Origin: Marinobacter bohaiensis
GTDB taxonomy: Bacteria > Pseudomonadota > Gammaproteobacteria > Pseudomonadales > Oleiphilaceae
Direction of reading: 5' to 3'
Length of the DNA stretch: 64,000 nucleotides
Assembly: GCF_003258515.1 (NCBI RefSeq)
Contig: NZ_QGEH01000002.1
Span: 62,001-126,000, forward strand
This document shows positions 1 through 64,000 of this stretch, piece after piece. Made by a program: the position numbers and the translations under genes. Under the pieces are notes generated by a model that had not been told where the DNA came from, did no database searches, and worked only from the letters and a program-made list of their open reading frames with translations. Numbering within the stretch: the first letter of the stretch is position 1; every line of letters starts with the position of its first letter.

Positions 1-696
1 CGCAAAGCCAACACCGACGGTCTGGGACTGGATAAGCTGGGCATCGACCTCAACGCCAACGGCACCGTGCAGGTGGACGAGACCCTGCAGACCCGCCTGC
101 CCGGCATCTACGCCTGTGGCGATGTGGCCGGCCCCTACCAGTTCACCCACGCCGCGGCCCACCAGGCCTGGTACGCCAGCGTCAACAGCCTGTTCGGCAC
201 TTTCCGCCGCTTCAAGGTCGACTATCGGGTGCTGCCCTGGACCACCTTCACCGATCCGGAAGTGGCCCGCGTGGGCCTGAACGAACAGGAGGCCGCCGAA
301 CAGGGCATCGAGGTGGAGGTGACCACCTACGGCCTGGATGACCTGGACCGTGCCATCGCCGAGGGTGATGCCGAAGGTTTCGTGAAGGTGCTGACGCCGC
401 CGGGCAAGGACCGCATCCTCGGCGCCACCATTGCCGGCCATCACGCCGGGGAGCTGATCACCGAGTTCATCAGCGCCATGAAACACGGCTACGGGCTGAA
501 CAAGATCCTGGGCACCATCCACGTCTATCCGACGCTGTCGGAAGCCAACAAGTTCGCAGCCGGCAACTGGAAAAAGGCCCACGCGCCGGAAGCGGCCCTC
601 AACCTGCTGCAGCGCTTCCACCGCTGGCGCCGGGGAGGCACCCGCGAGCAGGATGCGACGCCGGCCCACCCCGAAACTCCCGGTGGGCCGAGCTGA
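1..696 (+). CDS. FAD-dependent pyridine nucleotide-disulfide oxidoreductase, C-terminal part
   Basis: The reading frame is open from the first base, so this is the 3' end of a longer gene (231 codons visible). The visible part starts in the end of the NAD(P)-binding region (RKANTDGLGLDKLGI), followed by the FAD-binding signature GIYACGDVAG, where the Asp contacts FAD in this family. It ends with the pyridine nucleotide-disulfide oxidoreductase dimerisation domain (WTTFTDPEVARVGL, then the HAGELI and HVYPTLSEA stretches). This pattern is typical of mercuric-reductase-like or dihydrolipoamide-dehydrogenase-like proteins. The dimerisation domain ends in HVYPTLSEANK rather than the HxHPTxSE His-Glu pair of lipoamide dehydrogenase, so a lipoamide substrate is unlikely. 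The N-terminal CxxxxC redox pair lies outside the window, so the exact substrate cannot be decided. Confidence 0.88.
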   Translation, partial: RKANTDGLGLDKLGIDLNANGTVQVDETLQTRLPGIYACGDVAGPYQFTHAAAHQAWYASVNSLFGTFRRFKVDYRVLPWTTFTDPEVARVGLNEQEAAEQGIEVEVTTYGLDDLDRAIAEGDAEGFVKVLTPPGKDRILGATIAGHHAGELITEFISAMKHGYGLNKILGTIHVYPTLSEANKFAAGNWKKAHAPEAALNLLQRFHRWRRGGTREQDATPAHPETPGGPS

Positions 697-817
697 CAGG
701 GCTTCGACAGAAAGGGCGGCTGCAAGTCATTGACCGGCGGCCTATAATTAACGACAGGATTTTCCGGGAAAGACAGGGCCGGGCAAGGGCGTCCGGTTCC
801 CGGGAACACTGGAAACC

Positions 818-845
818 GGCCCCGCCAGAGAGGCGTGGCGGGGCC
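818..845 (-). terminator. Hairpin downstream of the sutA-like gene
   Basis: A perfect 10-bp inverted repeat (GGCCCCGCCA / TGGCGGGGCC, 8-nt loop) lies 12 nt beyond the stop of the minus-strand gene. Read on the minus strand, only a short GGTTT follows, so it is a weak intrinsic terminator at best. Confidence 0.5.
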
Positions 846-857
846 GCAAGAGAATGA

Positions 858-1082
858 TCAGATCGACCGGTTGTTGAAGCCCGGCTCTGCCTTTCTGGGC
901 GCATCCGAGCGCAGTGTTGTGTCCAGCTCGGTGATCTGGCCGCCCCGACTCAGGAATTCCTCGATATCCGCCTCAAGCTTCGCACGAATGCGTGCCCGGG
1001 CAGCAACGGTGTGGTTATCCTCGGTGTCGGCGCTCCAGTTGTTGCTGGAACTGTCCAGATTGCTTTCGTCGAGTTCACTCAT
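858..1082 (-). CDS. sutA: SutA-like RNA polymerase-binding transcriptional regulator
   Basis: A 74-aa acidic protein with a disordered Asp/Ser/Asn-rich N-terminus, a central helix (AARARIRAKLEADIEEFL) and a C-terminal tail FLSRGGQITELD followed by residues ending in NNRSI. From memory, Pseudomonas aeruginosa SutA has the same plan: acidic tail, helix, FLSRGGKVQEIE and a C-terminus ending in SRPI. SutA is a small protein that binds RNA polymerase and raises transcription of ribosomal and housekeeping genes during slow growth. This homologue is shorter than the 105-aa Pseudomonas protein because its acidic N-terminus is reduced. The start at 1082 is chosen because GGAGG sits 7 nt upstream; a longer in-frame extension to 1160 lacks such a site. 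The assignment rests on recalled motif similarity. Confidence 0.7.
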   Translation of the reverse strand: MSELDESNLDSSSNNWSADTEDNHTVAARARIRAKLEADIEEFLSRGGQITELDTTLRSDAPRKAEPGFNNRSI

Positions 1083-1329
1083 GGGTTTACCTCCATCAGC
1101 GAAAACAAACCTGGGATCCGACGCTCGGTCGGACCCGTCTCGGCCTCGGAAGCCACTCACTGCCGTGCCTTGCCCGACTATATAATCCCGAATTGTTGCA
1201 TTGACTATTCACGACCAAGGTGTTTTTTGTAACGTTTTGTAACCAGCCTAATCTAACCTCCGGAATCTCCGCTGAAATAGGGATTATGGGTCCTGTTGTC
1301 ACGAGCCTGTAAAGCAGACACCACAACGA

Positions 1330-1356
1330 TTGACACAAAAAATGAATAGTGATTCA
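1330..1356 (+). promoter_or_regulatory. Candidate promoter and TetR operator before the TetR-aidB pair
   Basis: A consensus -35 (TTGACA, 1330-1335) is followed by the inverted repeat TGAAT-AGTG-ATTCA (1343-1356), which ends 19 nt before the TetR start codon and covers the expected -10 region. TetR-family repressors commonly bind such palindromes over their own promoters. The -10 itself is poor (TTCACT at 17-nt spacing). Confidence 0.45.
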
Positions 1357-1375
1357 CTTCTTTTAGGGAGACGCC

Positions 1376-2023
1376 ATGGCCTACCGTGAAACCGAGAAAA
1401 TGCGGCTGCGTAAAGCGGAAATCCGCCAGCGCATTCTCAGCTGCGCCCTGGGCCGGGTCGCCGAGGGCGGTTTCCGCCATGCCCAGATCAACCAGGTGGC
1501 CGAGAAAGCGGAGGTCGCCACCGGCACGGTATACCGGCATTTCGAATCCAAGGCGGAGCTGTTCGCCGAGGTCTTCCGGCTGGCCACCGAGCGCGAAGTC
1601 AGCAAGGTCGGCGAAGCCCTGAACGGCGACGGCCCGGTGCCGCAGCGCCTGGAAAGGGCCCTGCGCCAGTTCGCGGTTCGCGCAATGCATGGCCCGGTAC
1701 TGGCCTGGTCGCTGATCGCCGAGCCGGTGGATCCGGCCGTGGAGGGCGAACGCCTGGCCTACCGGCACGCCTACGCCGAGTTGTTCGAACGCGCCATCCG
1801 CGAGGGCATCGGCGAAGGGTCGCTGCCCTCGCAGGACGCACGACTGAGCGCCACCTGCCTGGTCGGTGCGGTGGCCGAAAGCCTGGTGGGGCCCCTGGCG
1901 CCGACGCAACAGACGACACAGCAGGACACAACATCGCCCACCCTGAGTGAGGCGCAAATAACAGACCTGGTCGAGCCCATCATCACTTTCTGCCTGCAGG
2001 GAGTGACCGGCCAACGGAGATAA
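1376..2023 (+). CDS. TetR/AcrR family transcriptional regulator
   Basis: A 215-aa regulator with the TetR helix-turn-helix near residues 15-60: RQRILSCALGRVAEGGF, then QVAEKAEVATGTVYRHFESK, the classic recognition helix followed by YxxFxSK. The C-terminal ligand-binding half is not assignable to a ligand by eye. AGGGAG precedes the ATG. The stop is only 4 nt before the aidB-like start, so the two genes form an operon and the regulator probably controls the acyl-CoA dehydrogenase together with itself. The palindrome at 1343-1356 is the likely operator. The inducer is unknown; acyl-CoA is a reasonable guess from the partner gene. Confidence 0.9.
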   Translation: MAYRETEKMRLRKAEIRQRILSCALGRVAEGGFRHAQINQVAEKAEVATGTVYRHFESKAELFAEVFRLATEREVSKVGEALNGDGPVPQRLERALRQFAVRAMHGPVLAWSLIAEPVDPAVEGERLAYRHAYAELFERAIREGIGEGSLPSQDARLSATCLVGAVAESLVGPLAPTQQTTQQDTTSPTLSEAQITDLVEPIITFCLQGVTGQRR

Positions 2024-2027
2024 CGTC

Positions 2028-3719
2028 ATGAACGCACCGCATCCGTCCCCTGCCGCGTCCGGCGAGGATCGCTACCTGGCCAACACCCACGAGGTCGTCA
2101 ACCAGCCGCCGGCGCTGGAAAACTACAATCTGTATCATCAGGATCGGGCGTTGCAGGAAGGCGCCCGCCGGGAGGGAGCGGACTGGGCCCGCGACGAACT
2201 CGACGCCTACGGCGCCCTCACCGGCCGGGCCGACAGCATTGAGCTGGGCTTTCTCGCCAACGAGAACAAACCGGTCTTCCACACCCACGACCGTTTCGGT
2301 CACCGCCTGGACCTGGTCAAGTTCCATCCCGCCTACCACCAGTTGATGGACATGGGCCTGAGCCACGGCCTGCACAGCAGCCCCTGGACCGATCCGGGCC
2401 CGGGTGCACACGTGGCCCGGGCCGCCAAGTACTACATGCATTCCCAGGTGGAAGCGGCCCACGGCTGCCCCATCACCATGACTTTCGCCGCCGTGCCGTC
2501 GATCCGCCAGCAACCGGATCTGGCCGAAGCCTGGCTGCCCAGGGTCACCGCGCGCGGCTACGACCCGCGCAACGTGCCGGACGCGGACAAGAACGCGGTC
2601 ACCATCGGCATGGCCATGACCGAGAAACAGGGCGGTTCCGACGTGCGCGCCAACACCACCCGCGCCTACCCGGTGGGCCAGGGGGGGCCGGGTCAGGCCT
2701 ACGAGCTGGTGGGTCACAAGTGGTTTGTGTCGGCCCCCATGTGCGATGCCTTCCTGGTGCTGGCCCAGGCCCCCGGCGGCCTGTCCTGCTTCCTGATGCC
2801 ACGCTGGCGCCCGGACGGGACCAAGAACCCCTGGCAGATCCAGCGCCTCAAGAACAAGATGGGCAACGTGGCCAACGCCTCCAGCGAGGCTGAGCTGCGC
2901 GGTGCCCTGGCCTGGATGGTGGGCGAGGAAGGCCGGGGCGTGCCCACCATCATCGAAATGGTCGCCATGACCCGTTTCGACTGCATGATCGGCAGCTCCG
3001 GCGGCATGCGCCAGGCCGCCGCCCAGGCCCTGCACCACTGCCGCCACCGCGCCGCTTTCGGTGCCCGACTGAGCGAGCAGCCGCTGATGCAGAACGTGCT
3101 GGCGGACCTGGCCCTGGAAAGCGAGGCGGCCCTGGCCATGACCTTACGTGTGGGCCGTTCCCTCGACCATCAGCACAGCGAGCAGGAACGCCTGTTCACG
3201 CGTCTGGCCACGCCGGTGGGCAAGTACTGGATCTGCAAGCGCACGCCGAACCACGCCTACGAGGCCATGGAGTGCATCGGCGGCAGTGGCGTGATGGAAG
3301 ACTGCATCATGCCCCGGCTGTTCCGGGAATCCCCGGTCAACGCCATCTGGGAGGGCAGCGGCAACGTGCAGTGCCTGGATACCCTGCGCGCCCTGCAGAA
3401 ATCCCCGGAAAGCCTGGACGCCTATTTCGCCGAAGTCGCCCAGGCTCGCGGCGCCGACGTCCGTTTCGACCGGTTCCTGGCCCGGTTGCAGGCCGACTTC
3501 GGCCGCCAGGACGACCTCCAGTACCGCGCCCGCAATCTGGTGGATCGCCTGGCGCTGGCCCTGCAGGCTTCGCTGCTGCTGCGCCACAGCACCCCGGCGG
3601 TCGCCGACGCATTCTGCGCCAGTCGCCTGGAACACCACGGCGGCCTCAATATCGGCAACCTCCCCGCCGGCACCGATGCCGCCGCCATCATCGAGCGGGC
3701 GACGCCTGTCGTCGGTTGA
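2028..3719 (+). CDS. aidB: AidB-like acyl-CoA dehydrogenase
   Basis: A 563-aa flavoprotein that follows E. coli AidB along its length: an N-terminal segment (VVNQPPALENYNLY), the FAD-binding stretch ITMTFAA, the MTEKQGGSDV signature, GHKWFVSAP, MTRFDCMIGSSGGMRQA, and near the C-terminus the ESPVNAIWEGSGN motif. AidB is an FAD-containing acyl-CoA dehydrogenase relative that is induced by alkylating agents in E. coli; its physiological substrate is unsettled, and isovaleryl-CoA activity is weak. Here it is co-transcribed with a TetR regulator rather than linked to ada/alkB, which favours control by a metabolite over the adaptive response. It is slightly longer than the 541-aa E. coli protein. 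Confidence 0.88.
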   Translation: MNAPHPSPAASGEDRYLANTHEVVNQPPALENYNLYHQDRALQEGARREGADWARDELDAYGALTGRADSIELGFLANENKPVFHTHDRFGHRLDLVKFHPAYHQLMDMGLSHGLHSSPWTDPGPGAHVARAAKYYMHSQVEAAHGCPITMTFAAVPSIRQQPDLAEAWLPRVTARGYDPRNVPDADKNAVTIGMAMTEKQGGSDVRANTTRAYPVGQGGPGQAYELVGHKWFVSAPMCDAFLVLAQAPGGLSCFLMPRWRPDGTKNPWQIQRLKNKMGNVANASSEAELRGALAWMVGEEGRGVPTIIEMVAMTRFDCMIGSSGGMRQAAAQALHHCRHRAAFGARLSEQPLMQNVLADLALESEAALAMTLRVGRSLDHQHSEQERLFTRLATPVGKYWICKRTPNHAYEAMECIGGSGVMEDCIMPRLFRESPVNAIWEGSGNVQCLDTLRALQKSPESLDAYFAEVAQARGADVRFDRFLARLQADFGRQDDLQYRARNLVDRLALALQASLLLRHSTPAVADAFCASRLEHHGGLNIGNLPAGTDAAAIIERATPVVG

Positions 3720-3742
3720 CGGACCTGTAGTAAAGTGGTGAT

Positions 3743-3766
3743 CAGGGCTGCGGTGCCGCAGCCCTG
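3743..3766 (+). terminator. Hairpin terminator after aidB
   Basis: A strong 11-bp inverted repeat (CAGGGCTGCGG / CCGCAGCCCTG) starts 23 nt after the aidB stop. It is followed by CCCTGTTT, so the U-tract is short. It separates aidB from the DUF503 gene. Confidence 0.6.
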
Positions 3767-3798
3767 CCCTGTTTCACGAGCCTGTCCGGAGTTCCCCC

Positions 3799-4137
3799 AT
3801 GTCAGAAGCCATGCGCCGGTTGCTGGAAGCCACCGGAGACCACCCCGTCATCACCCCGCACCTGGGCGTGCTGACCCTGCACTTCCAGGTCTACGGCTGC
3901 GACGACATCAAGGCCAAGCGCCGCGCCTTCTCCGCCCTCAAGGCGATCTGGGGCAAGGAGCCGGACCTGGCGGTGGCGGAGACCGGCGACCTCGACGCCC
4001 TGGACCGGGCCACCTGGTCGATTGCCGCGCTGGGCACCTCGACCCAACTGATCCAGCAGCGCCTGGACCAGGTGGAGAAAGCCATCGAGCAGCGCATCGA
4101 CGCGCCGGTGCTCGATGTGCATCGGGAGATGCTCTAG
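3799..4137 (+). CDS. DUF503 family protein
   Basis: A 112-aa protein. Residues 21-95 match the DUF503 (YlxP-like) pattern: HLGVLTLHFQVYGCDDIKAKRR, then a helix, then LAVAETGDLDALDRATWSIAALGT and a C-terminal helix (LIQQRLDQVEKAIE). The fold is a small ferredoxin-like alpha/beta domain. In Firmicutes ylxP lies in the nusA-infB-rbfA operon, but here the gene stands alone between aidB and panP, so that context gives no function. The C-terminus carries about 15 extra residues relative to YlxP. Biochemical function is unknown. Confidence 0.8.
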   Translation: MSEAMRRLLEATGDHPVITPHLGVLTLHFQVYGCDDIKAKRRAFSALKAIWGKEPDLAVAETGDLDALDRATWSIAALGTSTQLIQQRLDQVEKAIEQRIDAPVLDVHREML

Positions 4138-4379
4138 CCCCTCGTTGCCCCGGCCAAGCGGCGCTCTGGTCTCCCTATTGATGACGCCTTATACTACGCG
4201 GCCCCATGAGAGTCATGGCAGGACAGCCGTGAAAGGCCCTGAAACAGGGACGCCAGAGCAGTCGCCCGGAGGATCCCGGACCTGCGACAATGAAACGGGC
4301 CCAGGCCCGAATCACGATGCGACCTGTCGGGCGTTACCCGGCGGGGACGGCATCAACCACTGCAATGTGTGTGGCGCGT

Positions 4380-6050
4380 ATGACCGGTAAGAAGAAAACG
4401 GCTCAGGCCTCGCTGGAGGCCATGTATCGGGTATTCACGGTACCCGAGGCCCCCGAATCCACCCTGAGCCGCATCGATCAGGACATCAGCCGAAATCTGG
4501 CGGGTTTCCTGCAGGAACACATCGTCGCCATCGAGCGCGACCTGGGCGATGTGGTGAAGGACTTCAGCGAGTCCGCTGTCCCCGAAAAACCCATTTTCGT
4601 CTCAGAGCAGACCCAGTTCCTGCTGGACAAGCTGGTCGCCCACTCGGTGCATACCGCTTCCCCCAGCTTCATCGGGCACATGACCTCGGCACTGCCCTAC
4701 TTCATGCTGCCGCTGTCGAAGATCATGATCGCGCTGAACCAGAACCTGGTGAAGACGGAAACCTCCAAGGCCTTCACGCCGCTGGAGCGCCAGGTGCTGG
4801 GCATGATTCACCGGCTGGTCTACAACGAGGACAGCGCCTACTACCGCAAGTGGATGCACGATCCGCGCTTTGCCCTGGGTGCCATGTGCTCGGGCGGCAC
4901 CGTCGCCAACCTGACCGCCCTGTGGGTGGCGCGTAACGCGGCGTTCCCGGCGGAAGGCAGCTTCCGCGGCCTGCATGAGGAAGGCCTGTTCCGCGCCCTG
5001 CGCTACTACGGCTACGAAGGCGCCGCCATCCTGGTGTCACGCCGCGGCCACTACTCGCTGCGCAAGGCCGCCGACGTACTGGGCCTGGGCCGCAGCTCGC
5101 TGGTCTCCGTGCCTACCGACGACAACAACCGCATCCAGACCGACGCCCTGCGCGAGAAATGCCTGGAACTGCAGGCGCAGAAGATCAAGGTCATGGCCAT
5201 CTGCGGCATCGCCGGCACCACCGAGACCGGCAGCGTCGATCCGCTGGACGCCATGGCGGACATCGCCACCGAGTTCGGCGCCCACTTCCACGTGGACGCC
5301 GCCTGGGGCGGGCCGACCCTGTTCTCGCGCACCTACGGCCCGCTGCTCAAGGGCATCGAGAAGGCGGACTCGGTCACCTTCGACGCCCACAAGCAGCTGT
5401 ACGTGCCCATGGGCGCCGGCCTGGTGGTGTTCCGCGACCCGGCCATGGTCAACGCCATCGAGCACCACGCCCAGTACATCATCCGCAAGGGTTCCCGCGA
5501 CCTGGGCAGCACCACCCTGGAGGGCTCTCGCCCGGGCATGGCCATGCTGATCCATTCCGGCCTCAAGATCCTGGCCCGGGAAGGCTACGAGCTACTCATC
5601 GACCAGGGCATCGAGAAAGCCAGGCGGTTCGCCGAGATGATCGACGGACGGGACGATTTCGAGCTGGTCACCCGTCCCGAGCTCAACATCCTCACCTACC
5701 GCTACTGCCCGGCGGACACCCAGCGAGCGCTGGAGCAGGCGGACACGCTGCAGTCCGAACGCATCAACGCGTCGCTCAACCGCATCACCAAATTCCTGCA
5801 GAAGACCCAGCGCGAGCACGGCAAGGCGTTCGTCTCCCGGACCCGGCTGGAGCCGGCCAAGCACCATCGCTACCCTTGCGTGGTGTTCCGGGTGGTGCTG
5901 GCCAACCCGCTGACCACGCCGGAGATCCTGCGCGACATCCTCATCGAGCAGGCCGAACTGGCCGGCCACGACGAGATCCGGGACGAGATGAACGTGCTGC
6001 AGAACCTCACCGACGCGGTGCTCTCGCCGCAGCAGGCTCATCGCGCCTGA
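4380..6050 (+). CDS. panP: PLP-dependent aspartate 1-decarboxylase (PanP-type)
   Basis: A 556-aa group II PLP decarboxylase. Visible landmarks are the substrate/PLP region MCSGGTVANLTALW, the Asp-bearing HVDAAWGG stretch that stacks on PLP, and the Schiff-base lysine in TFDAHKQLYVPMG (Lys338 from this start). The N-terminus (EAMYRVFTVPEAPESTLSRIDQDI) matches the family annotated as pyridoxal-dependent aspartate 1-decarboxylase, shown in Vibrio to supply beta-alanine for coenzyme A when the pyruvoyl enzyme PanD is missing. The frame is open upstream to an ATG at 4290, but family members begin near MTGKKKTAQASLEAMY, so 4380 is preferred; the ribosome binding site is weak for both. A TATACT box lies at 4190. 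Glutamate decarboxylase activity is a less likely alternative. Confidence 0.85.
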   Translation: MTGKKKTAQASLEAMYRVFTVPEAPESTLSRIDQDISRNLAGFLQEHIVAIERDLGDVVKDFSESAVPEKPIFVSEQTQFLLDKLVAHSVHTASPSFIGHMTSALPYFMLPLSKIMIALNQNLVKTETSKAFTPLERQVLGMIHRLVYNEDSAYYRKWMHDPRFALGAMCSGGTVANLTALWVARNAAFPAEGSFRGLHEEGLFRALRYYGYEGAAILVSRRGHYSLRKAADVLGLGRSSLVSVPTDDNNRIQTDALREKCLELQAQKIKVMAICGIAGTTETGSVDPLDAMADIATEFGAHFHVDAAWGGPTLFSRTYGPLLKGIEKADSVTFDAHKQLYVPMGAGLVVFRDPAMVNAIEHHAQYIIRKGSRDLGSTTLEGSRPGMAMLIHSGLKILAREGYELLIDQGIEKARRFAEMIDGRDDFELVTRPELNILTYRYCPADTQRALEQADTLQSERINASLNRITKFLQKTQREHGKAFVSRTRLEPAKHHRYPCVVFRVVLANPLTTPEILRDILIEQAELAGHDEIRDEMNVLQNLTDAVLSPQQAHRA

Positions 6051-6128
6051 AGCGCGAACGGTTGTGATCCGGGTGTGATCTGGCGCTATACTGCGCGTAA
6101 AACAACAACAGACACACAGGAGCCGATC

Positions 6129-6599
6129 ATGACCAAAAGCGCAGACCAGTGGTTCGAGGAATACGGCGAGAGCCATCGCAACCCGACCAACAAAGCCATC
6201 CACTGGGTGGCCGTGCCGGTCATTTTTACCACCATCGTCGGCCTGATCTGGTCGATCCCCACACCCGCCGCGTTTGACGCCGTGCCCTGGCTGAACTGGG
6301 CGACCCTGGCGCTGATCATCACCACCGCCTGGTACGTGCGACTGTCGCCGGCCCTGGGCGTGGGCATGGCGCTGTTCAGCGTGCTGATGGTGGCGGTGAT
6401 CGCCGGCTTTGAAAGCACCCAGCTGATGCCGGTGTGGGCCGCTTCGCTGATCCTGTTCGTGGTGATGTGGATTCTCCAGTTCGTCGGCCACCACCTCGAG
6501 GGCAAGAAACCGTCCTTCTTCAAGGACATCCAGTTTCTGCTGATCGGACCGGCGTGGCTGATGGGCTTTATCTACCGGAGCCTCGGGATTCGATATTGA
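6129..6599 (+). CDS. Mpo1/DUF962-like integral membrane protein
   Basis: A 156-aa membrane protein of the Mpo1-like (formerly DUF962, YGL010w) family. The N-terminal signature WFEEYGESHRNPTNKAIHWVAVP is followed by about four transmembrane segments and the family's second motif, FVGHHLEGKKPSFFKDIQFLLIGP. In yeast Mpo1 is an Fe(II)-dependent dioxygenase acting on 2-hydroxy fatty acids, using conserved His residues such as those in the HRNP, IHW and GHH motifs seen here. Whether the bacterial members share that reaction is not settled. The start at 6129 is supported by CAGGAG 7 nt upstream; an upstream in-frame ATG at 6075 sits over the probable promoter (TATACT at 6087-6092). Confidence 0.85.
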   Translation: MTKSADQWFEEYGESHRNPTNKAIHWVAVPVIFTTIVGLIWSIPTPAAFDAVPWLNWATLALIITTAWYVRLSPALGVGMALFSVLMVAVIAGFESTQLMPVWAASLILFVVMWILQFVGHHLEGKKPSFFKDIQFLLIGPAWLMGFIYRSLGIRY

Positions 6600-6719
6600 G
6601 CCGATCAGGGTTACGGGTGCGGAAAGGCCTTTAGCGGGCGCTTTAGCTTCCTGAGCCGCCGAAACGATACCCTCTCGGCGTCGTTTAATAACCGACCTGC
6701 GTTAACACCGGGGACCATT

Positions 6720-6828
6720 GGAAGTGCCTGGATGCCCTTGCCGGAGGAAGGACATGGACGTCCTGGTCGCTATTATGGCCAGGGACGGCCATTAATAGCA
6801 GCGCAGACAAGGGCATCCAGGCGCTTCC
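6720..6828. other. Long structured palindrome (three-way-junction-like element)
   Basis: The 312-bp gap between the Mpo1-like gene and the next gene holds an unusual element. Bases 6720-6740 and 6808-6828 form a 21-bp inverted repeat with one mismatch that would be a G-U pair in plus-strand RNA. Inside it are two more hairpins: AGGAC/GTCCT (6749-6764, loop of 6) and GCTATTATGGCC / GGCCATTAATAGC (6769-6799, one bulge, loop of 6). Together they can fold as a closed outer stem with two inner arms. No open reading frame or U-tract is associated. It could be a structured RNA or a palindromic repeat of the REP/MITE kind; only one copy is seen in this window. Confidence 0.6.
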
Positions 6829-6856
6829 CGCCTGAGCCCCAGCCTGCCGCGGCAAC

Positions 6857-6882
6857 GAAAAACGGCGCCCGCAGGCGCCGTT
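6857..6882 (-). terminator. Rho-independent terminator of the 88-aa gene
   Basis: A perfect 9-bp stem (AACGGCGCC / GGCGCCGTT, loop CGCA) followed on the minus strand by a T-run. It lies 30 nt after the stop of the minus-strand gene ending at 6912. Confidence 0.85.
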
Positions 6883-6911
6883 CTTGTCTTGAATCGGGAT
6901 GATCGCAGCGA

Positions 6912-7178
6912 TCAGTACAGGGCCGCCTCGTCATCCAGCACATCGTGAATGATGTCGATGAACATCTTGTCCGCCTCACTCCAGTTCTCGGGAATTCGCA
7001 CCGTGGTGTTGGCGCTGATTTCCTCTGCGATTTTCTGGTCGGCGTTGGGATCGTCCTTGTGGCGGCGGGCGATCTCGATGCACTTGACTGCGACGGTCGG
7101 GTCACTCAGGACCTTTTTGATGAAGACACGCAGCTCATCGATAATGCGTGCCTGACGGCTTTCGGATGCAGTGCTCAT
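6912..7178 (-). CDS. Hypothetical protein, 88 aa
   Basis: A small soluble protein with no family I recognise. It is mostly helical: residues 8-25 (RQARIIDELRVFIKKVLS), then a basic stretch with IARRHKDDPNADQKIAEEI, and an acidic C-terminus ending in DDEAALY. It contains one Cys and no signal peptide or membrane segment. Reality of the gene is supported by a GGAGA ribosome binding site 6 nt before the ATG and by a clean intrinsic terminator just downstream. It is a monocistronic unit between the structured element and the phosphate transporter gene, on the same strand as the latter. Confidence 0.7.
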   Translation of the reverse strand: MSTASESRQARIIDELRVFIKKVLSDPTVAVKCIEIARRHKDDPNADQKIAEEISANTTVRIPENWSEADKMFIDIIHDVLDDEAALY

Positions 7179-7273
7179 AGGTGTCTCCAGGTTGGCTGTG
7201 CCGGGCAGATGGTTTGTCTAACGCTAACCAAGCTGCCCGGTGAGGGCAAGCGACTTTAGCCGCAGTCCCGTCT

Positions 7274-8836
7274 TTACAGCATGATCCCGCGCAGGGTGAA
7301 GAACAGCGTCGCCGCCATCGCCGCCGAAGCCGGCACGGTGATGATCCAGGCCGCGGCAATCCGCATCAGCTGGGAGCGCTTGACCAGCTCCTCCTGATAG
7401 ATCTTCTTCAGGCGCTTGCGCTCTTTCTTAGACAGCGGCACCTGCACCTTGTTCTTCTTGGCCTCCTTCAGCATGGCTTCCATTTCCTCGACGGACGCCT
7501 CGCGGAAGCGGGCCAGGAAGTCATCCAGGCGCGCCCGGTCCTCACCCTGGTGATCCTCCAGGATGCTGTGGAGCTGCGAGGCGTAGCTGCGCTTGAGGTA
7601 CTCACGCAGGAAGCCGACACCGAAGACGCCGCCCAGGGCAATGTGGGTGGAGCTCACCGGCAGCCCCAGCTGGGAGGCGATGATCACCGTAATCGCCGCC
7701 GACAGGGCCACACAGAAGGCGCGGGTCTTGTCCAGCTCGGTGATCTCGGTGCCGACGGTCCGGATCAGGCGCGGGCCGAACAGGGTCAGCCCCAGGGACA
7801 GGCCGACAGCACCCACCACCATGACCCACAGCGGAATCGCCGCTGCGGTGGCCACCGCGCCCTGGGTCAGGGCCTCGTTGATGGCTGCCAATGGGCCGAT
7901 GGCGTTGGCCACGTCGTTGGCGCCGTGAGCGAAGCTGAGCAGCGCTGCGGCGAAGATCAGCGGCCAGGTGAACAGACTGTTGACGGTGTTCTCGCCGTTG
8001 GACAGGGTCGAGGCCTTGCGACGGATGTAGAAGCGCATCAGGAACAGCACGGCGGCGGCCACCCCGACGCCCACCAGGGCGGCACTCAGGAAGTCCACCT
8101 TGATCACGTGCTTGACGCCCTTGAGCATCAGGTAGGTACCGAATGCCCAGGCCATCAGCGCGACGATCCAGGGCACCACGCGGCGGGCCGAAGCCACCAT
8201 GTTGGACTGGTACAGCACCGTCTTCTTGAGGACGAACAGGAAGAACGCGGCGATCAATCCACCCAGCACCGGAGAGATCACCCAGCTGGCGGCAATCGCG
8301 CCCATCACGCCCCAGTTGGCGATACCCCAGCCGCCCGCAGCAATGCCCGCGCCGAGAACACCACCGACGATGGAATGCGTCGTGGACACCGGTGCGCCCA
8401 TCCAGGTGGCCAGATTGAGCCACAGGGCACCGGCCAGCAGGGCCGCTGTCATCAGCCAGACAAAGGTCTGCACGTCGGTCAGGCTGGCGGGGTTGATGAT
8501 CCCCTTCTTGATGGTGGACACCACGTCGCCGCCGGCGATGAGCGCACCCCCGGCCTCGAACAGCGCAGCCACCACAATGGCCGCCCCCAGGCTCATGGCG
8601 CCCGATCCCACCGCCGGGCCCACATTATTGGCCACGTCGTTGGCGCCGATATTCAGCGCCATATAGCCGCCGATCACGGCCGCCGCCATCAACAGACTGC
8701 TTCCAGGTAATCCGTCACCCAGCTGGCCCACGAAGAGCCAGACAATCACGAGAAAGAAAAGGCTGATCCCGAGCCGGAACCGCTCGGTTCGCTTGCTGGT
8801 AAACGCGCCATCCATGAAAGACACATTCTGGGCCAT
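7274..8836 (-). CDS. pitA: PiT family inorganic phosphate transporter
   Basis: A 520-aa inner-membrane permease. The two inverted PHO4 half-repeats each carry the family signature: GANDVANNVGPAVGSG near residue 64 and HGANDVANAIGPLAAI near residue 304. Repeated STTHSIVGG and SSTHIALGG motifs lie in the second helix hairpin of each half. About ten or more transmembrane segments are visible. PiT transporters import phosphate as a metal-phosphate complex driven by protons or sodium. A charged cytoplasmic insert (residues about 415-490, ending in a Lys-rich KKERKRLKKIYQEEL) precedes the last membrane helix, an arrangement found in the longer PiT subgroup. I found no Pho box in front of it, consistent with constitutive low-affinity uptake. 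Confidence 0.92.
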   Translation of the reverse strand: MAQNVSFMDGAFTSKRTERFRLGISLFFLVIVWLFVGQLGDGLPGSSLLMAAAVIGGYMALNIGANDVANNVGPAVGSGAMSLGAAIVVAALFEAGGALIAGGDVVSTIKKGIINPASLTDVQTFVWLMTAALLAGALWLNLATWMGAPVSTTHSIVGGVLGAGIAAGGWGIANWGVMGAIAASWVISPVLGGLIAAFFLFVLKKTVLYQSNMVASARRVVPWIVALMAWAFGTYLMLKGVKHVIKVDFLSAALVGVGVAAAVLFLMRFYIRRKASTLSNGENTVNSLFTWPLIFAAALLSFAHGANDVANAIGPLAAINEALTQGAVATAAAIPLWVMVVGAVGLSLGLTLFGPRLIRTVGTEITELDKTRAFCVALSAAITVIIASQLGLPVSSTHIALGGVFGVGFLREYLKRSYASQLHSILEDHQGEDRARLDDFLARFREASVEEMEAMLKEAKKNKVQVPLSKKERKRLKKIYQEELVKRSQLMRIAAAWIITVPASAAMAATLFFTLRGIML

Positions 8837-9118
8837 TACAGATCACCACAGTTGTCGAGTCGATTTCAGGTTGGCGCCACTATAGGCAGTTCGTAAACAA
8901 AATGAAACTTTGCCGTCATCCTTGCCGGGGAAACCCCGTATGTCGTCATTGACGACAACAAACGCGACCACGGCGACACCCCGTCGACGGAAGATTTTAC
9001 AATTGATGACCTGAACGCCCGGCAAGGACGCGGGACGTGCATTATCATGCAGCAAAACATATTGAATTGACTGGCATTTTGGCGATCATCACGGGCGCCG
9101 GAGAAGCACAACCCACGC

Positions 9119-10216
9119 ATGCCCCCTCATTCACAATCAGGTGCCGTCCCGGCTGTCGCTGACGACGAAGCCCGGCAATCGGCCCGCATCGTCATTGGCC
9201 TGTCCCTGGGAGCGCTGCTCAGCCTGGCACTGGTTGGCCTGGCGTCGTGGCAGGCGGGGCAGCGGGTGCACGCCGAGGTGCTGGGCCTGTTCTTTCTGCT
9301 GGTCAGCATCAATCTGCTGGTCTACCGCCTGACTATTCGCCTGGAGTGGATGAAAACCGGTCTGCTGGGCATCGCCGGAGGCCTGTTTGCCTACCTGATC
9401 GCCAGCGGCGGCGAAAGCGGCACCGGTCCCCTGTGGCTATACGTGCTGCCGCCGGTCATCTTCTACCTGACGAGCCTGCGCGCGGGCACCGTGATGCTGA
9501 CGGTGATGTTGATATTCACGCTGGTCGTCTTTCGTTTTCCGCAACTGCCGTTCGTGCTCACCCATTACGGAACGGATTTCCAGTTGCGTTTTATCACCAC
9601 GCTGCTGTTCGAGTCGGTCTGCTGTTTCTTTATGGAAAGCAGCCGTCGCAAGGCCCGCGCCGAATGGATGCGCCTGGCTGAGGCCCACGAGCAGGCCGCC
9701 CACACCGACAGCCTCACCGGCCTGCCCAACCGCCGCGACATGCAGCGCCAACTGGCGGAGGAGTTTGCCCGCTACCGCCGCTCCGGGCGGCACTTCTCGG
9801 TCTGCCTGATCGACCTGGACCTGTTCAAGCAGATCAACGACGACTACGGACACGACGCCGGCGACACGGTCCTGCTGGCGTTCGCCGGCCTGATGGAACG
9901 AGTGTGCCGGGAAAGCGACCGTCTGTGCCGCTGGGGGGGCGAGGAATTCCTGGTGCTGCTGCCGGACACGTCCCTGTTGCAGGCTCTGAGCCTGGCCGAA
10001 CGCCTGCGCGATACCGTCGAGCACCACACCTTCCGCGACCACGACCGCACACTGCCGGTCACGCTCAGCGCCGGCGTCTGCTCCATCAGCCAGTTCGATT
10101 CCATCGACGCCCTGCTGCGCCAGGCCGACAAGCAGCTCTACGACGCCAAATCCGCCGGCCGCAATCGCATCGCGCCCCCGGTACGCCGCCAGGGCAAACG
10201 GTCGCCCGGCGCATGA
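9119..10216 (+). CDS. Membrane-bound diguanylate cyclase
   Basis: A 365-aa protein. The N-terminal half (residues about 20-165) has five to six hydrophobic helices and no recognised named sensor; the C-terminal half is a GGDEF domain starting at HTDSLTGLPNRRDM. The catalytic loop reads GGEEF (residues 273-277) and is preceded by RESD (264-267) at the correct five-residue spacing for a product-inhibition I-site. Both are intact, so it should make c-di-GMP and be feedback-inhibited. The gene is divergent from the phosphate transporter. It is the only protein in this window with an intact GGDEF active site, so it may feed the two EAL proteins and PelD, although pathway specificity is not shown by sequence. 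Confidence 0.92.
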   Translation: MPPHSQSGAVPAVADDEARQSARIVIGLSLGALLSLALVGLASWQAGQRVHAEVLGLFFLLVSINLLVYRLTIRLEWMKTGLLGIAGGLFAYLIASGGESGTGPLWLYVLPPVIFYLTSLRAGTVMLTVMLIFTLVVFRFPQLPFVLTHYGTDFQLRFITTLLFESVCCFFMESSRRKARAEWMRLAEAHEQAAHTDSLTGLPNRRDMQRQLAEEFARYRRSGRHFSVCLIDLDLFKQINDDYGHDAGDTVLLAFAGLMERVCRESDRLCRWGGEEFLVLLPDTSLLQALSLAERLRDTVEHHTFRDHDRTLPVTLSAGVCSISQFDSIDALLRQADKQLYDAKSAGRNRIAPPVRRQGKRSPGA

Positions 10217-10285
10217 CGCTGCCTTGAGGGGCATTCCGCCAGCGGCTACCATAGCCCGCCCAGACAGCAACACGAGACTCTTGTT

Positions 10286-10744
10286 ATGGCCCGGATTCGC
10301 ATTCTGGTAGGCACGGTATACGGCGGCGCCCTGATGACCGCGCGCGCCATCCGCAAAGACCTGGAGAGTCAGGGCCATCAGGTCACCGTGCTGGAGAAAC
10401 CCACGCTGACCGATCTCACCGACAGCGACGATGCCGTGCTGGTCTGCACCTCCACCACCGGCCAGGGCGAAGTCCCGGCGCCGCTGCTGCCATTCTACGT
10501 GGAACTGCGCGATACCCTGCCGATGCAACCGGGCCGGCCGTTCGGGGTCATCGTGCTGGGGGACAGCTCCTACGGCGACACCTACTGCGGCGCCGGTGAG
10601 CTGATGGAGGAAGCCTTCTACGAAATCGCCTGCCGCAAGGTGGGCGAGACCCTGCGTATCGACGCCCTGGAAACCGTCGACCCGGAAAACGAAGCCCTGC
10701 CGTGGGCCCGGGACTGGGCGGACGCCGTCGACCGGATCGCCTGA
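10286..10744 (+). CDS. MioC-like flavodoxin
   Basis: A 152-aa flavodoxin-fold protein. The FMN phosphate loop is GTVYGGALMTA (residues 9-19), followed by the later flavin-contacting loops CTSTTGQGEVP and LGDSSYGDTYCGAG. Length and motif order match E. coli MioC and the short flavodoxins of gammaproteobacteria, which carry electrons to partners such as biotin synthase. It is a single gene between the diguanylate cyclase and the large EAL protein, with no redox partner next to it. The Tyr in the first loop replaces the usual Thr/Met of MioC relatives. Confidence 0.85.
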   Translation: MARIRILVGTVYGGALMTARAIRKDLESQGHQVTVLEKPTLTDLTDSDDAVLVCTSTTGQGEVPAPLLPFYVELRDTLPMQPGRPFGVIVLGDSSYGDTYCGAGELMEEAFYEIACRKVGETLRIDALETVDPENEALPWARDWADAVDRIA

Positions 10745-10912
10745 TCACTGAGGCAACGCAAAAACTGAACGCTACGCCATACCTCTTGAGACGTTGGGCG
10801 ATTCTGCCCATACTGCGACTGCACACGCGAAATTGAATTGGCCCCGATGGGCCCGGGACCGGCCACTCCAGGAAGCCGCCCGCGACAACAAACACAACAA
10901 AGAACCAATTCC

Positions 10913-13486
10913 GTGCTTCGACCCGCTCTGTTTCTCGCCTTACTGGGCGTCTGTCTGTTAGCGGCAGCCGATGGTCGCGACGATCTGGCCACCCAGGGTC
11001 ACGTCGAACCCGCCATCGATTACCGGCTATTCCCCGACGCCGGAAACGCGCCCGACGACCCGCTCGTCGCGGCTCAACTCGACGGCTGGCAACGACTGCC
11101 GCCGGGCCGCTCCGCCAACTTCGGTTATCGCGAAGATGTCGCCTGGTTCCGCCTCGACGTGCCCACCTTGCCCGAGGCCCGGCAACAGATCCTGGAAATC
11201 GGCTACCCGCAACTCGACTCCGTCCGCATCTATCTACTGCGCGACGACCGCGTCGCCGGCCAGTTGGACAGCGGCGACTGGCAACCCATGGCCAATCGCC
11301 CCTTGCAGCACCCTCATGTGCTCTACCCCTATACCGTCGATCCCGACAGCCGCTACCGTTTCCTGATCCGGGTGCAGACCAGCGGCGCGCTGCAGGTGCC
11401 CATCACCGTCTGGGAGCGGGACGCCTTTTTCGATCACATCTCCCGGATCGACCAGGCCCATGCGGTCTACTACGGCATCCTGATCACGGTGATCTTCTTC
11501 AACCTGTTCGTATTCCTGGCCATGCGCGAGGCCACCTACCTCTACTACGCGCTGGCCACCTTCGGCTACCTGTTCCTGATGTCGACCCTGCGCGGGATCA
11601 CCTATCCGCTGCTGTGGCCCGACAATCCCTGGATGCAGAATCATTCGATGATGCTGTCGGTGCCCCTGGCGATGCTGTTCTCGCTGCTGTTCGCGCGCGC
11701 ATTTCTTGGCCTGAACCAGCGCAGCCCGGTCCTGGACCGTCTGGTCCGGCTGGCCATCATCGCCAACCTGCTGGCGATCCTGGGCAGCTTCCTGCTCGAC
11801 TACAACGCGTCCATGCGCCTGTCGGTCGCCCTGGCGATCCCCAGTTGCCTGCTGCTCACCGGGGTCGGGCCGCTGGAATGGTGGCGCGGCAACCGCCCCG
11901 CCCGGCTCTATACCTTTGCCTGGGGGCTGCTGACCCTGGGCAGCGCCCTGACCGCCGCCAACAAGTACGGCTGGATTCCCAGCAACTTCCTGACCGACTT
12001 CGGCATGGAAATCGGCTCGGCACTGGAAGCCCTGCTGCTGACCGTTGGTCTGGCGGCGCGTCTCTACCAGGAGCGGGAGGAGAAAGTCGAAGCCCGGGAA
12101 TCGCAGTTGCGGGCCCTGGAGGCCCGACGCCAGGCGGAGCTGCGGATGATGGAGCAGGCCCTGCACAACCCGCTCACTCACCTGCCCAACCGCAGTTCGT
12201 TCGAACTGCTGCTGCAGGATCTGCTGACCCGGGAAAGCGACCGCCGCCACGCCGTGGGCATCGTCCAGCTGGGCAACCTGGACACCATCACCCGCACCCT
12301 CGGCCACCAGAACACCGACCGGGTGCTGGAACTGGCCGCTCAGCGCTTCAACAGCGTGTGCCGCGATCTGCCCGGGGTCTACTCGGTGGAGCGGGACGCC
12401 CGGCACACCTTCCACGCCGCCTCGCTCGAATCCGCCACCTTCGGTTTCATTGTCGACGCCGACACCGCCCAGAGCCAGCGGCGTCGCATCATCGAATGCC
12501 TGGAAGCGATCCGCGCGCCACTGGACTACCTGGGCATGCAACTGCCACTGGAACCCGTGGCCGGCGTGGCGGTTTCGCCGGATCACGGCAATGACCCCAA
12601 CACCCTGATCCGCAAGGCCTATGTGGCCCGGGAAAGCCTGGAGGCGCGGGAACGGGGATTGGCCTACTACCATCCCCGACACGATTCTTACAGCGCGGAC
12701 CGCCTGACCCTCGCTTCCAGCCTGCGCGAGGCCCTGAAATCGGACCAACTGGCGCTGTATCTGCAGCCCAAGCTGGACCTGCGGACCCGTCAGGTGGCCG
12801 GTGTGGAAGCGCTGATCCGCTGGCCCGGACGCGAGCCGGCCGTAAGCGCCGACCAGATCGTCGCCGTGGCGGAACAGACCGGCCTGATCAAACCACTGAC
12901 GCGCTGGGTCCTGAAACAAGGCCTGGGCATCCGCGAAGCCCTGGTGCGGGCGGGTTACCCGGAGCTGAGCGTGTCGGTGAACGTGTCACCGAACAACCTG
13001 CGCGAGCAGGAATTCCCGCTGTTCGTGCAGCGCCTGCTGACCAGCCACCCGCAGCACGCCGGCAAGCTGATTCTGGAAGTGACGGAAACGTCGATGATGC
13101 TGGACCCGGCGAACTCCCTGCGCGCCCTACGCTCGCTGCATTACACGGGCATCCCGCTGTCCATCGACGACTTCGGCTCGGGCTACTCGTCGCTGTCGTA
13201 CATCAAGCGGCTGCCGGCCCGGGAAATCAAGATCGACCGCTCGCTGATTACCGACCTGAGCGAACTGCCCGAGGACCGGGTCATCGTGCAGACCACCATC
13301 AACATGTGCCACGACCTGGGCTACGCCGTCGTCGCCGAGGGCGTGGAAGACCATGCCACGCTGGATTTACTGGGAGAGATGGGCTGCGACATGGTGCAGG
13401 GCTATGTCATGACACCGCCGCAGCCGATGAAGGATTTCCTGGTGTGGATGGAGGATCAGGCGGCGTCCGAGCAACGCCGCGCCTGA
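10913..13486 (+). CDS. 7TMR-DISM sensor with degenerate GGDEF and EAL domains
   Basis: An 857-aa membrane signalling protein. From the GTG at 10913 it starts with a signal peptide (LRPALFLALLGVCLLAAADG), then a periplasmic 7TMR-DISMED2-type domain (about residues 25-170), seven transmembrane helices (about 180-380), a coiled coil and a GGDEF domain that begins LTHLPNRSSF but lacks a GGDEF motif. The C-terminal EAL domain is intact by motif: EALIRW (Glu632), NVSPNNLRE, EVTETSMM, DDFGSGYSSLSYIKRLP and EGVED. It should therefore be a c-di-GMP phosphodiesterase responding to an extracytoplasmic, perhaps sugar-like, ligand. Alternative starts are TTG 10838 and ATG 10847; none has a good ribosome binding site, and 10913 is chosen for the clean signal peptide. 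Confidence 0.85.
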   Translation: MLRPALFLALLGVCLLAAADGRDDLATQGHVEPAIDYRLFPDAGNAPDDPLVAAQLDGWQRLPPGRSANFGYREDVAWFRLDVPTLPEARQQILEIGYPQLDSVRIYLLRDDRVAGQLDSGDWQPMANRPLQHPHVLYPYTVDPDSRYRFLIRVQTSGALQVPITVWERDAFFDHISRIDQAHAVYYGILITVIFFNLFVFLAMREATYLYYALATFGYLFLMSTLRGITYPLLWPDNPWMQNHSMMLSVPLAMLFSLLFARAFLGLNQRSPVLDRLVRLAIIANLLAILGSFLLDYNASMRLSVALAIPSCLLLTGVGPLEWWRGNRPARLYTFAWGLLTLGSALTAANKYGWIPSNFLTDFGMEIGSALEALLLTVGLAARLYQEREEKVEARESQLRALEARRQAELRMMEQALHNPLTHLPNRSSFELLLQDLLTRESDRRHAVGIVQLGNLDTITRTLGHQNTDRVLELAAQRFNSVCRDLPGVYSVERDARHTFHAASLESATFGFIVDADTAQSQRRRIIECLEAIRAPLDYLGMQLPLEPVAGVAVSPDHGNDPNTLIRKAYVARESLEARERGLAYYHPRHDSYSADRLTLASSLREALKSDQLALYLQPKLDLRTRQVAGVEALIRWPGREPAVSADQIVAVAEQTGLIKPLTRWVLKQGLGIREALVRAGYPELSVSVNVSPNNLREQEFPLFVQRLLTSHPQHAGKLILEVTETSMMLDPANSLRALRSLHYTGIPLSIDDFGSGYSSLSYIKRLPAREIKIDRSLITDLSELPEDRVIVQTTINMCHDLGYAVVAEGVEDHATLDLLGEMGCDMVQGYVMTPPQPMKDFLVWMEDQAASEQRRA

Positions 13487-13501
13487 TTCAGCGCCGGCAC
13501 A

Positions 13502-14362
13502 TCACTTGCGGCGCTGGCGGATCAGCGCTTCCTGGGTGGTGGAGGCCACCAGCACGCCGTCCCGGTTGAAGAAGTTGCCGCGGTTGAAGCCGCGCCCGCC
13601 GGAAGCACTGGGGCTGTCGGTGTCGTACAGCAGCCAGTCGTCCAGACGGAAATCCCGGTGGAACCAGATGGCGTGGTCGAGGCTGGCCACCTGCATGCCC
13701 CGGTTCATGAAACTGACGCCGTGTGGGTTGAGCGAGGTCCCCAGCAGCCCGAAATCCGACGAGTAGGCCAGCAGGCAGCGGTGCAGCACCGGGTCGTCCG
13801 GCAGGTCGCCCTGGGCGCGCAGCCAGGCCTGTTTATGGGGCGGCCTGGCCTCGGGCTTGAGCGGGTTGACCGGATCCACCGGGCGAATCTCGATGGGGCG
13901 CGGGCGGGTCAGCTGCTCGCGACGGTCCTCCGGGATATGCTGCTTGATCATCAGCGCCAGGGCGTGCTCGGACTTGAGCTGCTCGTGGTCCGGCGCGTCG
14001 GGCATGGTGTCCTGGTGATCGAAACCGTCTTCCGGGGCCTGGAACGACATCGAGCCGGTGAGGATCTCCTTACCCGCCTGACGGGCGATCACCCGGCGTA
14101 CCGAGAAGGTGCCGCCGTCACGAACGCGCTGCACTTCGTAGTCGATGGGCAGTTCCTTGTTCCCCGGGCGCAGGAAATAGGCATGCAGGGAATGCGCGGG
14201 CCGGCCCTCGACGGTGCGGCTGGCCGCCATCAGCGCCTGGCCCAGCACCTGCCCGCCAAACACGGCGGGAAACCCCAGATCCTCACTGTCCCCCTGGAAG
14301 TGATCATCGCCAATCGGCGCCAGGTCGAGCAATTCGACCAGCTTGCGCGTGACATCCAGCAT
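13502..14362 (-). CDS. tesB: Acyl-CoA thioesterase II
   Basis: A 286-aa double-hotdog thioesterase. It begins LVELLDLAPIGDDHFQG, a TesB hallmark, with FGGQVLGQALMAA in the first hotdog and SLHAYFLRPG as the strand following it. The second hotdog carries LAYSSDFGLLGT and SLDHAIWFHRDFRLDDWLLYD, which includes the Asp of the Asp/Gln/Thr catalytic triad known in E. coli TesB (Asp204 there). Length equals the 286 aa of E. coli TesB. The enzyme hydrolyses medium and long acyl-CoAs in the cytoplasm. It is transcribed towards the EAL gene, 15 nt from its stop, and stands alone. Confidence 0.93.
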   Translation of the reverse strand: MLDVTRKLVELLDLAPIGDDHFQGDSEDLGFPAVFGGQVLGQALMAASRTVEGRPAHSLHAYFLRPGNKELPIDYEVQRVRDGGTFSVRRVIARQAGKEILTGSMSFQAPEDGFDHQDTMPDAPDHEQLKSEHALALMIKQHIPEDRREQLTRPRPIEIRPVDPVNPLKPEARPPHKQAWLRAQGDLPDDPVLHRCLLAYSSDFGLLGTSLNPHGVSFMNRGMQVASLDHAIWFHRDFRLDDWLLYDTDSPSASGGRGFNRGNFFNRDGVLVASTTQEALIRQRRK

Positions 14363-14528
14363 GCCTGCTCCTGTTTACGGTGTCTGTTTCCGGTCTCTCA
14401 TTCGGGGCGGCGCTGTGACAACGGCGCCCGGTCGGGAAGGAGGATTATACAGGAAGCGGGCCCGACACGGGCCCGGGTAGGTGTCGTTCGATGCCAGGCA
14501 AAGGCATGGTTCCTGGCCGGTCGCGGGA

Positions 14529-15686
14529 TCAGTCGCCGTGGATCGGCGGCACTTCCTTGGCCAGGGACTGCTTCTCGATGGCGAAGTCACCGGTGACCGC
14601 AAAGCCACGGATTGTGCCCTCAGCGTCCTTGAACAGTGCACGCACGCTGCGGCCATCCTGCTCGATTTCCCAGTCGCCTTTGGTTTCCGGTGCCGGCGGC
14701 GCCACCGCCACCGGGCAGCAGGGTGTCTTGACCATCACCGGCATCACACCATAGGACACCTCGGTCGGCGTGCCGGTCAGGGTCTTGGCCAGGGCGCGGG
14801 CGCTGGCCATCAGCGGCAGCACGTACATCAGCACATGGCCATCCACCTCGGCGCAGTCGCCCAGGGCGTAGACGTTGTCGGCGCTGGTCTGCAGGGTCCG
14901 GCTCACCTGGATGCCCTGGCCCACGTCGAGGCCGGCGGTCCGGGCCAGCTCGACCCGCGGACGCAGGCCCACGGCGGAGAGCACGCGATCGGCGTCGACC
15001 GTCTCGCCATTGGCCAGGGTCAGGCGCACGCCGTCGCCCTCATGCGCGATCCGCTCCACCACGGTTTCCAGGTGGAAACGCACGCCTTCGTCCTGCAGGG
15101 CGGCCGCCACGGCGTTACCCGCCACCGGCGGAATCAGCCCCGGCATGACCGTGTCGGACGGTGCGATCACGTCCACCTCGTAACCACCGTTACGCAGGTC
15201 GTTGGCGAACTCACAGCCGATCAGACCGGCGCCCATGATGGCCACGCGGGATTCAGCCTTCAGCGTCTTGCGGAACGCCCGGTAGTCCATCAGGTCGTTG
15301 ATGGAGTACACAAGTTCCTGGCCGTCGCCATCCAGTGACAGGCGGATCACGTCGGCGCCCCAGGCCAGCACCAGCTTGCTGTAGGCCAGGCGCTCGTCGC
15401 CGATCAGCACACACTGGGCCTCGGTATCCAGGCCGGTCACCGTGGTGTGGGTCCGCACCTCCAGGTTGAGCTGCTCCGCCATACCGGCGGCATCGGCCTG
15501 GGCCAGCTCGTCGGCCTCTTTGCCCTTGGTGAAACCGGTGGACAGCATCGGCTTGGAGTAGCTGTGGCCGTCGTCCGCCGTGATCATGAGCACCGGCACC
15601 TCTTTGTCCTGCTTGCGGATCTCGCGGGCCAGCGAATAACCGGACAGACCGGTGCCGATAATGACGATGGGGGCATCCTGACTCAT
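14529..15686 (-). CDS. rubB: Rubredoxin-NAD(+) reductase
   Basis: A 385-aa flavoprotein with the FAD dinucleotide-binding motif IIGTGLSGYSLAREIRK at the N-terminus, a central NAD-binding motif GAGLIGCEFANDL, and the second FAD signature NVYALGDCAEVDG near residue 280. The order and length match AlkT/RubB rubredoxin reductases, including HSYSKPMLSTGFTKGK after the first motif. It transfers electrons from NADH to rubredoxin. The rubredoxin gene lies 65 nt upstream on the same strand, so the pair forms a short operon. In alkane degraders this chain feeds AlkB, but no alkane hydroxylase is present in this window; oxidative-stress protection is an alternative role. Confidence 0.9.
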   Translation of the reverse strand: MSQDAPIVIIGTGLSGYSLAREIRKQDKEVPVLMITADDGHSYSKPMLSTGFTKGKEADELAQADAAGMAEQLNLEVRTHTTVTGLDTEAQCVLIGDERLAYSKLVLAWGADVIRLSLDGDGQELVYSINDLMDYRAFRKTLKAESRVAIMGAGLIGCEFANDLRNGGYEVDVIAPSDTVMPGLIPPVAGNAVAAALQDEGVRFHLETVVERIAHEGDGVRLTLANGETVDADRVLSAVGLRPRVELARTAGLDVGQGIQVSRTLQTSADNVYALGDCAEVDGHVLMYVLPLMASARALAKTLTGTPTEVSYGVMPVMVKTPCCPVAVAPPAPETKGDWEIEQDGRSVRALFKDAEGTIRGFAVTGDFAIEKQSLAKEVPPIHGD

Positions 15687-15751
15687 GCCACTGCTCTCCT
15701 CTGATTAGCCATTTGCACGCCGGCCATGCAGCCGGTCGCGGGGGATCGGGA

Positions 15752-15919
15752 TCAGCCGATCTCAATCATCTCGAAGTCTTCCTTGCCGACGCCGCAGTCC
15801 GGGCATACCCAGTCTTCAGGCACGTCTTCCCAGGCAGTCCCCGGCTCGATGCCGTCTTCCGGCCAGCCCTGGGCCTCGTCGTAAATCCAGCCACAGACGA
15901 CACACTGCCACTTTTTCAT
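15752..15919 (-). CDS. rubA: Rubredoxin
   Basis: A 55-aa protein read directly from the minus strand: it starts [20 protein letters not shown] and has the two iron-binding knuckles CVVC (Cys6, Cys9) and CPDC (Cys39, Cys42), with the aromatic core residues WIYDEA and [15 protein letters not shown] expected of rubredoxin. GGAGG lies 6 nt before the ATG. It binds one iron between four cysteines and shuttles single electrons. The single-domain, 55-aa form is the AlkG2/RubA type able to accept electrons from the neighbouring reductase. The gene is transcribed first in the rubA-rubB pair. Confidence 0.95.
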
Positions 15920-16194
15920 CGTTTTCCTCCAGGTTCTCTCATCCGGTCAGGGATCTTAAATGTTCTACAATCGAGCGCGCAATTGCGCTCAGCGTACATG
16001 TGTTCATTGGGCCCGACATGATACGCCTTGTGCGCGGCAGGACCAATTCCCCGGCGATTGCCTCTGCCTAGCCACGCCATAGCCACATCGGTATCAACCC
16101 CGATGCCCCTCCCGCGACGCATCCGGCTTGGGTATAATGGGCCGTTTTTGGGGAGCCGGCGGCGGCCGTTCCCCCCGGAACAGGATCCCAGGGT

Positions 16195-16752
16195 ATGACT
16201 GACAGCCACGACGAACTGCAACGCGTCTTCGACGAAGCCGACTGCCTCTGTAGCGAGGCACAGGTGCAACAGGCCATCGATTCCATGGCGCAAGGCATTG
16301 CCGAACGGCTTCAAGGTCGTGATCCGCTGCTGTTCTGCGTCATGAACGGCGGCCTGATCCTGACCGGGCAGCTGCTGCCGCGTCTGCCGTTCCCGCTGCA
16401 GGCGGAATACCTGCACGCCACCCGCTACCGCCAGGAAACCACCGGCGGCATCCTCGAATGGAAGCTGCGCCCGGACGCCGACATGACCGGCCGCACCGTG
16501 CTGATCGTCGACGACATCCTCGACGAGGGCACCACCCTCAACGCCATCGTCGACTACTGCAAGGCCCAGGGTGCCGCCGAAGTGCTCACCGCCGTGCTGG
16601 TAGACAAGCAGCACGACCGCAAGGCCCGCCCCGGCCTGAAGGCGGACTTTACCGGGCTGGAAGTGGAAGACCGTTTCCTGTTCGGCTTCGGCATGGACTA
16701 CAAGGGCTACTGGCGCAACGCTCCGGGCATCTATGCCGTCAAAGGGCTGTGA
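16195..16752 (+). CDS. hpt: Hypoxanthine-guanine phosphoribosyltransferase
   Basis: A 185-aa type I phosphoribosyltransferase. The PRPP-binding signature VLIVDDILDEGTTL spans residues 102-115, and CVMNGGLILTGQLL (48-61) is the pyrophosphate loop. The C-terminal VEDRFLFGFGMDYKGYWRNAPGIY is the purine-binding hood characteristic of HPRT. It salvages hypoxanthine and guanine to IMP and GMP in the cytoplasm. A TATAAT box (16133-16138, extended by TGGG) lies 57 nt upstream and is the likely -10. The next gene, ubiC, starts shortly after the stop. Confidence 0.9.
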   Translation: MTDSHDELQRVFDEADCLCSEAQVQQAIDSMAQGIAERLQGRDPLLFCVMNGGLILTGQLLPRLPFPLQAEYLHATRYRQETTGGILEWKLRPDADMTGRTVLIVDDILDEGTTLNAIVDYCKAQGAAEVLTAVLVDKQHDRKARPGLKADFTGLEVEDRFLFGFGMDYKGYWRNAPGIYAVKGL

Positions 16753-16777
16753 ACGGCACCGTCACGACACGCCGGCC

Positions 16778-17305
16778 GTGATTCCGGCCTGCCACTGGCA
16801 CCCCAACGCCGGCGCGGCCAGACTCTCGCACCCCGGCGCGGTGGAAGGCGCGGCGCTGTGGCTGACACTGGAAGGCTCGTTGACCCAGGCCCTCAAGGCA
16901 CGCTGTCGCGAGCATTTTGCCGTGGAGGTCCTGCGCGAATGCTTCGATCGCCCCAGCTTCGATGAAGCCCGCCTGCTGGGGCTGAACGATCGTGAACTCT
17001 GCTGGATCCGCGAAGTCCATCTTCGCGGCGACGGCCAGCCCTGGGTGCTGGCCCGTACGGTGATTCCCCTGGCCACCCTGAATGGCCCCGGCAAACGCCT
17101 GCGGCAGCTCGGCCGCCAGCCCCTGGGCGCCTACCTGTTCCATCACCGTCGCTGGCAGCGCGGACCGCTGGAAACCGGCATCGCTCGCCAGGCCGGCCAT
17201 GACCCGGCCATCGGGCGACGCTCCTGCTTCCGCCGCGGTTCTCACGCGCTCCTGGTCAGCGAATTCTTCTACTCGCAGCTGCTGCGAGCCAGGCCAGCGC
17301 TCTAA
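16778..17305 (+). CDS. ubiC: Chorismate lyase
   Basis: A 175-aa protein that aligns by eye with E. coli Ubi[11 protein letters not shown], an active-site region containing VLRE, the segment [22 protein letters not shown], then [11 protein letters not shown] and the C-terminal [20 protein letters not shown]. The Arg in WVLART and the Glu of SEFF correspond to the product-binding Arg76 and Glu155 of E. coli UbiC. It cleaves chorismate to pyruvate and 4-hydroxybenzoate, the first step of ubiquinone synthesis, and ubiA follows immediately. The GTG at 16778 is chosen because it gives a family-like N-terminus; the frame stays open into hpt (ATG 16733). No clear ribosome binding site is seen, so the start is uncertain. 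Confidence 0.85.
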
Positions 17306-17332
17306 CGTTCCGGGCCGCATTGGACGGTTCGC

Positions 17333-17362
17333 TTCAATCCGCTGCGCTCCGGCGGCTATAAT
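17333..17362 (+). promoter_or_regulatory. Possible ubiA promoter
   Basis: A perfect -10 hexamer TATAAT (17357-17362) sits 37 nt before the ubiA start, with only a weak -35 (TTCAAT, 17333-17338, 18-nt spacing). It could give ubiA a promoter of its own in addition to read-through from hpt-ubiC. Confidence 0.35.
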
Positions 17363-17399
17363 CGGTCAGCTTTCGTTCACCGGACCTGCCAGGGACCCC

Positions 17400-18284
17400 A
17401 TGACGCTCGACTTTCTGCCCGCCAACCTGCAAACCAAGCTCTCCGCCTACTACCGCCTGACGCGGCTGGACCGCCCGATCGGCTCCCTGCTGGTGCTTTG
17501 GCCGACCCTGTGGGCCCTGTGGCTGGCCGGGGACGGCATACCGGCGATCGGCAACCTGGTGGTGTTCGTGCTGGGCGTGTTCATGATGCGATCCGCCGGC
17601 TGCGCCATCAACGACTTCGCCGACCGCAAGGTGGACGGCCACGTCAAACGCACCAAGGCGCGCCCGCTGGCCACCGGCGAGATCAAACCGGCGGAAGCGG
17701 TTCTGCTGTTTCTGGGCCTGTGCCTGGCGTCGTTCCTGATGGTGGTATTCTTCACCAATACCCTGACGCTCTACCTGTCGTTCGGCGGGCTGGTGCTGGC
17801 CTTCATCTATCCGTTCATGAAGCGCTACACCCACCTGCCCCAACTGTTCCTGGGGGCCGCTTTCTCCTGGGCCATTCCCATGGCCTGGGCGGCGGAGGCC
17901 AACGAAGTGACGCGCCTGACCTGGCTGCTGTTCACCGCCAACCTGCTGTGGACCGTGGCCTACGACACCCTCTACGCCATGGTGGACCGCGACGACGATC
18001 TGAAGATCGGGGTCAAGTCCACGGCGATCCTGTTCGGCGAGGCGGACCGCCTGATTGTCGGTATCCTGCAGGCGCTGACGGTGCTGATCCTGGCCATGGT
18101 GGGCGTGCAGTCGGATCTGGGGACTTTCTATTACCTGGGGTTACTGGGCATGGCGGTGCTGTTCGTTTACCAACAGCATCTGGCGCGCTTCCGCGAACGC
18201 GAGCCCTGTTTCAAGGCGTTCCTCAACAACAACTGGGCCGGCGCCGCCGTCTTCGCGGGCCTCTTCCTCGATCTGCTGCTGTAG
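17400..18284 (+). CDS. ubiA: 4-hydroxybenzoate octaprenyltransferase
   Basis: A 294-aa inner-membrane prenyltransferase. The first Asp-rich motif is [15 protein letters not shown], and the second lies in [20 protein letters not shown]; both bind the Mg-diphosphate of the prenyl donor. The N-terminal [25 protein letters not shown] is a UbiA hallmark, and eight to nine membrane helices are visible. It attaches the polyprenyl tail to 4-hydroxybenzoate made by UbiC, encoded just upstream. The ATG at 17400 is chosen because the family begins about 20 residues before RPIGS. The frame is open further upstream, but that region overlaps ubiC. Confidence 0.93.
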
Positions 18285-18316
18285 CGGCGGCGACAGGAAT
18301 CGGCCCCGCCCGGCCC

Positions 18317-18350
18317 TTGTCATATACTTGTAACAAATGACGGTTGTAAT
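18317..18350 (+). promoter_or_regulatory. Pho box and -10 of phoBR
   Basis: TTGTCAT-ATAC-TTGTAAC (18317-18334) follows the 7-4-7 layout of the PhoB recognition site (consensus CTGTCAT-N4-CTGTCAC), with 11 of 14 repeat positions matching. Exactly 10 nt later is TGTAAT (18345-18350), a five-of-six -10. In PhoB-activated promoters the box replaces the -35 at this spacing. It lies 72 nt before the phoB start, predicting autoregulation. Confidence 0.7.
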
Positions 18351-18421
18351 GAGCCAGCAACACGAGTGGGGTTTCTCCTGAAACCCGACTCCATTCGCTG
18401 GTGATGACAGGGTGAAATGTC

Positions 18422-19114
18422 ATGACAGGAAAGACTGTTCTGATTGTCGATGATGAGGCATCGATTCGCGAGATGATCGCGGTCGCGTTGGAAATGGCCG
18501 ACTACGACTATCTGGAAGCGGCCGACGCACTGGAAGCGCACGCCATGATCGTGGACAAGAAGCCGGACCTGGTCCTGCTGGACTGGATGCTGCCGGGTAC
18601 CAGCGGCATCGAGCTGGCCCGACGCCTCAAGAAGGAAGAGACCACGGCGGAAATCCCCATTATCATGCTCACCGCCAAGGTCGAGGAAGACAACAAGGTG
18701 CAGGGCCTGGAGTCCGGCGCCGACGATTACATCACCAAACCGTTCTCCCCGCGCGAACTGGTGGCGCGCCTCAAGGCCGTGCTGCGCCGCACGACGCCGG
18801 CCGGGGTGGAAACACCGGTCGAGGTCAACGGCCTGCAGCTCGACCCGGCCAGCCACCGGGTGACGACACCGACCGGCGCGGTCGACATGGGACCGACCGA
18901 GTACAAGCTGCTGCAGTTCTTCATGACCCACCAGGAGCGCGTCTATACCCGTGCGCAATTGCTGGATCAGGTCTGGGGCGGTAATGTCTACGTCGAGGAA
19001 CGCACCGTCGATGTGCACATCCGGCGCTTGCGTAAGGCGCTGGGAGACAAATACGATCACCTGATCCAGACGGTCCGGGGCACCGGCTACCGGTTCTCGA
19101 CCCAGGCCGCCTGA
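18422..19114 (+). CDS. phoB: Phosphate regulon response regulator PhoB
   Basis: A 230-aa OmpR/PhoB-type regulator. The receiver domain carries the acidic pair in IVDDEA, the phosphoacceptor Asp54 in [14 protein letters not shown], the Thr of MLTAK and the Lys of [11 protein letters not shown]. The winged-helix DNA-binding domain ends with [14 protein letters not shown] and VRGTGYRFS, and [20 protein letters not shown] is the PhoB-type signature. Once phosphorylated by PhoR it activates Pho box promoters under phosphate limitation. The gene is followed by phoR (83-nt gap) and preceded by a Pho box with a well-spaced -10. Confidence 0.95.
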
Positions 19115-19197
19115 CCGGCCAAGTCCCGCCGGGGCGTTCCAGCATCACCATGTACCGACGCCGGCACCTGCGCCCGGCGTCCTGACGGGAAGTGCCC

Positions 19198-20511
19198 ATG
19201 CAGCATAACTGGTCACACTACTTGCGCCTGTTGATCGGGGGCCTGGTGGCCTTGGTTATCGTGGGCTTCTGGTTCGGCTACCCGCTGATCGGGCTGCTGG
19301 TCGGCCTGGTGGTGTTCACGATCTGGAACCTGTACCAGACCCGCCGCCTGCATCACTGGCTCTACCATCCCGACGATGACGACGAAGCCCCCGGCTCGGT
19401 GGGCCTGTGGGGCGAGCTGTTCGACGGCCTGCATCGCATGCACCAGAACCATCTACGCACCCGGGACCAGCTGCAGGCCCGCATCAACCGCGTACAGGAA
19501 TCCACCAACGCCATGCGCGACGGCGTGGTCATGACCGATGCCGACGGGGTGATGGAGTGGTGGAACTGGTCCGCCGAACACCTGCTGGGCTTCCGCCGGG
19601 AAACCGACCGCGGCCAGCCGATCCACAACCTGATCCGCAGCCCGGCCTTCAAGACCTATTTCGATGCCCGCGACTACCGGGAACCGCTGGAACTGCGCTC
19701 GCCGGCCAAGCCCCACATCCACCTGCAGATCCAGATCAGCCTGTTCGGCGACGACGACCGCCTGATCGTGGCCAAGGATGTGACGCGGCTGGTGCAGCTG
19801 GAACAGATGCGGCGGGATTTCGTGTCCAATGTGTCCCACGAAATGCGCACACCGCTGACCGTGATCAGCGGCTACCTGGAAACCCTGTCCGACCACGCCG
19901 ACGAAGCGCCGCCCAAGTGGAAACGGGCCCTGGCCACCATGAGCCAGCAGTCGGAACGGATGGAAGCACTGATCACCGACCTGATCCTGCTGGCCAAGCT
20001 GGAAACCGGCGAGCAGCACGTCGACGACCGGGTCACCGACGTGTCGGCCCTGATCCGCCAGACCTGCAGCGACGCCCGTGCCTTCAGCGGCGATTCCGGC
20101 CACGAGATCGACATGAACATCGGCGAGCGGCACTACCTGTTCGGCGACGAGAACCAGCTGCGCAGCGCCTTCTCCAACATCATCTTCAACGCCGTCAAAT
20201 ACACCCCGGCGGGTGGCACCATCAAGGTTCGCTGGTACACCGACCGTGACGGTGCCCACCTGGCGGTCAAGGACAGCGGGATCGGTATCGACCCGATCCA
20301 TATTCCGCGCCTGACCGAACGCTTCTACCGCGCCGATCCCAGCCGCCACCAGCAGACCGGCGGCACTGGCCTGGGCCTGGCCATCGTCAAGCACGTGCTG
20401 CTCAACCACGACGGCCGGCTGGAGATCCACAGCCACCCCGGCGAAGGCAGCGAGTTCATCTGCCATTTCCCGCGCACGCGACTGACCGAAGCACCGATCA
20501 AGAGCGCCTGA
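19198..20511 (+). CDS. phoR: Phosphate regulon sensor kinase PhoR
   Basis: A 437-aa histidine kinase. Two closely spaced N-terminal membrane helices (about residues 8-43) without a periplasmic domain are typical of PhoR. A PAS domain follows (about 95-195), then the HisKA domain with the phosphoacceptor His214 in NVSHEMRTPLTVI, and an HATPase domain with FSNIIFNAVKYTP (N box), KDSGIGID (G1) and TGGTGLGLAIVKH (G2). In this family phosphate status is read through the PstSCAB-PhoU complex rather than directly. The ATG at 19198 is preferred over an in-frame GTG at 19192. Confidence 0.94.
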   Translation: MQHNWSHYLRLLIGGLVALVIVGFWFGYPLIGLLVGLVVFTIWNLYQTRRLHHWLYHPDDDDEAPGSVGLWGELFDGLHRMHQNHLRTRDQLQARINRVQESTNAMRDGVVMTDADGVMEWWNWSAEHLLGFRRETDRGQPIHNLIRSPAFKTYFDARDYREPLELRSPAKPHIHLQIQISLFGDDDRLIVAKDVTRLVQLEQMRRDFVSNVSHEMRTPLTVISGYLETLSDHADEAPPKWKRALATMSQQSERMEALITDLILLAKLETGEQHVDDRVTDVSALIRQTCSDARAFSGDSGHEIDMNIGERHYLFGDENQLRSAFSNIIFNAVKYTPAGGTIKVRWYTDRDGAHLAVKDSGIGIDPIHIPRLTERFYRADPSRHQQTGGTGLGLAIVKHVLLNHDGRLEIHSHPGEGSEFICHFPRTRLTEAPIKSA

Positions 20512-20532
20512 GAGGTCGCCCGGCGGGAATCG

Positions 20533-21357
20533 CTAGCCGGCGCGAAAGCGGGCGATGAAGCGTGACAGGTCTTCCATTTTCTGGGGGTCGTCGTCGACGA
20601 AGCGGATCACCAGGCTGACGAAATCCGTGTCCTGGCGTTTTTCCACCGCCTGCAGCTGGTGCACGTAACCGTTGAGGCGGGCCATCTCGCCCTCACGGAA
20701 CTCGATGTCCACCACCGCCTGATCGAGGATGCCCGGGAACGACTGGTCGCGCTTGGCAATGCAGCGTATCTCGGTCAGGGTGATGTCCTTCACCACACAC
20801 GGCAGGGTGGATTCCGCGAAGCGCACGCTGGCCACGCTGCGGGCCTTGGGGGCCGGACGGCCGGCAGCCGGCGGCTCGCTGGCGCTGGCCGGCTTACGGG
20901 TCAGCAGCGCGGCGGATTCCTTGAACGCATCCGCCGGCCCCTCCATGGATACCCCGGACGCGCCCATCGCCTGTTTCAGCTTGCGCCCCATCACTTTGGT
21001 GATCTTCTTGCTCAGGCCGTCCGGACTGAACGGCTTGCCCAGGTATTCCGAGACCCCCTCCTGGACCGCCTCGACCACGTGGGACTTGTCGCCGCGACTG
21101 GTGATCATGATGAACGGGCAACTCTTGTAATGCTCGTTCTGACGCATCCAGCGCAGCAGCTCCAGGCCAGACATTTCCGGCATCTCCCAGTCGCACAGCA
21201 CCAGATCGTAGACGGTCTTGGTCATCAGGAACTGGGCCTTCTTGCCGTTGGTCGCCTCGGTCATTTCCATGACCGGGAAGCGGCTGCGGACGGTGCGCTT
21301 GATCAGGTCCCGGACGAAGCTGGCGTCGTCCACCACCAGCGCCTTGAGCTTTGCCAT
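20533..21357 (-). CDS. Response regulator with C-terminal PilZ-like domain
   Basis: A 274-aa protein. Residues 1-125 are a CheY-like receiver: VVDDASFVRDL, the phosphoacceptor Asp56 in CDWEMPEMSG, ITSRG and YLGKPFSPDGL. After a low-complexity linker (residues about 140-175), residues 178-274 resemble a PilZ-type beta-barrel, with VVDIEFREGEMARLNGYV and FVSLVIRFVD. However, the canonical RxxxR and D/NxSxxG c-di-GMP motifs are not clearly present (VKDITLTEIRCI sits where DxSxxG would be), so c-di-GMP binding is doubtful. No cognate histidine kinase is adjacent; it is convergent with phoR. A role in motility or surface behaviour is inference. Confidence 0.75.
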   Translation of the reverse strand: MAKLKALVVDDASFVRDLIKRTVRSRFPVMEMTEATNGKKAQFLMTKTVYDLVLCDWEMPEMSGLELLRWMRQNEHYKSCPFIMITSRGDKSHVVEAVQEGVSEYLGKPFSPDGLSKKITKVMGRKLKQAMGASGVSMEGPADAFKESAALLTRKPASASEPPAAGRPAPKARSVASVRFAESTLPCVVKDITLTEIRCIAKRDQSFPGILDQAVVDIEFREGEMARLNGYVHQLQAVEKRQDTDFVSLVIRFVDDDPQKMEDLSRFIARFRAG

Positions 21358-21497
21358 ACTGCGGCCCTTTTTGGAGTATTGCCCCCACTATAGCCCAAGC
21401 CACCCGGCCGCCCTGTTGCACAACCGTGTTATTCCTTAAAAAATTGTCATTGGCAGGACGTACTGGCGGTGTTTTCGGCCGGTCAAAACAGGCTACC

Positions 21498-22805
21498 ATG
21501 CGGATTCGCCCCGGTTACCAGCGAGAGGATGCCCCATTGAGACCACGGACTGCCAGACGACGGATCCCTGCCCCCAAAACCCTGTGCGGCCTGCTGCTGA
21601 GCAGCTGCCTCCTGCCCGGCCTGGGCCTGGCCGCCACAGACAGTGACGCCGCCAGCGGCACCACGCCGTTCAGCGACTGCATCGCCGGACTCAAGGACCA
21701 GGCCCTGCAGGCCGGCGTTACGCCGCAAGTCACCGCCGAGGTGCTGGACCACGTTACCCTGCTGGACCGGGTGATCGAACTGGACCGCCGCCAGCCGGAA
21801 TTCACCACCACCTTCGCCGACTACTTCAACCGCCGGGTCAACGACGCCCGCATCGAGAAAGGCCGTGAGCTGCTCAAGACCCACGCCGACCTGCTCGACC
21901 GGGTCACCCGCGAGACCGGCGTCCCCGGCCCCTACCTGGTGGCCTTCTGGGGCCTGGAGACCAACTTCGGCAGTTATTTCGGCAAGATGCCGGTACCCAG
22001 CGCGCTCGCTACCCTGGCCTGCGATCACCGCCGCAGCAGCTACTTCTCCGGCGAACTGATTTCCGCCCTGCGCATCATCGACGAGGGCGCGATCGAGCCG
22101 GACCAGATGGAAGGTTCCTGGGCCGGCGCCATGGGCCACGTGCAGTTCATGCCTTCGGTGTTCCTGCGCTACGCGGTGGATGCCGACGGCGACGGCAAGC
22201 GCGATCTCTGGCACAGCGTGCCGGACGCCATGATGTCCGCGGGCAATTTCCTCAATAACCTGGGCTGGGACGGCGACTATCGCTGGGGCCGTGAGGTGAT
22301 CCTGCCGGACGGATTCGACTACAGCCGGGCCGGTCTCAAACGCGCGCGCCCGCTCTCCGAGTGGCGCAGTCTGGGCCTGACCGACGCTTTCGGTAACCCA
22401 CTGGCGCATGCCGACATTGAGGCGGCGCTGCTGGTACCGGCCGGCCACGAGGGCCCCGCGTTCCTCGTCTACCACAACTTCGACGTGATCATGGGCTGGA
22501 ACCGCTCGGAGTATTACGCACTGGCGGTCGGCAATCTGGCGGATCGCATCGCCGGTGCAGGTGGTCTGCAGAACCCGCCGCCCACCGACCTGCCGCGCCT
22601 GTCCCGGCAGGACATCCAGGCCCTGCAAACGGCCCTCAACGATCAGGGTTATGACAGCGGTACACCGGACGGCATCCTGGGCCCGGCCACCCGCGGCGCC
22701 ATCCGCGATTTCCAGAAAGACCGCAACCTGATCGCCGACGGCTACCCCGCCCCCTCGGTCTTCGAGGCTCTCAACATCCAACTGAGCGACCCGGAAGCCA
22801 GCTGA
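21498..22805 (+). CDS. Lytic murein transglycosylase (MltB family) with peptidoglycan-binding domain
   Basis: A 435-aa protein. The N-terminal signal peptide (TLCGLLLSSCLLPGLGLAA) follows a basic region. The catalytic domain of the SLT_2/MltB family spans about residues 50-355, with the catalytic Glu154 in FWGLETNFGSYFGK and the downstream AMGHVQFMPSVFLRYAVDADGDGKRDLW block. A C-terminal PG_binding_1 domain (about 370-430) carries LQTALNDQGYDSGTPDGILG and GAIRDFQ. It cleaves glycan strands of peptidoglycan with 1,6-anhydro product formation. A TTG at 21537, preceded by GAGAGG, is an alternative start that keeps the signal peptide. The lipobox-like LLSSC is not followed convincingly, so membrane anchoring is uncertain. 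Confidence 0.9.
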   Translation: MRIRPGYQREDAPLRPRTARRRIPAPKTLCGLLLSSCLLPGLGLAATDSDAASGTTPFSDCIAGLKDQALQAGVTPQVTAEVLDHVTLLDRVIELDRRQPEFTTTFADYFNRRVNDARIEKGRELLKTHADLLDRVTRETGVPGPYLVAFWGLETNFGSYFGKMPVPSALATLACDHRRSSYFSGELISALRIIDEGAIEPDQMEGSWAGAMGHVQFMPSVFLRYAVDADGDGKRDLWHSVPDAMMSAGNFLNNLGWDGDYRWGREVILPDGFDYSRAGLKRARPLSEWRSLGLTDAFGNPLAHADIEAALLVPAGHEGPAFLVYHNFDVIMGWNRSEYYALAVGNLADRIAGAGGLQNPPPTDLPRLSRQDIQALQTALNDQGYDSGTPDGILGPATRGAIRDFQKDRNLIADGYPAPSVFEALNIQLSDPEAS

Positions 22806-23354
22806 ATGGACGACAAACCCGACATCCTCGACACCCGCCTGGTGGCCCGCAGCCGATTGTTCGGCATCGAATCGGTGCACCTGCGCTTCAGCAACGGCGA
22901 GGAACGTGAGTTCGAACGCCTGCGCACACCGCCCCTGGCTGGCGTCATGTGCGTGCCCCTGCTGGACGACGATACGGTGGTGATGATCCGCGAATACGGC
23001 GTCGGCGTGGAAGCCTACCAGCTCACCCTGCCCAAGGGCGCCTACGAGCATGGCGAGGACTGGCGCGACGCGGCCAACCGCGAGTTGAAGGAAGAAATCG
23101 GCTACGGCGCCGGTCATCTGGAACGGCTCAAGGACATGACCCTGTCACCGGGCTACATGGGCCATCATATCCGCGCAGTCATCGCCCGCGACCTTTACGA
23201 GGAAAGCCTGCCGGGGGACGAACCGGAGCCGCTGGAAGTGGTGACCTGGAAGCTGTCGGAGCTGGAGCAGCTGGTGGCGCGGGAAGACGTGACCGAAGCG
23301 CGGGTGATCGCGGCGCTGTTCATGGTGCGCGACCGCCTGGCCCGCCGGGGATAA
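22806..23354 (+). CDS. nudE: ADP compounds hydrolase NudE
   Basis: A 182-aa Nudix hydrolase. The Nudix box spans residues 78-100 (Gly78, Glu84, then RELKEEIGY), with the E. coli NudE-type flanks YQLTLPKGAYEHGED and LSPGYMGHHIR. E. coli NudE (186 aa) hydrolyses ADP-ribose, NADH and diadenosine polyphosphates to AMP. The ATG directly follows the TGA of the transglycosylase gene, so the two genes are transcribed and probably translationally coupled, although their functions are not obviously related. In many relatives nudE neighbours cysQ; that gene is not here. Confidence 0.9.
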   Translation: MDDKPDILDTRLVARSRLFGIESVHLRFSNGEEREFERLRTPPLAGVMCVPLLDDDTVVMIREYGVGVEAYQLTLPKGAYEHGEDWRDAANRELKEEIGYGAGHLERLKDMTLSPGYMGHHIRAVIARDLYEESLPGDEPEPLEVVTWKLSELEQLVAREDVTEARVIAALFMVRDRLARRG

Positions 23355-23360
23355 GGCAAA

Positions 23361-23382
23361 CAGCGCCCCGGGTGGGGCGCTG
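23361..23382. terminator. Hairpin between convergent nudE and the PEP-CTERM gene
   Basis: A perfect 9-bp stem (CAGCGCCCC / GGGGCGCTG, 4-nt loop) lies between the stops of the two convergent genes. A short T-run follows on the minus strand only. It may serve both directions. Confidence 0.6.
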
Positions 23383-23392
23383 CAAATCGCCG

Positions 23393-23965
23393 TCAGGCAG
23401 CCAGTGACGACTGGCGACGGCGGCGGCTGCAGGCGAACGCCAGCAGACCGGTGCCCAGCAGGGCCAAAGTGCCAGGTTCCGGCACGGACTTATAGGTGAT
23501 CTCGAGGACCGACTTCTTGATGTAGAAATCGCCACCCAGCGATTTCAGGGTCACACCGAACATACCGTCGGCCAGGGAGGCCACATCGATGTCATAGCCG
23601 TAGGCACCGCTATCGACGCCACCGATGTCCCAGTCGCCGTTTTCGGTGTAACCGAAACCGAACTCCCAGGTCCAGGGTTTGAAGATGTTGTCGTGCTCAT
23701 CGTCCTTGAGGTACAGCGTCAGAGTACCGGTCAACAGCTCGCTCGCGGCCGGATCGAACACATACTGGTGCTTCCAGGACACGTGGTCGAGGAAACCTTC
23801 CAGCTTGTTCACATAACGACCGCCGTAACTTTGCAGGTCTTCCGGCGCGTCCGTCGCATCGCTCAGGAACTTGGTGGTATCCGTCAGCGTGATCACGGTC
23901 GCATTGGCGGAACCGCCAGCCAGCAACAGCAGCGCAGCGCCCAGCATCGCTAGGTATCTTTTCAT
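23393..23965 (-). CDS. PEP-CTERM sorting-domain protein
   Basis: A 190-aa exported protein. Residues 1-22 are a signal peptide (LAMLGAALLLLAGGSANA). The C-terminus is a textbook PEP-CTERM sorting signal: VPEPGTLALLGTGLLAFACS followed by RRRR. In this system exosortase (EpsH/XrtA) recognises PEP, and the protein is processed at the surface in exopolysaccharide-producing bacteria. The central region is beta-rich, with LTGTLTLYLKDDEHDN and EFGFGYTENGDWDIGG, and belongs to no family I can name. No exosortase gene is in this window, so it must act with one elsewhere. A sigma-54-type promoter lies about 60 nt upstream, as seen for other PEP-CTERM genes. Confidence 0.88.
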   Translation of the reverse strand: MKRYLAMLGAALLLLAGGSANATVITLTDTTKFLSDATDAPEDLQSYGGRYVNKLEGFLDHVSWKHQYVFDPAASELLTGTLTLYLKDDEHDNIFKPWTWEFGFGYTENGDWDIGGVDSGAYGYDIDVASLADGMFGVTLKSLGGDFYIKKSVLEITYKSVPEPGTLALLGTGLLAFACSRRRRQSSLAA

Positions 23966-24024
23966 GGCAAAATTCCTTGTTTCGGTTCTTTTTGGGAGAA
24001 GGCAGTGGCCCTCAGACCGTGATT

Positions 24025-24040
24025 AGCAATCGTCAGGCCA
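24025..24040 (-). promoter_or_regulatory. Sigma-54 (-24/-12) promoter of the PEP-CTERM gene
   Basis: On the minus strand the sequence reads TGGCCTGACGATTGCT: the -24 TGGC and the -12 TTGC are separated by exactly 7 nt, as required by the sigma-54 consensus TGGCAC-N5-TTGC. The predicted transcript would start near 24014, leaving a 50-nt leader before the ATG at 23965. The rest of the 296-bp gap is AT-rich (24040-24110) and holds no gene. Confidence 0.6.
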
Positions 24041-24261
24041 ATTCTTAACCTCATGTTTTTAAATTATTTTATTCGGAATCTTGACGCCGACTTGTAAAGA
24101 AACCCGACGAATTATCAGCTTTGCCGGCAGGCCGTTCGACGCCGGTCACCCCCGGTAAACGGGCGCTGCTCCGGTGCCGGCCATCGACGCTCTGCGCCTT
24201 TCCCGGTAACCTGCCGGCACCGCGCCATTGCGGCCGCCCAGCAACCCGTGGACTCCCGACC

Positions 24262-24954
24262 ATGCGCCTCGACTTTTTCCTCGCCAACGCCGCCGACATG
24301 ACTCGCAAGGAAGCCCGCCGCTGCATCCTCGGCCGTCGCGTCACCATCAACGACGAGCTGTGCCGCAAAGCGGCCACACACCTGGCGGACGGCGACGTCG
24401 TCGAACTCGACGGCCAGCCGCTGACACTTCCCGGTGAACGCTACCTGATGCTGAACAAACCGGCCGATGTGGTCAGCGTCACCCGGGACGGCGAACACAC
24501 GACCGTGACCGATCTGCTGCCGCCGGAACTGCGCCGCAACCTGCACGTGGCCGGCCGGCTCGATCTGGACACCACCGGTCTGGTGCTGCTGACGACGGAC
24601 GGCCAGTGGTCACACCGGGTCACGTCGCCCAGGGCAAAGTGCAGCAAACGCTATCGGGTCGAGCTGGCGGAACCCTGGACGCCGGACATGGTGAGCGCCC
24701 TGGAGCAGGGCGTGACGCTGAAAAGCGATGACCGGCCGACCGCGCCGGCCGGTGTCGAGCCGTTATCGGAGAAGCAGCTGCGACTGACCCTCAGCGAGGG
24801 GCGCTACCATCAGGTCAAGCGCATGCTGGCGGCCGTGGGCAATCACGTGACCGGATTACACCGGGAAGCGATTGGCGCGGTTACGCTGGACCCGGAGCTG
24901 GGTCCCGGAGAATACCGTTCGCTGACCGAGGCGGAAATCGACAGCTTCCGATAG
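24262..24954 (+). CDS. rsuA: 16S rRNA pseudouridine(516) synthase
   Basis: A 230-aa protein, nearly the 231 aa of E. coli RsuA. An N-terminal S4 RNA-binding domain (MRLDFFLANAADMTRKEARRC) is followed by the synthase domain, with catalytic Asp101 in AGRLDLDTTGLVLLT, the conserved YLMLNKPADVVSV strand and the C-terminal EGRYHQVKRMLAAVGNHV block. It isomerises U516 of 16S rRNA. The start at 24262 is chosen by comparison with RsuA, since the frame stays open to 24121. No operon partner; the next gene is convergent. Confidence 0.9.
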   Translation: MRLDFFLANAADMTRKEARRCILGRRVTINDELCRKAATHLADGDVVELDGQPLTLPGERYLMLNKPADVVSVTRDGEHTTVTDLLPPELRRNLHVAGRLDLDTTGLVLLTTDGQWSHRVTSPRAKCSKRYRVELAEPWTPDMVSALEQGVTLKSDDRPTAPAGVEPLSEKQLRLTLSEGRYHQVKRMLAAVGNHVTGLHREAIGAVTLDPELGPGEYRSLTEAEIDSFR

Positions 24955-24966
24955 GAAAGCTGGGGG

Positions 24967-25458
24967 CTACTCCGCCTCGAAGCGCCCCGCCGCGCGGTTC
25001 TTGCGGGCGTGATGGGGATTGAGGATCTGGCCGCTCATGGCGATGTAGACGCCGCTGGCCAGGGACTGCAGCGCACCGAGGGCGAAGCCGACGTTGAATG
25101 GGGCGTCCGTCACACGCATGCGTGAGGGCTGCATGGCGCCGGTCAGGACGATGATGCGGTCCGGCAGGTCCGCCAGCACCCGCGCGGTGTCCACCATGGT
25201 GTCGGTGCCGTGGGTGATCAGGATACGGCGTTCCGGTGCCGCCTCCACCGCCGCGCGGATCGCCTGGCGGTCGGCGTCGGTCATGTCCAGGCTGTCCTTG
25301 CGCATTACCGATTCCACCCGGTAGGGCATCGACACCTGGGCCAGCGCGGCGATGTCCGCAAACTCGCTGTCGCCGATACTGAATTCGCTCTTGGCGTCGA
25401 AGTAGATCTTGTCGATCGTGCCGCCGGTGGTCAGTACCAGCAATCCGTTGTCCGTCAT
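24967..25458 (-). CDS. Single-domain asparaginase-like protein
   Basis: A 163-aa protein equal to the N-terminal domain of type I/II L-asparaginases. LLVLTTGGTIDKIYFD contains the first catalytic Thr (TGGTI), and ILITHGTDTMVDTA contains the second Thr and Asp (HGTDT); IIVLTGAMQPSR follows. The C-terminal asparaginase domain, which in tetrameric enzymes contributes to the neighbouring active site, is absent: the protein ends in a short Arg/Lys-rich tail (HHARKNRAAGRFEAE). GGAGGG stands 8 nt before the ATG at 25458. Short proteins of this form recur in proteobacteria, so this looks like a family and not a broken gene. Substrate is unknown. Confidence 0.8.
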   Translation of the reverse strand: MTDNGLLVLTTGGTIDKIYFDAKSEFSIGDSEFADIAALAQVSMPYRVESVMRKDSLDMTDADRQAIRAAVEAAPERRILITHGTDTMVDTARVLADLPDRIIVLTGAMQPSRMRVTDAPFNVGFALGALQSLASGVYIAMSGQILNPHHARKNRAAGRFEAE

Positions 25459-25486
25459 GACTCGCCCTCCGGTGGTTGCGCCAGCC

Positions 25487-26416
25487 TCAGGGTGTGGCCG
25501 TTTCGGCCTTTGCCGTCTGGCGACTGGCGTATTCGGCATTACGTCGATTCTCGTATGCCCGGGCGGCCTTGGCAATGCTGCCTCCCTGGCCGCTGGTCAG
25601 CCAGCGGCGCACCCGCCCGGCATCCCCCAGCGGCGTGCGGGTGCCGAAGGAATCCAGCAGCACCGCCACCACCTCGCGCCCGTCGATGCGGGTGACCATG
25701 ATCAGGCAGCGCCCGGCCTCGGAGAGGTAGCCAGTCTTGCTCAGCTCTACATCCCAGCTCTGGCGGTGTACCAGCGGATTGGTGTTGCCGAAACGCAGAT
25801 CGTAGCGCGGCTGGCGGAAATGCGCGGTGAAATAACCGGTGGTGGTGTAGCGGCGCAGCTCCGGGTGGGCGAAAGCGGCCCGCACCAGCTTGACCAGATC
25901 GCCGGCCGAGGCGTGGTTCTCCGGCGACAGGCCGGTCGGTTCCACGAAATGGCTGTGGCTCATCCCCAGCTCCGCGGCTTTCTCGTTCATCGCCCGCACG
26001 AAGGCGTCGAAGCCGCCGGGGTAATGCCGCGCCAGGGTGTAGGCCGCCAGGTTCTCCGACGACATCAGGGCGATGCGCAGCATGTCGCCTCGCTTGAGGG
26101 TGGAACCAATGCGGATGCGGGAGTAGGCGTTGTTCGGTGCCGGCCGATGGCGTTTGTAGACTTCCAGCCACTGGTCCATCGGCTGGCCGGCGTCCATGAC
26201 CACCACCGCCGTCATCAATTTGGTCACCGAGGCAATGGGCACCGACCGGTCCGGGTGCTTGCTGAAGATGGGCTCGCCGCCGTCCACATAGGCCACTGCG
26301 GCATTGACCGAGGCCAGCTCCAGACCGGCCGGATCGGGCGCTGCCCAGGCACGGCTGCACGCCAGGATCGGCAGAATAACGAAAAGAAACAGCGGGAGTC
26401 GCCACCCACGGTGCAT
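25487..26416 (-). CDS. pbpG: D-alanyl-D-alanine endopeptidase (PBP7)
   Basis: A 309-aa periplasmic serine peptidase of the S11 family with all three motifs: SVTK (catalytic Ser63, Lys66), SEN (120-122) and KTG (227-229). A signal peptide (LFLFVILPILACSRAWA) precedes the domain. Length matches E. coli PBP7 (about 310 aa) and there is no C-terminal amphipathic anchor of the DacA type, which favours PbpG. It hydrolyses DD-crosslinks in peptidoglycan. The gene lies 28 nt upstream of the asparaginase-like gene on the same strand and may be co-transcribed with it. Confidence 0.9.
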   Translation of the reverse strand: MHRGWRLPLFLFVILPILACSRAWAAPDPAGLELASVNAAVAYVDGGEPIFSKHPDRSVPIASVTKLMTAVVVMDAGQPMDQWLEVYKRHRPAPNNAYSRIRIGSTLKRGDMLRIALMSSENLAAYTLARHYPGGFDAFVRAMNEKAAELGMSHSHFVEPTGLSPENHASAGDLVKLVRAAFAHPELRRYTTTGYFTAHFRQPRYDLRFGNTNPLVHRQSWDVELSKTGYLSEAGRCLIMVTRIDGREVVAVLLDSFGTRTPLGDAGRVRRWLTSGQGGSIAKAARAYENRRNAEYASRQTAKAETATP

Positions 26417-26533
26417 ACTGGCCCTACCTCTGGAAATCGAACGCTTATGGAATGAGCGTTATACACGGATGAGCGCCGGAATTCAGCCCCGAATCCAGCG
26501 ACAGACCATGGAATGGACCCTCAGGAAAGACCT

Positions 26534-27142
26534 ATGCGCAACCTCCGCAGTACCCTCACCCTGATCGGCCTGGCCCTGCTGCTGGCCGCTTGCAGCGATC
26601 CCAGGCTGGAGCCGCTGTTCGACGACGATGTCATTCTGGCATTCGGCGACAGCCTGACCGAAGGCGTGGGTGTGGACGCGGAACAGAGTTACCCGGCAGC
26701 GCTGGAGCGGCTCAGCGGGCGCACCGTCGTCAATGCCGGCATCGCCGGAGAGACCACCACAGAGGGCCTGCAGCGCCTGCCGCAGGTTCTGGACCGGACG
26801 CGGCCCAACCTGATGATCCTGCTGGAAGGGGGTAACGATATCCTGCGCAACCACGACCCCGCGGTGACCGAAGCTAATCTGGAGCGCATGATTGAGATGG
26901 CCCGCGAGCGGGGTATCGAGGTCTTACTGGTGGGCGTGCCCGAGAAAAAACTGTTCTCCGACACGGCGCCGCTCTATGGCGACCTGGCGCGACGCTACGA
27001 CCTGCCGTTCGAGGACGACGCTGTGGCCGACCTGCTGCGCAACCCGGAGGTCAAATCCGACGCCGTGCATTTCAACGCCGACGGTTACCGGCGCCTGGCC
27101 GAAGCCGTCTACGGGCAGTTGCAGGCCGAAGGCGCACTCTGA
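26534..27142 (+). CDS. SGNH/GDSL-family esterase lipoprotein (TesA-like)
   Basis: A 202-aa SGNH hydrolase. Block I is LAFGDSLTEGVGV with the nucleophile Ser40; block II Gly lies in NAGIAGETT; block III is EGGNDIL; and block V is DAVHFNADGY with the Asp-His pair. This is the TesA/arylesterase layout. Unlike E. coli TesA, which is a soluble periplasmic protein, the N-terminus has a lipobox (LLLAAC, Cys20), so it is predicted to be a lipoprotein; Asp at +3 rather than +2 gives no strong inner-membrane retention signal. AGGAAAG precedes the ATG at 26534. Substrate may be acyl-CoA, aryl or lysophospholipid esters. Confidence 0.87.
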   Translation: MRNLRSTLTLIGLALLLAACSDPRLEPLFDDDVILAFGDSLTEGVGVDAEQSYPAALERLSGRTVVNAGIAGETTTEGLQRLPQVLDRTRPNLMILLEGGNDILRNHDPAVTEANLERMIEMARERGIEVLLVGVPEKKLFSDTAPLYGDLARRYDLPFEDDAVADLLRNPEVKSDAVHFNADGYRRLAEAVYGQLQAEGAL

Positions 27143-27179
27143 GCCACGACCTGCCGGTCTTCAGACCCGGAACACGGCC

Positions 27180-27644
27180 TCAGCCCAGAAAAATATAACG
27201 CCCACCGGAAGCGATCAGCACCACAACGATACCGAGCACCAGGTTAGCGAGTACAAACTTCCGGATCTGACCGATGCGACGGCCCGCCTCGGGAATGTCC
27301 TGATTCGCCAGCGCCTGTTTAAGACGGCGGTAGGGCGCAAACCATACGTGCAGGAACAGCAGCATCATCACCGCGCCCAGGGTGACCATCGCATGCACGT
27401 GCCAGCCGGCCGACCCCAAGCCATCGAAATACAGCCCCAGAGTGGCGAAACCCGACAGCAGCAGGACCACCACAGCGATCCAGACCCACAGGAAAAAGCG
27501 GGCCAGCGTGGCGCCCCACAGGGCCGCCCGTTGGGCCGGCTCCAATACCTGCACCGCCGCCGGGCGCAGCGCCACGTAAGCGAAGAACATACCCCCGACC
27601 CAGATCACGGCGGCCAGCGTATGAAGCGCAATCAAAAATCCCAT
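27180..27644 (-). CDS. CopD-like integral membrane protein
   Basis: A 154-aa membrane protein with four transmembrane helices: the first (FLIALHTLAAVIWVGGMFFAYVAL) has the HTLAAVIWVGGMFF signature seen in CopD-domain and related cytochrome-b561-like proteins. His residues lie in helices 1 and 3 (HVHAMVTLGAVMML and LHVW) and could bind haem or copper. No cop genes adjoin it. It is transcribed convergently with the esterase gene and in the same direction as trxA, 90 nt downstream of the trxA stop. Confidence 0.75.
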   Translation of the reverse strand: MGFLIALHTLAAVIWVGGMFFAYVALRPAAVQVLEPAQRAALWGATLARFFLWVWIAVVVLLLSGFATLGLYFDGLGSAGWHVHAMVTLGAVMMLLFLHVWFAPYRRLKQALANQDIPEAGRRIGQIRKFVLANLVLGIVVVLIASGGRYIFLG

Positions 27645-27733
27645 AATGCCTGTCTCCTGAAGCGGTTACGGCGGGCACTATAGCAGGGCATCCGATCAGG
27701 CAACATGGCACGGGCCTCCCTGCCCGCACAGGA

Positions 27734-28060
27734 TCAGGCGTGACTGTCGATAAAACCGTTCAGTTCACGCGCGCCCACGGCGCCGATCTGGGTGCCGACC
27801 GGCTCTCCGTCGCGGAACATCATCAACGTCGGGATCGAGCGCACGCGGTAGCGGGCGGCCACATCGCCATAGGCGTCCACATCCAGCTTGGCGACTTTCA
27901 GGCGTTCGCCCTGTTCGTCGGCGATGTCTTCCAGCAACGGGGCGATGGATTTGCACGGCGCGCACCACTCCGCCCAGAAGTCCACCAGGACGGGCCCTTC
28001 GGCGTTCAGCACTTCCTGCTCGAAAGTCTCTGCGGTCACGGCAACGGGTTCATGGCTCAT
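27734..28060 (-). CDS. trxA: Thioredoxin
   Basis: A 108-aa thioredoxin. The active site is WCAPC (residues 32-36), in VLVDFWAEWCAPCKSIAP, with cis-Pro in RSIPTLMMFRDGEPV and the buried Asp in VDFWA. Ala replaces the usual Gly of WCGPC, which may shift the redox potential. It reduces protein disulfides in the cytoplasm. Transcription comes from a long leader (28061-28300) that has direct repeats and a perfect palindrome matching the operator of the neighbouring cysteine-rich TetR regulator, so it is probably a stress-induced second thioredoxin rather than the housekeeping one. GGAGGA precedes the ATG. Confidence 0.93.
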   Translation of the reverse strand: MSHEPVAVTAETFEQEVLNAEGPVLVDFWAEWCAPCKSIAPLLEDIADEQGERLKVAKLDVDAYGDVAARYRVRSIPTLMMFRDGEPVGTQIGAVGARELNGFIDSHA

Positions 28061-28101
28061 GGTCTGTCCTCCTCTTGGTTTCACTCGTGGTTTGCACACA
28101 T

Positions 28102-28152
28102 GGATCTGCAGCCACGGATCTGCAGACAATCTGCGGGATGCACAGGATCTGC
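28102..28152. repeat. Short direct repeats in the trxA leader
   Basis: GGATCTGCAG occurs at 28102-28111 and 28116-28125, and GGATCTGC again at 28145-28152, all in the untranslated leader of trxA. The rest of the 345-bp gap holds the palindrome at 28287 and the TetR gene terminator; no gene is seen. Confidence 0.6.
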
Positions 28153-28286
28153 GTTCTTTCACATGCCCCGGCCTGGGGACACGATGGGGTGTCGAGCCTG
28201 CCCGGTTTGCCTGGTCAGACGACCAGGGTATTGGCGGGTTAACCGCCACTCGACAGAACGCGACCTTCTATCCATAGATCGAATTT

Positions 28287-28300
28287 GTAGACCGGTCTAC
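28287..28300. promoter_or_regulatory. TetR-type operator before trxA
   Basis: A perfect 14-bp palindrome, GTAGACCGGTCTAC. Its core TAGACCGGTC recurs as TAGACCAGTC just before the neighbouring TetR gene (29043) and, on the other strand, before the dienelactone hydrolase gene (35912-35921). It lies beyond the TetR gene terminator, so it can only serve trxA or an antisense transcript. Confidence 0.55.
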
Positions 28301-28314
28301 TACAAAACCGATCC

Positions 28315-28349
28315 AAAAAATCAGGCGCCCGGACGATCCGTCGCCTGAT
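28315..28349 (-). terminator. Rho-independent terminator of the TetR gene at 28406
   Basis: Inverted repeat ATCAGGCG / CGCCTGAT (28320-28327, 28342-28349; 14-nt loop) followed on the minus strand by TTTTTT. Confidence 0.75.
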
Positions 28350-28405
28350 GACGTCTGCCCCGGCGGTCTCAGCCACCGATGGCTTTCCCGACACTACTAT
28401 CGGGA

Positions 28406-29032
28406 CTAATGTCGGGCGCGCGCGCCCAGCACTTGCCGGAAGAACATGTCGGCAAAGCCCTGCATCGGCGTCACCGATCGGCTCACCTTGGCACGCAGGG
28501 TGGCGCCCTGCCAGCCCATCTGCAGCAGCTGCGCCAACGCCGAGGTGTCGGCGGACGCGTCGATATCACCACGCTCGCGCGCCTCGTCGAGACAGCGGGC
28601 AAAACGTGCCTGCCAGTCGTTGAAAAGGCCATCCAGGCGCTGACGGAAGGCCTCGTTCTGTCCCGCCAGTTCCTGCCCCAGGTTGCCCGCCAGACAACCG
28701 CGACAACAGTCGCAGTCGGTCATATCGGCCATGCCTTCCTCCAGGAACTGGCGAATTCGCTCCAGCGGCGCCAGTTCCGCGTTGCCCAGGGTACGATTGA
28801 GGCGGTCTTCGTAATCCGCGGCGAAATCGTCGATCACCGCCAGCCCGAAATCCTCCTTGCTGGCGAAGTAATAGTAGAACGACCCCTTGGGCACCCCGGC
28901 TTCCTTGAGGACCACGTTGATGCCGGTGCTGTTGAAGCCGCGGCGGGCGATGATGTCGCTGCCCACCCGGATCAGTTCAGCCCGGGTTTCGTTGCCCAGT
29001 TTGGCCTGGGGTTTTGCGGTTACTGAAGTCAT
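28406..29032 (-). CDS. NemR/AcuR-like TetR family regulator, Cys-rich
   Basis: A 208-aa TetR-family repressor. The DNA-binding domain covers residues 17-65 (ADIIARRGFNSTGINVVLKEAGVPKGSFYYYF, in parts). A striking cluster CDCCRGC (Cys107, 109, 110, 113) sits at the start of the ligand-binding half, followed by LAGNLGQELAGQNEAFR, the pattern of the NemR/AcuR/YxaF branch. NemR senses electrophiles and bleach by cysteine oxidation, so a thiol-based or metal-based sensing role is plausible here but unproven. The TAGACCAGTCGTCTA palindrome 11 nt upstream predicts autorepression, and the same motif precedes trxA and the dienelactone hydrolase gene. Confidence 0.88.
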   Translation of the reverse strand: MTSVTAKPQAKLGNETRAELIRVGSDIIARRGFNSTGINVVLKEAGVPKGSFYYYFASKEDFGLAVIDDFAADYEDRLNRTLGNAELAPLERIRQFLEEGMADMTDCDCCRGCLAGNLGQELAGQNEAFRQRLDGLFNDWQARFARCLDEARERGDIDASADTSALAQLLQMGWQGATLRAKVSRSVTPMQGFADMFFRQVLGARARH

Positions 29033-29042
29033 AGTTCGATAT

Positions 29043-29057
29043 TAGACCAGTCGTCTA
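29043..29057. promoter_or_regulatory. TetR-type operator before the Cys-rich TetR gene
   Basis: TAGAC-CAGTC-GTCTA, an inverted repeat ending 11 nt before the start codon of the regulator. Shares TAGACC(A/G)GTC with the sites at 28288 and 35921 (complement). Confidence 0.6.
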
Positions 29058-29178
29058 GTTGGCGTCAAACTGAACAGATTTCGGATACTACCGATTCCGG
29101 GCCATCCCCCAAGGAGAACGCGCAAGCCGCCGTCCGGTATACCGGTCGGACCGGCACCACGCCGGCCCGACGACCCGG

Positions 29179-30855
29179 TCAGAAGGCGTCGGTCACCGCT
29201 CCCTCGGAGGCGGAATTAACGGTGCTGGCGTACTTGGCCAGCACCCCGCGCCGGTACTTCGGCGCCGGCGGCTGCCAGGCCTGGCGGCGGCGCTCCAGCT
29301 CCTCATCGGACACGTCCAGCTCGATGGTATTGGCGTCGGCATCGATGGTGATGGTGTCGCCGTCTTCCACCAGCGCAATGGGCCCGCCATCGGCGGCTTC
29401 CGGCGTGACGTGTCCCACCACGAAACCGTGGCTGCCGCCGGAGAAACGGCCGTCGGTGATCAACGCCACGTCGCTGCCCAGTCCCTTGCCCATGATGGCG
29501 GAGGTGGGCGTGAGCATCTCGCGCATGCCGGGGCCGCCCTTGGGCCCTTCGTAGCGGATCACCAGCACATCGCCGGCCACCACCGTGCCGTCCATGATGC
29601 GGGCCTGGGCCTCTTCCTCGGAGTGGAACACCCGGGCGCGGCCGGTGAAGTGGGTCCCTTCCTTGCCGGTGATCTTGGCCACGGCACCGGTGGGTGACAG
29701 GTTGCCGCGCAGGATGCGCAGGTGACTGTCTTTCTTGATGGGGTTGTCGAGCGCGTGAATGATGTCCTGGTTGGCCGGATAGGGGGCCACCTCGGCCAGG
29801 TTCTCCGCCAGGGTACGGCCGGTCACGGTGAGACAATCCCCGTGCAGCATGCCGGCGTCCAGCAGGGTCTTCATCAACGGCTGGATGCCGCCGATGGCCA
29901 CCAGCTCCGACATCATGTAGTGGCCGCTGGGACGCAGGTCCGCCAGCACCGGCACCTTGCGGCCGATACGGGTGAAATCGTCAATGGACAGGTCCACTTC
30001 GGCGGTGCTCGCCATGGCCAGCAGGTGCAACACGGCGTTGGTGGAGCCGCCCAGCGCGATCACCACGGTGATGGCATTCTCGAAGGCCTCGCGGGTCATG
30101 ATGTCGCGCGGCTTGATATCCTTGTCGAGCAGGTTCAGGACCGCCGCGCCAGCGGCCCGGCAATCGGCTTCCTTGGTTTCGGACACAGCGTTCTGGGCCG
30201 AACTGCCGGGCAGGCTCATGCCCATCGCCTCGATGGCAGAGGCCATGGTGTTGGCGGTGTACATGCCGCCGCAGGAACCCGGGCCGGGAATCGCGGTTTC
30301 CTCGATCTGCTTTACCTCGATCAGATCCATGTCGCCCTTGGCGTGGGCGCCCACCGCCTCGAACACGGAGATGATGTCGGTGTGGTTCTCGCCCGGCTGG
30401 ATGGTACCGCCGTAAACGAACACCGACGGCCGGTTGAGCCGCGCCAGACCGATCATGCACCCGGGCATGTTCTTGTCGCAGCCGCCGATGGCCACCAGGC
30501 CGTCAAACCCCTCGCAGCCGGCGGCGGTCTCGATGGAATCGGCAATCACCTCCCGCGACACCAGCGAATACTTCATGCCTTCGGTGCCGTTGGCGATGCC
30601 GTCGGACACGGTGATGGTGTTGAAGATCAGGCTCTTGCCACCGGCGTCGTCAGCACCGTGGCCGGCCTCTTCCGCCAGCCGGTTGATGTGCATGTTGCAC
30701 GGGGTCAGGTTGCTCCAGGTGGACGCAATGCCCACCTGCGGCCGCTTGAAGTCCTCGTCGGTAAAGCCAACCGCGCGCAGCATGGCGCGACTGGCGGATT
30801 TGCCCAGGCCATCAACCACAGGGCTCGAGTAACGGCGACGCTTGTCTTCGCTCAT
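29179..30855 (-). CDS. ilvD: Dihydroxy-acid dehydratase
   Basis: A 558-aa enzyme of the IlvD/Edd family. Iron-sulfur cluster cysteines lie in [21 protein letters not shown] and [16 protein letters not shown]. The C-terminal substrate and Mg region includes [17 protein letters not shown]. The 558-aa length is that of the short [2Fe-2S]-type branch (E. coli IlvD is 616 aa). It converts 2,3-dihydroxy-3-methylbutanoate and its C6 homologue to keto acids in valine, leucine and isoleucine synthesis. The gene stands alone; no ilv partner is adjacent. Confidence 0.95.
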
Positions 30856-30925
30856 ATCGTCTCTCCCGGTCTGTCTGTTTTTATGCCGATGTCAGTCCGG
30901 CCGCGGCCGGTCGGGTTCGGTCCCG

Positions 30926-31522
30926 TCAGGAACATTGCCGCAGGACCAGCAGGCGATTATTGGCTGGCATGTCCTGCACGTCGTGGAACCGCAGCCCTCG
31001 CTCTGCGGCGCATTCGATCACGTCGGCCTCGTCCTTGATCCCACTGTCCGGATCGCGGCTGCGCAGCCACTCGTCCAGGGCCGCATTGCCTTCGCTGGTG
31101 AAACGTTGCTCGCGGTTGAAGGGGCCATAAAGCGCCGCGTAACCGCCCGGGCGCAGGGCCTCCGCGATGCGGTCGAACAGCGCCCGGACGATCGGCCAGC
31201 CTACAAAGTGCACGGTGTTGGCACTGAATACGCCGTCGAAATCCCCGGACGGGACGCTGTCGCGGGTCACGTCCAGGATCCGCGGGGGCGGCAGGTTGTC
31301 CAGGGCGGCCTCGGACTGCCAGGCCAGCAGGCCCGGCTGGGCATCTTCCAGGTCGCTCAGCTGCCAGACCACTCCCGCGTGGCGGGAGGCGATGTAGACG
31401 CCATGCTGGCCGGTGCCGCTGCCCAACTCCAGCCAGCGTCCGCCGCCGGCCAGATAGGGTGACAGTGCCTCGGCGATGGGCTGCTGGTTGCGCAGGCAGT
31501 GTTCGGCGATGGGTTTGGTCAC
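30926..31522 (-). CDS. DUF938 SAM-dependent methyltransferase-like protein
   Basis: A 198-aa class I methyltransferase fold. The SAM-binding glycine motif is WLELGSGTGQHGVYIA (residues about 31-46); motif II has an acidic residue in QLSDLEDA; and FSANTVHFVGWP is the DUF938 signature. The N-terminal IAEHCLRNQQPIAEAL is also typical. Members are widespread in proteobacteria, and their substrate is unknown. It lies upstream of ilvD on the same strand with a 70-nt gap, so joint transcription is possible. Confidence 0.88.
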   Translation of the reverse strand: MTKPIAEHCLRNQQPIAEALSPYLAGGGRWLELGSGTGQHGVYIASRHAGVVWQLSDLEDAQPGLLAWQSEAALDNLPPPRILDVTRDSVPSGDFDGVFSANTVHFVGWPIVRALFDRIAEALRPGGYAALYGPFNREQRFTSEGNAALDEWLRSRDPDSGIKDEADVIECAAERGLRFHDVQDMPANNRLLVLRQCS

Positions 31523-31813
31523 AGGGTTCCACTCCGTTTGTTGTCTTCAGGTTACCACCGCTGCCCGTCGCCTGCCGCCGGCGGATACGGCCCTCAACTT
31601 TAGCGTCGGGCTTGCCGCATCCGCCAGGGCATGTCCGGAAGGAAAGGACAATATGCAAACAAACTACAAATACAGTAAAATGCCCGAGAATTCAGTGCGT
31701 TACAATTCATTTCAGCATGTAGTGAAGTGTAACCGTCCACGATAGGTTGGGCCATTGGGCCCGGGACGACGCGATGGCGCAAAGGACGCACCTCCAGCAG
31801 CGGCGAGGCTACC

Positions 31814-34372
31814 ATGCCTGAGCCCCACAGCCCCAGGGTCCGAAAGTGGATCTGGCTACCGTTCGTGCTTTTTCTCGGGCTCGGTGTCTACGGGTTCCTG
31901 CTGAATCTGTCGCCGGCCCTGGGCGCTCACGCCCTTCCGCTGCAGCCATCGTCGCTGTTGCCCGAAACCGGCGACGATATCTTCCAGCCCCACATTGCCT
32001 TCCGCAAGGCCAACCTGGACCAGGTCCTGGCACACGACGACTGGCTCTCGGGCAGCGGCTGGCAAACCCTGCCCGATTTTCGTGAGGGCCTGGGCTACCT
32101 GCAATCGCCCGCCACCTTCCGCATCACGCTGCAGAACCCGGATCCCGAACCGCTCTCGTTGCTGCTGCAAATCGAGGCGCCCTCCCTGGACCGGGTCCGC
32201 GCCGTCGCCATTCCCGAGGACGGCCAGCCCGAGCGACTGCCGACGCTCGGCGACCAGGCCCCTTTCGCCGAGCGCATCGTCAAACTGCCGGAGCTGATCT
32301 GGCCCATCGTGCTGGGCGGACACAGTTACACCACCCTGCTTTTTGAGGTCAATAACGCCGGACCGACGCTGTTTCCCTTCAGCGTCACGCGCCCGGAGCA
32401 CCTGCTCAGCGAAGTGGGCAGCCGGATTGCCTGGAAAGCTGCGCTCTACGGCGTCCTGCTGTTTGCCCTGGTGTTCGACATCGCCCTGCTGCTCACACTG
32501 CGCAGCATGGCCGCCGCCTGGCTCACCTGCCTGCTGACCAGCGTGCTGTTTACCCAGCTGTGCGTGGACGGCTTCGGGCTCTGGCTGATCTGGCCCAACA
32601 TGCCGGCCCTGGGCAGCCTGCTGTCCCCCATGATCGCACTCAGCGCCGTGGCGCTGATCCGCTTCTGCCGGCACTTCCTGGGGCTCACCGGCCCCTGGCT
32701 CTACCCCCTGCGCCTTGCCGCCCTGAGCATGCTGGCGCTGGCCCTGCTGGAGCCCGTGCTCCCCGGGCTGGTGGGGCAGGACACCATCCTCGTGGGCGGC
32801 AGCATCAGCTTGCTGCTGGTTCTGGCCGTTGCCCTCGCCCGCTCCCGTGAGCAGGCCTCGGCGCGCTATCTCTCGGTAGCCCTGGTGCTGCTGATCCTGG
32901 GTGCGGCGACGGCCATGCTGCGCACCATTGGCTGGGTGCCGGTCAACGCCATCACCAATTCCGGTTTCTATCTGGGCACGGCCGCGGCGTCCATTTTCCT
33001 GACGCTGGTGGTCGGCTATCGTCTGGTCGAGGAGCGCCGGCGCCGCCTCAGCGCCACCCAGCGCGCCCTGGAAGAACGCCGCCTGCGCACGCGACTGGAG
33101 CAGGACTACGACCAACTGGCCGCCTCCAACCGCATCACCCGCCGCCCCAACCGCGCGATCATCGAGCAGACCCTGGCGCAGCTGTCGCCGCTGGACCAGC
33201 CCTTCGTGGTGGGTCTGTTGCGCCTGGAACGCTACGGCGAGATCGAGCGCGCGCTGGGCTACCAGGAGGCGGAAAACCTGCTGCGCATCTACCTGACCCG
33301 GCTGTGCCGATACCTGGAAACCCATTTCAGTGGCCAGCTGATCCTGTTCCGGGGCCACCCGGTGGGCACGGTGGACACCTTCAACCACGTCTTCGCCCTG
33401 CGCACCGACGTGGGCAGCATTCCCTGGAACGACATCCGCGCCTGGCTGGAGCAGACTTTCAACGAAGAACACTACGCGTTCAGTTGGGTGGGCCGGCTGG
33501 GGCTGGCCTACGCGCCGGAACACGGCACCGCCGGCAGCGAACTGATCTCCCGCGCCGGCTTCGCGGCCCTGTCCAGCGACGCCATCATCAACGTCTACGA
33601 TCCGTATTCCGAGAAGAAACAGAACCTGCAGCACTTCCTGATCCTGGACCTGGACCAGGCCCTGCGCACCGGCGCCATCCACCTGCACTACCAGCCCAAG
33701 GTGTTCGTCCACGACAGCCGAGTCATCGCCTACGAGGCGCTGATCCGCTGGGACCATCCGCAGCACGGCCGCATCCGCCCGGACCAGTGGATTCCCTTCG
33801 CCGAACAGGTGGGCGCCATCCACGGCGTCACGCTCTGGGCCATCGAACGGGCGGTGCAGGATCTGCCGATGCTGGAGCAGCAGACCGGTTACGCGGTAAC
33901 CATCGCCATCAACATTTCCGCCCGCGATCTGGCGCGACAGGACTTTCACAGCGAGGCGCTGGCAATCCTCGATCGCCACCGGGTAGCACCCGACCAGGTG
34001 ATGCTGGAAATCACCGAAACCGCGGTCATGGGGGATGTGGACCGTGCCCGCCAGATGCTGGAGAAACTCAGCCACGCCGGCTTCCGCATCGCCCTGGACG
34101 ACTTCGGTACCGGCTACTCCTCCCTCAGCGCCCTAGCCTCGTTCAGTCTGGACGAACTCAAGATCGACCGCAGTTTCCTGACCGACATCCACATCGACGC
34201 GGTGCGCCAGCGCATCTTCCACACCGCGGTGGAGCTGGGCGAAGCGCTGGATCTGCGCATCGTGGTGGAAGGTGTGGAATCGGCAGCGGTCGCCGACTGG
34301 CTGCAGCGCTACCCCGGCCTGTGCGGCCAGGGCTACTACTGGGGCCGGCCGGCACCGCTCATACCGGCCTGA
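31814..34372 (+). CDS. 7TMR-DISM-like sensor with degenerate GGDEF and EAL domains
   Basis: An 852-aa membrane protein built like the one at 10913: N-terminal anchor helix (WLPFVLFLGLGVYGFLLNL in part), a periplasmic domain (about residues 40-200), seven membrane helices (about 205-400), a short coiled coil, a GGDEF-derived domain that keeps RRPNRAIIEQ but has no GGDEF loop, and an EAL domain with YEALIRWDHP (EAL 641-643), NISARDL, EITETAVM, DDFGTGYSSLSALASF and EGVES. The EAL motifs appear complete, so c-di-GMP hydrolysis is predicted. Similarity to the first protein is in architecture; sequence identity looks modest, suggesting old paralogues. Confidence 0.85.
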   Translation: MPEPHSPRVRKWIWLPFVLFLGLGVYGFLLNLSPALGAHALPLQPSSLLPETGDDIFQPHIAFRKANLDQVLAHDDWLSGSGWQTLPDFREGLGYLQSPATFRITLQNPDPEPLSLLLQIEAPSLDRVRAVAIPEDGQPERLPTLGDQAPFAERIVKLPELIWPIVLGGHSYTTLLFEVNNAGPTLFPFSVTRPEHLLSEVGSRIAWKAALYGVLLFALVFDIALLLTLRSMAAAWLTCLLTSVLFTQLCVDGFGLWLIWPNMPALGSLLSPMIALSAVALIRFCRHFLGLTGPWLYPLRLAALSMLALALLEPVLPGLVGQDTILVGGSISLLLVLAVALARSREQASARYLSVALVLLILGAATAMLRTIGWVPVNAITNSGFYLGTAAASIFLTLVVGYRLVEERRRRLSATQRALEERRLRTRLEQDYDQLAASNRITRRPNRAIIEQTLAQLSPLDQPFVVGLLRLERYGEIERALGYQEAENLLRIYLTRLCRYLETHFSGQLILFRGHPVGTVDTFNHVFALRTDVGSIPWNDIRAWLEQTFNEEHYAFSWVGRLGLAYAPEHGTAGSELISRAGFAALSSDAIINVYDPYSEKKQNLQHFLILDLDQALRTGAIHLHYQPKVFVHDSRVIAYEALIRWDHPQHGRIRPDQWIPFAEQVGAIHGVTLWAIERAVQDLPMLEQQTGYAVTIAINISARDLARQDFHSEALAILDRHRVAPDQVMLEITETAVMGDVDRARQMLEKLSHAGFRIALDDFGTGYSSLSALASFSLDELKIDRSFLTDIHIDAVRQRIFHTAVELGEALDLRIVVEGVESAAVADWLQRYPGLCGQGYYWGRPAPLIPA

Positions 34373-34488
34373 AGCACCACGCCCGGCGTGGTCGCCCCAG
34401 AAACCCGAGGGACGGTTTCCCGGGCAAACGACTTTCGCGGCGCGTCCACCTAGACTGGCTCAAACCGCCAGCCAGCCGGGAACGCCAG

Positions 34489-35151
34489 ATGACCAGGAAA
34501 CCGCAACAGCAGCGGGCCAAGGCCACCGTCAATGCCATCGTCGAAGCCGGCTTCATCGCCATGGCCGAACATGGCCCGGCGGCCACCACCACGCGCCAGA
34601 TTGCGGATATCGCGGGGGTCGGCGTGGGTTCACTGTACGAGTACTTCGACAACAAGGAAGCCATCTTCAGCGAGATGTCGCAGCGTTTCGTGGCGGACAC
34701 GGTGGCGATGATCCAGCCGCTGGTGCCGGAGCTGGTGCGCTTACCCATCGCCGACGCGGTGCGGGAGCTGCTCGACCGCTTCCGCGATTTCCTGCAGCAG
34801 GACGACGGGCGCTACCTCAACTGCGTCCAGTACGCCATGACGCTGGATTTCGAGATGTACCTGGAGCCCCTGCAAAAGGCCCTGTCCGACCTGGTGACCC
34901 AGTACCTGATGCACCATCCGGAAACCCTGCAGATCCGCAGCATCCCCACCATGAGTTACATCATGATCCACGGCGGCATTTTCGCGGTGGTGCGCCACCT
35001 GACCGACCCCAGCCCACCGATCCGGTTCGACGAACTGGCCGATGGCCTGGCGCGCATGGTGGGGCATTACACAACGCGGGAGATCGAACTGGCACGGCAG
35101 CCCCGCGAACAGCCGGTCGGCAGCCGTCCGCAGGACAGCGACGAGCGCTGA
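34489..35151 (+). CDS. TetR family transcriptional regulator
   Basis: A 220-aa regulator. The helix-turn-helix lies at residues 10-55 (NAIVEAGFIAMAEHG, then TTTRQIADIAGVGVGSLYEYFDNKEAIF). The C-terminal half is helical with no recognised ligand signature, and the last 25 residues are polar and probably disordered. The start at 34489 is chosen because translation upstream runs in a shadow frame of the EAL gene; GCCGGG precedes it without a good ribosome binding site. Neighbours give no clear target. Confidence 0.85.
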   Translation: MTRKPQQQRAKATVNAIVEAGFIAMAEHGPAATTTRQIADIAGVGVGSLYEYFDNKEAIFSEMSQRFVADTVAMIQPLVPELVRLPIADAVRELLDRFRDFLQQDDGRYLNCVQYAMTLDFEMYLEPLQKALSDLVTQYLMHHPETLQIRSIPTMSYIMIHGGIFAVVRHLTDPSPPIRFDELADGLARMVGHYTTREIELARQPREQPVGSRPQDSDER

Positions 35152-35160
35152 TTCAGCCGG

Positions 35161-35769
35161 TCAGCCGATGAACTGCGGCGCGAAACCGTAATTCCAGATC
35201 AGCACCGAACCGACCCGGGTGGTGACCAGGATCACCAGCGCCACCGTCAGCACCGCGCCGCAGTAGAGAATCGCCCGCTCCTTGGGAATTCCCATGACGA
35301 TGGGCAGACCGTCATAGACCAAGTAGCCGGCGTAGGCGGCGGCGGCCAGCAGCACCAGGGCATTGAACCAGGGCACCGGATAGAGCATCGCAAACCCCGC
35401 CAGGAACAGCGGCGTGGCGGCATAGGCGGCCAGGGCCATGCCGTTGGATTTGTCCGCCTCACTCTTGGCACCGTAGGTGCTGGCCATCCAGTCGATCATC
35501 CAGCCCAGGGCGAACACACCGACCAGAATCGCGACGTAGGTCAGCACGCTGAGCTGGATGGCGCTGATGTTGGACAGCCGGATCAGGCGGTCGCCGCCGA
35601 CCGTCCAGCCGAAGTAGGTGGTGGAGATATAGGCACAAACCGGTCCGATGGCGGCCAGTATCAGCACGTACGCTACATAGACGTGCCATGGCGTTTCATG
35701 CTCCCGACGGATTTCCGCCCATTCGTGATCCGGGTGGGTGAACAGACCGAAAGCGTGTTTGAGCAACAT
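35161..35769 (-). CDS. Yip1 family membrane protein
   Basis: A 202-aa inner-membrane protein with five transmembrane helices. The N-terminal HAFGLFTHPDHEWAEIRRE is the Yip1 (DUF1282) signature, a soluble lead that precedes the first helix (YVAYVLILAAIGPVCAYI). Bacterial members have no established function. The gene is convergent with the TetR gene (9 nt between the stops) and divergent from the dienelactone hydrolase gene. Near the start codon, reading on the minus strand, AAGGAGAAGG is a strong ribosome binding site. Confidence 0.88.
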   Translation of the reverse strand: MLLKHAFGLFTHPDHEWAEIRREHETPWHVYVAYVLILAAIGPVCAYISTTYFGWTVGGDRLIRLSNISAIQLSVLTYVAILVGVFALGWMIDWMASTYGAKSEADKSNGMALAAYAATPLFLAGFAMLYPVPWFNALVLLAAAAYAGYLVYDGLPIVMGIPKERAILYCGAVLTVALVILVTTRVGSVLIWNYGFAPQFIG

Positions 35770-35909
35770 AGAAGCCTTCTCCTTTCTTGTTCGAGTGAGG
35801 CGAAAACGGCCCTTTGCTTAGCATAGATCAACCTGCCGGAAGCCGGTCAATAATTGCACAGCACGCACCCCATACTGACCTTGCTCATGACGCCCTTTGA
35901 CGGAATCCG

Positions 35910-35921
35910 ACGACCGGTCTA
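35910..35921. promoter_or_regulatory. TetR-type operator-like site before the dienelactone hydrolase gene
   Basis: The minus strand reads TAGACCGGTCGTCGG, sharing TAGACC(A/G)GTCGTC with the site in front of the Cys-rich TetR gene (29043). It lies 92 nt before the hydrolase start and 141 nt before the divergent Yip1 start. Confidence 0.4.
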
Positions 35922-36012
35922 GCGTTGCTCCATCCGGATCCGACAGCGGTTGCCCGTCCGAGAGCGGCCGCCCTGTCCAGCAACGGTTACCCATCCATGA
36001 ACGGAGGTGAAC

Positions 36013-36738
36013 ATGATTGGCGAATCCCTGGAATATACGATCGACGGCCGCAACTACATCGGCCACATTGCCTACGACGATACCCGGAGCGGTCCCCGGC
36101 CGGGCATTATCCTGGTTCACGAGTGGTGGGGTCTGAACGACTTCGTGCGCGAGCAGGCGGACAAGCTGGCGGAGCAGGGCTACACCGCCTTCGCCATCGA
36201 CATGTACGGCGACGCCGCGCAGGCGGATAACCCGGACGACGCCAAGGCCATGATGCTGTCGGTGAAGGACACCCCGGGCGAGCTGGAGAAGCGTTACCGG
36301 GGGGCGCTGGAGGTGCTCAAGGCCCATGACAGCGTCGATCCGGAGCGTATTGCTTCCCAGGGCTACTGCTTCGGTGGCGCGGTGTCGCTGAACATGGCCC
36401 GGCTGGGATTGGACCTTAAGGGTGTGGTCAGCTTCCACGGCAATCTGGGCACCGACATCCAGATCAAACCGGGCGACATCAAGGGCCAGTTGCAGGTCTA
36501 CACCGGCGGTGCGGATGTGATGATCCCGCCGCAGCAGGTGGCGGCGTTCGTGGAGGAAATGCAGGAAGCCGGCGTACGGTTCGACCTGATCAACTACCCC
36601 GGCGCCCAGCACGGCTTCACCAACCCCGGCGCCACCGCCAAGGGACAGAAGTTCGGCTTCCCGGTGGGTTATGACGCCAACGCGGCCCGGGACGCCTGGG
36701 AAGGCTCACTGGCCTTCTACAAGCGACTGTTCGGCTAA
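36013..36738 (+). CDS. Dienelactone hydrolase family protein
   Basis: A 241-aa alpha/beta hydrolase of the DLH family. IILVHEWWGLNDFVREQADKLA is the oxyanion and N-terminal signature, Cys119 in SQGYCFGGAVSL is the nucleophile, Asp168 lies in GGADVMIPP and His200 in GAQHGF. A Cys nucleophile is the hallmark of true dienelactone hydrolases. No aromatic-degradation genes adjoin it, so a housekeeping or detoxification role is likelier than chlorocatechol catabolism. GGAGG precedes the ATG at 36013. A site like the operator of the Cys-rich TetR regulator lies upstream. Confidence 0.9.
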   Translation: MIGESLEYTIDGRNYIGHIAYDDTRSGPRPGIILVHEWWGLNDFVREQADKLAEQGYTAFAIDMYGDAAQADNPDDAKAMMLSVKDTPGELEKRYRGALEVLKAHDSVDPERIASQGYCFGGAVSLNMARLGLDLKGVVSFHGNLGTDIQIKPGDIKGQLQVYTGGADVMIPPQQVAAFVEEMQEAGVRFDLINYPGAQHGFTNPGATAKGQKFGFPVGYDANAARDAWEGSLAFYKRLFG

Positions 36739-36752
36739 ACGGCCGACCGTAT

Positions 36753-36774
36753 GCCCTGTCTCACGGGACAGGGC
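36753..36774. terminator. Hairpin between convergent hydrolase and GST genes
   Basis: Inverted repeat GCCCTGTC / GACAGGGC (6-nt loop) between the two convergent stops; the T-run is minimal (TT on the plus strand). Confidence 0.5.
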
Positions 36775-36790
36775 TTCTGGGTCACGCGTT

Positions 36791-37363
36791 TCAAGCGTCT
36801 CGCGGATCGGTCCCGCCCACCATGGGCCGTTCCCGGTTGGCATCGCGGAAACTCAGCAGGCTCTCCACACCGGTGAAATCCACCGACTCACGAAACTCCA
36901 GCCAGTCCACCATGCAGTAGAGACAGATCGCCGGATAATGCCACTGGGCGAATTCGCCCGCGTCCACCATGGCCGCCAGGGTGCGCAACGACAGCATGAT
37001 GCGCTCACGCTGGAGGTTGTAGAACATCAGGTCCTGTTCCACGTCGATGCCGGACTTCTTCGACAGCAACAGGGTCACCGCCGAATCGTTGACCGCGTCG
37101 ATCAGCGTCAGCTGGTTCTCCTGATCCCAGCTCAGGGGCGCATCGCCGTTTTTCTGGGCGAGGTAGCGTGAAATCACCCGGGAGTCGTACACCTCCTGCT
37201 CGCCGTCAATGAGCATCGGGATCTTCAGGGCCGGGTTGTTACGGCGTAGCTCGTCCCGACCCTCGCCATAGATGTTCAGGTTGACGAACTCGTAGTCGCT
37301 CTCGGCCAGCAACAGGCGAATGCGGCGGACGTAGGGCGACGTGGTGGAACCAATCAGTTTCAT
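36791..37363 (-). CDS. Glutathione S-transferase-like protein
   Basis: A 190-aa protein. The N-terminal thioredoxin-fold domain reads MKLIGSTTSPYVRRIRLLLAE, with Ser8/Thr and SPYVRR at the glutathione site, followed by NPALKIPMLIDGEQEVYDSRVISRYLA, which includes the cis-Pro (IPML) and the SNAIL-like DSR motif. The C-terminal helical domain is shorter than in most GSTs. The start at 37363 is supported by GGAG at 9 nt spacing; an extension to 37414 is possible. It is divergent from the pel operon; shared control is not implied by function. Confidence 0.85.
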   Translation of the reverse strand: MKLIGSTTSPYVRRIRLLLAESDYEFVNLNIYGEGRDELRRNNPALKIPMLIDGEQEVYDSRVISRYLAQKNGDAPLSWDQENQLTLIDAVNDSAVTLLLSKKSGIDVEQDLMFYNLQRERIMLSLRTLAAMVDAGEFAQWHYPAICLYCMVDWLEFRESVDFTGVESLLSFRDANRERPMVGGTDPRDA

Positions 37364-37391
37364 CTCAGATTTCTCCGTGGGGTTGCTGGCG

Positions 37392-37407
37392 ATGACATGA
37401 GTGTCAT
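37392..37407. promoter_or_regulatory. Palindrome in the GST-pelA divergent promoter region
   Basis: ATGACA-TGAG-TGTCAT, a perfect 6-bp-arm inverted repeat in the 143-bp space between the GST-like gene and pelA. It could be an operator for either. I did not find a convincing FleQ box, the known c-di-GMP-responsive site of Pseudomonas pel. Confidence 0.35.
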
Positions 37408-37506
37408 GATTCAAGCCGTTGAATTTGCATCTAAACTGCTAATCTGATCGTACATGGATAGTTTCGTCACTTCATGATGACCCGTTGCGGCAACAAAAAG
37501 GACCCC

Positions 37507-40272
37507 ATGCCCAAAAACCCCGTTGTTTTGCCAGCAGTACTCGTCCTGGCGCTTTTCAGCCAGGTCGTCCTGGCTCAGGCACCCCGGAATGTCGGCTTCT
37601 ATTACGGCCACGAGGCACCGGTCAGCGCCTTGATGGCGTACGACTGGCTGGTCCTGCAACGCGATCGCAACAGCACGTCACGCCTCGACACCCTCAACGA
37701 CGCCGGCGTGGCGCCCATTGCCTATGTCAGCGTGGGCGAAATGGCCCGCAGTCACAAGCAGTTTGCGCAACTTCCCGCCACCGCACGCCTGGGCCGGAAC
37801 ACGGGCTGGGACAGCGCCATTCTCGATATCCGCCAGCCGGCGGTACGCGCCTTCCTGCTCGACAGGCTGATCGACCCGGCGTTCCGGGCCGGCTACCACG
37901 GGGTTTTCCTGGACACCCTCGACAGCTACCGGCTCACCCAGGCCGGCCAGGACGATCCGGCGGCGTTCGTGCAGGCCCTGGCGACCCTGATCGGCCGCAT
38001 CCGCGAGCGCCACCCGGACGCCCGGATCATCATCAACCGGGGCTTCGAACTCCCCGAGAGCGTCCACGCCCAGGTAGACGCACTGGCCTTCGAATCCTAC
38101 CGGCGCGGCTATGACGCCGGCCGCAAACGCTATCGTCCGGTGTCCGACGCCGATCGCCAATGGCTCCGGGGCCAGCTCGATCACTGGCGCGACCGGCACC
38201 CGGACAAGCCCCTGATCGCCATCGACTACGTGCGCGACGCCAGCGACGCGCCCGCCCTGGCCAGGCAACTGCGCCAGGATGGCTTCGTCCCCTACGTCAC
38301 CGACCCGGACCTGCAGCGCCTGGGGCCCACCGAACCGCAACGGATCAAACGCGAGGTGCTGGTCCTGCACGATGCGCAGGACGGCCTGATGGCGCACAGC
38401 GCCGCCCACCGGTATGGCGGTGTGCTACTGGAACGGCTGGGTTACATCCCGGTTTACCGGGATATGCACGCCACCCTGCCCAGCGAGCCTCTCGATGACC
38501 GCTTCGCCGGCATCGTCGCCTGGTGGGAGGGCGGCGCCAAGAGCCGTCGTGTGTGCCGATGGCTGTCGCAGCACCGTGGCAAACTGCCGCTGGTGGTCAT
38601 GGGCCGGCTGCCACCGGACCGCAACTGCGAGGCCCTTATCCGGTCCGACACCGTCACCCTGCCCGCGCTCCCTGTGACGACGACGCCGCGCCAGGCATCG
38701 GTCGGCCGTTTCGAGGGCACGCATTTGCCCGCAATGCCGGATTCGGCGCTGCCGCGCGCCGAAGGCGTCTCGTCGTGGCTGGAGATCACCGATGCCCAGG
38801 ACACGACCTTCACGCCGGTCTATACGGCCGAGCATCTCGGCGTGGCCCTGGAGCCCTACCTTTTCGAGCCGGGCCCCGAAGACGAACGCTACTGGCTGTT
38901 CGATCCGTTCGCGTTTCTGGCGGAGGCCCTCGGGGGGCCTCTCTATCCCACACCGGACGCCACGACGGAAAGTGGGCAACGCATCCTGACAGCTCACATC
39001 GACGGCGACGGTTTCGTATCCCGGGCCGAGCTGGAAGGCAGCCCGCTGGGTGCGACGGTCATCATGGACCAGATCATCAAACGTTACCGCGTTCCGCATA
39101 CCGTGTCGGTCATCGAAGCCGAAACCTCACCGAACGGCATCTATCCAGCGACCAGCGCCGAAGCCGAACGCATCGCCCGCCAACTGTTCCGGCTGGATAA
39201 CGTGGAAGTGGCGTCGCATTCCTACAGCCACCCCTTTTTCTGGCAGATCATCGAGGACGGTTCGCGCCCGTTACCGGTGTTCGCAGATTACGGCTACGCA
39301 CTGGGCGTCCCCGGGTACAAGCCGGTCCTGCAGCGCGAGATCCCCGGCTCGATCGACTACATCAACCGGCGCCTGGCGCCGGCGGACAAACCGACCAACC
39401 TGTTCCTCTGGACCGGCGACGCCCTGCCCGGCGAGCGCGCACTCAAAGCGGTTCGCTCCGCTGGCGTCCTGAACGTCAACGGCGGCGACACCCACCCGCT
39501 GCCCTACGCCTCCCAACTGGCGGGTGTCTGGCCCATGGCGCGCCCGGTCGGCGACGAGCTGCAGATCTACGCGCCGGTCATGAACGAAAACGTCTACACC
39601 AATCTCTGGCACGGCCCGTACTATGGCTTCCGCGACGTGATAGACACCTTCCGTATCCTGGAAAACTACCAACGGCTCAAACCGTTGAGCATCTACTACC
39701 ACTTCTATTCCGGAACCAAGCCTGCCGCGCTCAATGCCCTGAAGGCGGTCTACGACGACGCCCTGTCGCGGCCGGTGACCCCCCTGTACCTGAGCCAGTA
39801 CGCCCGGCGCGCCCGGTTCAACTACCGCTCGGCCATGCTGCGGGACAGCCATGGACGCTATACCTGGCGCGGCATCGGCGCCCCGCACACCGTGCGCATC
39901 GACCCGGCCGGCCAGTACCCGGATCTGGCCGCCAGTCAAGGCGTCGCCGGGTTCCATGACGATGCCGGCAACCGCTATGTTCACCTGACCGGCTCCCAGC
40001 CAACACTCGCGCTGCGCGACACGCCTCCGGAAGGCCCCTATCTGCAACAGGCCAATGCGGTTCTGACCCACTGGTCGCGGCGCCGGGTCGACGACCGCTG
40101 GCGTATCGAGCTAGGGTTCTCCGGCATCGGCCCGCTGAGCGCCACCCTGGCCGGCACCGGGCATTGCCGTGTGATCCGCGGAGCGTCCCTGTCCGTGAAG
40201 GGCACGGGGCGCCCGGTACAACTTGGCGCGCCGGGTAAAAACGTGAACTCGGCGACCCTGGAGTGCCGTTGA
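37507..40272 (+). CDS. pelA: PelA, Pel polysaccharide hydrolase and deacetylase
   Basis: A 921-aa periplasmic protein and first gene of the pel operon. A signal peptide (VVLPAVLVLALFSQVVLAQA) is followed by the glycoside hydrolase domain (about residues 25-260), with the probable acid Glu196 in LAFESYRRGYD, then a reductase-like middle region and the polysaccharide deacetylase domain, with HIDGDGF (Asp499/Asp501) and the metal-binding HSYSH (His571, His575). In P. aeruginosa PelA (948 aa) deacetylates GalNAc-containing Pel for export and can cleave it. AAAGGA precedes the ATG at 37507. All key residues are in place, so the protein should be active. Confidence 0.95.
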   Translation: MPKNPVVLPAVLVLALFSQVVLAQAPRNVGFYYGHEAPVSALMAYDWLVLQRDRNSTSRLDTLNDAGVAPIAYVSVGEMARSHKQFAQLPATARLGRNTGWDSAILDIRQPAVRAFLLDRLIDPAFRAGYHGVFLDTLDSYRLTQAGQDDPAAFVQALATLIGRIRERHPDARIIINRGFELPESVHAQVDALAFESYRRGYDAGRKRYRPVSDADRQWLRGQLDHWRDRHPDKPLIAIDYVRDASDAPALARQLRQDGFVPYVTDPDLQRLGPTEPQRIKREVLVLHDAQDGLMAHSAAHRYGGVLLERLGYIPVYRDMHATLPSEPLDDRFAGIVAWWEGGAKSRRVCRWLSQHRGKLPLVVMGRLPPDRNCEALIRSDTVTLPALPVTTTPRQASVGRFEGTHLPAMPDSALPRAEGVSSWLEITDAQDTTFTPVYTAEHLGVALEPYLFEPGPEDERYWLFDPFAFLAEALGGPLYPTPDATTESGQRILTAHIDGDGFVSRAELEGSPLGATVIMDQIIKRYRVPHTVSVIEAETSPNGIYPATSAEAERIARQLFRLDNVEVASHSYSHPFFWQIIEDGSRPLPVFADYGYALGVPGYKPVLQREIPGSIDYINRRLAPADKPTNLFLWTGDALPGERALKAVRSAGVLNVNGGDTHPLPYASQLAGVWPMARPVGDELQIYAPVMNENVYTNLWHGPYYGFRDVIDTFRILENYQRLKPLSIYYHFYSGTKPAALNALKAVYDDALSRPVTPLYLSQYARRARFNYRSAMLRDSHGRYTWRGIGAPHTVRIDPAGQYPDLAASQGVAGFHDDAGNRYVHLTGSQPTLALRDTPPEGPYLQQANAVLTHWSRRRVDDRWRIELGFSGIGPLSATLAGTGHCRVIRGASLSVKGTGRPVQLGAPGKNVNSATLECR

Positions 40273-43200
40273 TGCGGGCTCGCAGACGCATCCAGTTTTT
40301 CCGGCTGCCGTCGCTGCTCGCCATCGGGGTGCTGTTCACGCTGGCGCTGTTCGCCCTGTACCCGCGTCAGACCGTGTTCGAGGACATCCACTTTCTGGAG
40401 CAACCGGACGCCCTCTCCATTGCCTACCTGCACGTGCTGCTGCGCGCCGACCCCGACAACCCGTCGCTGCGCATCAACCTGGGGCACATGCTGCGCAAGA
40501 CCGGGCAGGGCCGTGCAGCCGAGCGAGTCCTGAATCCGTTTCTCGAGAACGATCCCATTCCCTACAACGCCCTGTCCGATATCCTCCTGCTCCGCCAGCA
40601 ACGGGTGTACGAGGCGACCCGACCGGAAGACCGGGCAACCGCGCGGCGCCGGCTGTTCGAGACGCTGGAGCGGGTGCCGGATCAGCCCTACAGCTTTGAC
40701 GATAAAACGGCGTTGATCGATCCCGTCGAGGACGCGCTGAGTCTGGCCCAGGCCAGCCAGCTATGGCGCGACATGGCGCGTTTCGCACCGGAAGCCGGCG
40801 AGCGCCGCAAGATCGCCCGCCGGCTGGCCGAACTCCAGGAGGCCCAGGGCAAGCCCGGCGCCGCCGCCGGGACGCTGCTCGACAGCCTGCGGGAAGACGG
40901 CGCAGCCGACTCGGGGCCGATGGTCGATGACATTCTGCGACTGCAGCTGGCCGCCGGGCAGCCTCGCCAAGCGCTGTCCCTGTTCAAGTCGCAGCGCGCC
41001 ACGACTCCGATGGACACCGCCACGCTGGAACAGGGCATTGAGCTGGCCCGCTACGCCGGCGCCAACGACGACCGCCTGCGCTGGCTGCAACGCCTGGTGG
41101 ACCAGCAGCCCGATGACGTGCCTCTCCTGCGCGAACTGCTGACCGCGCAACTGGCCCAGGGTGACACCACCTCGGCACTGGCCACGGTCCGCCGCCTGCA
41201 GACACAGGCACCGGACCTGACGCCCGCAGACCGGACCCGGATGGCGCAAGTCCTGGACTGGAACAACCTTCCGGCCGAGGCCTTGCCGTACTGGTCCGAG
41301 CTGTATGTGGAGCACAACCAGCCGCAAGCACTGGAACGAGCGACCTCGACCGCCCGCAGCCTGTTCGACTGGGCCGCTCTGGAGAGGCTTCTGTCGCTCG
41401 CGGAAAATCGCGGTCACAGCAATCCCGACAGCTACCTCCTGCTCGCCGACAGCCGCATCCGGAACGGCGATATCGAGTCCGCCTTGCGGGTGCTCGACCG
41501 CGGTATCACCCGTTATCCGAAAGCCCCCGCGCTGCAGGAGCGCAAGCTGTCGCTGCTGCTCAACAGCCGGGATTTCAACGGTGCCATCGCCTACCTGGAA
41601 CAGCGCGATACCCTGAGCGACAAGCAGCGCCTGCAACTGGCACAGCTTTACTGGCGCACCCGACAGCCGGAAGCCGCCCTGGCCCACCTGGATTTCCAGC
41701 CGTCGGACCCGGGCATCCGCAACGACGTCACGTTCATGCGCCTGCGGCTGGGGCATTACCTCGGGCGACTGCGGGGGATCCGGGACGATTACCAGGCCAT
41801 GCTGGACCGCCTGGAAGACGAACCGCCGCAGGTTCAGGAGGAACTGTTGTCCCTGGCGATCCTGTTCGAAGACTACACCGCCGCCCGCCACATCAGTCGC
41901 GTGCGCTATGCCAGCACGAACGAGCCGCGCTACCTCGCCAACCAGGCGGAGTACGCGGCCGCCACCGGCGACTGGTCCGCCGCTACGGACGCGCTCGACG
42001 CCTGGGTCGACGCCTTCCCGAGCGCGACCAACCTCAACCGTTACTGGCAGCTGCGCGCCCTGACCTATCACCAGACCGGCCGTCTCGATCAAGCCGACCA
42101 GGCCTACCGGGAGGCCTACCGCCTTGCCCCCGACGACCTGAAAACCCTGGTCGGCTGGGGCTGGCTGATGCTCAGCGAACCTGAACGTTTCGGCGAGCGA
42201 CTGTCCCATATGCTCGCCCGCCTCGAGGCCCAGGGCGACCCCGAAACCTATCCGGTGCTGGCCTACGGCCACAGTGCTCTGGGCCATCCCGAACAGGCCC
42301 GGGCATGGTTCCTGCGCGGGTTGGACGGGCATCGGGCGGAACCCGAATGGCTGCTGTCCACGGCCCGGGTGCTGGAACTCACCGGCCGGGAACGGCAGGC
42401 AGAAGCATTACGGGCGAGCATCGACCCCGGCCGGATCACCGACGCCAACACCCGGGTCGCCTATTACCGGGCCCGCGGACTGGACCGCCTGGCCCTGACG
42501 GTCCTCGGTCGTGCCGCCACCGACACCGATCAACGGCAGATGGCACAGCAAGCCCTGGATGCCGGCCACGCCCTGCTGGCCGAAGCCTGGCTGGCGCAGT
42601 CGCGCGAGCCGGACGACAACGCGCTGCTGCATCCGGCCGACCTGACCCCGGCGCAACAACGACAGCGCCTGCTGGCCAACCTGGATACGTTGGAATCGGA
42701 CCGCGGCTCCGATCTGTCACGCTCGCGTCTGCGGGAAACCGTGGACCTTCACCGCGGAGCCCAGCGCTCAATTCAGACGGGCGTGGAACGCCTCGACCTG
42801 GGCAATTTCGCCGTGCGCCAGACCGGCATCAAGGGCCGCTACGCGTTGGACGAGGTCAGCGTCAGCGGGGCTGCCAGCCGGGTGGCGCCAGAATCCGCCG
42901 GGCGTCTCGCCGAGCGTCCCGACGCCGGCGCCGAGGGACGCCTGGGTCTGGCCTGGCAGGGCTCGCGCTGGGGGCTCCAGGTGGAGGCGGCCAGCCTGGC
43001 GCGGGACGAAGGGCCCTCGCCGGCCTTCTCCGTGGAAGGGGACTGGCAACCGGCGGACCGCTGGAGCCTGCAGGCGGGGCTGGAACACAACGCCCGCGCG
43101 CCCGACTCCGCCGAGGCCTGGTGGCTGCTCGGCCGCGATCGCCAGTCCCTGGCCGCCACCTACAGCCCGTTTTCACGGCTGGCCCTGACCGGGCGGGCGG

Positions 43201-43685
43201 AACGTCTGGCCTACCATTCCGCCGATGACGATTCGCTGGGTTCGGGCCACAGCCTCGAGTTCACCGCCGATTACACCCTGTTCCGCGAAGACCCCGCCAT
43301 GACCGTGACATTGGGCTACCAGCGACAGCAACTGGACCTGGAGCCGACCCTGCCGGCGAGCGTCAACGACGAACTGGACAGCCCCTTGCCGCCCTCAGCG
43401 CTGCTAACCGACGAATACGAACGCGTCGGCGCGCGCGTTCGCTGGTTTCACGGCGAGCCCCACAGCCTTTTCCGAAGTACCGCCTCGCCCCGGGGCTTCC
43501 TGGAAGTGGGCAGCGGCTATGTGATCTCCACGGATACCCCCGAGATCGGCCTGGGCGCGGGCCTGGGCTGGCGGCTGTTCGGGGACGACGAACTGGCCCT
43601 GTCCGCCCGCTGGGCGTCCGAAGGCATCGACGGCAGCGGTCGCGCCGACCTGAATCTAACCTATACCCTGTATCTGGACCGTTAA
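40272..43685 (+). CDS. pelB: PelB, TPR scaffold and outer-membrane porin
   Basis: A 1137-aa protein. An N-terminal membrane helix (LPSLLAIGVLFTLALFALY) anchors it, followed by a long array of TPR-like helical repeats (about residues 40-780; for example YLHVLLRADPDNPSLRINLG, and QADQAYREAYRLAPDDLKTL), and a C-terminal beta-barrel of about 350 residues ending LNLTYTLYLDR with alternating hydrophobic strands. In Pseudomonas PelB (1193 aa) the TPR part docks PelA and the barrel exports Pel. The ATG overlaps the pelA stop (TGATG), giving translational coupling; an in-frame GTG at 40263 is a less likely start. Confidence 0.93.
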   Translation: MRARRRIQFFRLPSLLAIGVLFTLALFALYPRQTVFEDIHFLEQPDALSIAYLHVLLRADPDNPSLRINLGHMLRKTGQGRAAERVLNPFLENDPIPYNALSDILLLRQQRVYEATRPEDRATARRRLFETLERVPDQPYSFDDKTALIDPVEDALSLAQASQLWRDMARFAPEAGERRKIARRLAELQEAQGKPGAAAGTLLDSLREDGAADSGPMVDDILRLQLAAGQPRQALSLFKSQRATTPMDTATLEQGIELARYAGANDDRLRWLQRLVDQQPDDVPLLRELLTAQLAQGDTTSALATVRRLQTQAPDLTPADRTRMAQVLDWNNLPAEALPYWSELYVEHNQPQALERATSTARSLFDWAALERLLSLAENRGHSNPDSYLLLADSRIRNGDIESALRVLDRGITRYPKAPALQERKLSLLLNSRDFNGAIAYLEQRDTLSDKQRLQLAQLYWRTRQPEAALAHLDFQPSDPGIRNDVTFMRLRLGHYLGRLRGIRDDYQAMLDRLEDEPPQVQEELLSLAILFEDYTAARHISRVRYASTNEPRYLANQAEYAAATGDWSAATDALDAWVDAFPSATNLNRYWQLRALTYHQTGRLDQADQAYREAYRLAPDDLKTLVGWGWLMLSEPERFGERLSHMLARLEAQGDPETYPVLAYGHSALGHPEQARAWFLRGLDGHRAEPEWLLSTARVLELTGRERQAEALRASIDPGRITDANTRVAYYRARGLDRLALTVLGRAATDTDQRQMAQQALDAGHALLAEAWLAQSREPDDNALLHPADLTPAQQRQRLLANLDTLESDRGSDLSRSRLRETVDLHRGAQRSIQTGVERLDLGNFAVRQTGIKGRYALDEVSVSGAASRVAPESAGRLAERPDAGAEGRLGLAWQGSRWGLQVEAASLARDEGPSPAFSVEGDWQPADRWSLQAGLEHNARAPDSAEAWWLLGRDRQSLAATYSPFSRLALTGRAERLAYHSADDDSLGSGHSLEFTADYTLFREDPAMTVTLGYQRQQLDLEPTLPASVNDELDSPLPPSALLTDEYERVGARVRWFHGEPHSLFRSTASPRGFLEVGSGYVISTDTPEIGLGAGLGWRLFGDDELALSARWASEGIDGSGRADLNLTYTLYLDR

Positions 43686-43695
43686 GGAGAATCCG

Positions 43696-44232
43696 ATGTT
43701 GCAACGTATCCCGCGCCTCCCCACCCTGCTGTTCGCCAGCCTGCTGGTGCTGAGTGGCTGCTCGGTGCTGCAGAGCGAAGACGGCCTGGCCATTCCGGCC
43801 GATAGCCGCCTGGCCGTGGTGCCCCTGATGAACCTGTCGCAAACCCCGCAGGCCGGCGAACAGGCCGCCAGCGTCCTCAGTGCGCTCCTGCGGGCCGAGG
43901 GCAGTCACAACACCACCTTGTTCCTGCCGCAGCAGCGCGACCCTCTGCTCTACGACAACAGCGAGCGTCGCCAGGAGGCCCTGGAGTCAGCCGAAGCCAG
44001 CGCGCCCGATTACCTGGTGACAGGCACCGTCGAGGAGTGGCGCTACAAGAGCGGTCTGGACGGGGAACCCGCCGTGGGTGTGACGCTGGAGATCCGCGAC
44101 GCTGACACCGAACGCCTGGTGTGGAGTGGCACCTCGGCACGCACCGGCTGGGGCCGGGAAAGCCTGAGCGTCGCTGCTCACAAGGTACTGGATGAATTGG
44201 TCGAGCGTATGCCGTTAACCAACAGGGACTGA
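43696..44232 (+). CDS. pelC: PelC, outer-membrane lipoprotein of the Pel exporter
   Basis: A 178-aa lipoprotein. The lipobox LSGC places the lipidated Cys at position 22; Ser at +2 predicts outer-membrane sorting. The mature part, starting SRLAVVPLMNLSQTPQAGEQAASVL and with DYLVTGTVEEWRYKSGL and EIRDADTERLVWSGTSAR, fits the PelC fold. In Paraburkholderia and Pseudomonas PelC forms a dodecameric ring on the inner face of the outer membrane that funnels the cationic polymer into the PelB pore. Only 10 nt separate it from pelB; GGAGA precedes the ATG. Confidence 0.93.
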   Translation: MLQRIPRLPTLLFASLLVLSGCSVLQSEDGLAIPADSRLAVVPLMNLSQTPQAGEQAASVLSALLRAEGSHNTTLFLPQQRDPLLYDNSERRQEALESAEASAPDYLVTGTVEEWRYKSGLDGEPAVGVTLEIRDADTERLVWSGTSARTGWGRESLSVAAHKVLDELVERMPLTNRD

Positions 44233-44239
44233 ACCGCCC

Positions 44240-45571
44240 ATGGTGGATACTTCGCTACAGAGCGCCCTCCGCCCGCAAGAAGCGAGCGATCTGCTGAAAT
44301 GGCTGGAAACACTGCTGATCACGTTGGCCTGCTTCGCGCTGGGGGCCTGGAGCCGCCCGGACGATCCGTTCTTCCTGACCGGTAATTTCCCCTGGCCGGT
44401 CATCGGTCCGTTGCTGGTGGCCCTGCGCTACGGCTTTTTCATGGCCCTGGCGGCTTCGCTGCTGCTTATTGGCGGATTGGGGATGTACCTGCGTTATCTG
44501 ACGGACGTGCCACAGCCCTATCCCTTCACCTGGGCCGCGGGGGTGCTCGCGGTGGTTCTGCTGGCCGGTGAATTCCGGGACTACTGGGAGCGACGCCGGT
44601 CCGAGCTGGCGGCGGCAAACGACTACCGCGACGGGCGGCTGGAGGAGTTCACTCGCAGCTATTACCTGCTCAAGGTATCCCACGACCGTCTCGAACAGCG
44701 GCTGGCGGGCAGCTCCCGCAGCCTGCGCGAAGCCTTGCGCCGCGTTTATTCGGAACTCGCCGCCGACAGCCACGCCGGCCTGACTCGGGATCGCGCCCAG
44801 GCGACACTCGCGTTGTTCGGCCACTACGGTCAGATACAGACCGCCGGGGTTTTCCCGGTGCGCCAGGGACGTCTCACCGCACAGGCCCTGGCATCCATCG
44901 GCGAATTCAAGCCGCTTTCCGGTAGCGACCCCCTGATCGAGCACGCCCTCCGGGAGCGCAAGCTGGTGTCGATACAGACGGAATACCACCGCCGCCAGGC
45001 CGAGCTCGACAGCCGCTTTCTCGCGGTGATTCCGCTGCTGACGTCCGATGGCGAGATCCTTGGCGTGGTCGCCGTCGAGGCGATGCCGTTTTTCTCGTTC
45101 GAGCCGCAGACGCTGCGCTTCCTGGCGATCCTGGCGGGCCATCTGGCCGACCAGTTGCAGGAGCAGGATCTCACGCCTGCGGGAGAAACGGAGGAACGGC
45201 GTCACTTCCGTCGTCAGTTGGCGCGAGTCGGACGCGACGCCGAGCGCTTCGACCTGCCAGCCTGTCTGCTGTGCTTCCGGGCCGACACGACGCTGACGTC
45301 GCGCCAGATCGTCGACCACATCAAAAGCGTGCGTCGTGGGCTGGATGTGCTCTACGAAGCCTCGGACAACCACGGGCTGCGCCTGGCGATCCTGATGCCG
45401 CTGACGGATGAACTGGGGCAGTCCGGCTACCTGCAACGGCTGGAGGACGGCGTCCGCGAGACCCTCGGGGTTCACCTCGCCGACTGGCTGGGCGCCCCAG
45501 CCAGTCACCAGGTAAGCGACCGCGCGACCGCCGAAAGCTGGCTGGAGGCCCATCTCGCCCATGGGCAGTAG
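44240..45571 (+). CDS. pelD: PelD, inner-membrane c-di-GMP receptor
   Basis: A 443-aa protein with four N-terminal membrane helices (about residues 22-112), a coiled coil, a GAF domain (about 165-315) and a degenerate GGDEF domain (about 325-430). In place of GGDEF the loop reads SDNHG, so it cannot synthesise c-di-GMP, but the I-site RxxD is intact as RGLD (Arg366-Asp369), almost the same position as Arg367/Asp370 in P. aeruginosa PelD. Binding of c-di-GMP there activates Pel synthesis. This makes the operon post-translationally responsive to cyclases such as the one at 9119. Confidence 0.94.
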   Translation: MVDTSLQSALRPQEASDLLKWLETLLITLACFALGAWSRPDDPFFLTGNFPWPVIGPLLVALRYGFFMALAASLLLIGGLGMYLRYLTDVPQPYPFTWAAGVLAVVLLAGEFRDYWERRRSELAAANDYRDGRLEEFTRSYYLLKVSHDRLEQRLAGSSRSLREALRRVYSELAADSHAGLTRDRAQATLALFGHYGQIQTAGVFPVRQGRLTAQALASIGEFKPLSGSDPLIEHALRERKLVSIQTEYHRRQAELDSRFLAVIPLLTSDGEILGVVAVEAMPFFSFEPQTLRFLAILAGHLADQLQEQDLTPAGETEERRHFRRQLARVGRDAERFDLPACLLCFRADTTLTSRQIVDHIKSVRRGLDVLYEASDNHGLRLAILMPLTDELGQSGYLQRLEDGVRETLGVHLADWLGAPASHQVSDRATAESWLEAHLAHGQ

Positions 45572-46547
45572 CGGACTCATCCTCCAGGCCCTGGCGGCCG
45601 AAGCCGCTGCGTTCGCCGGCCTGTTCTATCTGGACGACGGGCTGGCGCAGCTGGTCACCTATATGACGCTTCACGCCCTGGCCTGCGGCTTGCTGACGCC
45701 GGTGCTGCTGAGGCTCCTGCCGGCCCGCTACCGTGGCTCTCCCCGCCGGGCCGCCGCGTTCCTGTTCACCATTCAGTTCGCCATCCCTTTTATCGGCAGC
45801 CTGGGGGTGGCGCTGGGGGTATTGCTGGCGCTTTACCTGCCACGCTCCACCCGCGAGCTGCCCTGGCAGGAAATCGACATTCCCGAATTGCCGTACCGGC
45901 CCATCGATACCGAATTGCAGATGTTCTATTCCGAGGGCGGGCTGCAACAGGTCCTGCGTGACGCCGCCGACCCCGAGAAGCGTCTCAAGGCCCTGATCGC
46001 CACACGCCAGATGGACAGCCGGGAAGCCATCGTTATTCTGCGCCAGGCCCTGCGGGACAAGACGGACGATGTCCGCCTGCTGGCCTACTCCATGCTCGAA
46101 CAGAAGGAAAAGACGCTGTCTCACCAGATTATCCGTCTGCAGGATGCACTGCGGACCGCATCCGACGAGCAGGGCCTCATTCTCCAGCGGCGCCTGGCGC
46201 AGCTGTGGTGGGAAATGGCCTACCTCGGTCTCGCCCAGGGCGGGTTGCAGCGCCACTACCTGGAAAACGCACGGGCCACGCTGCTCCGCCTGGTCGACCG
46301 GCGCCCGAGGCATGGCGACTATCACCTGCTCGGCCGAGTCCACCTGCAACTCGGCCAACTCGACGACGCTCGCGCCGCCTTCGAGCAGGCACAGGCGCTG
46401 AACGCGCCCCCCGCGAAAATCCAGCCCTACCTGGCCGAAGTCGCCTTCCTGCAGCGGGATTTCGCCAACGTCCGACACCACCTGTCCGCCTGCCCGTCCA
46501 CCGAGCGGGATGCGGGCATCGAATCTCTCAAACAGGCCTGGTTGTAA
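45561..46547 (+). CDS. pelE: PelE, TPR-containing inner-membrane Pel protein
   Basis: A 328-aa protein. Two membrane helices near the N-terminus (about residues 30-95, including AFLFTIQFAIPFIGSLGVALGVLLALYL) are followed by a cytoplasmic helical domain with TPR repeats (HYLENARATLLRLVDRRPRH and GRVHLQLGQLDDARAAFEQA). In the Pel complex PelE bridges PelD, PelF and PelG at the inner membrane. It overlaps the end of pelD by 11 nt, consistent with translational coupling. Confidence 0.92.
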   Translation: MGSSGLILQALAAEAAAFAGLFYLDDGLAQLVTYMTLHALACGLLTPVLLRLLPARYRGSPRRAAAFLFTIQFAIPFIGSLGVALGVLLALYLPRSTRELPWQEIDIPELPYRPIDTELQMFYSEGGLQQVLRDAADPEKRLKALIATRQMDSREAIVILRQALRDKTDDVRLLAYSMLEQKEKTLSHQIIRLQDALRTASDEQGLILQRRLAQLWWEMAYLGLAQGGLQRHYLENARATLLRLVDRRPRHGDYHLLGRVHLQLGQLDDARAAFEQAQALNAPPAKIQPYLAEVAFLQRDFANVRHHLSACPSTERDAGIESLKQAWL

Positions 46548-46551
46548 GCGA

Positions 46552-48066
46552 ATGGAGAAACAAGCGCCTCCCGTCAAAGCCGACATTGCCCTCCTGCTGG
46601 AGGGCACCTATCCGTTCATCCGCGGCGGCGTCTCGTCCTGGGTCCACCAGATCATCCAGGGCCTGCCGGAGTACACCTTCGCGCTGATTTTCATGGGTGG
46701 CGAACGCAGTCATTACGGTGAGCAGCAGTACGAGCTACCGGCCAACGTGCGTCACCTGGAATGCCATTACCTGATGGACGGGCACAGCGAGCCCAAGCCC
46801 CGCCCCCGCAAGGGCAACCGCCAGGCGTTCGACGCCCAGCGCGACCTGCACGCGACCTTCCGTTCCGGCGAACCGGCCTCCCGGGAGATCATGCAGCGGG
46901 TGTTCGCCGATCTGGGCTCGTCGAAAGGCATCAGCTTCTCGGACTTCCTGCACAGCGAAGCCAGTTGGGAGATCATCGACGATTACTACCGTCGTTACTG
47001 CACCGAGCCCTCCTTCGTCGACTATTTCTGGTCGGTGCGGATCATGCACGCCCCGCTGTTCCAGCTGGCGCGCATCGCCCGGGAGATGCCGCAGGTCCGG
47101 ATGCTCCACTCGATTTCCACCGGTTACGCCGGTCTGCTGGGCGCCATGGTCAGCGAACAGCGCCAACTGCCGCTCGCGCTGTCGGAACACGGCATCTACA
47201 CCAAGGAACGTAAAATCGATCTGTCCCAGGCGCAATGGATTCACGATCCCGCCGATCAGGTCAGCGGCACGCTCAACGAGCAGGTGGGCTATATCCGCCA
47301 GCTGTGGATTCGTTTTTTCGAATCCATCGGGCGCATGACCTACCAGCAGGCCGACCCCATCGTGTCGCTGTACCAGGGCAACCAGGACCGGCAGCACGTC
47401 GACGGCGCCCCCACGGAACGCACACGGATCATCCCCAACGGCATCAACCCGCAACAGTTCGAACGCGCGCGAAAAGCCCGACCGGATCACGTGCCTCCGG
47501 TATTGGGGCTGGTCGGGCGAGTGGTGCCGATCAAGGACATCAAGACCTTCATTCGCGCCATGCGGACCGTGTGCGACCAGCGGCCCGACGCCGAAGGCTG
47601 GATCGTCGGCCCGGAAGACGAGGACGAGGCCTACGTGCGGGAATGCAAGGAGCTGGTTCAGAGCCTGGGGCTGGACAAGCGGGTGCGCTTCCTCGGTTTC
47701 CAGAATATCCAGGACATCCTGCCGCAGCTGGGCCTGATGGTGCTGACGTCCATTTCCGAGGCGTTGCCACTGGTGATCCTCGAAGCCCACGCGGCGGGGC
47801 TCCCGTGCCTGGCGACGGATGTGGGCTCGTGCCGGGAACTGCTGGAAGGCAACCAGCCCGAGGACCGGGCCCTGGGCGCCAGCGGGGCGGTGGTGCCCAT
47901 TGCCGATCCAGAAGCCACGGCGCGGGAGGCGGTGCGCCTGCTGGGTGACGAGCAGGCCTGGTACGCCGCCCAACGGGCCGGACTCGAACGCGTGGAACGC
48001 TACTACACGCTCGACAGCATGTTCGAGGCGTACCGCGACATCTACCGGAAAGGAACGACAGCATAA
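46552..48066 (+). CDS. pelF: PelF, Pel polymerising glycosyltransferase
   Basis: A 504-aa GT-B glycosyltransferase. It starts with the PelF hallmark DIALLLEGTYPFIRGGVSSW; the C-terminal half has GLVGRVVPIKDIKTFIRAM (donor-binding Arg/Lys region) and an EX7E motif ISEALPLVILEAHAAG (Glu403, Glu411), matching Glu405/Glu413 of Pseudomonas PelF. It uses UDP-GalNAc/UDP-GlcNAc in the cytoplasm to build Pel. It starts 4 nt after the pelE stop, and its stop overlaps the pelG start (TAATG). Confidence 0.95.
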   Translation: MEKQAPPVKADIALLLEGTYPFIRGGVSSWVHQIIQGLPEYTFALIFMGGERSHYGEQQYELPANVRHLECHYLMDGHSEPKPRPRKGNRQAFDAQRDLHATFRSGEPASREIMQRVFADLGSSKGISFSDFLHSEASWEIIDDYYRRYCTEPSFVDYFWSVRIMHAPLFQLARIAREMPQVRMLHSISTGYAGLLGAMVSEQRQLPLALSEHGIYTKERKIDLSQAQWIHDPADQVSGTLNEQVGYIRQLWIRFFESIGRMTYQQADPIVSLYQGNQDRQHVDGAPTERTRIIPNGINPQQFERARKARPDHVPPVLGLVGRVVPIKDIKTFIRAMRTVCDQRPDAEGWIVGPEDEDEAYVRECKELVQSLGLDKRVRFLGFQNIQDILPQLGLMVLTSISEALPLVILEAHAAGLPCLATDVGSCRELLEGNQPEDRALGASGAVVPIADPEATAREAVRLLGDEQAWYAAQRAGLERVERYYTLDSMFEAYRDIYRKGTTA

Positions 48067-49442
48067 TGGCCGGCATCGGTTTCGAGATTCGCCGCATCCT
48101 GCGACGCGAGAGCTTCCTCAACCTGATTGAAGCCTACGGGCTGGCGGGGATTATCAGCTCCGGCCCGTGGGTGCTGTCCGTCCTGGGGGTGATGGTCATC
48201 GGCATACTCAGCCTGTCGATGGCGGTCGATGATCGAGAAATCATCCAGTTTCTGGTTTCGGTGACCTACCTGATGGCGATCTCGCTGGTGGTTTCCGGGG
48301 TGTTCCAGCACGTTTTTACCCGCTGGGTCGCCGACCGCCTGTACGAGAAGAAAAACGAGTTGATCCTGCCCAACCTGATGGGGCTGATCTGGGTCACCAC
48401 CCTGATGGCCGGCGTCATCGGTGGCCTGGCCGTTGCCTTTCTGCTGGACGGCACCTCGACGATCTACCGGCTGCTTATGTTCGGCAACTTCGTGGTGCTG
48501 TGTAACCTGTGGCTGGTCACCATTTTCCTGTCCAGCATGAAATCCTATCGCCGCATCGTGATTCTCTTTGCGCTGGGCTACGCCACCGCGGTCGTGGCCG
48601 CCACCCGCCTGGCCGACTGGGGGCTGGAAGGTCTGTTGACCGGCATCCTGCTGGGCCACAGCCTGCTGTTCTTCAGTTTCTTCTATTCCATCATCCGCCA
48701 GTACCCCGGCGAGAGCTTCATCCGCTTCGACTTTATCCGTCGCCGCCAGATCTTCCCGTCGCTGATTCTCACCGGGTTGCTGTTCAACGCCGCGGTGTGG
48801 GCGGACAAGTTCATCTTCTGGTTCTACCCGCCCACCTCGCAGCCGATCATCGGCGAACTGCGGGCGTCGGTCATCTACGATCTCCCGATTTTCCTGGCCT
48901 ATCTGTCGATCATCCCCGGGATGGCGGTATTTCTCGTACGCATGGAAACCGATTTCGCCGAAGCCTATGACCGCTTCTACCGGGCCGTCCGCGAGGGCGA
49001 CACCCTGGCGCGCATCAATCAGTTCCGCGACGAGATGGTGCTCATCGCCCGCAACGGTATCTATGAAATTTTCAAGGTGCAGGGCCTGACCATCGTGGTC
49101 CTGTTCCTCTGGAGCGAAGACATCCTCTCGGCCATTGGCATCTCTCCGCTCTATCTGGCGCTGTTCCGCATCGACCTGGTGGCGGTAGGCATCCAGCTGT
49201 TGCTGCTCGCTATCCAGAACGTGCTGTTCTACCTCGATGCACGCGGGGTCAACGTCGCGCTTTGCAGCCTGTTCTTCTTCGGCAACATTGCCTTCACCCT
49301 GCTGACGCTGGAACTGGGTGCGTCGTTTTACGGCTACGGCTTCGCCGGGGGCGCCCTGCTGGCGGTTCTGGGCGGGCTGTTCCTGTTGTCACGCAAATTC
49401 GACCGACTCGAGTACGAGACCTTCATGTTGCAGGGACGCTAG
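48066..49442 (+). CDS. pelG: PelG, inner-membrane Pel transporter
   Basis: A 458-aa polytopic protein with twelve predicted transmembrane helices, a Wzx/MATE-type flippase relative. MAGIGFEIRRILRRESFLNLIEAYGLAG is the conserved PelG N-terminus; the family's WADKFIFWFYPPTS and VIYDLPIFLAYLSIIPGMA blocks are present. It moves the growing polymer across the inner membrane with PelD, PelE and PelF. It is the last gene of the operon; the 62 nt before the convergent plsC-like gene contain no strong hairpin. Confidence 0.95.
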   Translation: MAGIGFEIRRILRRESFLNLIEAYGLAGIISSGPWVLSVLGVMVIGILSLSMAVDDREIIQFLVSVTYLMAISLVVSGVFQHVFTRWVADRLYEKKNELILPNLMGLIWVTTLMAGVIGGLAVAFLLDGTSTIYRLLMFGNFVVLCNLWLVTIFLSSMKSYRRIVILFALGYATAVVAATRLADWGLEGLLTGILLGHSLLFFSFFYSIIRQYPGESFIRFDFIRRRQIFPSLILTGLLFNAAVWADKFIFWFYPPTSQPIIGELRASVIYDLPIFLAYLSIIPGMAVFLVRMETDFAEAYDRFYRAVREGDTLARINQFRDEMVLIARNGIYEIFKVQGLTIVVLFLWSEDILSAIGISPLYLALFRIDLVAVGIQLLLLAIQNVLFYLDARGVNVALCSLFFFGNIAFTLLTLELGASFYGYGFAGGALLAVLGGLFLLSRKFDRLEYETFMLQGR

Positions 49443-49504
49443 TAATCCACCGAAGGACGGAGACCCGGAACACCTTGAGAGCAGGACGCGGTCGCGGTCG
49501 GATC

Positions 49505-50242
49505 TCAACCGGACGGGACATGAGTCGCTTTCCGGGCCCGCTCGGGCAGCGGCAAACGGCTGGCGATCCGTTCCCGGGTTTCGTCCATCAGCTCATCCAG
49601 TTCCAGGTCGTCGGTGGGAATCGGCGGGTGCACCACCACCTCGATGGTACCGGGCCGAAACGCGCCGGTGCCCTTGGGCAGACAGTCGTGGGAGCCGCGA
49701 ATGGTGATCGGCAGGATCGGCAGTTGACTGTCCTTGGCGATCACGAAGCCACCCTTCTTGAACGGCAGCAACTGACCATCCCAGCTGCGGGTGCCTTCCG
49801 GAAACAGCAACACGCCGGTGCCGTCCGGTAACTGCCCGACCGCCTCGCGAATACTCTGCATGGCGTCACTGCCTTTGGAACGGTCGATGAACAGGTTGCG
49901 GGAGGCCTCCAGCGCCAGTCCGAACAGCGGCACCTTGCGCAGCTCCTTCTTGATCACCCAGCGATACTGGATCCTCAGAGCCAACACCAGAGCCGGCGGG
50001 TCCAGATACGAGGCGTGATTGCTGAGAATGACGTAGCGCTGGCCCGGTTCGATGTTCTCAAGCCCAGTCACACGCAGGCGTACACCCACCATCTTGAACA
50101 GCACCCATGCATAAACCTGGGTGCCGTGAAACGCCATATCGCCACGCCGGCCCAGCAGTGCGGCCAGGACAATCGGCAGGAAGAGCACTAGAGTCAGGGC
50201 AATGGCCCAGAAAAAAATCCAGACTGTTTTCAGGGCTTTCAT
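49505..50242 (-). CDS. 1-acylglycerol-3-phosphate acyltransferase (PlsC-like)
   Basis: A 245-aa membrane-associated acyltransferase. Residues 5-30 form a membrane helix; the catalytic NHASYLD motif (His76, Asp81) is HX4D, and FPEGTRS (147-152) is the substrate-phosphate motif; PITIRGSHDCLP is the fourth block. It probably acylates lysophosphatidate at sn-2 in phospholipid synthesis. The ATG at 50242 is chosen; the longer frame to 50278 lacks a binding site. It is convergent with pelG, so not part of the pel operon. Other PlsC paralogues with different acceptors (for example ornithine-lipid OlsA) cannot be excluded. Confidence 0.87.
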   Translation of the reverse strand: MKALKTVWIFFWAIALTLVLFLPIVLAALLGRRGDMAFHGTQVYAWVLFKMVGVRLRVTGLENIEPGQRYVILSNHASYLDPPALVLALRIQYRWVIKKELRKVPLFGLALEASRNLFIDRSKGSDAMQSIREAVGQLPDGTGVLLFPEGTRSWDGQLLPFKKGGFVIAKDSQLPILPITIRGSHDCLPKGTGAFRPGTIEVVVHPPIPTDDLELDELMDETRERIASRLPLPERARKATHVPSG

Positions 50243-50379
50243 GGAATACGTCTGTCCTTGGCATCCACAACCGGTCACGACTTCATCATACCTTCATGGC
50301 CGTGTCACGGATCACCGGCAGCCTGATTGTGGCCTTATCGCAAAGTCAGTTCACTAATAATTCGTAAAAGGATCTTACT

Positions 50380-51678
50380 ATGACGAATGCACGTTATTGC
50401 CCGTGGTTGCTGTCACTGGCCGTTCTCTTCACCGTCATGGGCAGTGCCGACCTGCAGGCCGGCTGGGGCCATGGCAAGGACGACGACCGTGACCGCGACC
50501 GACACGGCCACCATGATCGCAGCTGGAACGACAACACCCACACGGTCCAGCTGGGGCCGCGCCCCTATTACCTCGTCAACGATATGGACGAGGGACCGCT
50601 CAAGCGCAAATTACAGTCCTGCATGAACCAGCCGATGAAACGCTCCGACTTCTCCATCGGCCACCGCGGCGCGCCGCTGCAGTTCCCCGAGCATACCCGC
50701 GAGTCCTACGTGGCGGCGGCCCGCATGGGCGCCGGGGTGATCGAGTGCGACGTGGCGTTCACCAAGGACCGGGAACTGGTGTGTCGCCACGCCCAGAACG
50801 ACCTGCACACCACCACCGACATCGTCACCATTCCCGAGCTGAACGCCAAGTGCACCCAGCCGTTCGTGGCCGCCGATCCCGCCAGCGGCACGCCGGCCCG
50901 GGCGGAATGCCGCACCAGCGACCTGACCCTGGCGGAGTTCAGGCAGCTGACCGGCAAGATGGACGGCTTCAACCCGGACGCCACCACCCCGGAAGAATAC
51001 GTTCAGGGCACCGCTAACTGGCGCACCGACCTCTACGCCACGGAAGGCACCCTGATGACCCACAAGGAGAGCATCAAACTGTTCCGCGAGCTGGGCGTCC
51101 AGTTCACGCCGGAACTCAAGACGCCGGTGGTGGATATGCCGTTCGAGGGGGATTACACCCAGGCGGATTACGCCCGCCAGCTGATCGAGGATTACCGCGA
51201 AGCCGGTATCGATCCGTCGGACGTGTGGCCGCAATCCTTCCAGTTGGACGATGTGCTCTACTGGATCAACCACACGCCGGCCTACGGCCAGCAGGCGGTG
51301 TTCCTGGACCAGCGCGCCAACGAGCCCGACGTGACGTCACTGGCGTACCTGCAATCCCTCAAGAGTCAGGGGGTGAATGTGGTCGCCCCGCCCCTGTGGA
51401 AGATGCTGACCCTGGACCCGCGCGGTGAGATCGTGCCCTCTGAATACGCCCGCAACGCCCGCTCCGCCGGACTCGAGATGATCGCCTGGAGCCTGGAGCG
51501 CAGCGGCCCGCTGGCTTCCGGGGGCGGCTGGTACTACCAGTCGGTGAACGACGCCATCGACAACGACGGCGACATGTTCACCGTCGTCGACGTGCTGGCC
51601 CGGGACGTGGGCGTGATGGCCATCTTCTCCGACTGGCCGGCCACCACGACCTTCTACGCCAACTGCATGAAGCTGTGA
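50380..51678 (+). CDS. Secreted glycerophosphodiester phosphodiesterase
   Basis: A 432-aa exported enzyme. A signal peptide ([18 protein letters not shown]) is followed by a Gly/His/Asp-rich segment (residues 29-54, with [16 protein letters not shown]) that may bind metal. The GDPD TIM-barrel domain begins at [16 protein letters not shown] (His95, Arg96), with [16 protein letters not shown] (Glu122, Asp124, His137) completing the metal site and catalytic pair. It hydrolyses glycerophosphodiesters in the periplasm to glycerol 3-phosphate. AAAGGA precedes the ATG. Despite PhoBR in the window, I see no Pho box upstream. Confidence 0.9.
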
Positions 51679-51684
51679 TCCCAA

Positions 51685-51721
51685 CCGGCCGGGCCGCTAC
51701 TCGGCGAAGCGGCCCGGCCGG
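51685..51721. terminator. Strong palindrome at the convergent GDPD-dadA junction
   Basis: A perfect 14-bp inverted repeat (CCGGCCGGGCCGCT / AGCGGCCCGGCCGG, 9-nt loop) begins 7 nt after the GDPD stop and overlaps the last codons of the dadA-like gene. No U-tract follows either arm. Confidence 0.5.
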
Positions 51722-52968
51722 AAGGCGTCCAGATCCAGCGACGGGGTTTCGCCGTCAATCACCTGGGCGATCAGCTCAGCGCTGCCGGCCGACAGGGTCC
51801 AGCCGAAGGTGCCGTGGCCGGTATTGAGGTAGAGGTTGTCGCGGGTGCCACGGCCGATGGTCGCCGGGCCGTCCGGCGTCATGGGACGGAAGCCGGTCCA
51901 GGACGTCGCGCGCTCCATATCCGCAGCGCCGGGGAAGCGCGAGGCCACGGACGCCCTGATGGTGTCCAGGCGCGTCTCGTGAATACGGCGGTCGAAGTCC
52001 GCCAGCTCGACGAAGCCGGTCGCGCGCAGACGGTCCCCCAGGCGCGTGGAGACCACCTTGTAGTTGTCGTCGTGGATCGTTGAACGCGGCGCCGCTTCCG
52101 GATCGATCAACGGCGCGGTCAACGAGTACCCCTTCACCGGATAGATCGGCAGGTGCACACCCAGCGGTTTGACGATGCCGGGTGACGCGCAGCCGGCGGA
52201 GACCACCACCGCATCGGCATCGATCTGCTCCAGCGCGCCGCCGGTTTGGCGCACTTCCACGGCTTCGACCCGCCGATGATCCGCCAGCAGGCGCTGTACC
52301 TCGACGTTGTAGCGAAACGTGACACCCCGCTCCTCGCAGGCCGCCGCCAGCGCCTTGGAAAACAGGCTGCAATCCCCCGTGCCATCGGTAACGTAGCGCA
52401 ACCCGCCGTAGAGCGGCCCGTCACCGCGCATGCCAGGCTCGTATTCGCGCACCTGCTCCGGGCTGAGCAGCTGGTTCTCGATGCCCAGCTCGTCCAGCAG
52501 GGCGGCGGTATCCAGGTACTCGGTCATGGTATCCGGGCGACTGGCCAGGTGCATCAGGCCGGCGTGGGCACCGTCGAACGCCAGGTCCAGCTCGTTTTCC
52601 AGGGCCAGGAAACAGTCCCGGCTGTGGATACCGAGCCGCAACATGGCGCGCTTGTTAAGCCCGAACACGCCGGGGGCATAAGCGTAGCGCAGGGTGGAGA
52701 CCAGGAAGCGGAAGGTGTCGAGGGACGGCGGCATGCGCATCTTCAGCGGGCCCTGTTTGTCCAGCAGCCAGGGCAGCGCCTTGCGCACCATCGCCGCCGA
52801 CGCCCACGGATAGACCACCCCGTAGGAGCGCTGGGCCGCGTTGCCCTTACTGGTTTCCTCGCCGGCCTGGTCGAGACGTTCCAGCACGGTCACCTGATGG
52901 CCACGCTTGCAGAGGGACCATGCGGTGGTCACGCCGACCACCCCGGCTCCGATAACGACGATGTGCAT
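51697..52968 (-). CDS. dadA: D-amino acid dehydrogenase small subunit (DadA-like)
   Basis: A 423-aa FAD-dependent oxidoreductase of the DAO family. IVVIGAGVVGVTTAWSL at the N-terminus is the FAD-binding motif; GNAAQRSYGVVYPWAS follows; TGFRPMTPDGPATIGR and NLYLNTGHGTFGWTLSAG are the DadA C-terminal signatures. Length is close to E. coli DadA (432 aa). It deaminates D-amino acids, feeding electrons to the quinone pool. The ATG at 52968 has GGGAGG upstream; a GTG at 52971 is adjacent. No alanine racemase gene (dadX) is adjacent, so substrate range is uncertain. Confidence 0.88.
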   Translation of the reverse strand: MHIVVIGAGVVGVTTAWSLCKRGHQVTVLERLDQAGEETSKGNAAQRSYGVVYPWASAAMVRKALPWLLDKQGPLKMRMPPSLDTFRFLVSTLRYAYAPGVFGLNKRAMLRLGIHSRDCFLALENELDLAFDGAHAGLMHLASRPDTMTEYLDTAALLDELGIENQLLSPEQVREYEPGMRGDGPLYGGLRYVTDGTGDCSLFSKALAAACEERGVTFRYNVEVQRLLADHRRVEAVEVRQTGGALEQIDADAVVVSAGCASPGIVKPLGVHLPIYPVKGYSLTAPLIDPEAAPRSTIHDDNYKVVSTRLGDRLRATGFVELADFDRRIHETRLDTIRASVASRFPGAADMERATSWTGFRPMTPDGPATIGRGTRDNLYLNTGHGTFGWTLSAGSAELIAQVIDGETPSLDLDAFRPGRFAE

Positions 52969-53121
52969 CACTGCCTCCCTGTTGTGGGCGCCCCGTCCCG
53001 AGTGGCAGGACGCCGGTACCAGTCTCTATCTCAGTGGCTGGGAGGAAAAAGGTCAACCCGTGGGGATGGGTATTTGCCGCGACAGATCAGTTGCTTGCAG
53101 CGCGACGGGCCGGAAAACAGG

Positions 53122-53151
53122 CACAAAAAAAGGCAGCCCGAGGGCTACCTT
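53122..53151 (-). terminator. Rho-independent terminator of the csp gene
   Basis: AAGG-C-AGCCC / GGGCT-A-CCTT hairpin (one internal mismatch) with a run of seven T on the minus strand, about 50 nt beyond the csp stop. Confidence 0.8.
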
Positions 53152-53201
53152 TTCCGGATTCATCCGACGATGAGGTGCATCGCCGGACTGATCGCGGCGG
53201 C

Positions 53202-53408
53202 TTAGAGCGGAGTAACGTTCTCAGCCTGCGGACCTTTCTGGCCCTGAGTCACGGTGAACTCAACCTGCTGGCCTTCAGCCAGGGTCTTGAAGCCGCTGCC
53301 GTTGATGGCGCTGTAGTGAACGAAAACGTCCGGGCCGCTTTCGCGAGTAATGAAGCCGAAGCCTTTGGTTTCGTTAAAGAATTTAACGGTACCGGTCTCT
53401 GTAGACAT
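53202..53408 (-). CDS. Cold-shock-domain protein (CspA family)
   Basis: A 68-aa single cold-shock domain. RNP-1 is KGFGFI (residues 15-20) and RNP-2 is VFVHYSAI (28-35); residues 8-11 (VKFF) begin the OB fold. It binds single-stranded RNA and DNA as an RNA chaperone. The N-terminus [11 protein letters not shown] resembles the CapB/CspD-like proteins of Pseudomonas. AGGACAGG lies before the ATG. An unusually AT-rich 230-nt region upstream is probably a long 5' leader, as in csp mRNAs that fold differently in the cold. Confidence 0.95.
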
Positions 53409-53638
53409 GGTTTTCCTGTCCTTCAATTCAAATTCAAAAATTGCCCGTAGGCGGTCATCGGAAAAGCAAACTCGTGTAATCAAAAACAGGACGATGCACT
53501 ACTTAACTACAGAGGGATACGTCTTATTTATGAAACGCTTTGCTGAAACTTTCCTACGGGACCCACTGTATACCCGATTGGTGACTTTGCCAACAGAATT
53601 TTTCATGGTAAGTACAACTACGAAATGGTCCGCGTCAA
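53409..53638 (-). promoter_or_regulatory. AT-rich leader and promoter region of the csp gene
   Basis: This gene-free 230-bp stretch is markedly richer in A and T than its GC-rich neighbours, and includes on the minus strand TTGGCA with TATACA 15 nt later as a possible promoter (53561-53587). It would leave about 150 nt of leader. I did not find the E. coli cold box. Confidence 0.4.
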
Positions 53639-54013
53639 TCACCCTCTCAGCGCGTGAAAACAGTATATTCCCAGCGCCGTCATGGACAGCGATCCGACCA
53701 CATGCAGGGCGACTCCACCGAAGGCCGCCAGCCACTTCCCGGCCTGGATCGCACCGTACATTTCCACCGAAAACGTTGAGAAAGTGGTCAGCGCCCCGCA
53801 CAGTCCGGTGACCGCAAACAGCCGCCATTCCGGACCCAGATGCGGCGCCTGGCTGAAATAGCTGATCAGGTAGCCAATCAGCCAGCCCCCGCACAGATTG
53901 GCCACCAGCGTCCCCACCGGAATGACATGCCCGCTGGTATTGAGCCAGAGGCTGAGCAGCCAGCGCAGGTTGGCGCCGATAACGGCCCCCAGGCTGACGG
54001 CGAGGATGGACAT
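53639..54013 (-). CDS. crcB: Fluoride exporter CrcB (Fluc)
   Basis: A 124-aa membrane protein with four helices, typical of dual-topology Fluc channels. GAVIGANLRWLLSLWL in helix 1, GTLVANLCGGWLIGYL in helix 2 (the Asn lines the fluoride pore) and GLCGALTTFSTFSVEM in helix 3 (the phenylalanine-box and Na-binding region) are the family motifs. It exports fluoride that enters as HF. The start at 54013 gives the normal length; extension to 54076 would add a basic leader that is not conserved. No fluoride riboswitch was recognised upstream. Confidence 0.92.
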   Translation of the reverse strand: MSILAVSLGAVIGANLRWLLSLWLNTSGHVIPVGTLVANLCGGWLIGYLISYFSQAPHLGPEWRLFAVTGLCGALTTFSTFSVEMYGAIQAGKWLAAFGGVALHVVGSLSMTALGIYCFHALRG

Positions 54014-54084
54014 GGCAACAGGCACCGGCTGGACTCCTTCTGGCTCATTCACACGACGGCGCCGGCGGCGAGGCACCGGCCCAT

Positions 54085-54123
54085 AAAAAACCCGCTGGCC
54101 CGGGAAGCCGGACGCAACGGGTT
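54085..54123 (-). terminator. Terminator of the fadE gene
   Basis: Outer stem AACCCG / CGGGTT enclosing an inner hairpin, followed on the minus strand by TTTTTT. It lies 50 nt beyond the fadE stop. Confidence 0.6.
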
Positions 54124-54172
54124 CGAGTCTACCAGAGCTCGCCTACGATGAGCGGGCCCGGCTTTGGGCGGA

Positions 54173-56623
54173 TCAAGCGGCGTTGTGCTCGATCACGCTG
54201 TCTTTCTGCTGGGCAAAGGCGTCGAAGGCGAAATCGTCCACCGTGAGCATTTCCAGCACGCGCGCCTCGTAGTCGCTCATGAAGTCGGCGTCTTCCTGCG
54301 ACAAGATGCCGGCCTCTCTGGCGGCCTCGAAACGCTGCTCCGGGTGCAGGGCTTCCATGGGCAGTTCGCCCTTGGCGTAGGCCTTGTTCACCGTGCGGTA
54401 GATGCCATCCGCCCGCTCGTAGGACGCCAGCAGGTCGTTGTACTCGGCGACCGGATTGTTGACGCCGCCTTCCACCTGGGTGGTCCAGGCCGGACGCAGC
54501 AGTTTCTCACGCAACGGCGTGGCGGTGCTGATCGCCCGCGCCAGGGTACGGGTCACGTCGTCGTGCGGCATCGACCAACGCCGGCCCAGCGGCAGCGTGA
54601 TCGCCCGCAGCGCCCAGGCCACCGGTCGGTTGGGCAGGTTTTCAAGCACCTCGTGCAGAGCTTTCTCGGTGCGGTGCAACAGCGTATCGAGGCTGTACTG
54701 CACCAGCTCCTTCTCGCCCTCCACCGGCTGGGTCTCGTTCCAGTTCTTCAGCACCATGGAGGCCAGGTACAGGTTGGAGAGCATGTCCCCCAGCCGCGCC
54801 GAGATCAGCTCGCGCATCTTGAGCTCCGAGCCCAGCGTGGTCATGGCGGCGTCCGCGCACAGACCGAAGGCGGCACTGAAGCGCGCCACCGCCTGGGCGT
54901 GACGACGGGTGACCACATCGAACGGCACTTCCGGACGCCCCACACCGAGGGCCTGAGTGAAGGCCCGGGCGGCGTTGCCGAAGATCAGGCCGGCGTGACC
55001 GAAGAAGGCGCGGTCGAAGGCATCGAGATCGTCGTTGTCCTTGGCCGCCAGTTCCTCAAGCACATAGGGATGGCAGCGGATCGCACCCTGACCGAAGATC
55101 ATCAGGCTGCGGGTCATGATGTTGGCGCCTTCCACCGTGATGGAGACCGCCGCCCCGCTGTAGCCGATACCCAGGTAGTTGCGCGGCCCCAGGGTCACCG
55201 TCTTGCCGCCGTGCACGTCCATGGCATCGGTCAGGCACTGGCGCTGCATCTCGGTCAGCTGGGACTTGAGGATCGCCGACGGCACCGCCGGTTTCTCGCC
55301 CTTGTCCACCATGTTGGCGGTCTGGTAGACCGACGACTGGGTGATGTAGGTCATGGCGGCGATGCGGGCCAGCGGCTCCTGCACGCCCTCCATGTCCGCC
55401 ACCGGGGTGTTGAACTGGCGACGGATGCGGGTGAAACCGCCGGCTACGCCCAGCGCGCCGGCGGCAGCGCCGGCCGCGCCCGATGGCAGGGTGATGCAGC
55501 GGCCCACGGACAGGCACTCGACCAGCATGCGCCAGCCCTCGCCCGCCATTTCCGGGCCGCCGATGATGTAGTCCAGCGGGATGAACACGTCCTTGCCCTT
55601 GATCGGGCCGTTCATGAACGGCGAGCCGATCGGGCAGTGGCGACGGCCGATTTCCATGCCCTTGGTGTCGCGTGGGATCAGGGCGCAGGTGATGCCCAGG
55701 TCCTTCTCGTCACCCAGCAGGTTATCCGGGTCGAACATGCGGAAGGCCAGGCCCACCACGGTGGCAATCGGCGCCAGGGTAATCCAGCGCTTCTCGAAGT
55801 TCAGGCGCAGCCCCAACACTTCCTTGCCCTCGAACTCGCCTTTGCAGACGATGCCGGTATCCGGCAGGGAGGTGGCGTCGGAGCCGGCACGCGGGCCGGT
55901 CAGGCCGAAGCAGGGAATGTCACGGCCATCAGCCAGGCGCGGCAGGTAGTGGTTCTTCTGCTCATCGGTACCGTACTTGAGCAGCAGCTCGCCGGGCCCC
56001 AGGGAATTGGGCACGCCGACGGACACCATCAGGGATTCGTTGGTGGCCAGGCGCTGCAGCACCGCGGACTGGGCCTTGGCGGAAAATTCCAGGCCGCCGT
56101 AGGACTTGGGAATGATCATCCCGAAGAACTTCTTCTTCTTCAGGAAATCCCAGACCTCTTCCGGCAGGTCGGCGCGCTCGACCGCTACATCCCAGGCGTT
56201 ACACAGGCTGATGGCCTTGACGCACTGGTTGTCGATGAACGCCTGTTCCTCGTCGGTCAGGCCATTGTTGCGATCAACCAGCAGCTTCTGCCAGTCCGGG
56301 CGACCGGTGAAGATTTCACCGTCCCAGCCGACGGTGCCGGCTTCCAGGGCCACCTTCTCGGTCTCGGACACCTTCGGCGCCACTTTCTTGAACATCGAGA
56401 AGATGCGCGGCGTCAGCCAGGAACTGCGGAACCCGGGCAGACCGCAGGCGGCGGTCGCGATCGCGCCGACGAACAGGACCAGTGCCAGCCAGCCGGAAGC
56501 GAAAATCAGCGACACCAACCCGAATCCGGCCATCACCCCGATTGCCGGCTTGGCGCCCGCCTCTTTGCGCAGCACCGCCAGCAGACCGGCGATGGATAAC
56601 AGGAGCAGGATCAAAGTCGTCAT
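54173..56623 (-). CDS. fadE: Acyl-CoA dehydrogenase FadE
   Basis: An 816-aa membrane-associated acyl-CoA dehydrogenase; E. coli FadE is 814 aa. Two N-terminal membrane helices (about residues 3-60) precede the N-terminal domain. GMIIPKSYGGLEFSAKAQS, the flavin region FGLTGPRAGSDATS, then EGWRMLVECLSVGR and the long FadE-specific C-terminal domain (TLLHRTEKALHEVLENLPNRP) are visible. It catalyses the first step of beta-oxidation, making trans-2-enoyl-CoA from acyl-CoA. FadE differs from mitochondrial-type dehydrogenases by this extension. The start at 56623 is chosen over a GTG at 56629. Confidence 0.94.
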   Translation of the reverse strand: MTTLILLLLSIAGLLAVLRKEAGAKPAIGVMAGFGLVSLIFASGWLALVLFVGAIATAACGLPGFRSSWLTPRIFSMFKKVAPKVSETEKVALEAGTVGWDGEIFTGRPDWQKLLVDRNNGLTDEEQAFIDNQCVKAISLCNAWDVAVERADLPEEVWDFLKKKKFFGMIIPKSYGGLEFSAKAQSAVLQRLATNESLMVSVGVPNSLGPGELLLKYGTDEQKNHYLPRLADGRDIPCFGLTGPRAGSDATSLPDTGIVCKGEFEGKEVLGLRLNFEKRWITLAPIATVVGLAFRMFDPDNLLGDEKDLGITCALIPRDTKGMEIGRRHCPIGSPFMNGPIKGKDVFIPLDYIIGGPEMAGEGWRMLVECLSVGRCITLPSGAAGAAAGALGVAGGFTRIRRQFNTPVADMEGVQEPLARIAAMTYITQSSVYQTANMVDKGEKPAVPSAILKSQLTEMQRQCLTDAMDVHGGKTVTLGPRNYLGIGYSGAAVSITVEGANIMTRSLMIFGQGAIRCHPYVLEELAAKDNDDLDAFDRAFFGHAGLIFGNAARAFTQALGVGRPEVPFDVVTRRHAQAVARFSAAFGLCADAAMTTLGSELKMRELISARLGDMLSNLYLASMVLKNWNETQPVEGEKELVQYSLDTLLHRTEKALHEVLENLPNRPVAWALRAITLPLGRRWSMPHDDVTRTLARAISTATPLREKLLRPAWTTQVEGGVNNPVAEYNDLLASYERADGIYRTVNKAYAKGELPMEALHPEQRFEAAREAGILSQEDADFMSDYEARVLEMLTVDDFAFDAFAQQKDSVIEHNAA

Positions 56624-56790
56624 AGGCACTCTCAGTCTTCCATGTCATTGAAGTAGGTGGGTTACATCAGCAACCCGACTTAGCGATACGCTTAACCTAC
56701 CGCAATGGATGGCTCCCGGCCAGTGACCCGATCACCGTCTGTCAATGCGCCTTTCGGCGAACCGCGCATGAGGCGCGGCCCGCCGCCCCG

Positions 56791-59646
56791 TCAGGACGAC
56801 ACGATCACCCGCAGACCACTCAGGGCCATGCGCGCCTTGTCGATGGCCGCTTTGCCGGCCGCCATCTGGGACTCAAAGAAACGCACCTCATCTTCACGGA
56901 TCGCCGGGTTGACCTGGCGCAGGGCTTCCAGACGATCAATCTCCGGCTGCAACAACTCGCGCAAACGGCTGACCGCCGACTGCTGGGCCTCACCCAGACG
57001 CTCCGCCGCCATGCCTTCGGCGTGGTCGATCATGGTTTCCACCTCGGCGCGGATCTGCGGTACGACGGCCTGAGCGGTACGCCGGCGAATGTTGGAGCAC
57101 AGCTCGTTGAGGCGATCGTGCGGTAGTGCGCCGGACAGGTTCTTGCCATTGAGGTCCACCAGCAGGCGCAGCGGTGCCAGCGGCAGGACGCGGTCCAGCT
57201 GCAGGCTGTCCGGGGCCGGGCAATGCAGTGTGAACAGGGTTTCCAGCAACAGCGTGCCCGGCGGCAGGCCTTTCACGGACAGACTGGCCAGGGCGGCGTT
57301 ACCCAGCTCGGACTCGGTCATCAGTTCCATCACGCCGCGCACCATCGGATGCTCCCAGCTCAGGAACGCCAGGTCTTCCCGCTCCAGCGCCTGCTGCCGG
57401 TCGAAGGTAACGGTGATGCCGTCCTTGGGCAGCTCCGGGAACTGGCCGGTGAGCATGTGATCCGACGGTTTGAGCACGTCCGAGGTCTCGGTGTGGTCCT
57501 CGGTCTCGACGCCGAAGATGTCGAAGGCTTCGGTCATGTACCCGGTCAGGCCGTCGCCCTGCTCTTCCGCCTCGATGGCGTCGATCAGTGCCTGGGCCTG
57601 GTCCGGCCGGCACGAGTTCATCTCGATCAGGGCGTCGCGACCGTCCTGCAGACGCTGGCGCAGGGCGCCGGCGGCTTCGCGGGTGCGCTCGATGAGCGCG
57701 TCAATCGGCGCGGACGGGTCGTTGAGGGCGGCGTCCAGGTCATCGGCCACTTCCTCTTTCACCGCCACGCCCACGGCGCTGCTCTGCCCCAGCGCGTTGA
57801 GCCCTTCGTGGTACCAGCGGAACAGGGTTTCCTGCACGGTGCCGGCGAGATACGGCACGTGGATGTCAATTACGTCGCCCTGGCCGATGCGGTCCAGCCG
57901 GCCGATGCGCTGCTCCAGCAGGTCCGGGTTGGCGGGCAGGTCGAACAGCACCAGGTGGTGGGCGAACTGGAAGTTGCGGCCCTCGCTGCCGATTTCCGAA
58001 CAGATCAGCGCCTGGGCGCCCTGCTCGGTTTCGGTGAAGTAAGCGGCGGCGCGGTCCCGCTCCACCAGGCTCAGCCCCTCATGGAACGCGGTACTGCGGA
58101 TGCCGGCGCGCAGCTGCAGGTAGTGCTCCAGGGCCGTGGCGGTGGCCGCATGGGCGCAGATCACCACGACTTTCTCTTTCTTCAGCTTGGTCAGTTTCTT
58201 CTCGAGCCAGACCACCCGCGGGTCGTCCGCGAGCCAGGCTTCTTCGTCCAGACCCGCTTCCGGGGTCAGGCCGTCAGTGCCGGTTCTGAAGTCGCTGTAG
58301 GCCTCGGGACAGGGCAGCGGCTCGCCGTGGACGCGGCGCTCGGGGAAGCCCTGGATCGCCGCACGGGTGTTGCGGAACAGGACACGTCCGGTGCCGTGAC
58401 GGTCCAGCAGGGTCTCGATCAGGGCCTGGCCGCCGTCGCCTTTCGCCAGCAGGACGTCCAGGTCATCGCCGAGCCACTGCGCCAGCGTCTGGCGTTGCTC
58501 GGCGTCGGGCTCGCCACCCTGGTTCTGCAGGGCCTGGACCAGTTGGTTGACCTCGGCGTACCGCGCTTCCTCGGCCTGGAACTCGGCCAGGTCGTGATAG
58601 CGGGCGGGATCCAGCAGACGCAGGCGGGCGAAATGGCCGGCCACGCCCATCTGCTCCGGGGTCGCGGTCAGCAACAGCAGACCCCGGGTTTCCTGCGCCA
58701 GGGCCTCGATGGCCTGGTACTCGGGGCTGGCCGCCTCCGGGGTCCAGCCCAGATGATGGGCTTCGTCGACCACCATCAGGTCCCAGCCGGCGCGGATGGC
58801 GTCGCGACGGGCCTTGTCGCTGCGGGTGAGGAAACCCTGGCTGCACAGGACCAGCTGGGACTGCTCGAACGGGTTCTCGTTCTCTTCCTCGTCGTCCGCT
58901 GACTCGCCCAGAATCGCCAGGATCTGGTCGGCAGCGTCGTCCAGCTCATAGTTCGAGTCGTCGACAATGGAAAAGCGCAGGTTGAAGCGCCGCAGCATCT
59001 CCACCAGCCACTGGTGCACCAGTGAATCCGGCACCACCACCAGCACGCGCTTGGCCAGACCGTTTTGCAGCTGCGAGTGCAGGATCAGGCCCGCCTCGAT
59101 GGTTTTGCCCAGGCCCACCTCATCGGCCAGCAGGACCCGTGGCGCGTAGCGGCGGGCCACCTCGCCGGCAATGTAGAGCTGGTGCGGCAAGTGGCTGGTG
59201 CGGGCGCCGATCAGGCCCCGCGCCGGCGACTGACGCAGGCGCTCGGCGTGCTCCACCGTCGCCATGCGCAGACGGAAGGCGCCGTTGCGATCAAAGCGAC
59301 CGGCAAACAGGCGCTGGCGGGGATCGGTGAAGCGCACGTGGCTGCCGAGCTTGACCTCCGAGACTTCCTGCAGGTCGCCGTTGGCGTCTTCAGCGTGGTA
59401 CATCAGCACGCCGTCGAGGTCTTCCACGGCGCGGACGGTGAGCGATTCGCCGTCGAAGGTCTCGATCTCATCGCCCAGTTGGTAACGCACCCGAGCCAGG
59501 GGCGCGCTGTCGGTGGCGTAGGTACGTTCTTCGTCGACCGCCGGGAAACCCAGCGTGACGCGACGGCCGGAGATGTCCGTCACGATACCCAGACCCAGGT
59601 TGGCGTCGCTGTGGCTGACCCAGCGCTGACCAATGACAAATTCCAT
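56791..59646 (-). CDS. rapA: RNA polymerase-associated ATPase RapA
   Basis: A 951-aa Swi2/Snf2 ATPase; E. coli RapA has 968 aa. N-terminal Tudor-like domains start FVIGQRWVSHSDANLGLGIV, with motif I (Walker A) ADEVGLGKT (Lys181), motif II DEAH (294-297), motif IV-VI in ICSEIGSEGRNFQFA and QRIGRLDRIGQ, and the C-terminal RapA-specific domain. It recycles stalled RNA polymerase after transcription. AAGGTG precedes the ATG at 59646; upstream in-frame codons reach 59751 but belong to the intergenic region. The cysZ gene lies upstream on the same strand. Confidence 0.95.
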   Translation of the reverse strand: MEFVIGQRWVSHSDANLGLGIVTDISGRRVTLGFPAVDEERTYATDSAPLARVRYQLGDEIETFDGESLTVRAVEDLDGVLMYHAEDANGDLQEVSEVKLGSHVRFTDPRQRLFAGRFDRNGAFRLRMATVEHAERLRQSPARGLIGARTSHLPHQLYIAGEVARRYAPRVLLADEVGLGKTIEAGLILHSQLQNGLAKRVLVVVPDSLVHQWLVEMLRRFNLRFSIVDDSNYELDDAADQILAILGESADDEEENENPFEQSQLVLCSQGFLTRSDKARRDAIRAGWDLMVVDEAHHLGWTPEAASPEYQAIEALAQETRGLLLLTATPEQMGVAGHFARLRLLDPARYHDLAEFQAEEARYAEVNQLVQALQNQGGEPDAEQRQTLAQWLGDDLDVLLAKGDGGQALIETLLDRHGTGRVLFRNTRAAIQGFPERRVHGEPLPCPEAYSDFRTGTDGLTPEAGLDEEAWLADDPRVVWLEKKLTKLKKEKVVVICAHAATATALEHYLQLRAGIRSTAFHEGLSLVERDRAAAYFTETEQGAQALICSEIGSEGRNFQFAHHLVLFDLPANPDLLEQRIGRLDRIGQGDVIDIHVPYLAGTVQETLFRWYHEGLNALGQSSAVGVAVKEEVADDLDAALNDPSAPIDALIERTREAAGALRQRLQDGRDALIEMNSCRPDQAQALIDAIEAEEQGDGLTGYMTEAFDIFGVETEDHTETSDVLKPSDHMLTGQFPELPKDGITVTFDRQQALEREDLAFLSWEHPMVRGVMELMTESELGNAALASLSVKGLPPGTLLLETLFTLHCPAPDSLQLDRVLPLAPLRLLVDLNGKNLSGALPHDRLNELCSNIRRRTAQAVVPQIRAEVETMIDHAEGMAAERLGEAQQSAVSRLRELLQPEIDRLEALRQVNPAIREDEVRFFESQMAAGKAAIDKARMALSGLRVIVSS

Positions 59647-59707
59647 GCTTTGATTCACCTTGAAACACTTGGACTTGAAACGGGGGGAGACCGGGTCCGC
59701 GGACCGA

Positions 59708-60454
59708 TCAGGCGTTGGCGGAACGCTCGCGGACCCAGAATGCCGTCGCACCGCACACGGCGGCGGGCACGACGAAGAGATTCAGCACCGGCACCATCGC
59801 CGCGAGGGCGACCGGCAGACCGAAACCGAAAGCAGACAGGCGCCGGGCACCAAGCGACCGACGCAGGTCGCCGAAGCTGACCCGGTGATTGTCCGCGGGG
59901 TAATCCACGTACTGCAGCGCCATCATCCAGCTGTTGAACAGGAACCAGAGCACGGCGGACACCAGGTTCACCACCGGGATCAGGCCCAGCAACAGCAGGA
60001 AGACGGCACGCGGCAGGTAGTAGAGGATTTTCTGGACCTCCCGCCACAGCGCGCGCGGGATATCCTTGATGATCTGCGCCCAGCCGCCCTCGGTGGTCAC
60101 TTCCTGGCCGGTGAGCTGCTTTTCGGTCAGCTCGGCCAGGTAGCCGTAGAAAGGCGACCCGATCAGGTTGGCGAGAATCACGAAACCATAGGCCAGCATC
60201 AGCAGAATGACGACGCCGTAAAGCAGCCAGAACAGCCAGTCCAGGGCCTGCAGCCACTGCCAGTCCGGCAGCCAGCTCATGGCGGCGGCGATCATCACGC
60301 CGAAACCTTCAGCGAGGAAATAGAACAGCAGGCCGAACAGCAGGATGTTGAGGATCAGGGGAATGATGACGAACAGGCGCAGCCCCGGCTGGCGGATCAA
60401 CCGGAAACCTTCCGCAAGGTAGCCCAGGCCGTGAAAGAAATTGCCCTTCAGCAT
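59708..60454 (-). CDS. cysZ: Sulfate transporter CysZ
   Basis: A 248-aa inner-membrane protein of the EI24/CysZ family. NFFHGLGYLAEGFRLIRQPGLRLFVIIPL is the family N-terminus; LANLIGSPFYGYLAELTEKQLTG and RREVQKILYYLPRA-like segments (LWREVQKILYYLPRAVFL) follow, with the GDLRRSLGARRLSAFGFG block near the C-terminus. Four to six membrane segments are visible. It imports sulfate for cysteine synthesis. The gene is 61 nt upstream of rapA on the same strand and shares no function with it. Confidence 0.9.
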   Translation of the reverse strand: MLKGNFFHGLGYLAEGFRLIRQPGLRLFVIIPLILNILLFGLLFYFLAEGFGVMIAAAMSWLPDWQWLQALDWLFWLLYGVVILLMLAYGFVILANLIGSPFYGYLAELTEKQLTGQEVTTEGGWAQIIKDIPRALWREVQKILYYLPRAVFLLLLGLIPVVNLVSAVLWFLFNSWMMALQYVDYPADNHRVSFGDLRRSLGARRLSAFGFGLPVALAAMVPVLNLFVVPAAVCGATAFWVRERSANA

Positions 60455-60646
60455 GTCCGCATCCTCCGGTTTCCTGGCGCAACGATCGCCAATCGCGTTT
60501 CAACGCGCGTGGTACCGCCTGGGGCACAACGCGGCCCGACGGGACCGCAGCCGGCGTGCCGACTGGCGCAAATCGGGCGCAGAGCATACCATGAGCCGCC
60601 TGCTGACGATAATCGCAAATGACGCCTGCCCGACCGGGAACCGACA

Positions 60647-61021
60647 ATGACCGACCTGCTTCGCAAGCTGACTCAACAGACCCGATTGTGGCGCGTTGCC
60701 CTGCTGGTTTCCATGACGGCGATCCTGTGGCTGGCGACCTCCGACCTGGACCAGCCGATCCAGGTATCCTCCTGGGACAAGCTCAACCACGTCACTGCTT
60801 TCGTCGAGCTCACCCTGCTGCTGCGCCTGGGGTGGCCGCGCCTCGGGGTCGCCACCAGCGTTGCGGTCCTGCTTGGTTACGGCCTGTTCATCGAGCTATG
60901 TCAGGCCCCACTGCCCTATCGCAGCTTCTCGCTGCTGGATCTGGTGGCGGATGGGGTCGGCATCGCCGCCGGACTGGCACTCTGGTTCCTGACGGTTCGC
61001 CGACTCTCGGATAACACTTAA
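60647..61021 (+). CDS. VanZ-like family membrane protein
   Basis: A 124-aa protein with four membrane helices. WLATSDLDQPIQVSSWDKLNHVTAFVELTLLLRL contains the VanZ-family Lys-x-x-His motif (DKLNH), and FIELCQAPLPYRSFSLLDLVADGVGIAAG contains the second motif (E-Q-x5-R-x-x-x-x-x-D). VanZ itself gives low teicoplanin resistance, but most members are of unknown role. Divergent from cysZ. It ends 19 nt before the GacA-type box of the sRNA. Confidence 0.88.
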   Translation: MTDLLRKLTQQTRLWRVALLVSMTAILWLATSDLDQPIQVSSWDKLNHVTAFVELTLLLRLGWPRLGVATSVAVLLGYGLFIELCQAPLPYRSFSLLDLVADGVGIAAGLALWFLTVRRLSDNT

Positions 61022-61039
61022 GAAATCGCCCTCTCTCCG

Positions 61040-61057
61040 TGTGAGATATTTCTCACA
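61040..61057. promoter_or_regulatory. GacA/UvrY-type upstream activating palindrome
   Basis: TGTGAG-ATATTT-CTCACA, a perfect 18-bp palindrome with 6-bp arms and a 6-nt spacer. This is the geometry of the GacA box (TGTAAG-N6-CTTACA). The 8-nt distance between TGTGA and TCACA excludes a CRP/Vfr site, which needs 6. It lies about 175 nt before the predicted sRNA start, similar to the spacing of Pseudomonas rsm genes as I recall them. Confidence 0.7.
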
Positions 61058-61224
61058 GCGCTGTAGGTAAATTCGATTTCGTGCCGTGCGAAGCCCACGA
61101 GAACGCCTCTGAGAATTTTCCAGACCTTTGTTTAAAAAGAAAATTTCAAGATGGCAATGTTCCCGCCATGGGAAAGCAAGAAAGCCGTCACATATCGGCA
61201 ATGTGCAAATTGCTATAGTGGAGT

Positions 61225-61454
61225 TGTCAGGATGACAGGGACAGGAAGACACACGGAGTAGTTCCTCACAGGAGCGTGAGGGGAAGCAGGGATTAAACGG
61301 ATTTCCCGCTTTAGGGACTCGTTTTATCTGGATCGCCGGCTAGGACGCTGGCGCCACGGAGCTGGCAAGGGACTTCAAAACGCGACAGGGTTTGACGCGC
61401 GCAGGGACGCGGATACCCGTTCCGACCAAGGGCAACGCAAGTTGCCCTTTTTTT
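61225..61454 (+). ncRNA. CsrB/RsmZ-type regulatory RNA
   Basis: The 526-bp gap after vanZ encodes no protein but holds about 230 nt with fifteen GGA motifs, ending in a perfect terminator (AAGGGCAAC / GTTGCCCTT, loop GCAA, seven T). Several GGAs sit in hairpin loops: TGTCA-GGA-TGACA (61225-61237), CCTCAC-AGGAGC-GTGAGG (61264-61281) and GCCGGC-TAGGAC-GCTGGC (61335-61352). A -10 TATAGT lies at 61214-61219, with no good -35, as expected for an activated promoter. In relatives such RNAs sequester CsrA/RsmA, relieving repression of biofilm, polysaccharide and secondary-metabolism mRNAs. The GacA-type palindrome upstream completes the picture. The 5' end is inferred. Confidence 0.82.
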
Positions 61455-61500
61455 GTGCCCGGTTTTTACTCGCGTGCCCGGCGCTCATCCGGACATACGG

Positions 61501-61535
61501 TCACGATCACGATCACGATCACGATCACGATCACG
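61501..61535. repeat. Hexanucleotide tandem repeat (TCACGA)n
   Basis: Almost six perfect tandem copies of TCACGA, immediately downstream of the methyltransferase stop and 46 nt after the sRNA terminator. It lies outside any coding frame. Confidence 0.9.
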
Positions 61536-61547
61536 GCCGATGATCGA

Positions 61548-62210
61548 TCACTCAGGCCCCGCCCGATAGATACGCACCCGGTTGAACTCCTCGAACTCGT
61601 GGAGGTCGGGCCAGGTCCGGCCCTCTCCGACCGTCTGCAGAACGTAGCGGTCGTCCCCCAGATCCTTCACCCGGGAATCCGCCAGCAACACGCTGGGCGC
61701 GGCGGCCCGGAATTCGGCCAGTAGCGGCCGGTTTTCCGGGTCGTAGAGCACATCGGCCGCCGTCACCACATCGAATGCACCGACACGGCCGTGCCAGTCG
61801 TCGCACAGGGTTACCGCCACGTCGTTCAGGCGGGCGTTGGCCGCCACAGCCGCCAGGGCATCGGCATCGATGTCGCACGCGACCACCTCGCTCGCGCCCG
61901 CACGGGCGGCGGCAATCGCCACAACCCCCGAACCGGAACCGAAATCGATCACCCGCCGGCCGGCCACCGTGTCCGGATGATCCAGGAGGTACTGGGCCAG
62001 CACCTGACCGCTGGCCCAGCAAAAGGACCAGTAGGCCGGCTCGGCCACCACCGCCTGGGCTTCGTCGTGACTGAGCGGCCCTTCCAGCACCGCCGGATCG
62101 AACAGGTATAGAGGCAGCGTCGGGCAGCCGGACGGGGCGGTCCGGGCCACGCGTCCGCGGGCCAGGGTGCGCTGCATGCGCTGGTTGAGCAGGGCGTCGG
62201 TTTTGAGCAT
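61548..62210 (-). CDS. Class I SAM-dependent methyltransferase (Nnt1/ETFBKMT-like)
   Basis: A 220-aa methyltransferase. VIDFGSGSGVVAIAAARAGASEVVACDID (around residues 88-116) is the SAM site with motif I and II; TAADVLYDPENRPLL is motif IV. The N-terminal WSFCWASGQVLAQYLLDHP is typical of the family annotated as predicted nicotinamide N-methylase (COG3897) and of the protein-lysine methyltransferases ETFBKMT and METTL20-like. A substrate cannot be named; electron-transfer flavoprotein beta is one known target of relatives. Convergent with the sRNA gene. Confidence 0.82.
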   Translation of the reverse strand: MLKTDALLNQRMQRTLARGRVARTAPSGCPTLPLYLFDPAVLEGPLSHDEAQAVVAEPAYWSFCWASGQVLAQYLLDHPDTVAGRRVIDFGSGSGVVAIAAARAGASEVVACDIDADALAAVAANARLNDVAVTLCDDWHGRVGAFDVVTAADVLYDPENRPLLAEFRAAAPSVLLADSRVKDLGDDRYVLQTVGEGRTWPDLHEFEEFNRVRIYRAGPE

Positions 62211-62320
62211 GCCGCATTCTAGCCCGCCGCGAGCGGCCCGGCCACAACGGGGACTGAAGCCGGCGCGGCCTTTCGTTATACTCCAGACACACTTCGCAAT
62301 CGCCGCAGACCGACAACCCT

Positions 62321-63424
62321 ATGGCCCGCCCCGACACCCAGGATTACCTCGACATCTTCCTCAACGACATCCCGCTGATGGACGTCCGCGCCCCCGTGGA
62401 ATTCCACAAGGGCTCGTTCCCCCAGGCCATCAACGCGCCGCTGATGAACGACGACGAGCGCCATCGGGTCGGCATCCGCTACAAGGAACAGGGCCAGCAG
62501 GCGGCCATCGAGCTGGGCCACCAGTTGGTGCGCGACGACATCAAGCAGCAACGCGTGGAAGACTGGGTCCGCTTCACCCGACAGCATCCGCAAGGCTACC
62601 TGTTCTGCTTCCGCGGCGGCCTGCGCTCGCAGCTCACCCAGCGCTGGATTCACGAGGCGGGCATCGACTTCCCGTTGGTCAAGGGCGGCTACAAGGCACT
62701 GCGCCGTTTCCTGATCGACACCCAGGAGCAGCTCCTGGAAGGCGGTCTGCCGCTGCACATCATCAGCGGCCGCACCGGCACCGGCAAGACACGCGTGCTT
62801 CTGGAAACCCCCAACCCGGTGGACCTGGAAGGCATGGCCGAACACCGGGGGTCCAGCTTCGGCCGCACCCTGACGCCACAGCCCGGCCAGATCGATTTCG
62901 AGAACCGCGTGGCCATCGCGCTGCTCAAAGCCCACCACAAGGTGGGCGGGCCGATCTACCTGGAAGACGAAAGCCGCCTGATCGGCCGCTGCGCCCTGCC
63001 CCACAACCTGCGCGAGCGCATGTCCGAGGCGCCGTTGCTGGTACTGGAGCGCCCGTTGGACGAGCGCACGGAGATCATCCGCCAGGACTATGTCACCGAC
63101 ATGCTGGCCGGCTTCGTCGCCCGGGACGGCGAAGACGCCGGCTGGTTCAACTTCCGCGACTTCCTGCTCAGCGCCCTGGACCGCATCCGCAAGCGCCTGG
63201 GGGGCGAACGCCACCAGCGCCTGCGCCAGATCATGATCGACGCCCTGGACCAACAGCAGGCCCACGGTGATCCGGGCGGTCACGACGAATGGATCCAGGT
63301 GCTGCTGCGGGACTACTACGACCCCATGTACGATTACCAGCTGAGTCACAAGTCCGGCCGTATCGCTGTGCGTGGGTGCGTGGACACCCTCCTGGAGTGG
63401 ACCTATCGCCAGACGGCAGCCTGA
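62321..63424 (+). CDS. selU: tRNA 2-selenouridine synthase
   Basis: A 367-aa protein (also MnmH/YbbB). An N-terminal rhodanese domain begins DIFLNDIPLMDVRAPVEFHKGSFP, with active-site Cys96 in YLFCFRGGLRSQ (Cys97 in E. coli), followed by a P-loop domain with GRTGTGKT (150-157). It replaces sulfur by selenium in 2-thiouridine of tRNA wobble bases via a geranylated intermediate. The selenophosphate donor enzyme SelD is not in this window, although in many genomes the two genes are neighbours. A divergent methyltransferase gene lies upstream. Confidence 0.93.
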   Translation: MARPDTQDYLDIFLNDIPLMDVRAPVEFHKGSFPQAINAPLMNDDERHRVGIRYKEQGQQAAIELGHQLVRDDIKQQRVEDWVRFTRQHPQGYLFCFRGGLRSQLTQRWIHEAGIDFPLVKGGYKALRRFLIDTQEQLLEGGLPLHIISGRTGTGKTRVLLETPNPVDLEGMAEHRGSSFGRTLTPQPGQIDFENRVAIALLKAHHKVGGPIYLEDESRLIGRCALPHNLRERMSEAPLLVLERPLDERTEIIRQDYVTDMLAGFVARDGEDAGWFNFRDFLLSALDRIRKRLGGERHQRLRQIMIDALDQQQAHGDPGGHDEWIQVLLRDYYDPMYDYQLSHKSGRIAVRGCVDTLLEWTYRQTAA

Positions 63425-63631
63425 TAGACTGACTATATTCATCCAATCCCGCTAACGAACGTACCTCTGGTCGGCTGTCGTCGGCAGGACGATTTTTGCC
63501 AGCCGTCTTAGCGGTTTGCCATATTTCTGCTATAAAAACCCGGGTAATCCCAGTCGTTGCGGCGATCAGTGCGCCGCCCCGCACCGGCCCCGGTCGACAT
63601 CCTGGATTCAAGAACGCAACAAGGAGTTCAC

Positions 63632-64000
63632 ATGGAAAACCTCTTCTCCGGCGACGGACAGCTCGCTGAACTGGCCCAGATGGCCTATGGCATGGTGATG
63701 GCCTATGCGCCCAAGGTGCTGCTGGCGATTGTGACGCTGATTATCGGCCTCTGGCTGATCAACCGCTTTGTCGGCGTCCTCGACAAGAAGCTGGGCGCCA
63801 AGGACCCGACCCTCAACAAGTTCCTGTGCGGCCTGATCAGTGCCATCCTCAAGATCATGCTGATCATCTCCGCCGCGTCGATGATCGGCATCGCCACCAC
63901 CTCGTTCATCGCCGTGGTCGGTGCCGCCGGCCTGGCCATCGGTCTGGCCCTGCAGGGGAGCCTGGCCAACTTCGCCGGCGGTGTACTGATCCTGATTTTC
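63632..64000 (+). CDS. mscS: Small-conductance mechanosensitive channel MscS, N-terminal part
   Basis: The first 123 codons of an MscS channel, cut by the window end. Translation gives MENLFSGDGQLAELAQMAYG, then TM1 (VLLAIVTLIIGLWLI), TM2 (GLISAILKIMLIISAASMIG) and the pore helix TM3 (VVGAAGLAIGLALQGSLANF), whose Gly/Ala packing (VGAAGLAIGLALQGS) is the MscS signature. AAGGAG lies 7 nt before the ATG. It releases solutes upon hypo-osmotic shock, expected in a marine or halophilic organism. A TATAAA (63532-63537) upstream is a possible -10. Confidence 0.93.
   Translation, partial: MENLFSGDGQLAELAQMAYGMVMAYAPKVLLAIVTLIIGLWLINRFVGVLDKKLGAKDPTLNKFLCGLISAILKIMLIISAASMIGIATTSFIAVVGAAGLAIGLALQGSLANFAGGVLILIF

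Follow-up and report, generated by a model that had tools for sequence, protein, structure and literature searches.

In Csr/Rsm systems a sponge RNA, activated by phosphorylated GacA, binds several CsrA dimers, and CsrA-regulating RNAs of this kind were reportedly surveyed by Kulkarni and colleagues in 2006. The Pseudomonas examples, RsmX, RsmY and RsmZ, are GGA-loop sRNAs of about 110–120 nt. For the longer csrB of Escherichia coli the control region has been described: the UvrY site TGTGAGAGATCTCTTACA is centred at -183/-182, UvrY binding has been mapped at this repeat, and a partly conserved TGTAGGAGA follows 5 bp downstream of the site (PMC4682653); in the K-12 sequence we place the centre of the repeat at -182.5 and TGTAGG 5 nt behind it. 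CsrB1 and CsrB2 of Shewanella oneidensis were predicted from AGGA/ARGGA motifs combined with an upstream TGTAAGN6CTTACA box (PMC3171408), and the marine gammaproteobacterium Alteromonas Te101 carries three copies of a CsrB-like sRNA, Aln1a-c (PMC5864184).

Here we describe a candidate for the same class in Marinobacter bohaiensis, in a 64,000-nt stretch of its genome (the window). It occupies positions 61226..61455 on the plus strand, is about 230 nt long from a predicted 5' end, and contains 15 GGA. On the strength of GGA density, conservation, covariation and a covariance model, this is very probably the gene for a GacA-activated, CsrA-sequestering sRNA of the CsrB/RsmZ type that belongs to the source genome's family. 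The initial annotation had already proposed a CsrB/RsmZ-type sRNA here, and the proposal is supported by the GGAs, by covariation, by the matches of our covariance model R1 throughout the family, by the GacA-type repeat and by a layout like that of E. coli csrB.

The likeness to E. coli CsrB lies in the many GGAs, the GacA/UvrY repeat about 180 nt upstream, the half-site behind that repeat and the terminator. Unlike E. coli CsrB (369 nt, 22 GGA), the RNA here has about 230 nt and 15 GGA, different neighbours, no DNA similarity that we could find and no match to the CsrB/RsmB family of Rfam. With the repeat and half-site common to both loci, it seems that evolution has preserved the layout of the promoter more closely than the RNA transcribed from it. 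With Pseudomonas RsmX, RsmY and RsmZ the locus shares an upstream GacA-type palindrome (PMC2375449) and differs from them in its neighbours and in an RsmY match of only 10.5 bits vs a cut-off of 57. The likeness to the Shewanella RNAs (motifs plus box, two copies there) and to Aln1a-c (three copies there) is one of description.

The RNA lies in the 526-bp gene-free gap originally reported, which runs from the end of a VanZ-like ORF at 61021 to the end of a convergent methyltransferase ORF at 61548. Its 5' neighbour (60647..61021, plus strand) matches Pfam VanZ with 42.2 bits; its 3' neighbour (61548..62210, minus strand) matches Pfam methyltransferase families and is a class I methyltransferase. 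The usual gene order at the relatives' loci is VanZ-like gene, RNA, methyltransferase and MnmH, with exceptions: at L007, L010 and L033 MnmH comes after the RNA with no methyltransferase match, and VanZ is unmatched at some loci, while others are too short to judge. Directly 3' of the terminator, at 61497–61535, there is an ACGATC array of 6.5 copies with 96% matches, which is not visible in the relatives whose sequences were inspected.

GGA motifs and predicted structure

Counted from 61226 over 230 nt, the RNA has the fifteen GGAs first claimed for it, against 6.0 expected by composition, and none of 5000 mononucleotide shuffles of the 230-nt stretch reached that number. Beyond ±230 nt of 61226, every 230-nt stretch of the window has fewer than 13 GGA on the plus strand, and the maximum on the minus strand, over the whole window, is 11. 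Taking both strands together, the RNA is the GGA density maximum of the window. The initial annotation had named a density no higher than in other GC-rich intergenic regions of the genome as a finding that would tell against a sponge, and inside the window this objection does not apply.

Relatives were collected in two ways. A nucleotide search found the RNA in 22 of 58 genomes, M. bohaiensis itself included, and a pattern scan of named genomes gave 20 stretches: 11 from Marinobacter, six from Vreelandella utahensis (two), Halospina, Halovibrio, Mangrovitalea and Tamilnaduibacter, and three from MAGs labelled Halomonas sp., Halomonadaceae and Gammaproteobacteria. Eight of these 20 were used (L030 and seven new ones), the other 12 being dropped as contigs that, judged by length, were already in the nucleotide-search set; together with the 22 nucleotide-search loci, minus L021 (by length on the same contig as L030), they make up the 29 loci referred to below. 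The alignment used for GGAs and covariation holds 24 of the 29, leaving out L014 (a near-duplicate) and L018, L019, L022 and L030 (of different length).

In this alignment, at least 20 of the 24 relatives carry a GGA no more than four columns away from the position in question for 14 of the 15 motifs, and 10 of the 15 still pass if the exact column is required, counts which overstate the evidence because the relatives are not independent. The fifteenth (61411) is unique to the M. bohaiensis genome among the 24 aligned RNAs. Mean column identity is 0.89 for GGA columns vs 0.69 for other G or A columns. By these comparisons, selection acts on the stretch as a GGA-bearing RNA.

The minimum-energy fold has a z of -2.27, and 3 of 200 shuffles fold equally well. 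Four GGAs (61230, 61271, 61343 and 61358) lie entirely inside hairpin loops of this predicted fold, which bears out the earlier count of at least three. The predicted hairpins, all on the plus strand, begin with a 5' hairpin, GUCA-GGA-UGAC, at 61226..61236, which has the GGA as its loop and is conserved in sequence with no covariation. It is followed by a hairpin with the loop AGGAGC at 61263..61282, with changes on both sides in four of its seven pairs, and by a GCCGGC/GCUGGC hairpin with the loop UAGGAC at 61335..61352, with both-side changes in two of six pairs and pairing in 100% of alignment cells. The consensus fold adds a possible AAGC/GCUU helix (61284..61311, plus strand) around the GGAs at 61290 and 61299, which are invariant in 24 of 24 relatives; three of the four pairs of this helix show no variation at all, and it is missing from the single-sequence fold.

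An intrinsic terminator, as initially described, closes the RNA at 61428..61456 (plus strand). The terminator scan found a terminator-like stem at 61428–61449 followed by a T run, a result that is weak by itself because 1.2 such sites are expected by chance in the scanned region. The stem also covaries among the relatives, with changes on both sides in six of its eight pairs.

Taken over five helices, 12 of 29 pairs show changes on both sides, where shuffles give 7.7 and one in 500 reaches 12. Counted as cells, there are 44 with changes on both sides vs 12.9 in shuffles; 93.4% of cells are paired, against 88.4% in shuffles and 27–49% when the partner is slid. The structure tested, a consensus fold to which the 5' hairpin and a single pair were added, leans towards its own sequences because that fold was computed on the very alignment in which the pairs were counted. 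The covariation is located in three of the five helices: the 61263–61282 hairpin, the 61335–61352 hairpin and the terminator. We count two results against the sponge reading: the 5' hairpin and the AAGC/GCUU helix do not covary, and the “further pair types” measure is not above shuffles (192/500).

Identity searches and distribution among relatives

No Rfam family matched the window at gathering score, and the Csr clan stayed below cut-off even at E ≤ 10. We count this, too, against the sponge reading, and the initial annotation had itself named the lack of an Rfam hit as an outcome that would speak against its proposal. At the locus, RF00018 (CsrB/RsmB, gathering 71 bits) gave no match even at E ≤ 10, and the PrrB/RsmZ family gave none at gathering score or at E ≤ 10. 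The sole Csr-clan listing at E ≤ 10 was RF00195 (RsmY, gathering 57 bits), with 10.5 bits and E 4.8; when RF00195 was searched through the whole genome at E ≤ 1, this locus was absent among the 13 matches, none of which is over cut-off and 10 of which cover just the last 20–30 model positions. Of the other candidates, BjrC68, the best Rfam match (20.9 bits, gathering 39), was rejected since it is mainly the terminator hairpin, and the RsmY and enod40 matches at the locus were set aside as chance level.

The identical search, run on E. coli csrB as a positive control, scores it with 380.4 bits, and it matched none of the 20 tested relatives at gathering score. Because it finds E. coli csrB yet misses 20 of 20 relatives, the reach of the library is the likelier cause, and the absent match most likely means that the Rfam models do not extend to the source lineage. 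DNA searches against plasmids and E. coli gave no match to the RNA. We found no account of it in the literature on Marinobacter or Hahella with CsrB-type RNAs, where an earlier prediction is possible; a machine-learning search for RsmA-binding sRNAs does not mention Marinobacter in its main text (PMC5568370). The class of sponge RNAs is known, and what is new, most likely and as judged from sequence, is a family-wide member that Rfam misses.

To follow the RNA through the family we used a covariance model, R1, which covers the 5' part of the RNA (128 positions) and draws on the sequences of 22 of the 29 loci. It matches 150 of the 163 genomes of the source genome's family, with one match in M. 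bohaiensis. When the search was widened to the order (390 genomes), matches appeared in 22, of which 18 lie inside the family; the matches in the four genomes outside it are weak (19–22 bits, E 6e-4 to 8e-3). The 13 family genomes with no R1 match (two of genus g3, five of g4 and six of g13) count against the sponge reading. The seven from g3 and g4 retain the methyltransferase gene, and in the 3.6 kb around it they have a maximum of 4 to 7 GGA per 220 nt per strand.

GacA/UvrY is found in 155 of the 163 family genomes, including 10 of the 13 that lack an R1 match, so that co-occurrence with GacA does not discriminate as a test of the R1 sponge. Because these 10 possess GacA/UvrY, they may use another sponge. 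Five genomes of genus g13 (G108, G133, G126, G156 and G082) have GacA/UvrY and no R1 match, and they also lack a close copy of the neighbouring methyltransferase; there, too, another sponge may be present.

In M. bohaiensis itself the RNA may bind CsrA and still be one among several sponges rather than the main one. Sponge RNAs of this type number two or three in other gammaproteobacteria, R1 may miss sponges that are shaped otherwise, and one relative, G016, has three separate R1 matches; Alteromonas Te101 likewise has three such RNAs (PMC5864184). Set against this are the single R1 match in the M. bohaiensis genome and the poor surroundings of other candidate GacA sites. The genome has seven palindromes with no more than one mismatch, this one included, and the best 150 nt downstream of the other six hold 3 to 9 GGA on either strand, vs 13 here; a second sponge at any of them was rejected, and their number is at chance level because a backwards control pattern gives eight. 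We regard several sponges as a real possibility, although not the one we favor.

The upstream control region

The GacA/UvrY-type inverted repeat of the candidate sponge gene, TGTGAG-N6-CTCACA, lies at 61040..61057 (no strand assigned), where it reads TGTGAG-ATATTT-CTCACA. Its centre is at -177.5 from the predicted RNA start, in keeping with the “about 175 nt upstream” of the initial annotation. Two further points in that description need correction. It had spoken of a perfect 18-bp palindrome: the 6-bp arms are indeed perfect, but the whole 18 bp is symmetric at only eight of nine pairs. It had also presented the change from A/T to G/C at position 4 of each arm as a peculiarity, and this does not stand; a G at that position is an ordinary variant because E. 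coli csrB carries it too (its left arm is TGTGAG).

The pattern TGTRAG-N6-CTYACA occurs at a single place in the 4.76-Mb genome. Since roughly one occurrence could arise by chance in a genome of that size, it is the position and conservation of the repeat that give it weight. Within 250 nt upstream, the best GacA-type repeat is centred 170.5–200.5 nt before the RNA in all 29 loci, and 176.5–182.5 nt before it in 27 of them. It has at most two mismatches to TGTAAG-N6-CTTACA in 24 of 29 loci vs 17 of 1160 shuffled arms. Behind the repeat, at a distance of 4 nt, there is a possible extra GacA half-site, TGTAGG (61062..61067, plus strand). A further half-site, separated from the repeat by 4 or 5 nt, is present in 25 of 29 loci vs 51 of 616 control windows, a count whose motif was picked once a number of the loci and the E. 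coli study had been inspected; if TGTAGG as in E. coli is required, with at most one mismatch, the numbers are 13 of 29 loci vs 8 of 876 controls. Since the 29 loci are related to one another, none of these upstream counts is made up of independent cases.

Closer to the RNA, a -10 box, TATAGT, lies at 61214..61219 (plus strand), 6 nt before the predicted start, and the same TATAGT serves as -10 box in 18 of the 29 loci. A good -35 box is absent, and a general promoter scan of the region found no promoter. In 13 of 29 loci the letters GTCAC stand some 40 nt ahead of the RNA (counted by eye; 61187–61192 in the window), and the place expected for a -35 box has no good match.

The repeat could also be read as the site of some other TGTGA-type regulator, for instance a CRP-family protein, rather than of GacA. 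The CRP half-site pair is of the type TGTGA...TCACA with a spacing of 6, and the repeat resembles it with a spacing of 8 instead. We consider this very unlikely: three relatives (L013, L015 and L028) carry the exact GacA consensus TGTAAG-N6-CTTACA at the equivalent place, and both the distance and the half-site match those of E. coli csrB, where UvrY binding was mapped (PMC4682653). That the stretch holds no RNA gene at all, but is spacer DNA rich in GGA by chance or encodes a small protein missed in annotation, would suit the absent Rfam match but is scarcely credible in view of the family-wide conservation seen with R1 (150/163), the compensatory changes in the helices, the many gaps of differing length among the relatives' sequences, and the seven g3 and g4 genomes lacking R1, which near the methyltransferase reach only those 4 to 7 GGA per 220 nt.

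Proposed function, pel and enlarged versions

For the candidate as a CsrA sponge, the expected partners are present: the M. bohaiensis genome has one CsrA match and one UvrY/GacA protein above the curated cut-off. In the mechanism we propose, phosphorylated GacA/UvrY would bind the inverted repeat some 178 nt ahead of the RNA, possibly together with the half-site behind it, and would activate a promoter with a -10 box and no proper -35 box. The RNA would then present up to 15 GGAs, several of them in hairpin loops, to CsrA dimers, so that CsrA would be pulled off its mRNA targets and their translation altered. We infer the transcription of the RNA, its exact 5' end, its binding by CsrA, the binding of GacA upstream, and its targets from the features set out above.

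The initial annotation had further placed the RNA in the same window as pel and c-di-GMP genes, correctly so. Domains of a pel operon extend from 37474 to 49442 (GH114, PelB, PelD, a DUF3492 glycosyltransferase and PelG; the GH114 protein is presumably PelA-like and the glycosyltransferase PelF-like), and an EAL-domain protein is encoded at 31814–34372. The end of the pel operon is about 11.6 kb away from the GacA-type site. That the candidate would be the main CsrA-titrating RNA, and that it would be linked to the pel and c-di-GMP genes, we only infer. The putative pelA leader (37450–37510, before 37507) has two GGAs, one within a Shine-Dalgarno-like stretch and the other roughly 50 nt ahead of it. 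From these motifs the leader is a possible CsrA target, a GGA in a Shine-Dalgarno-like stretch being common, and any control of pel by CsrA would be speculation.

CsrA sponges govern biofilm, motility and metabolism, and their annotation relies on Rfam. Because Rfam misses a strongly conserved candidate sponge in the family tested, anyone reading the annotated genomes of these marine and saline bacteria would take their Gac/Csr circuit to lack a component; the alignment and the R1 model from this analysis would close that gap. The principle itself is not surprising. The longer versions in some relatives offer material on how sponge size evolves. It is conceivable, if somewhat unlikely, that the Gac/Csr switch of the family works mainly through one lineage-specific sponge gene with one GacA site, and that in some members the RNA grew by repetition of a GGA module. 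If module repetition is true, the enlarged genes of G011 and G015 would form a natural series on the evolution of sponge capacity. The predicted gene of G011 (L030:6738-7369) has 632 nt and 35 GGA, with four R1 matches in series at steps of about 125 nt; a run of Tandem Repeats Finder over L030 6600–7500 detected no array, so the repetition in this gene rests on the four R1 matches and on a reading of the sequence. The predicted gene of G015 (L019:1541-2160) is of similar size, with 620 nt and 38 GGA.
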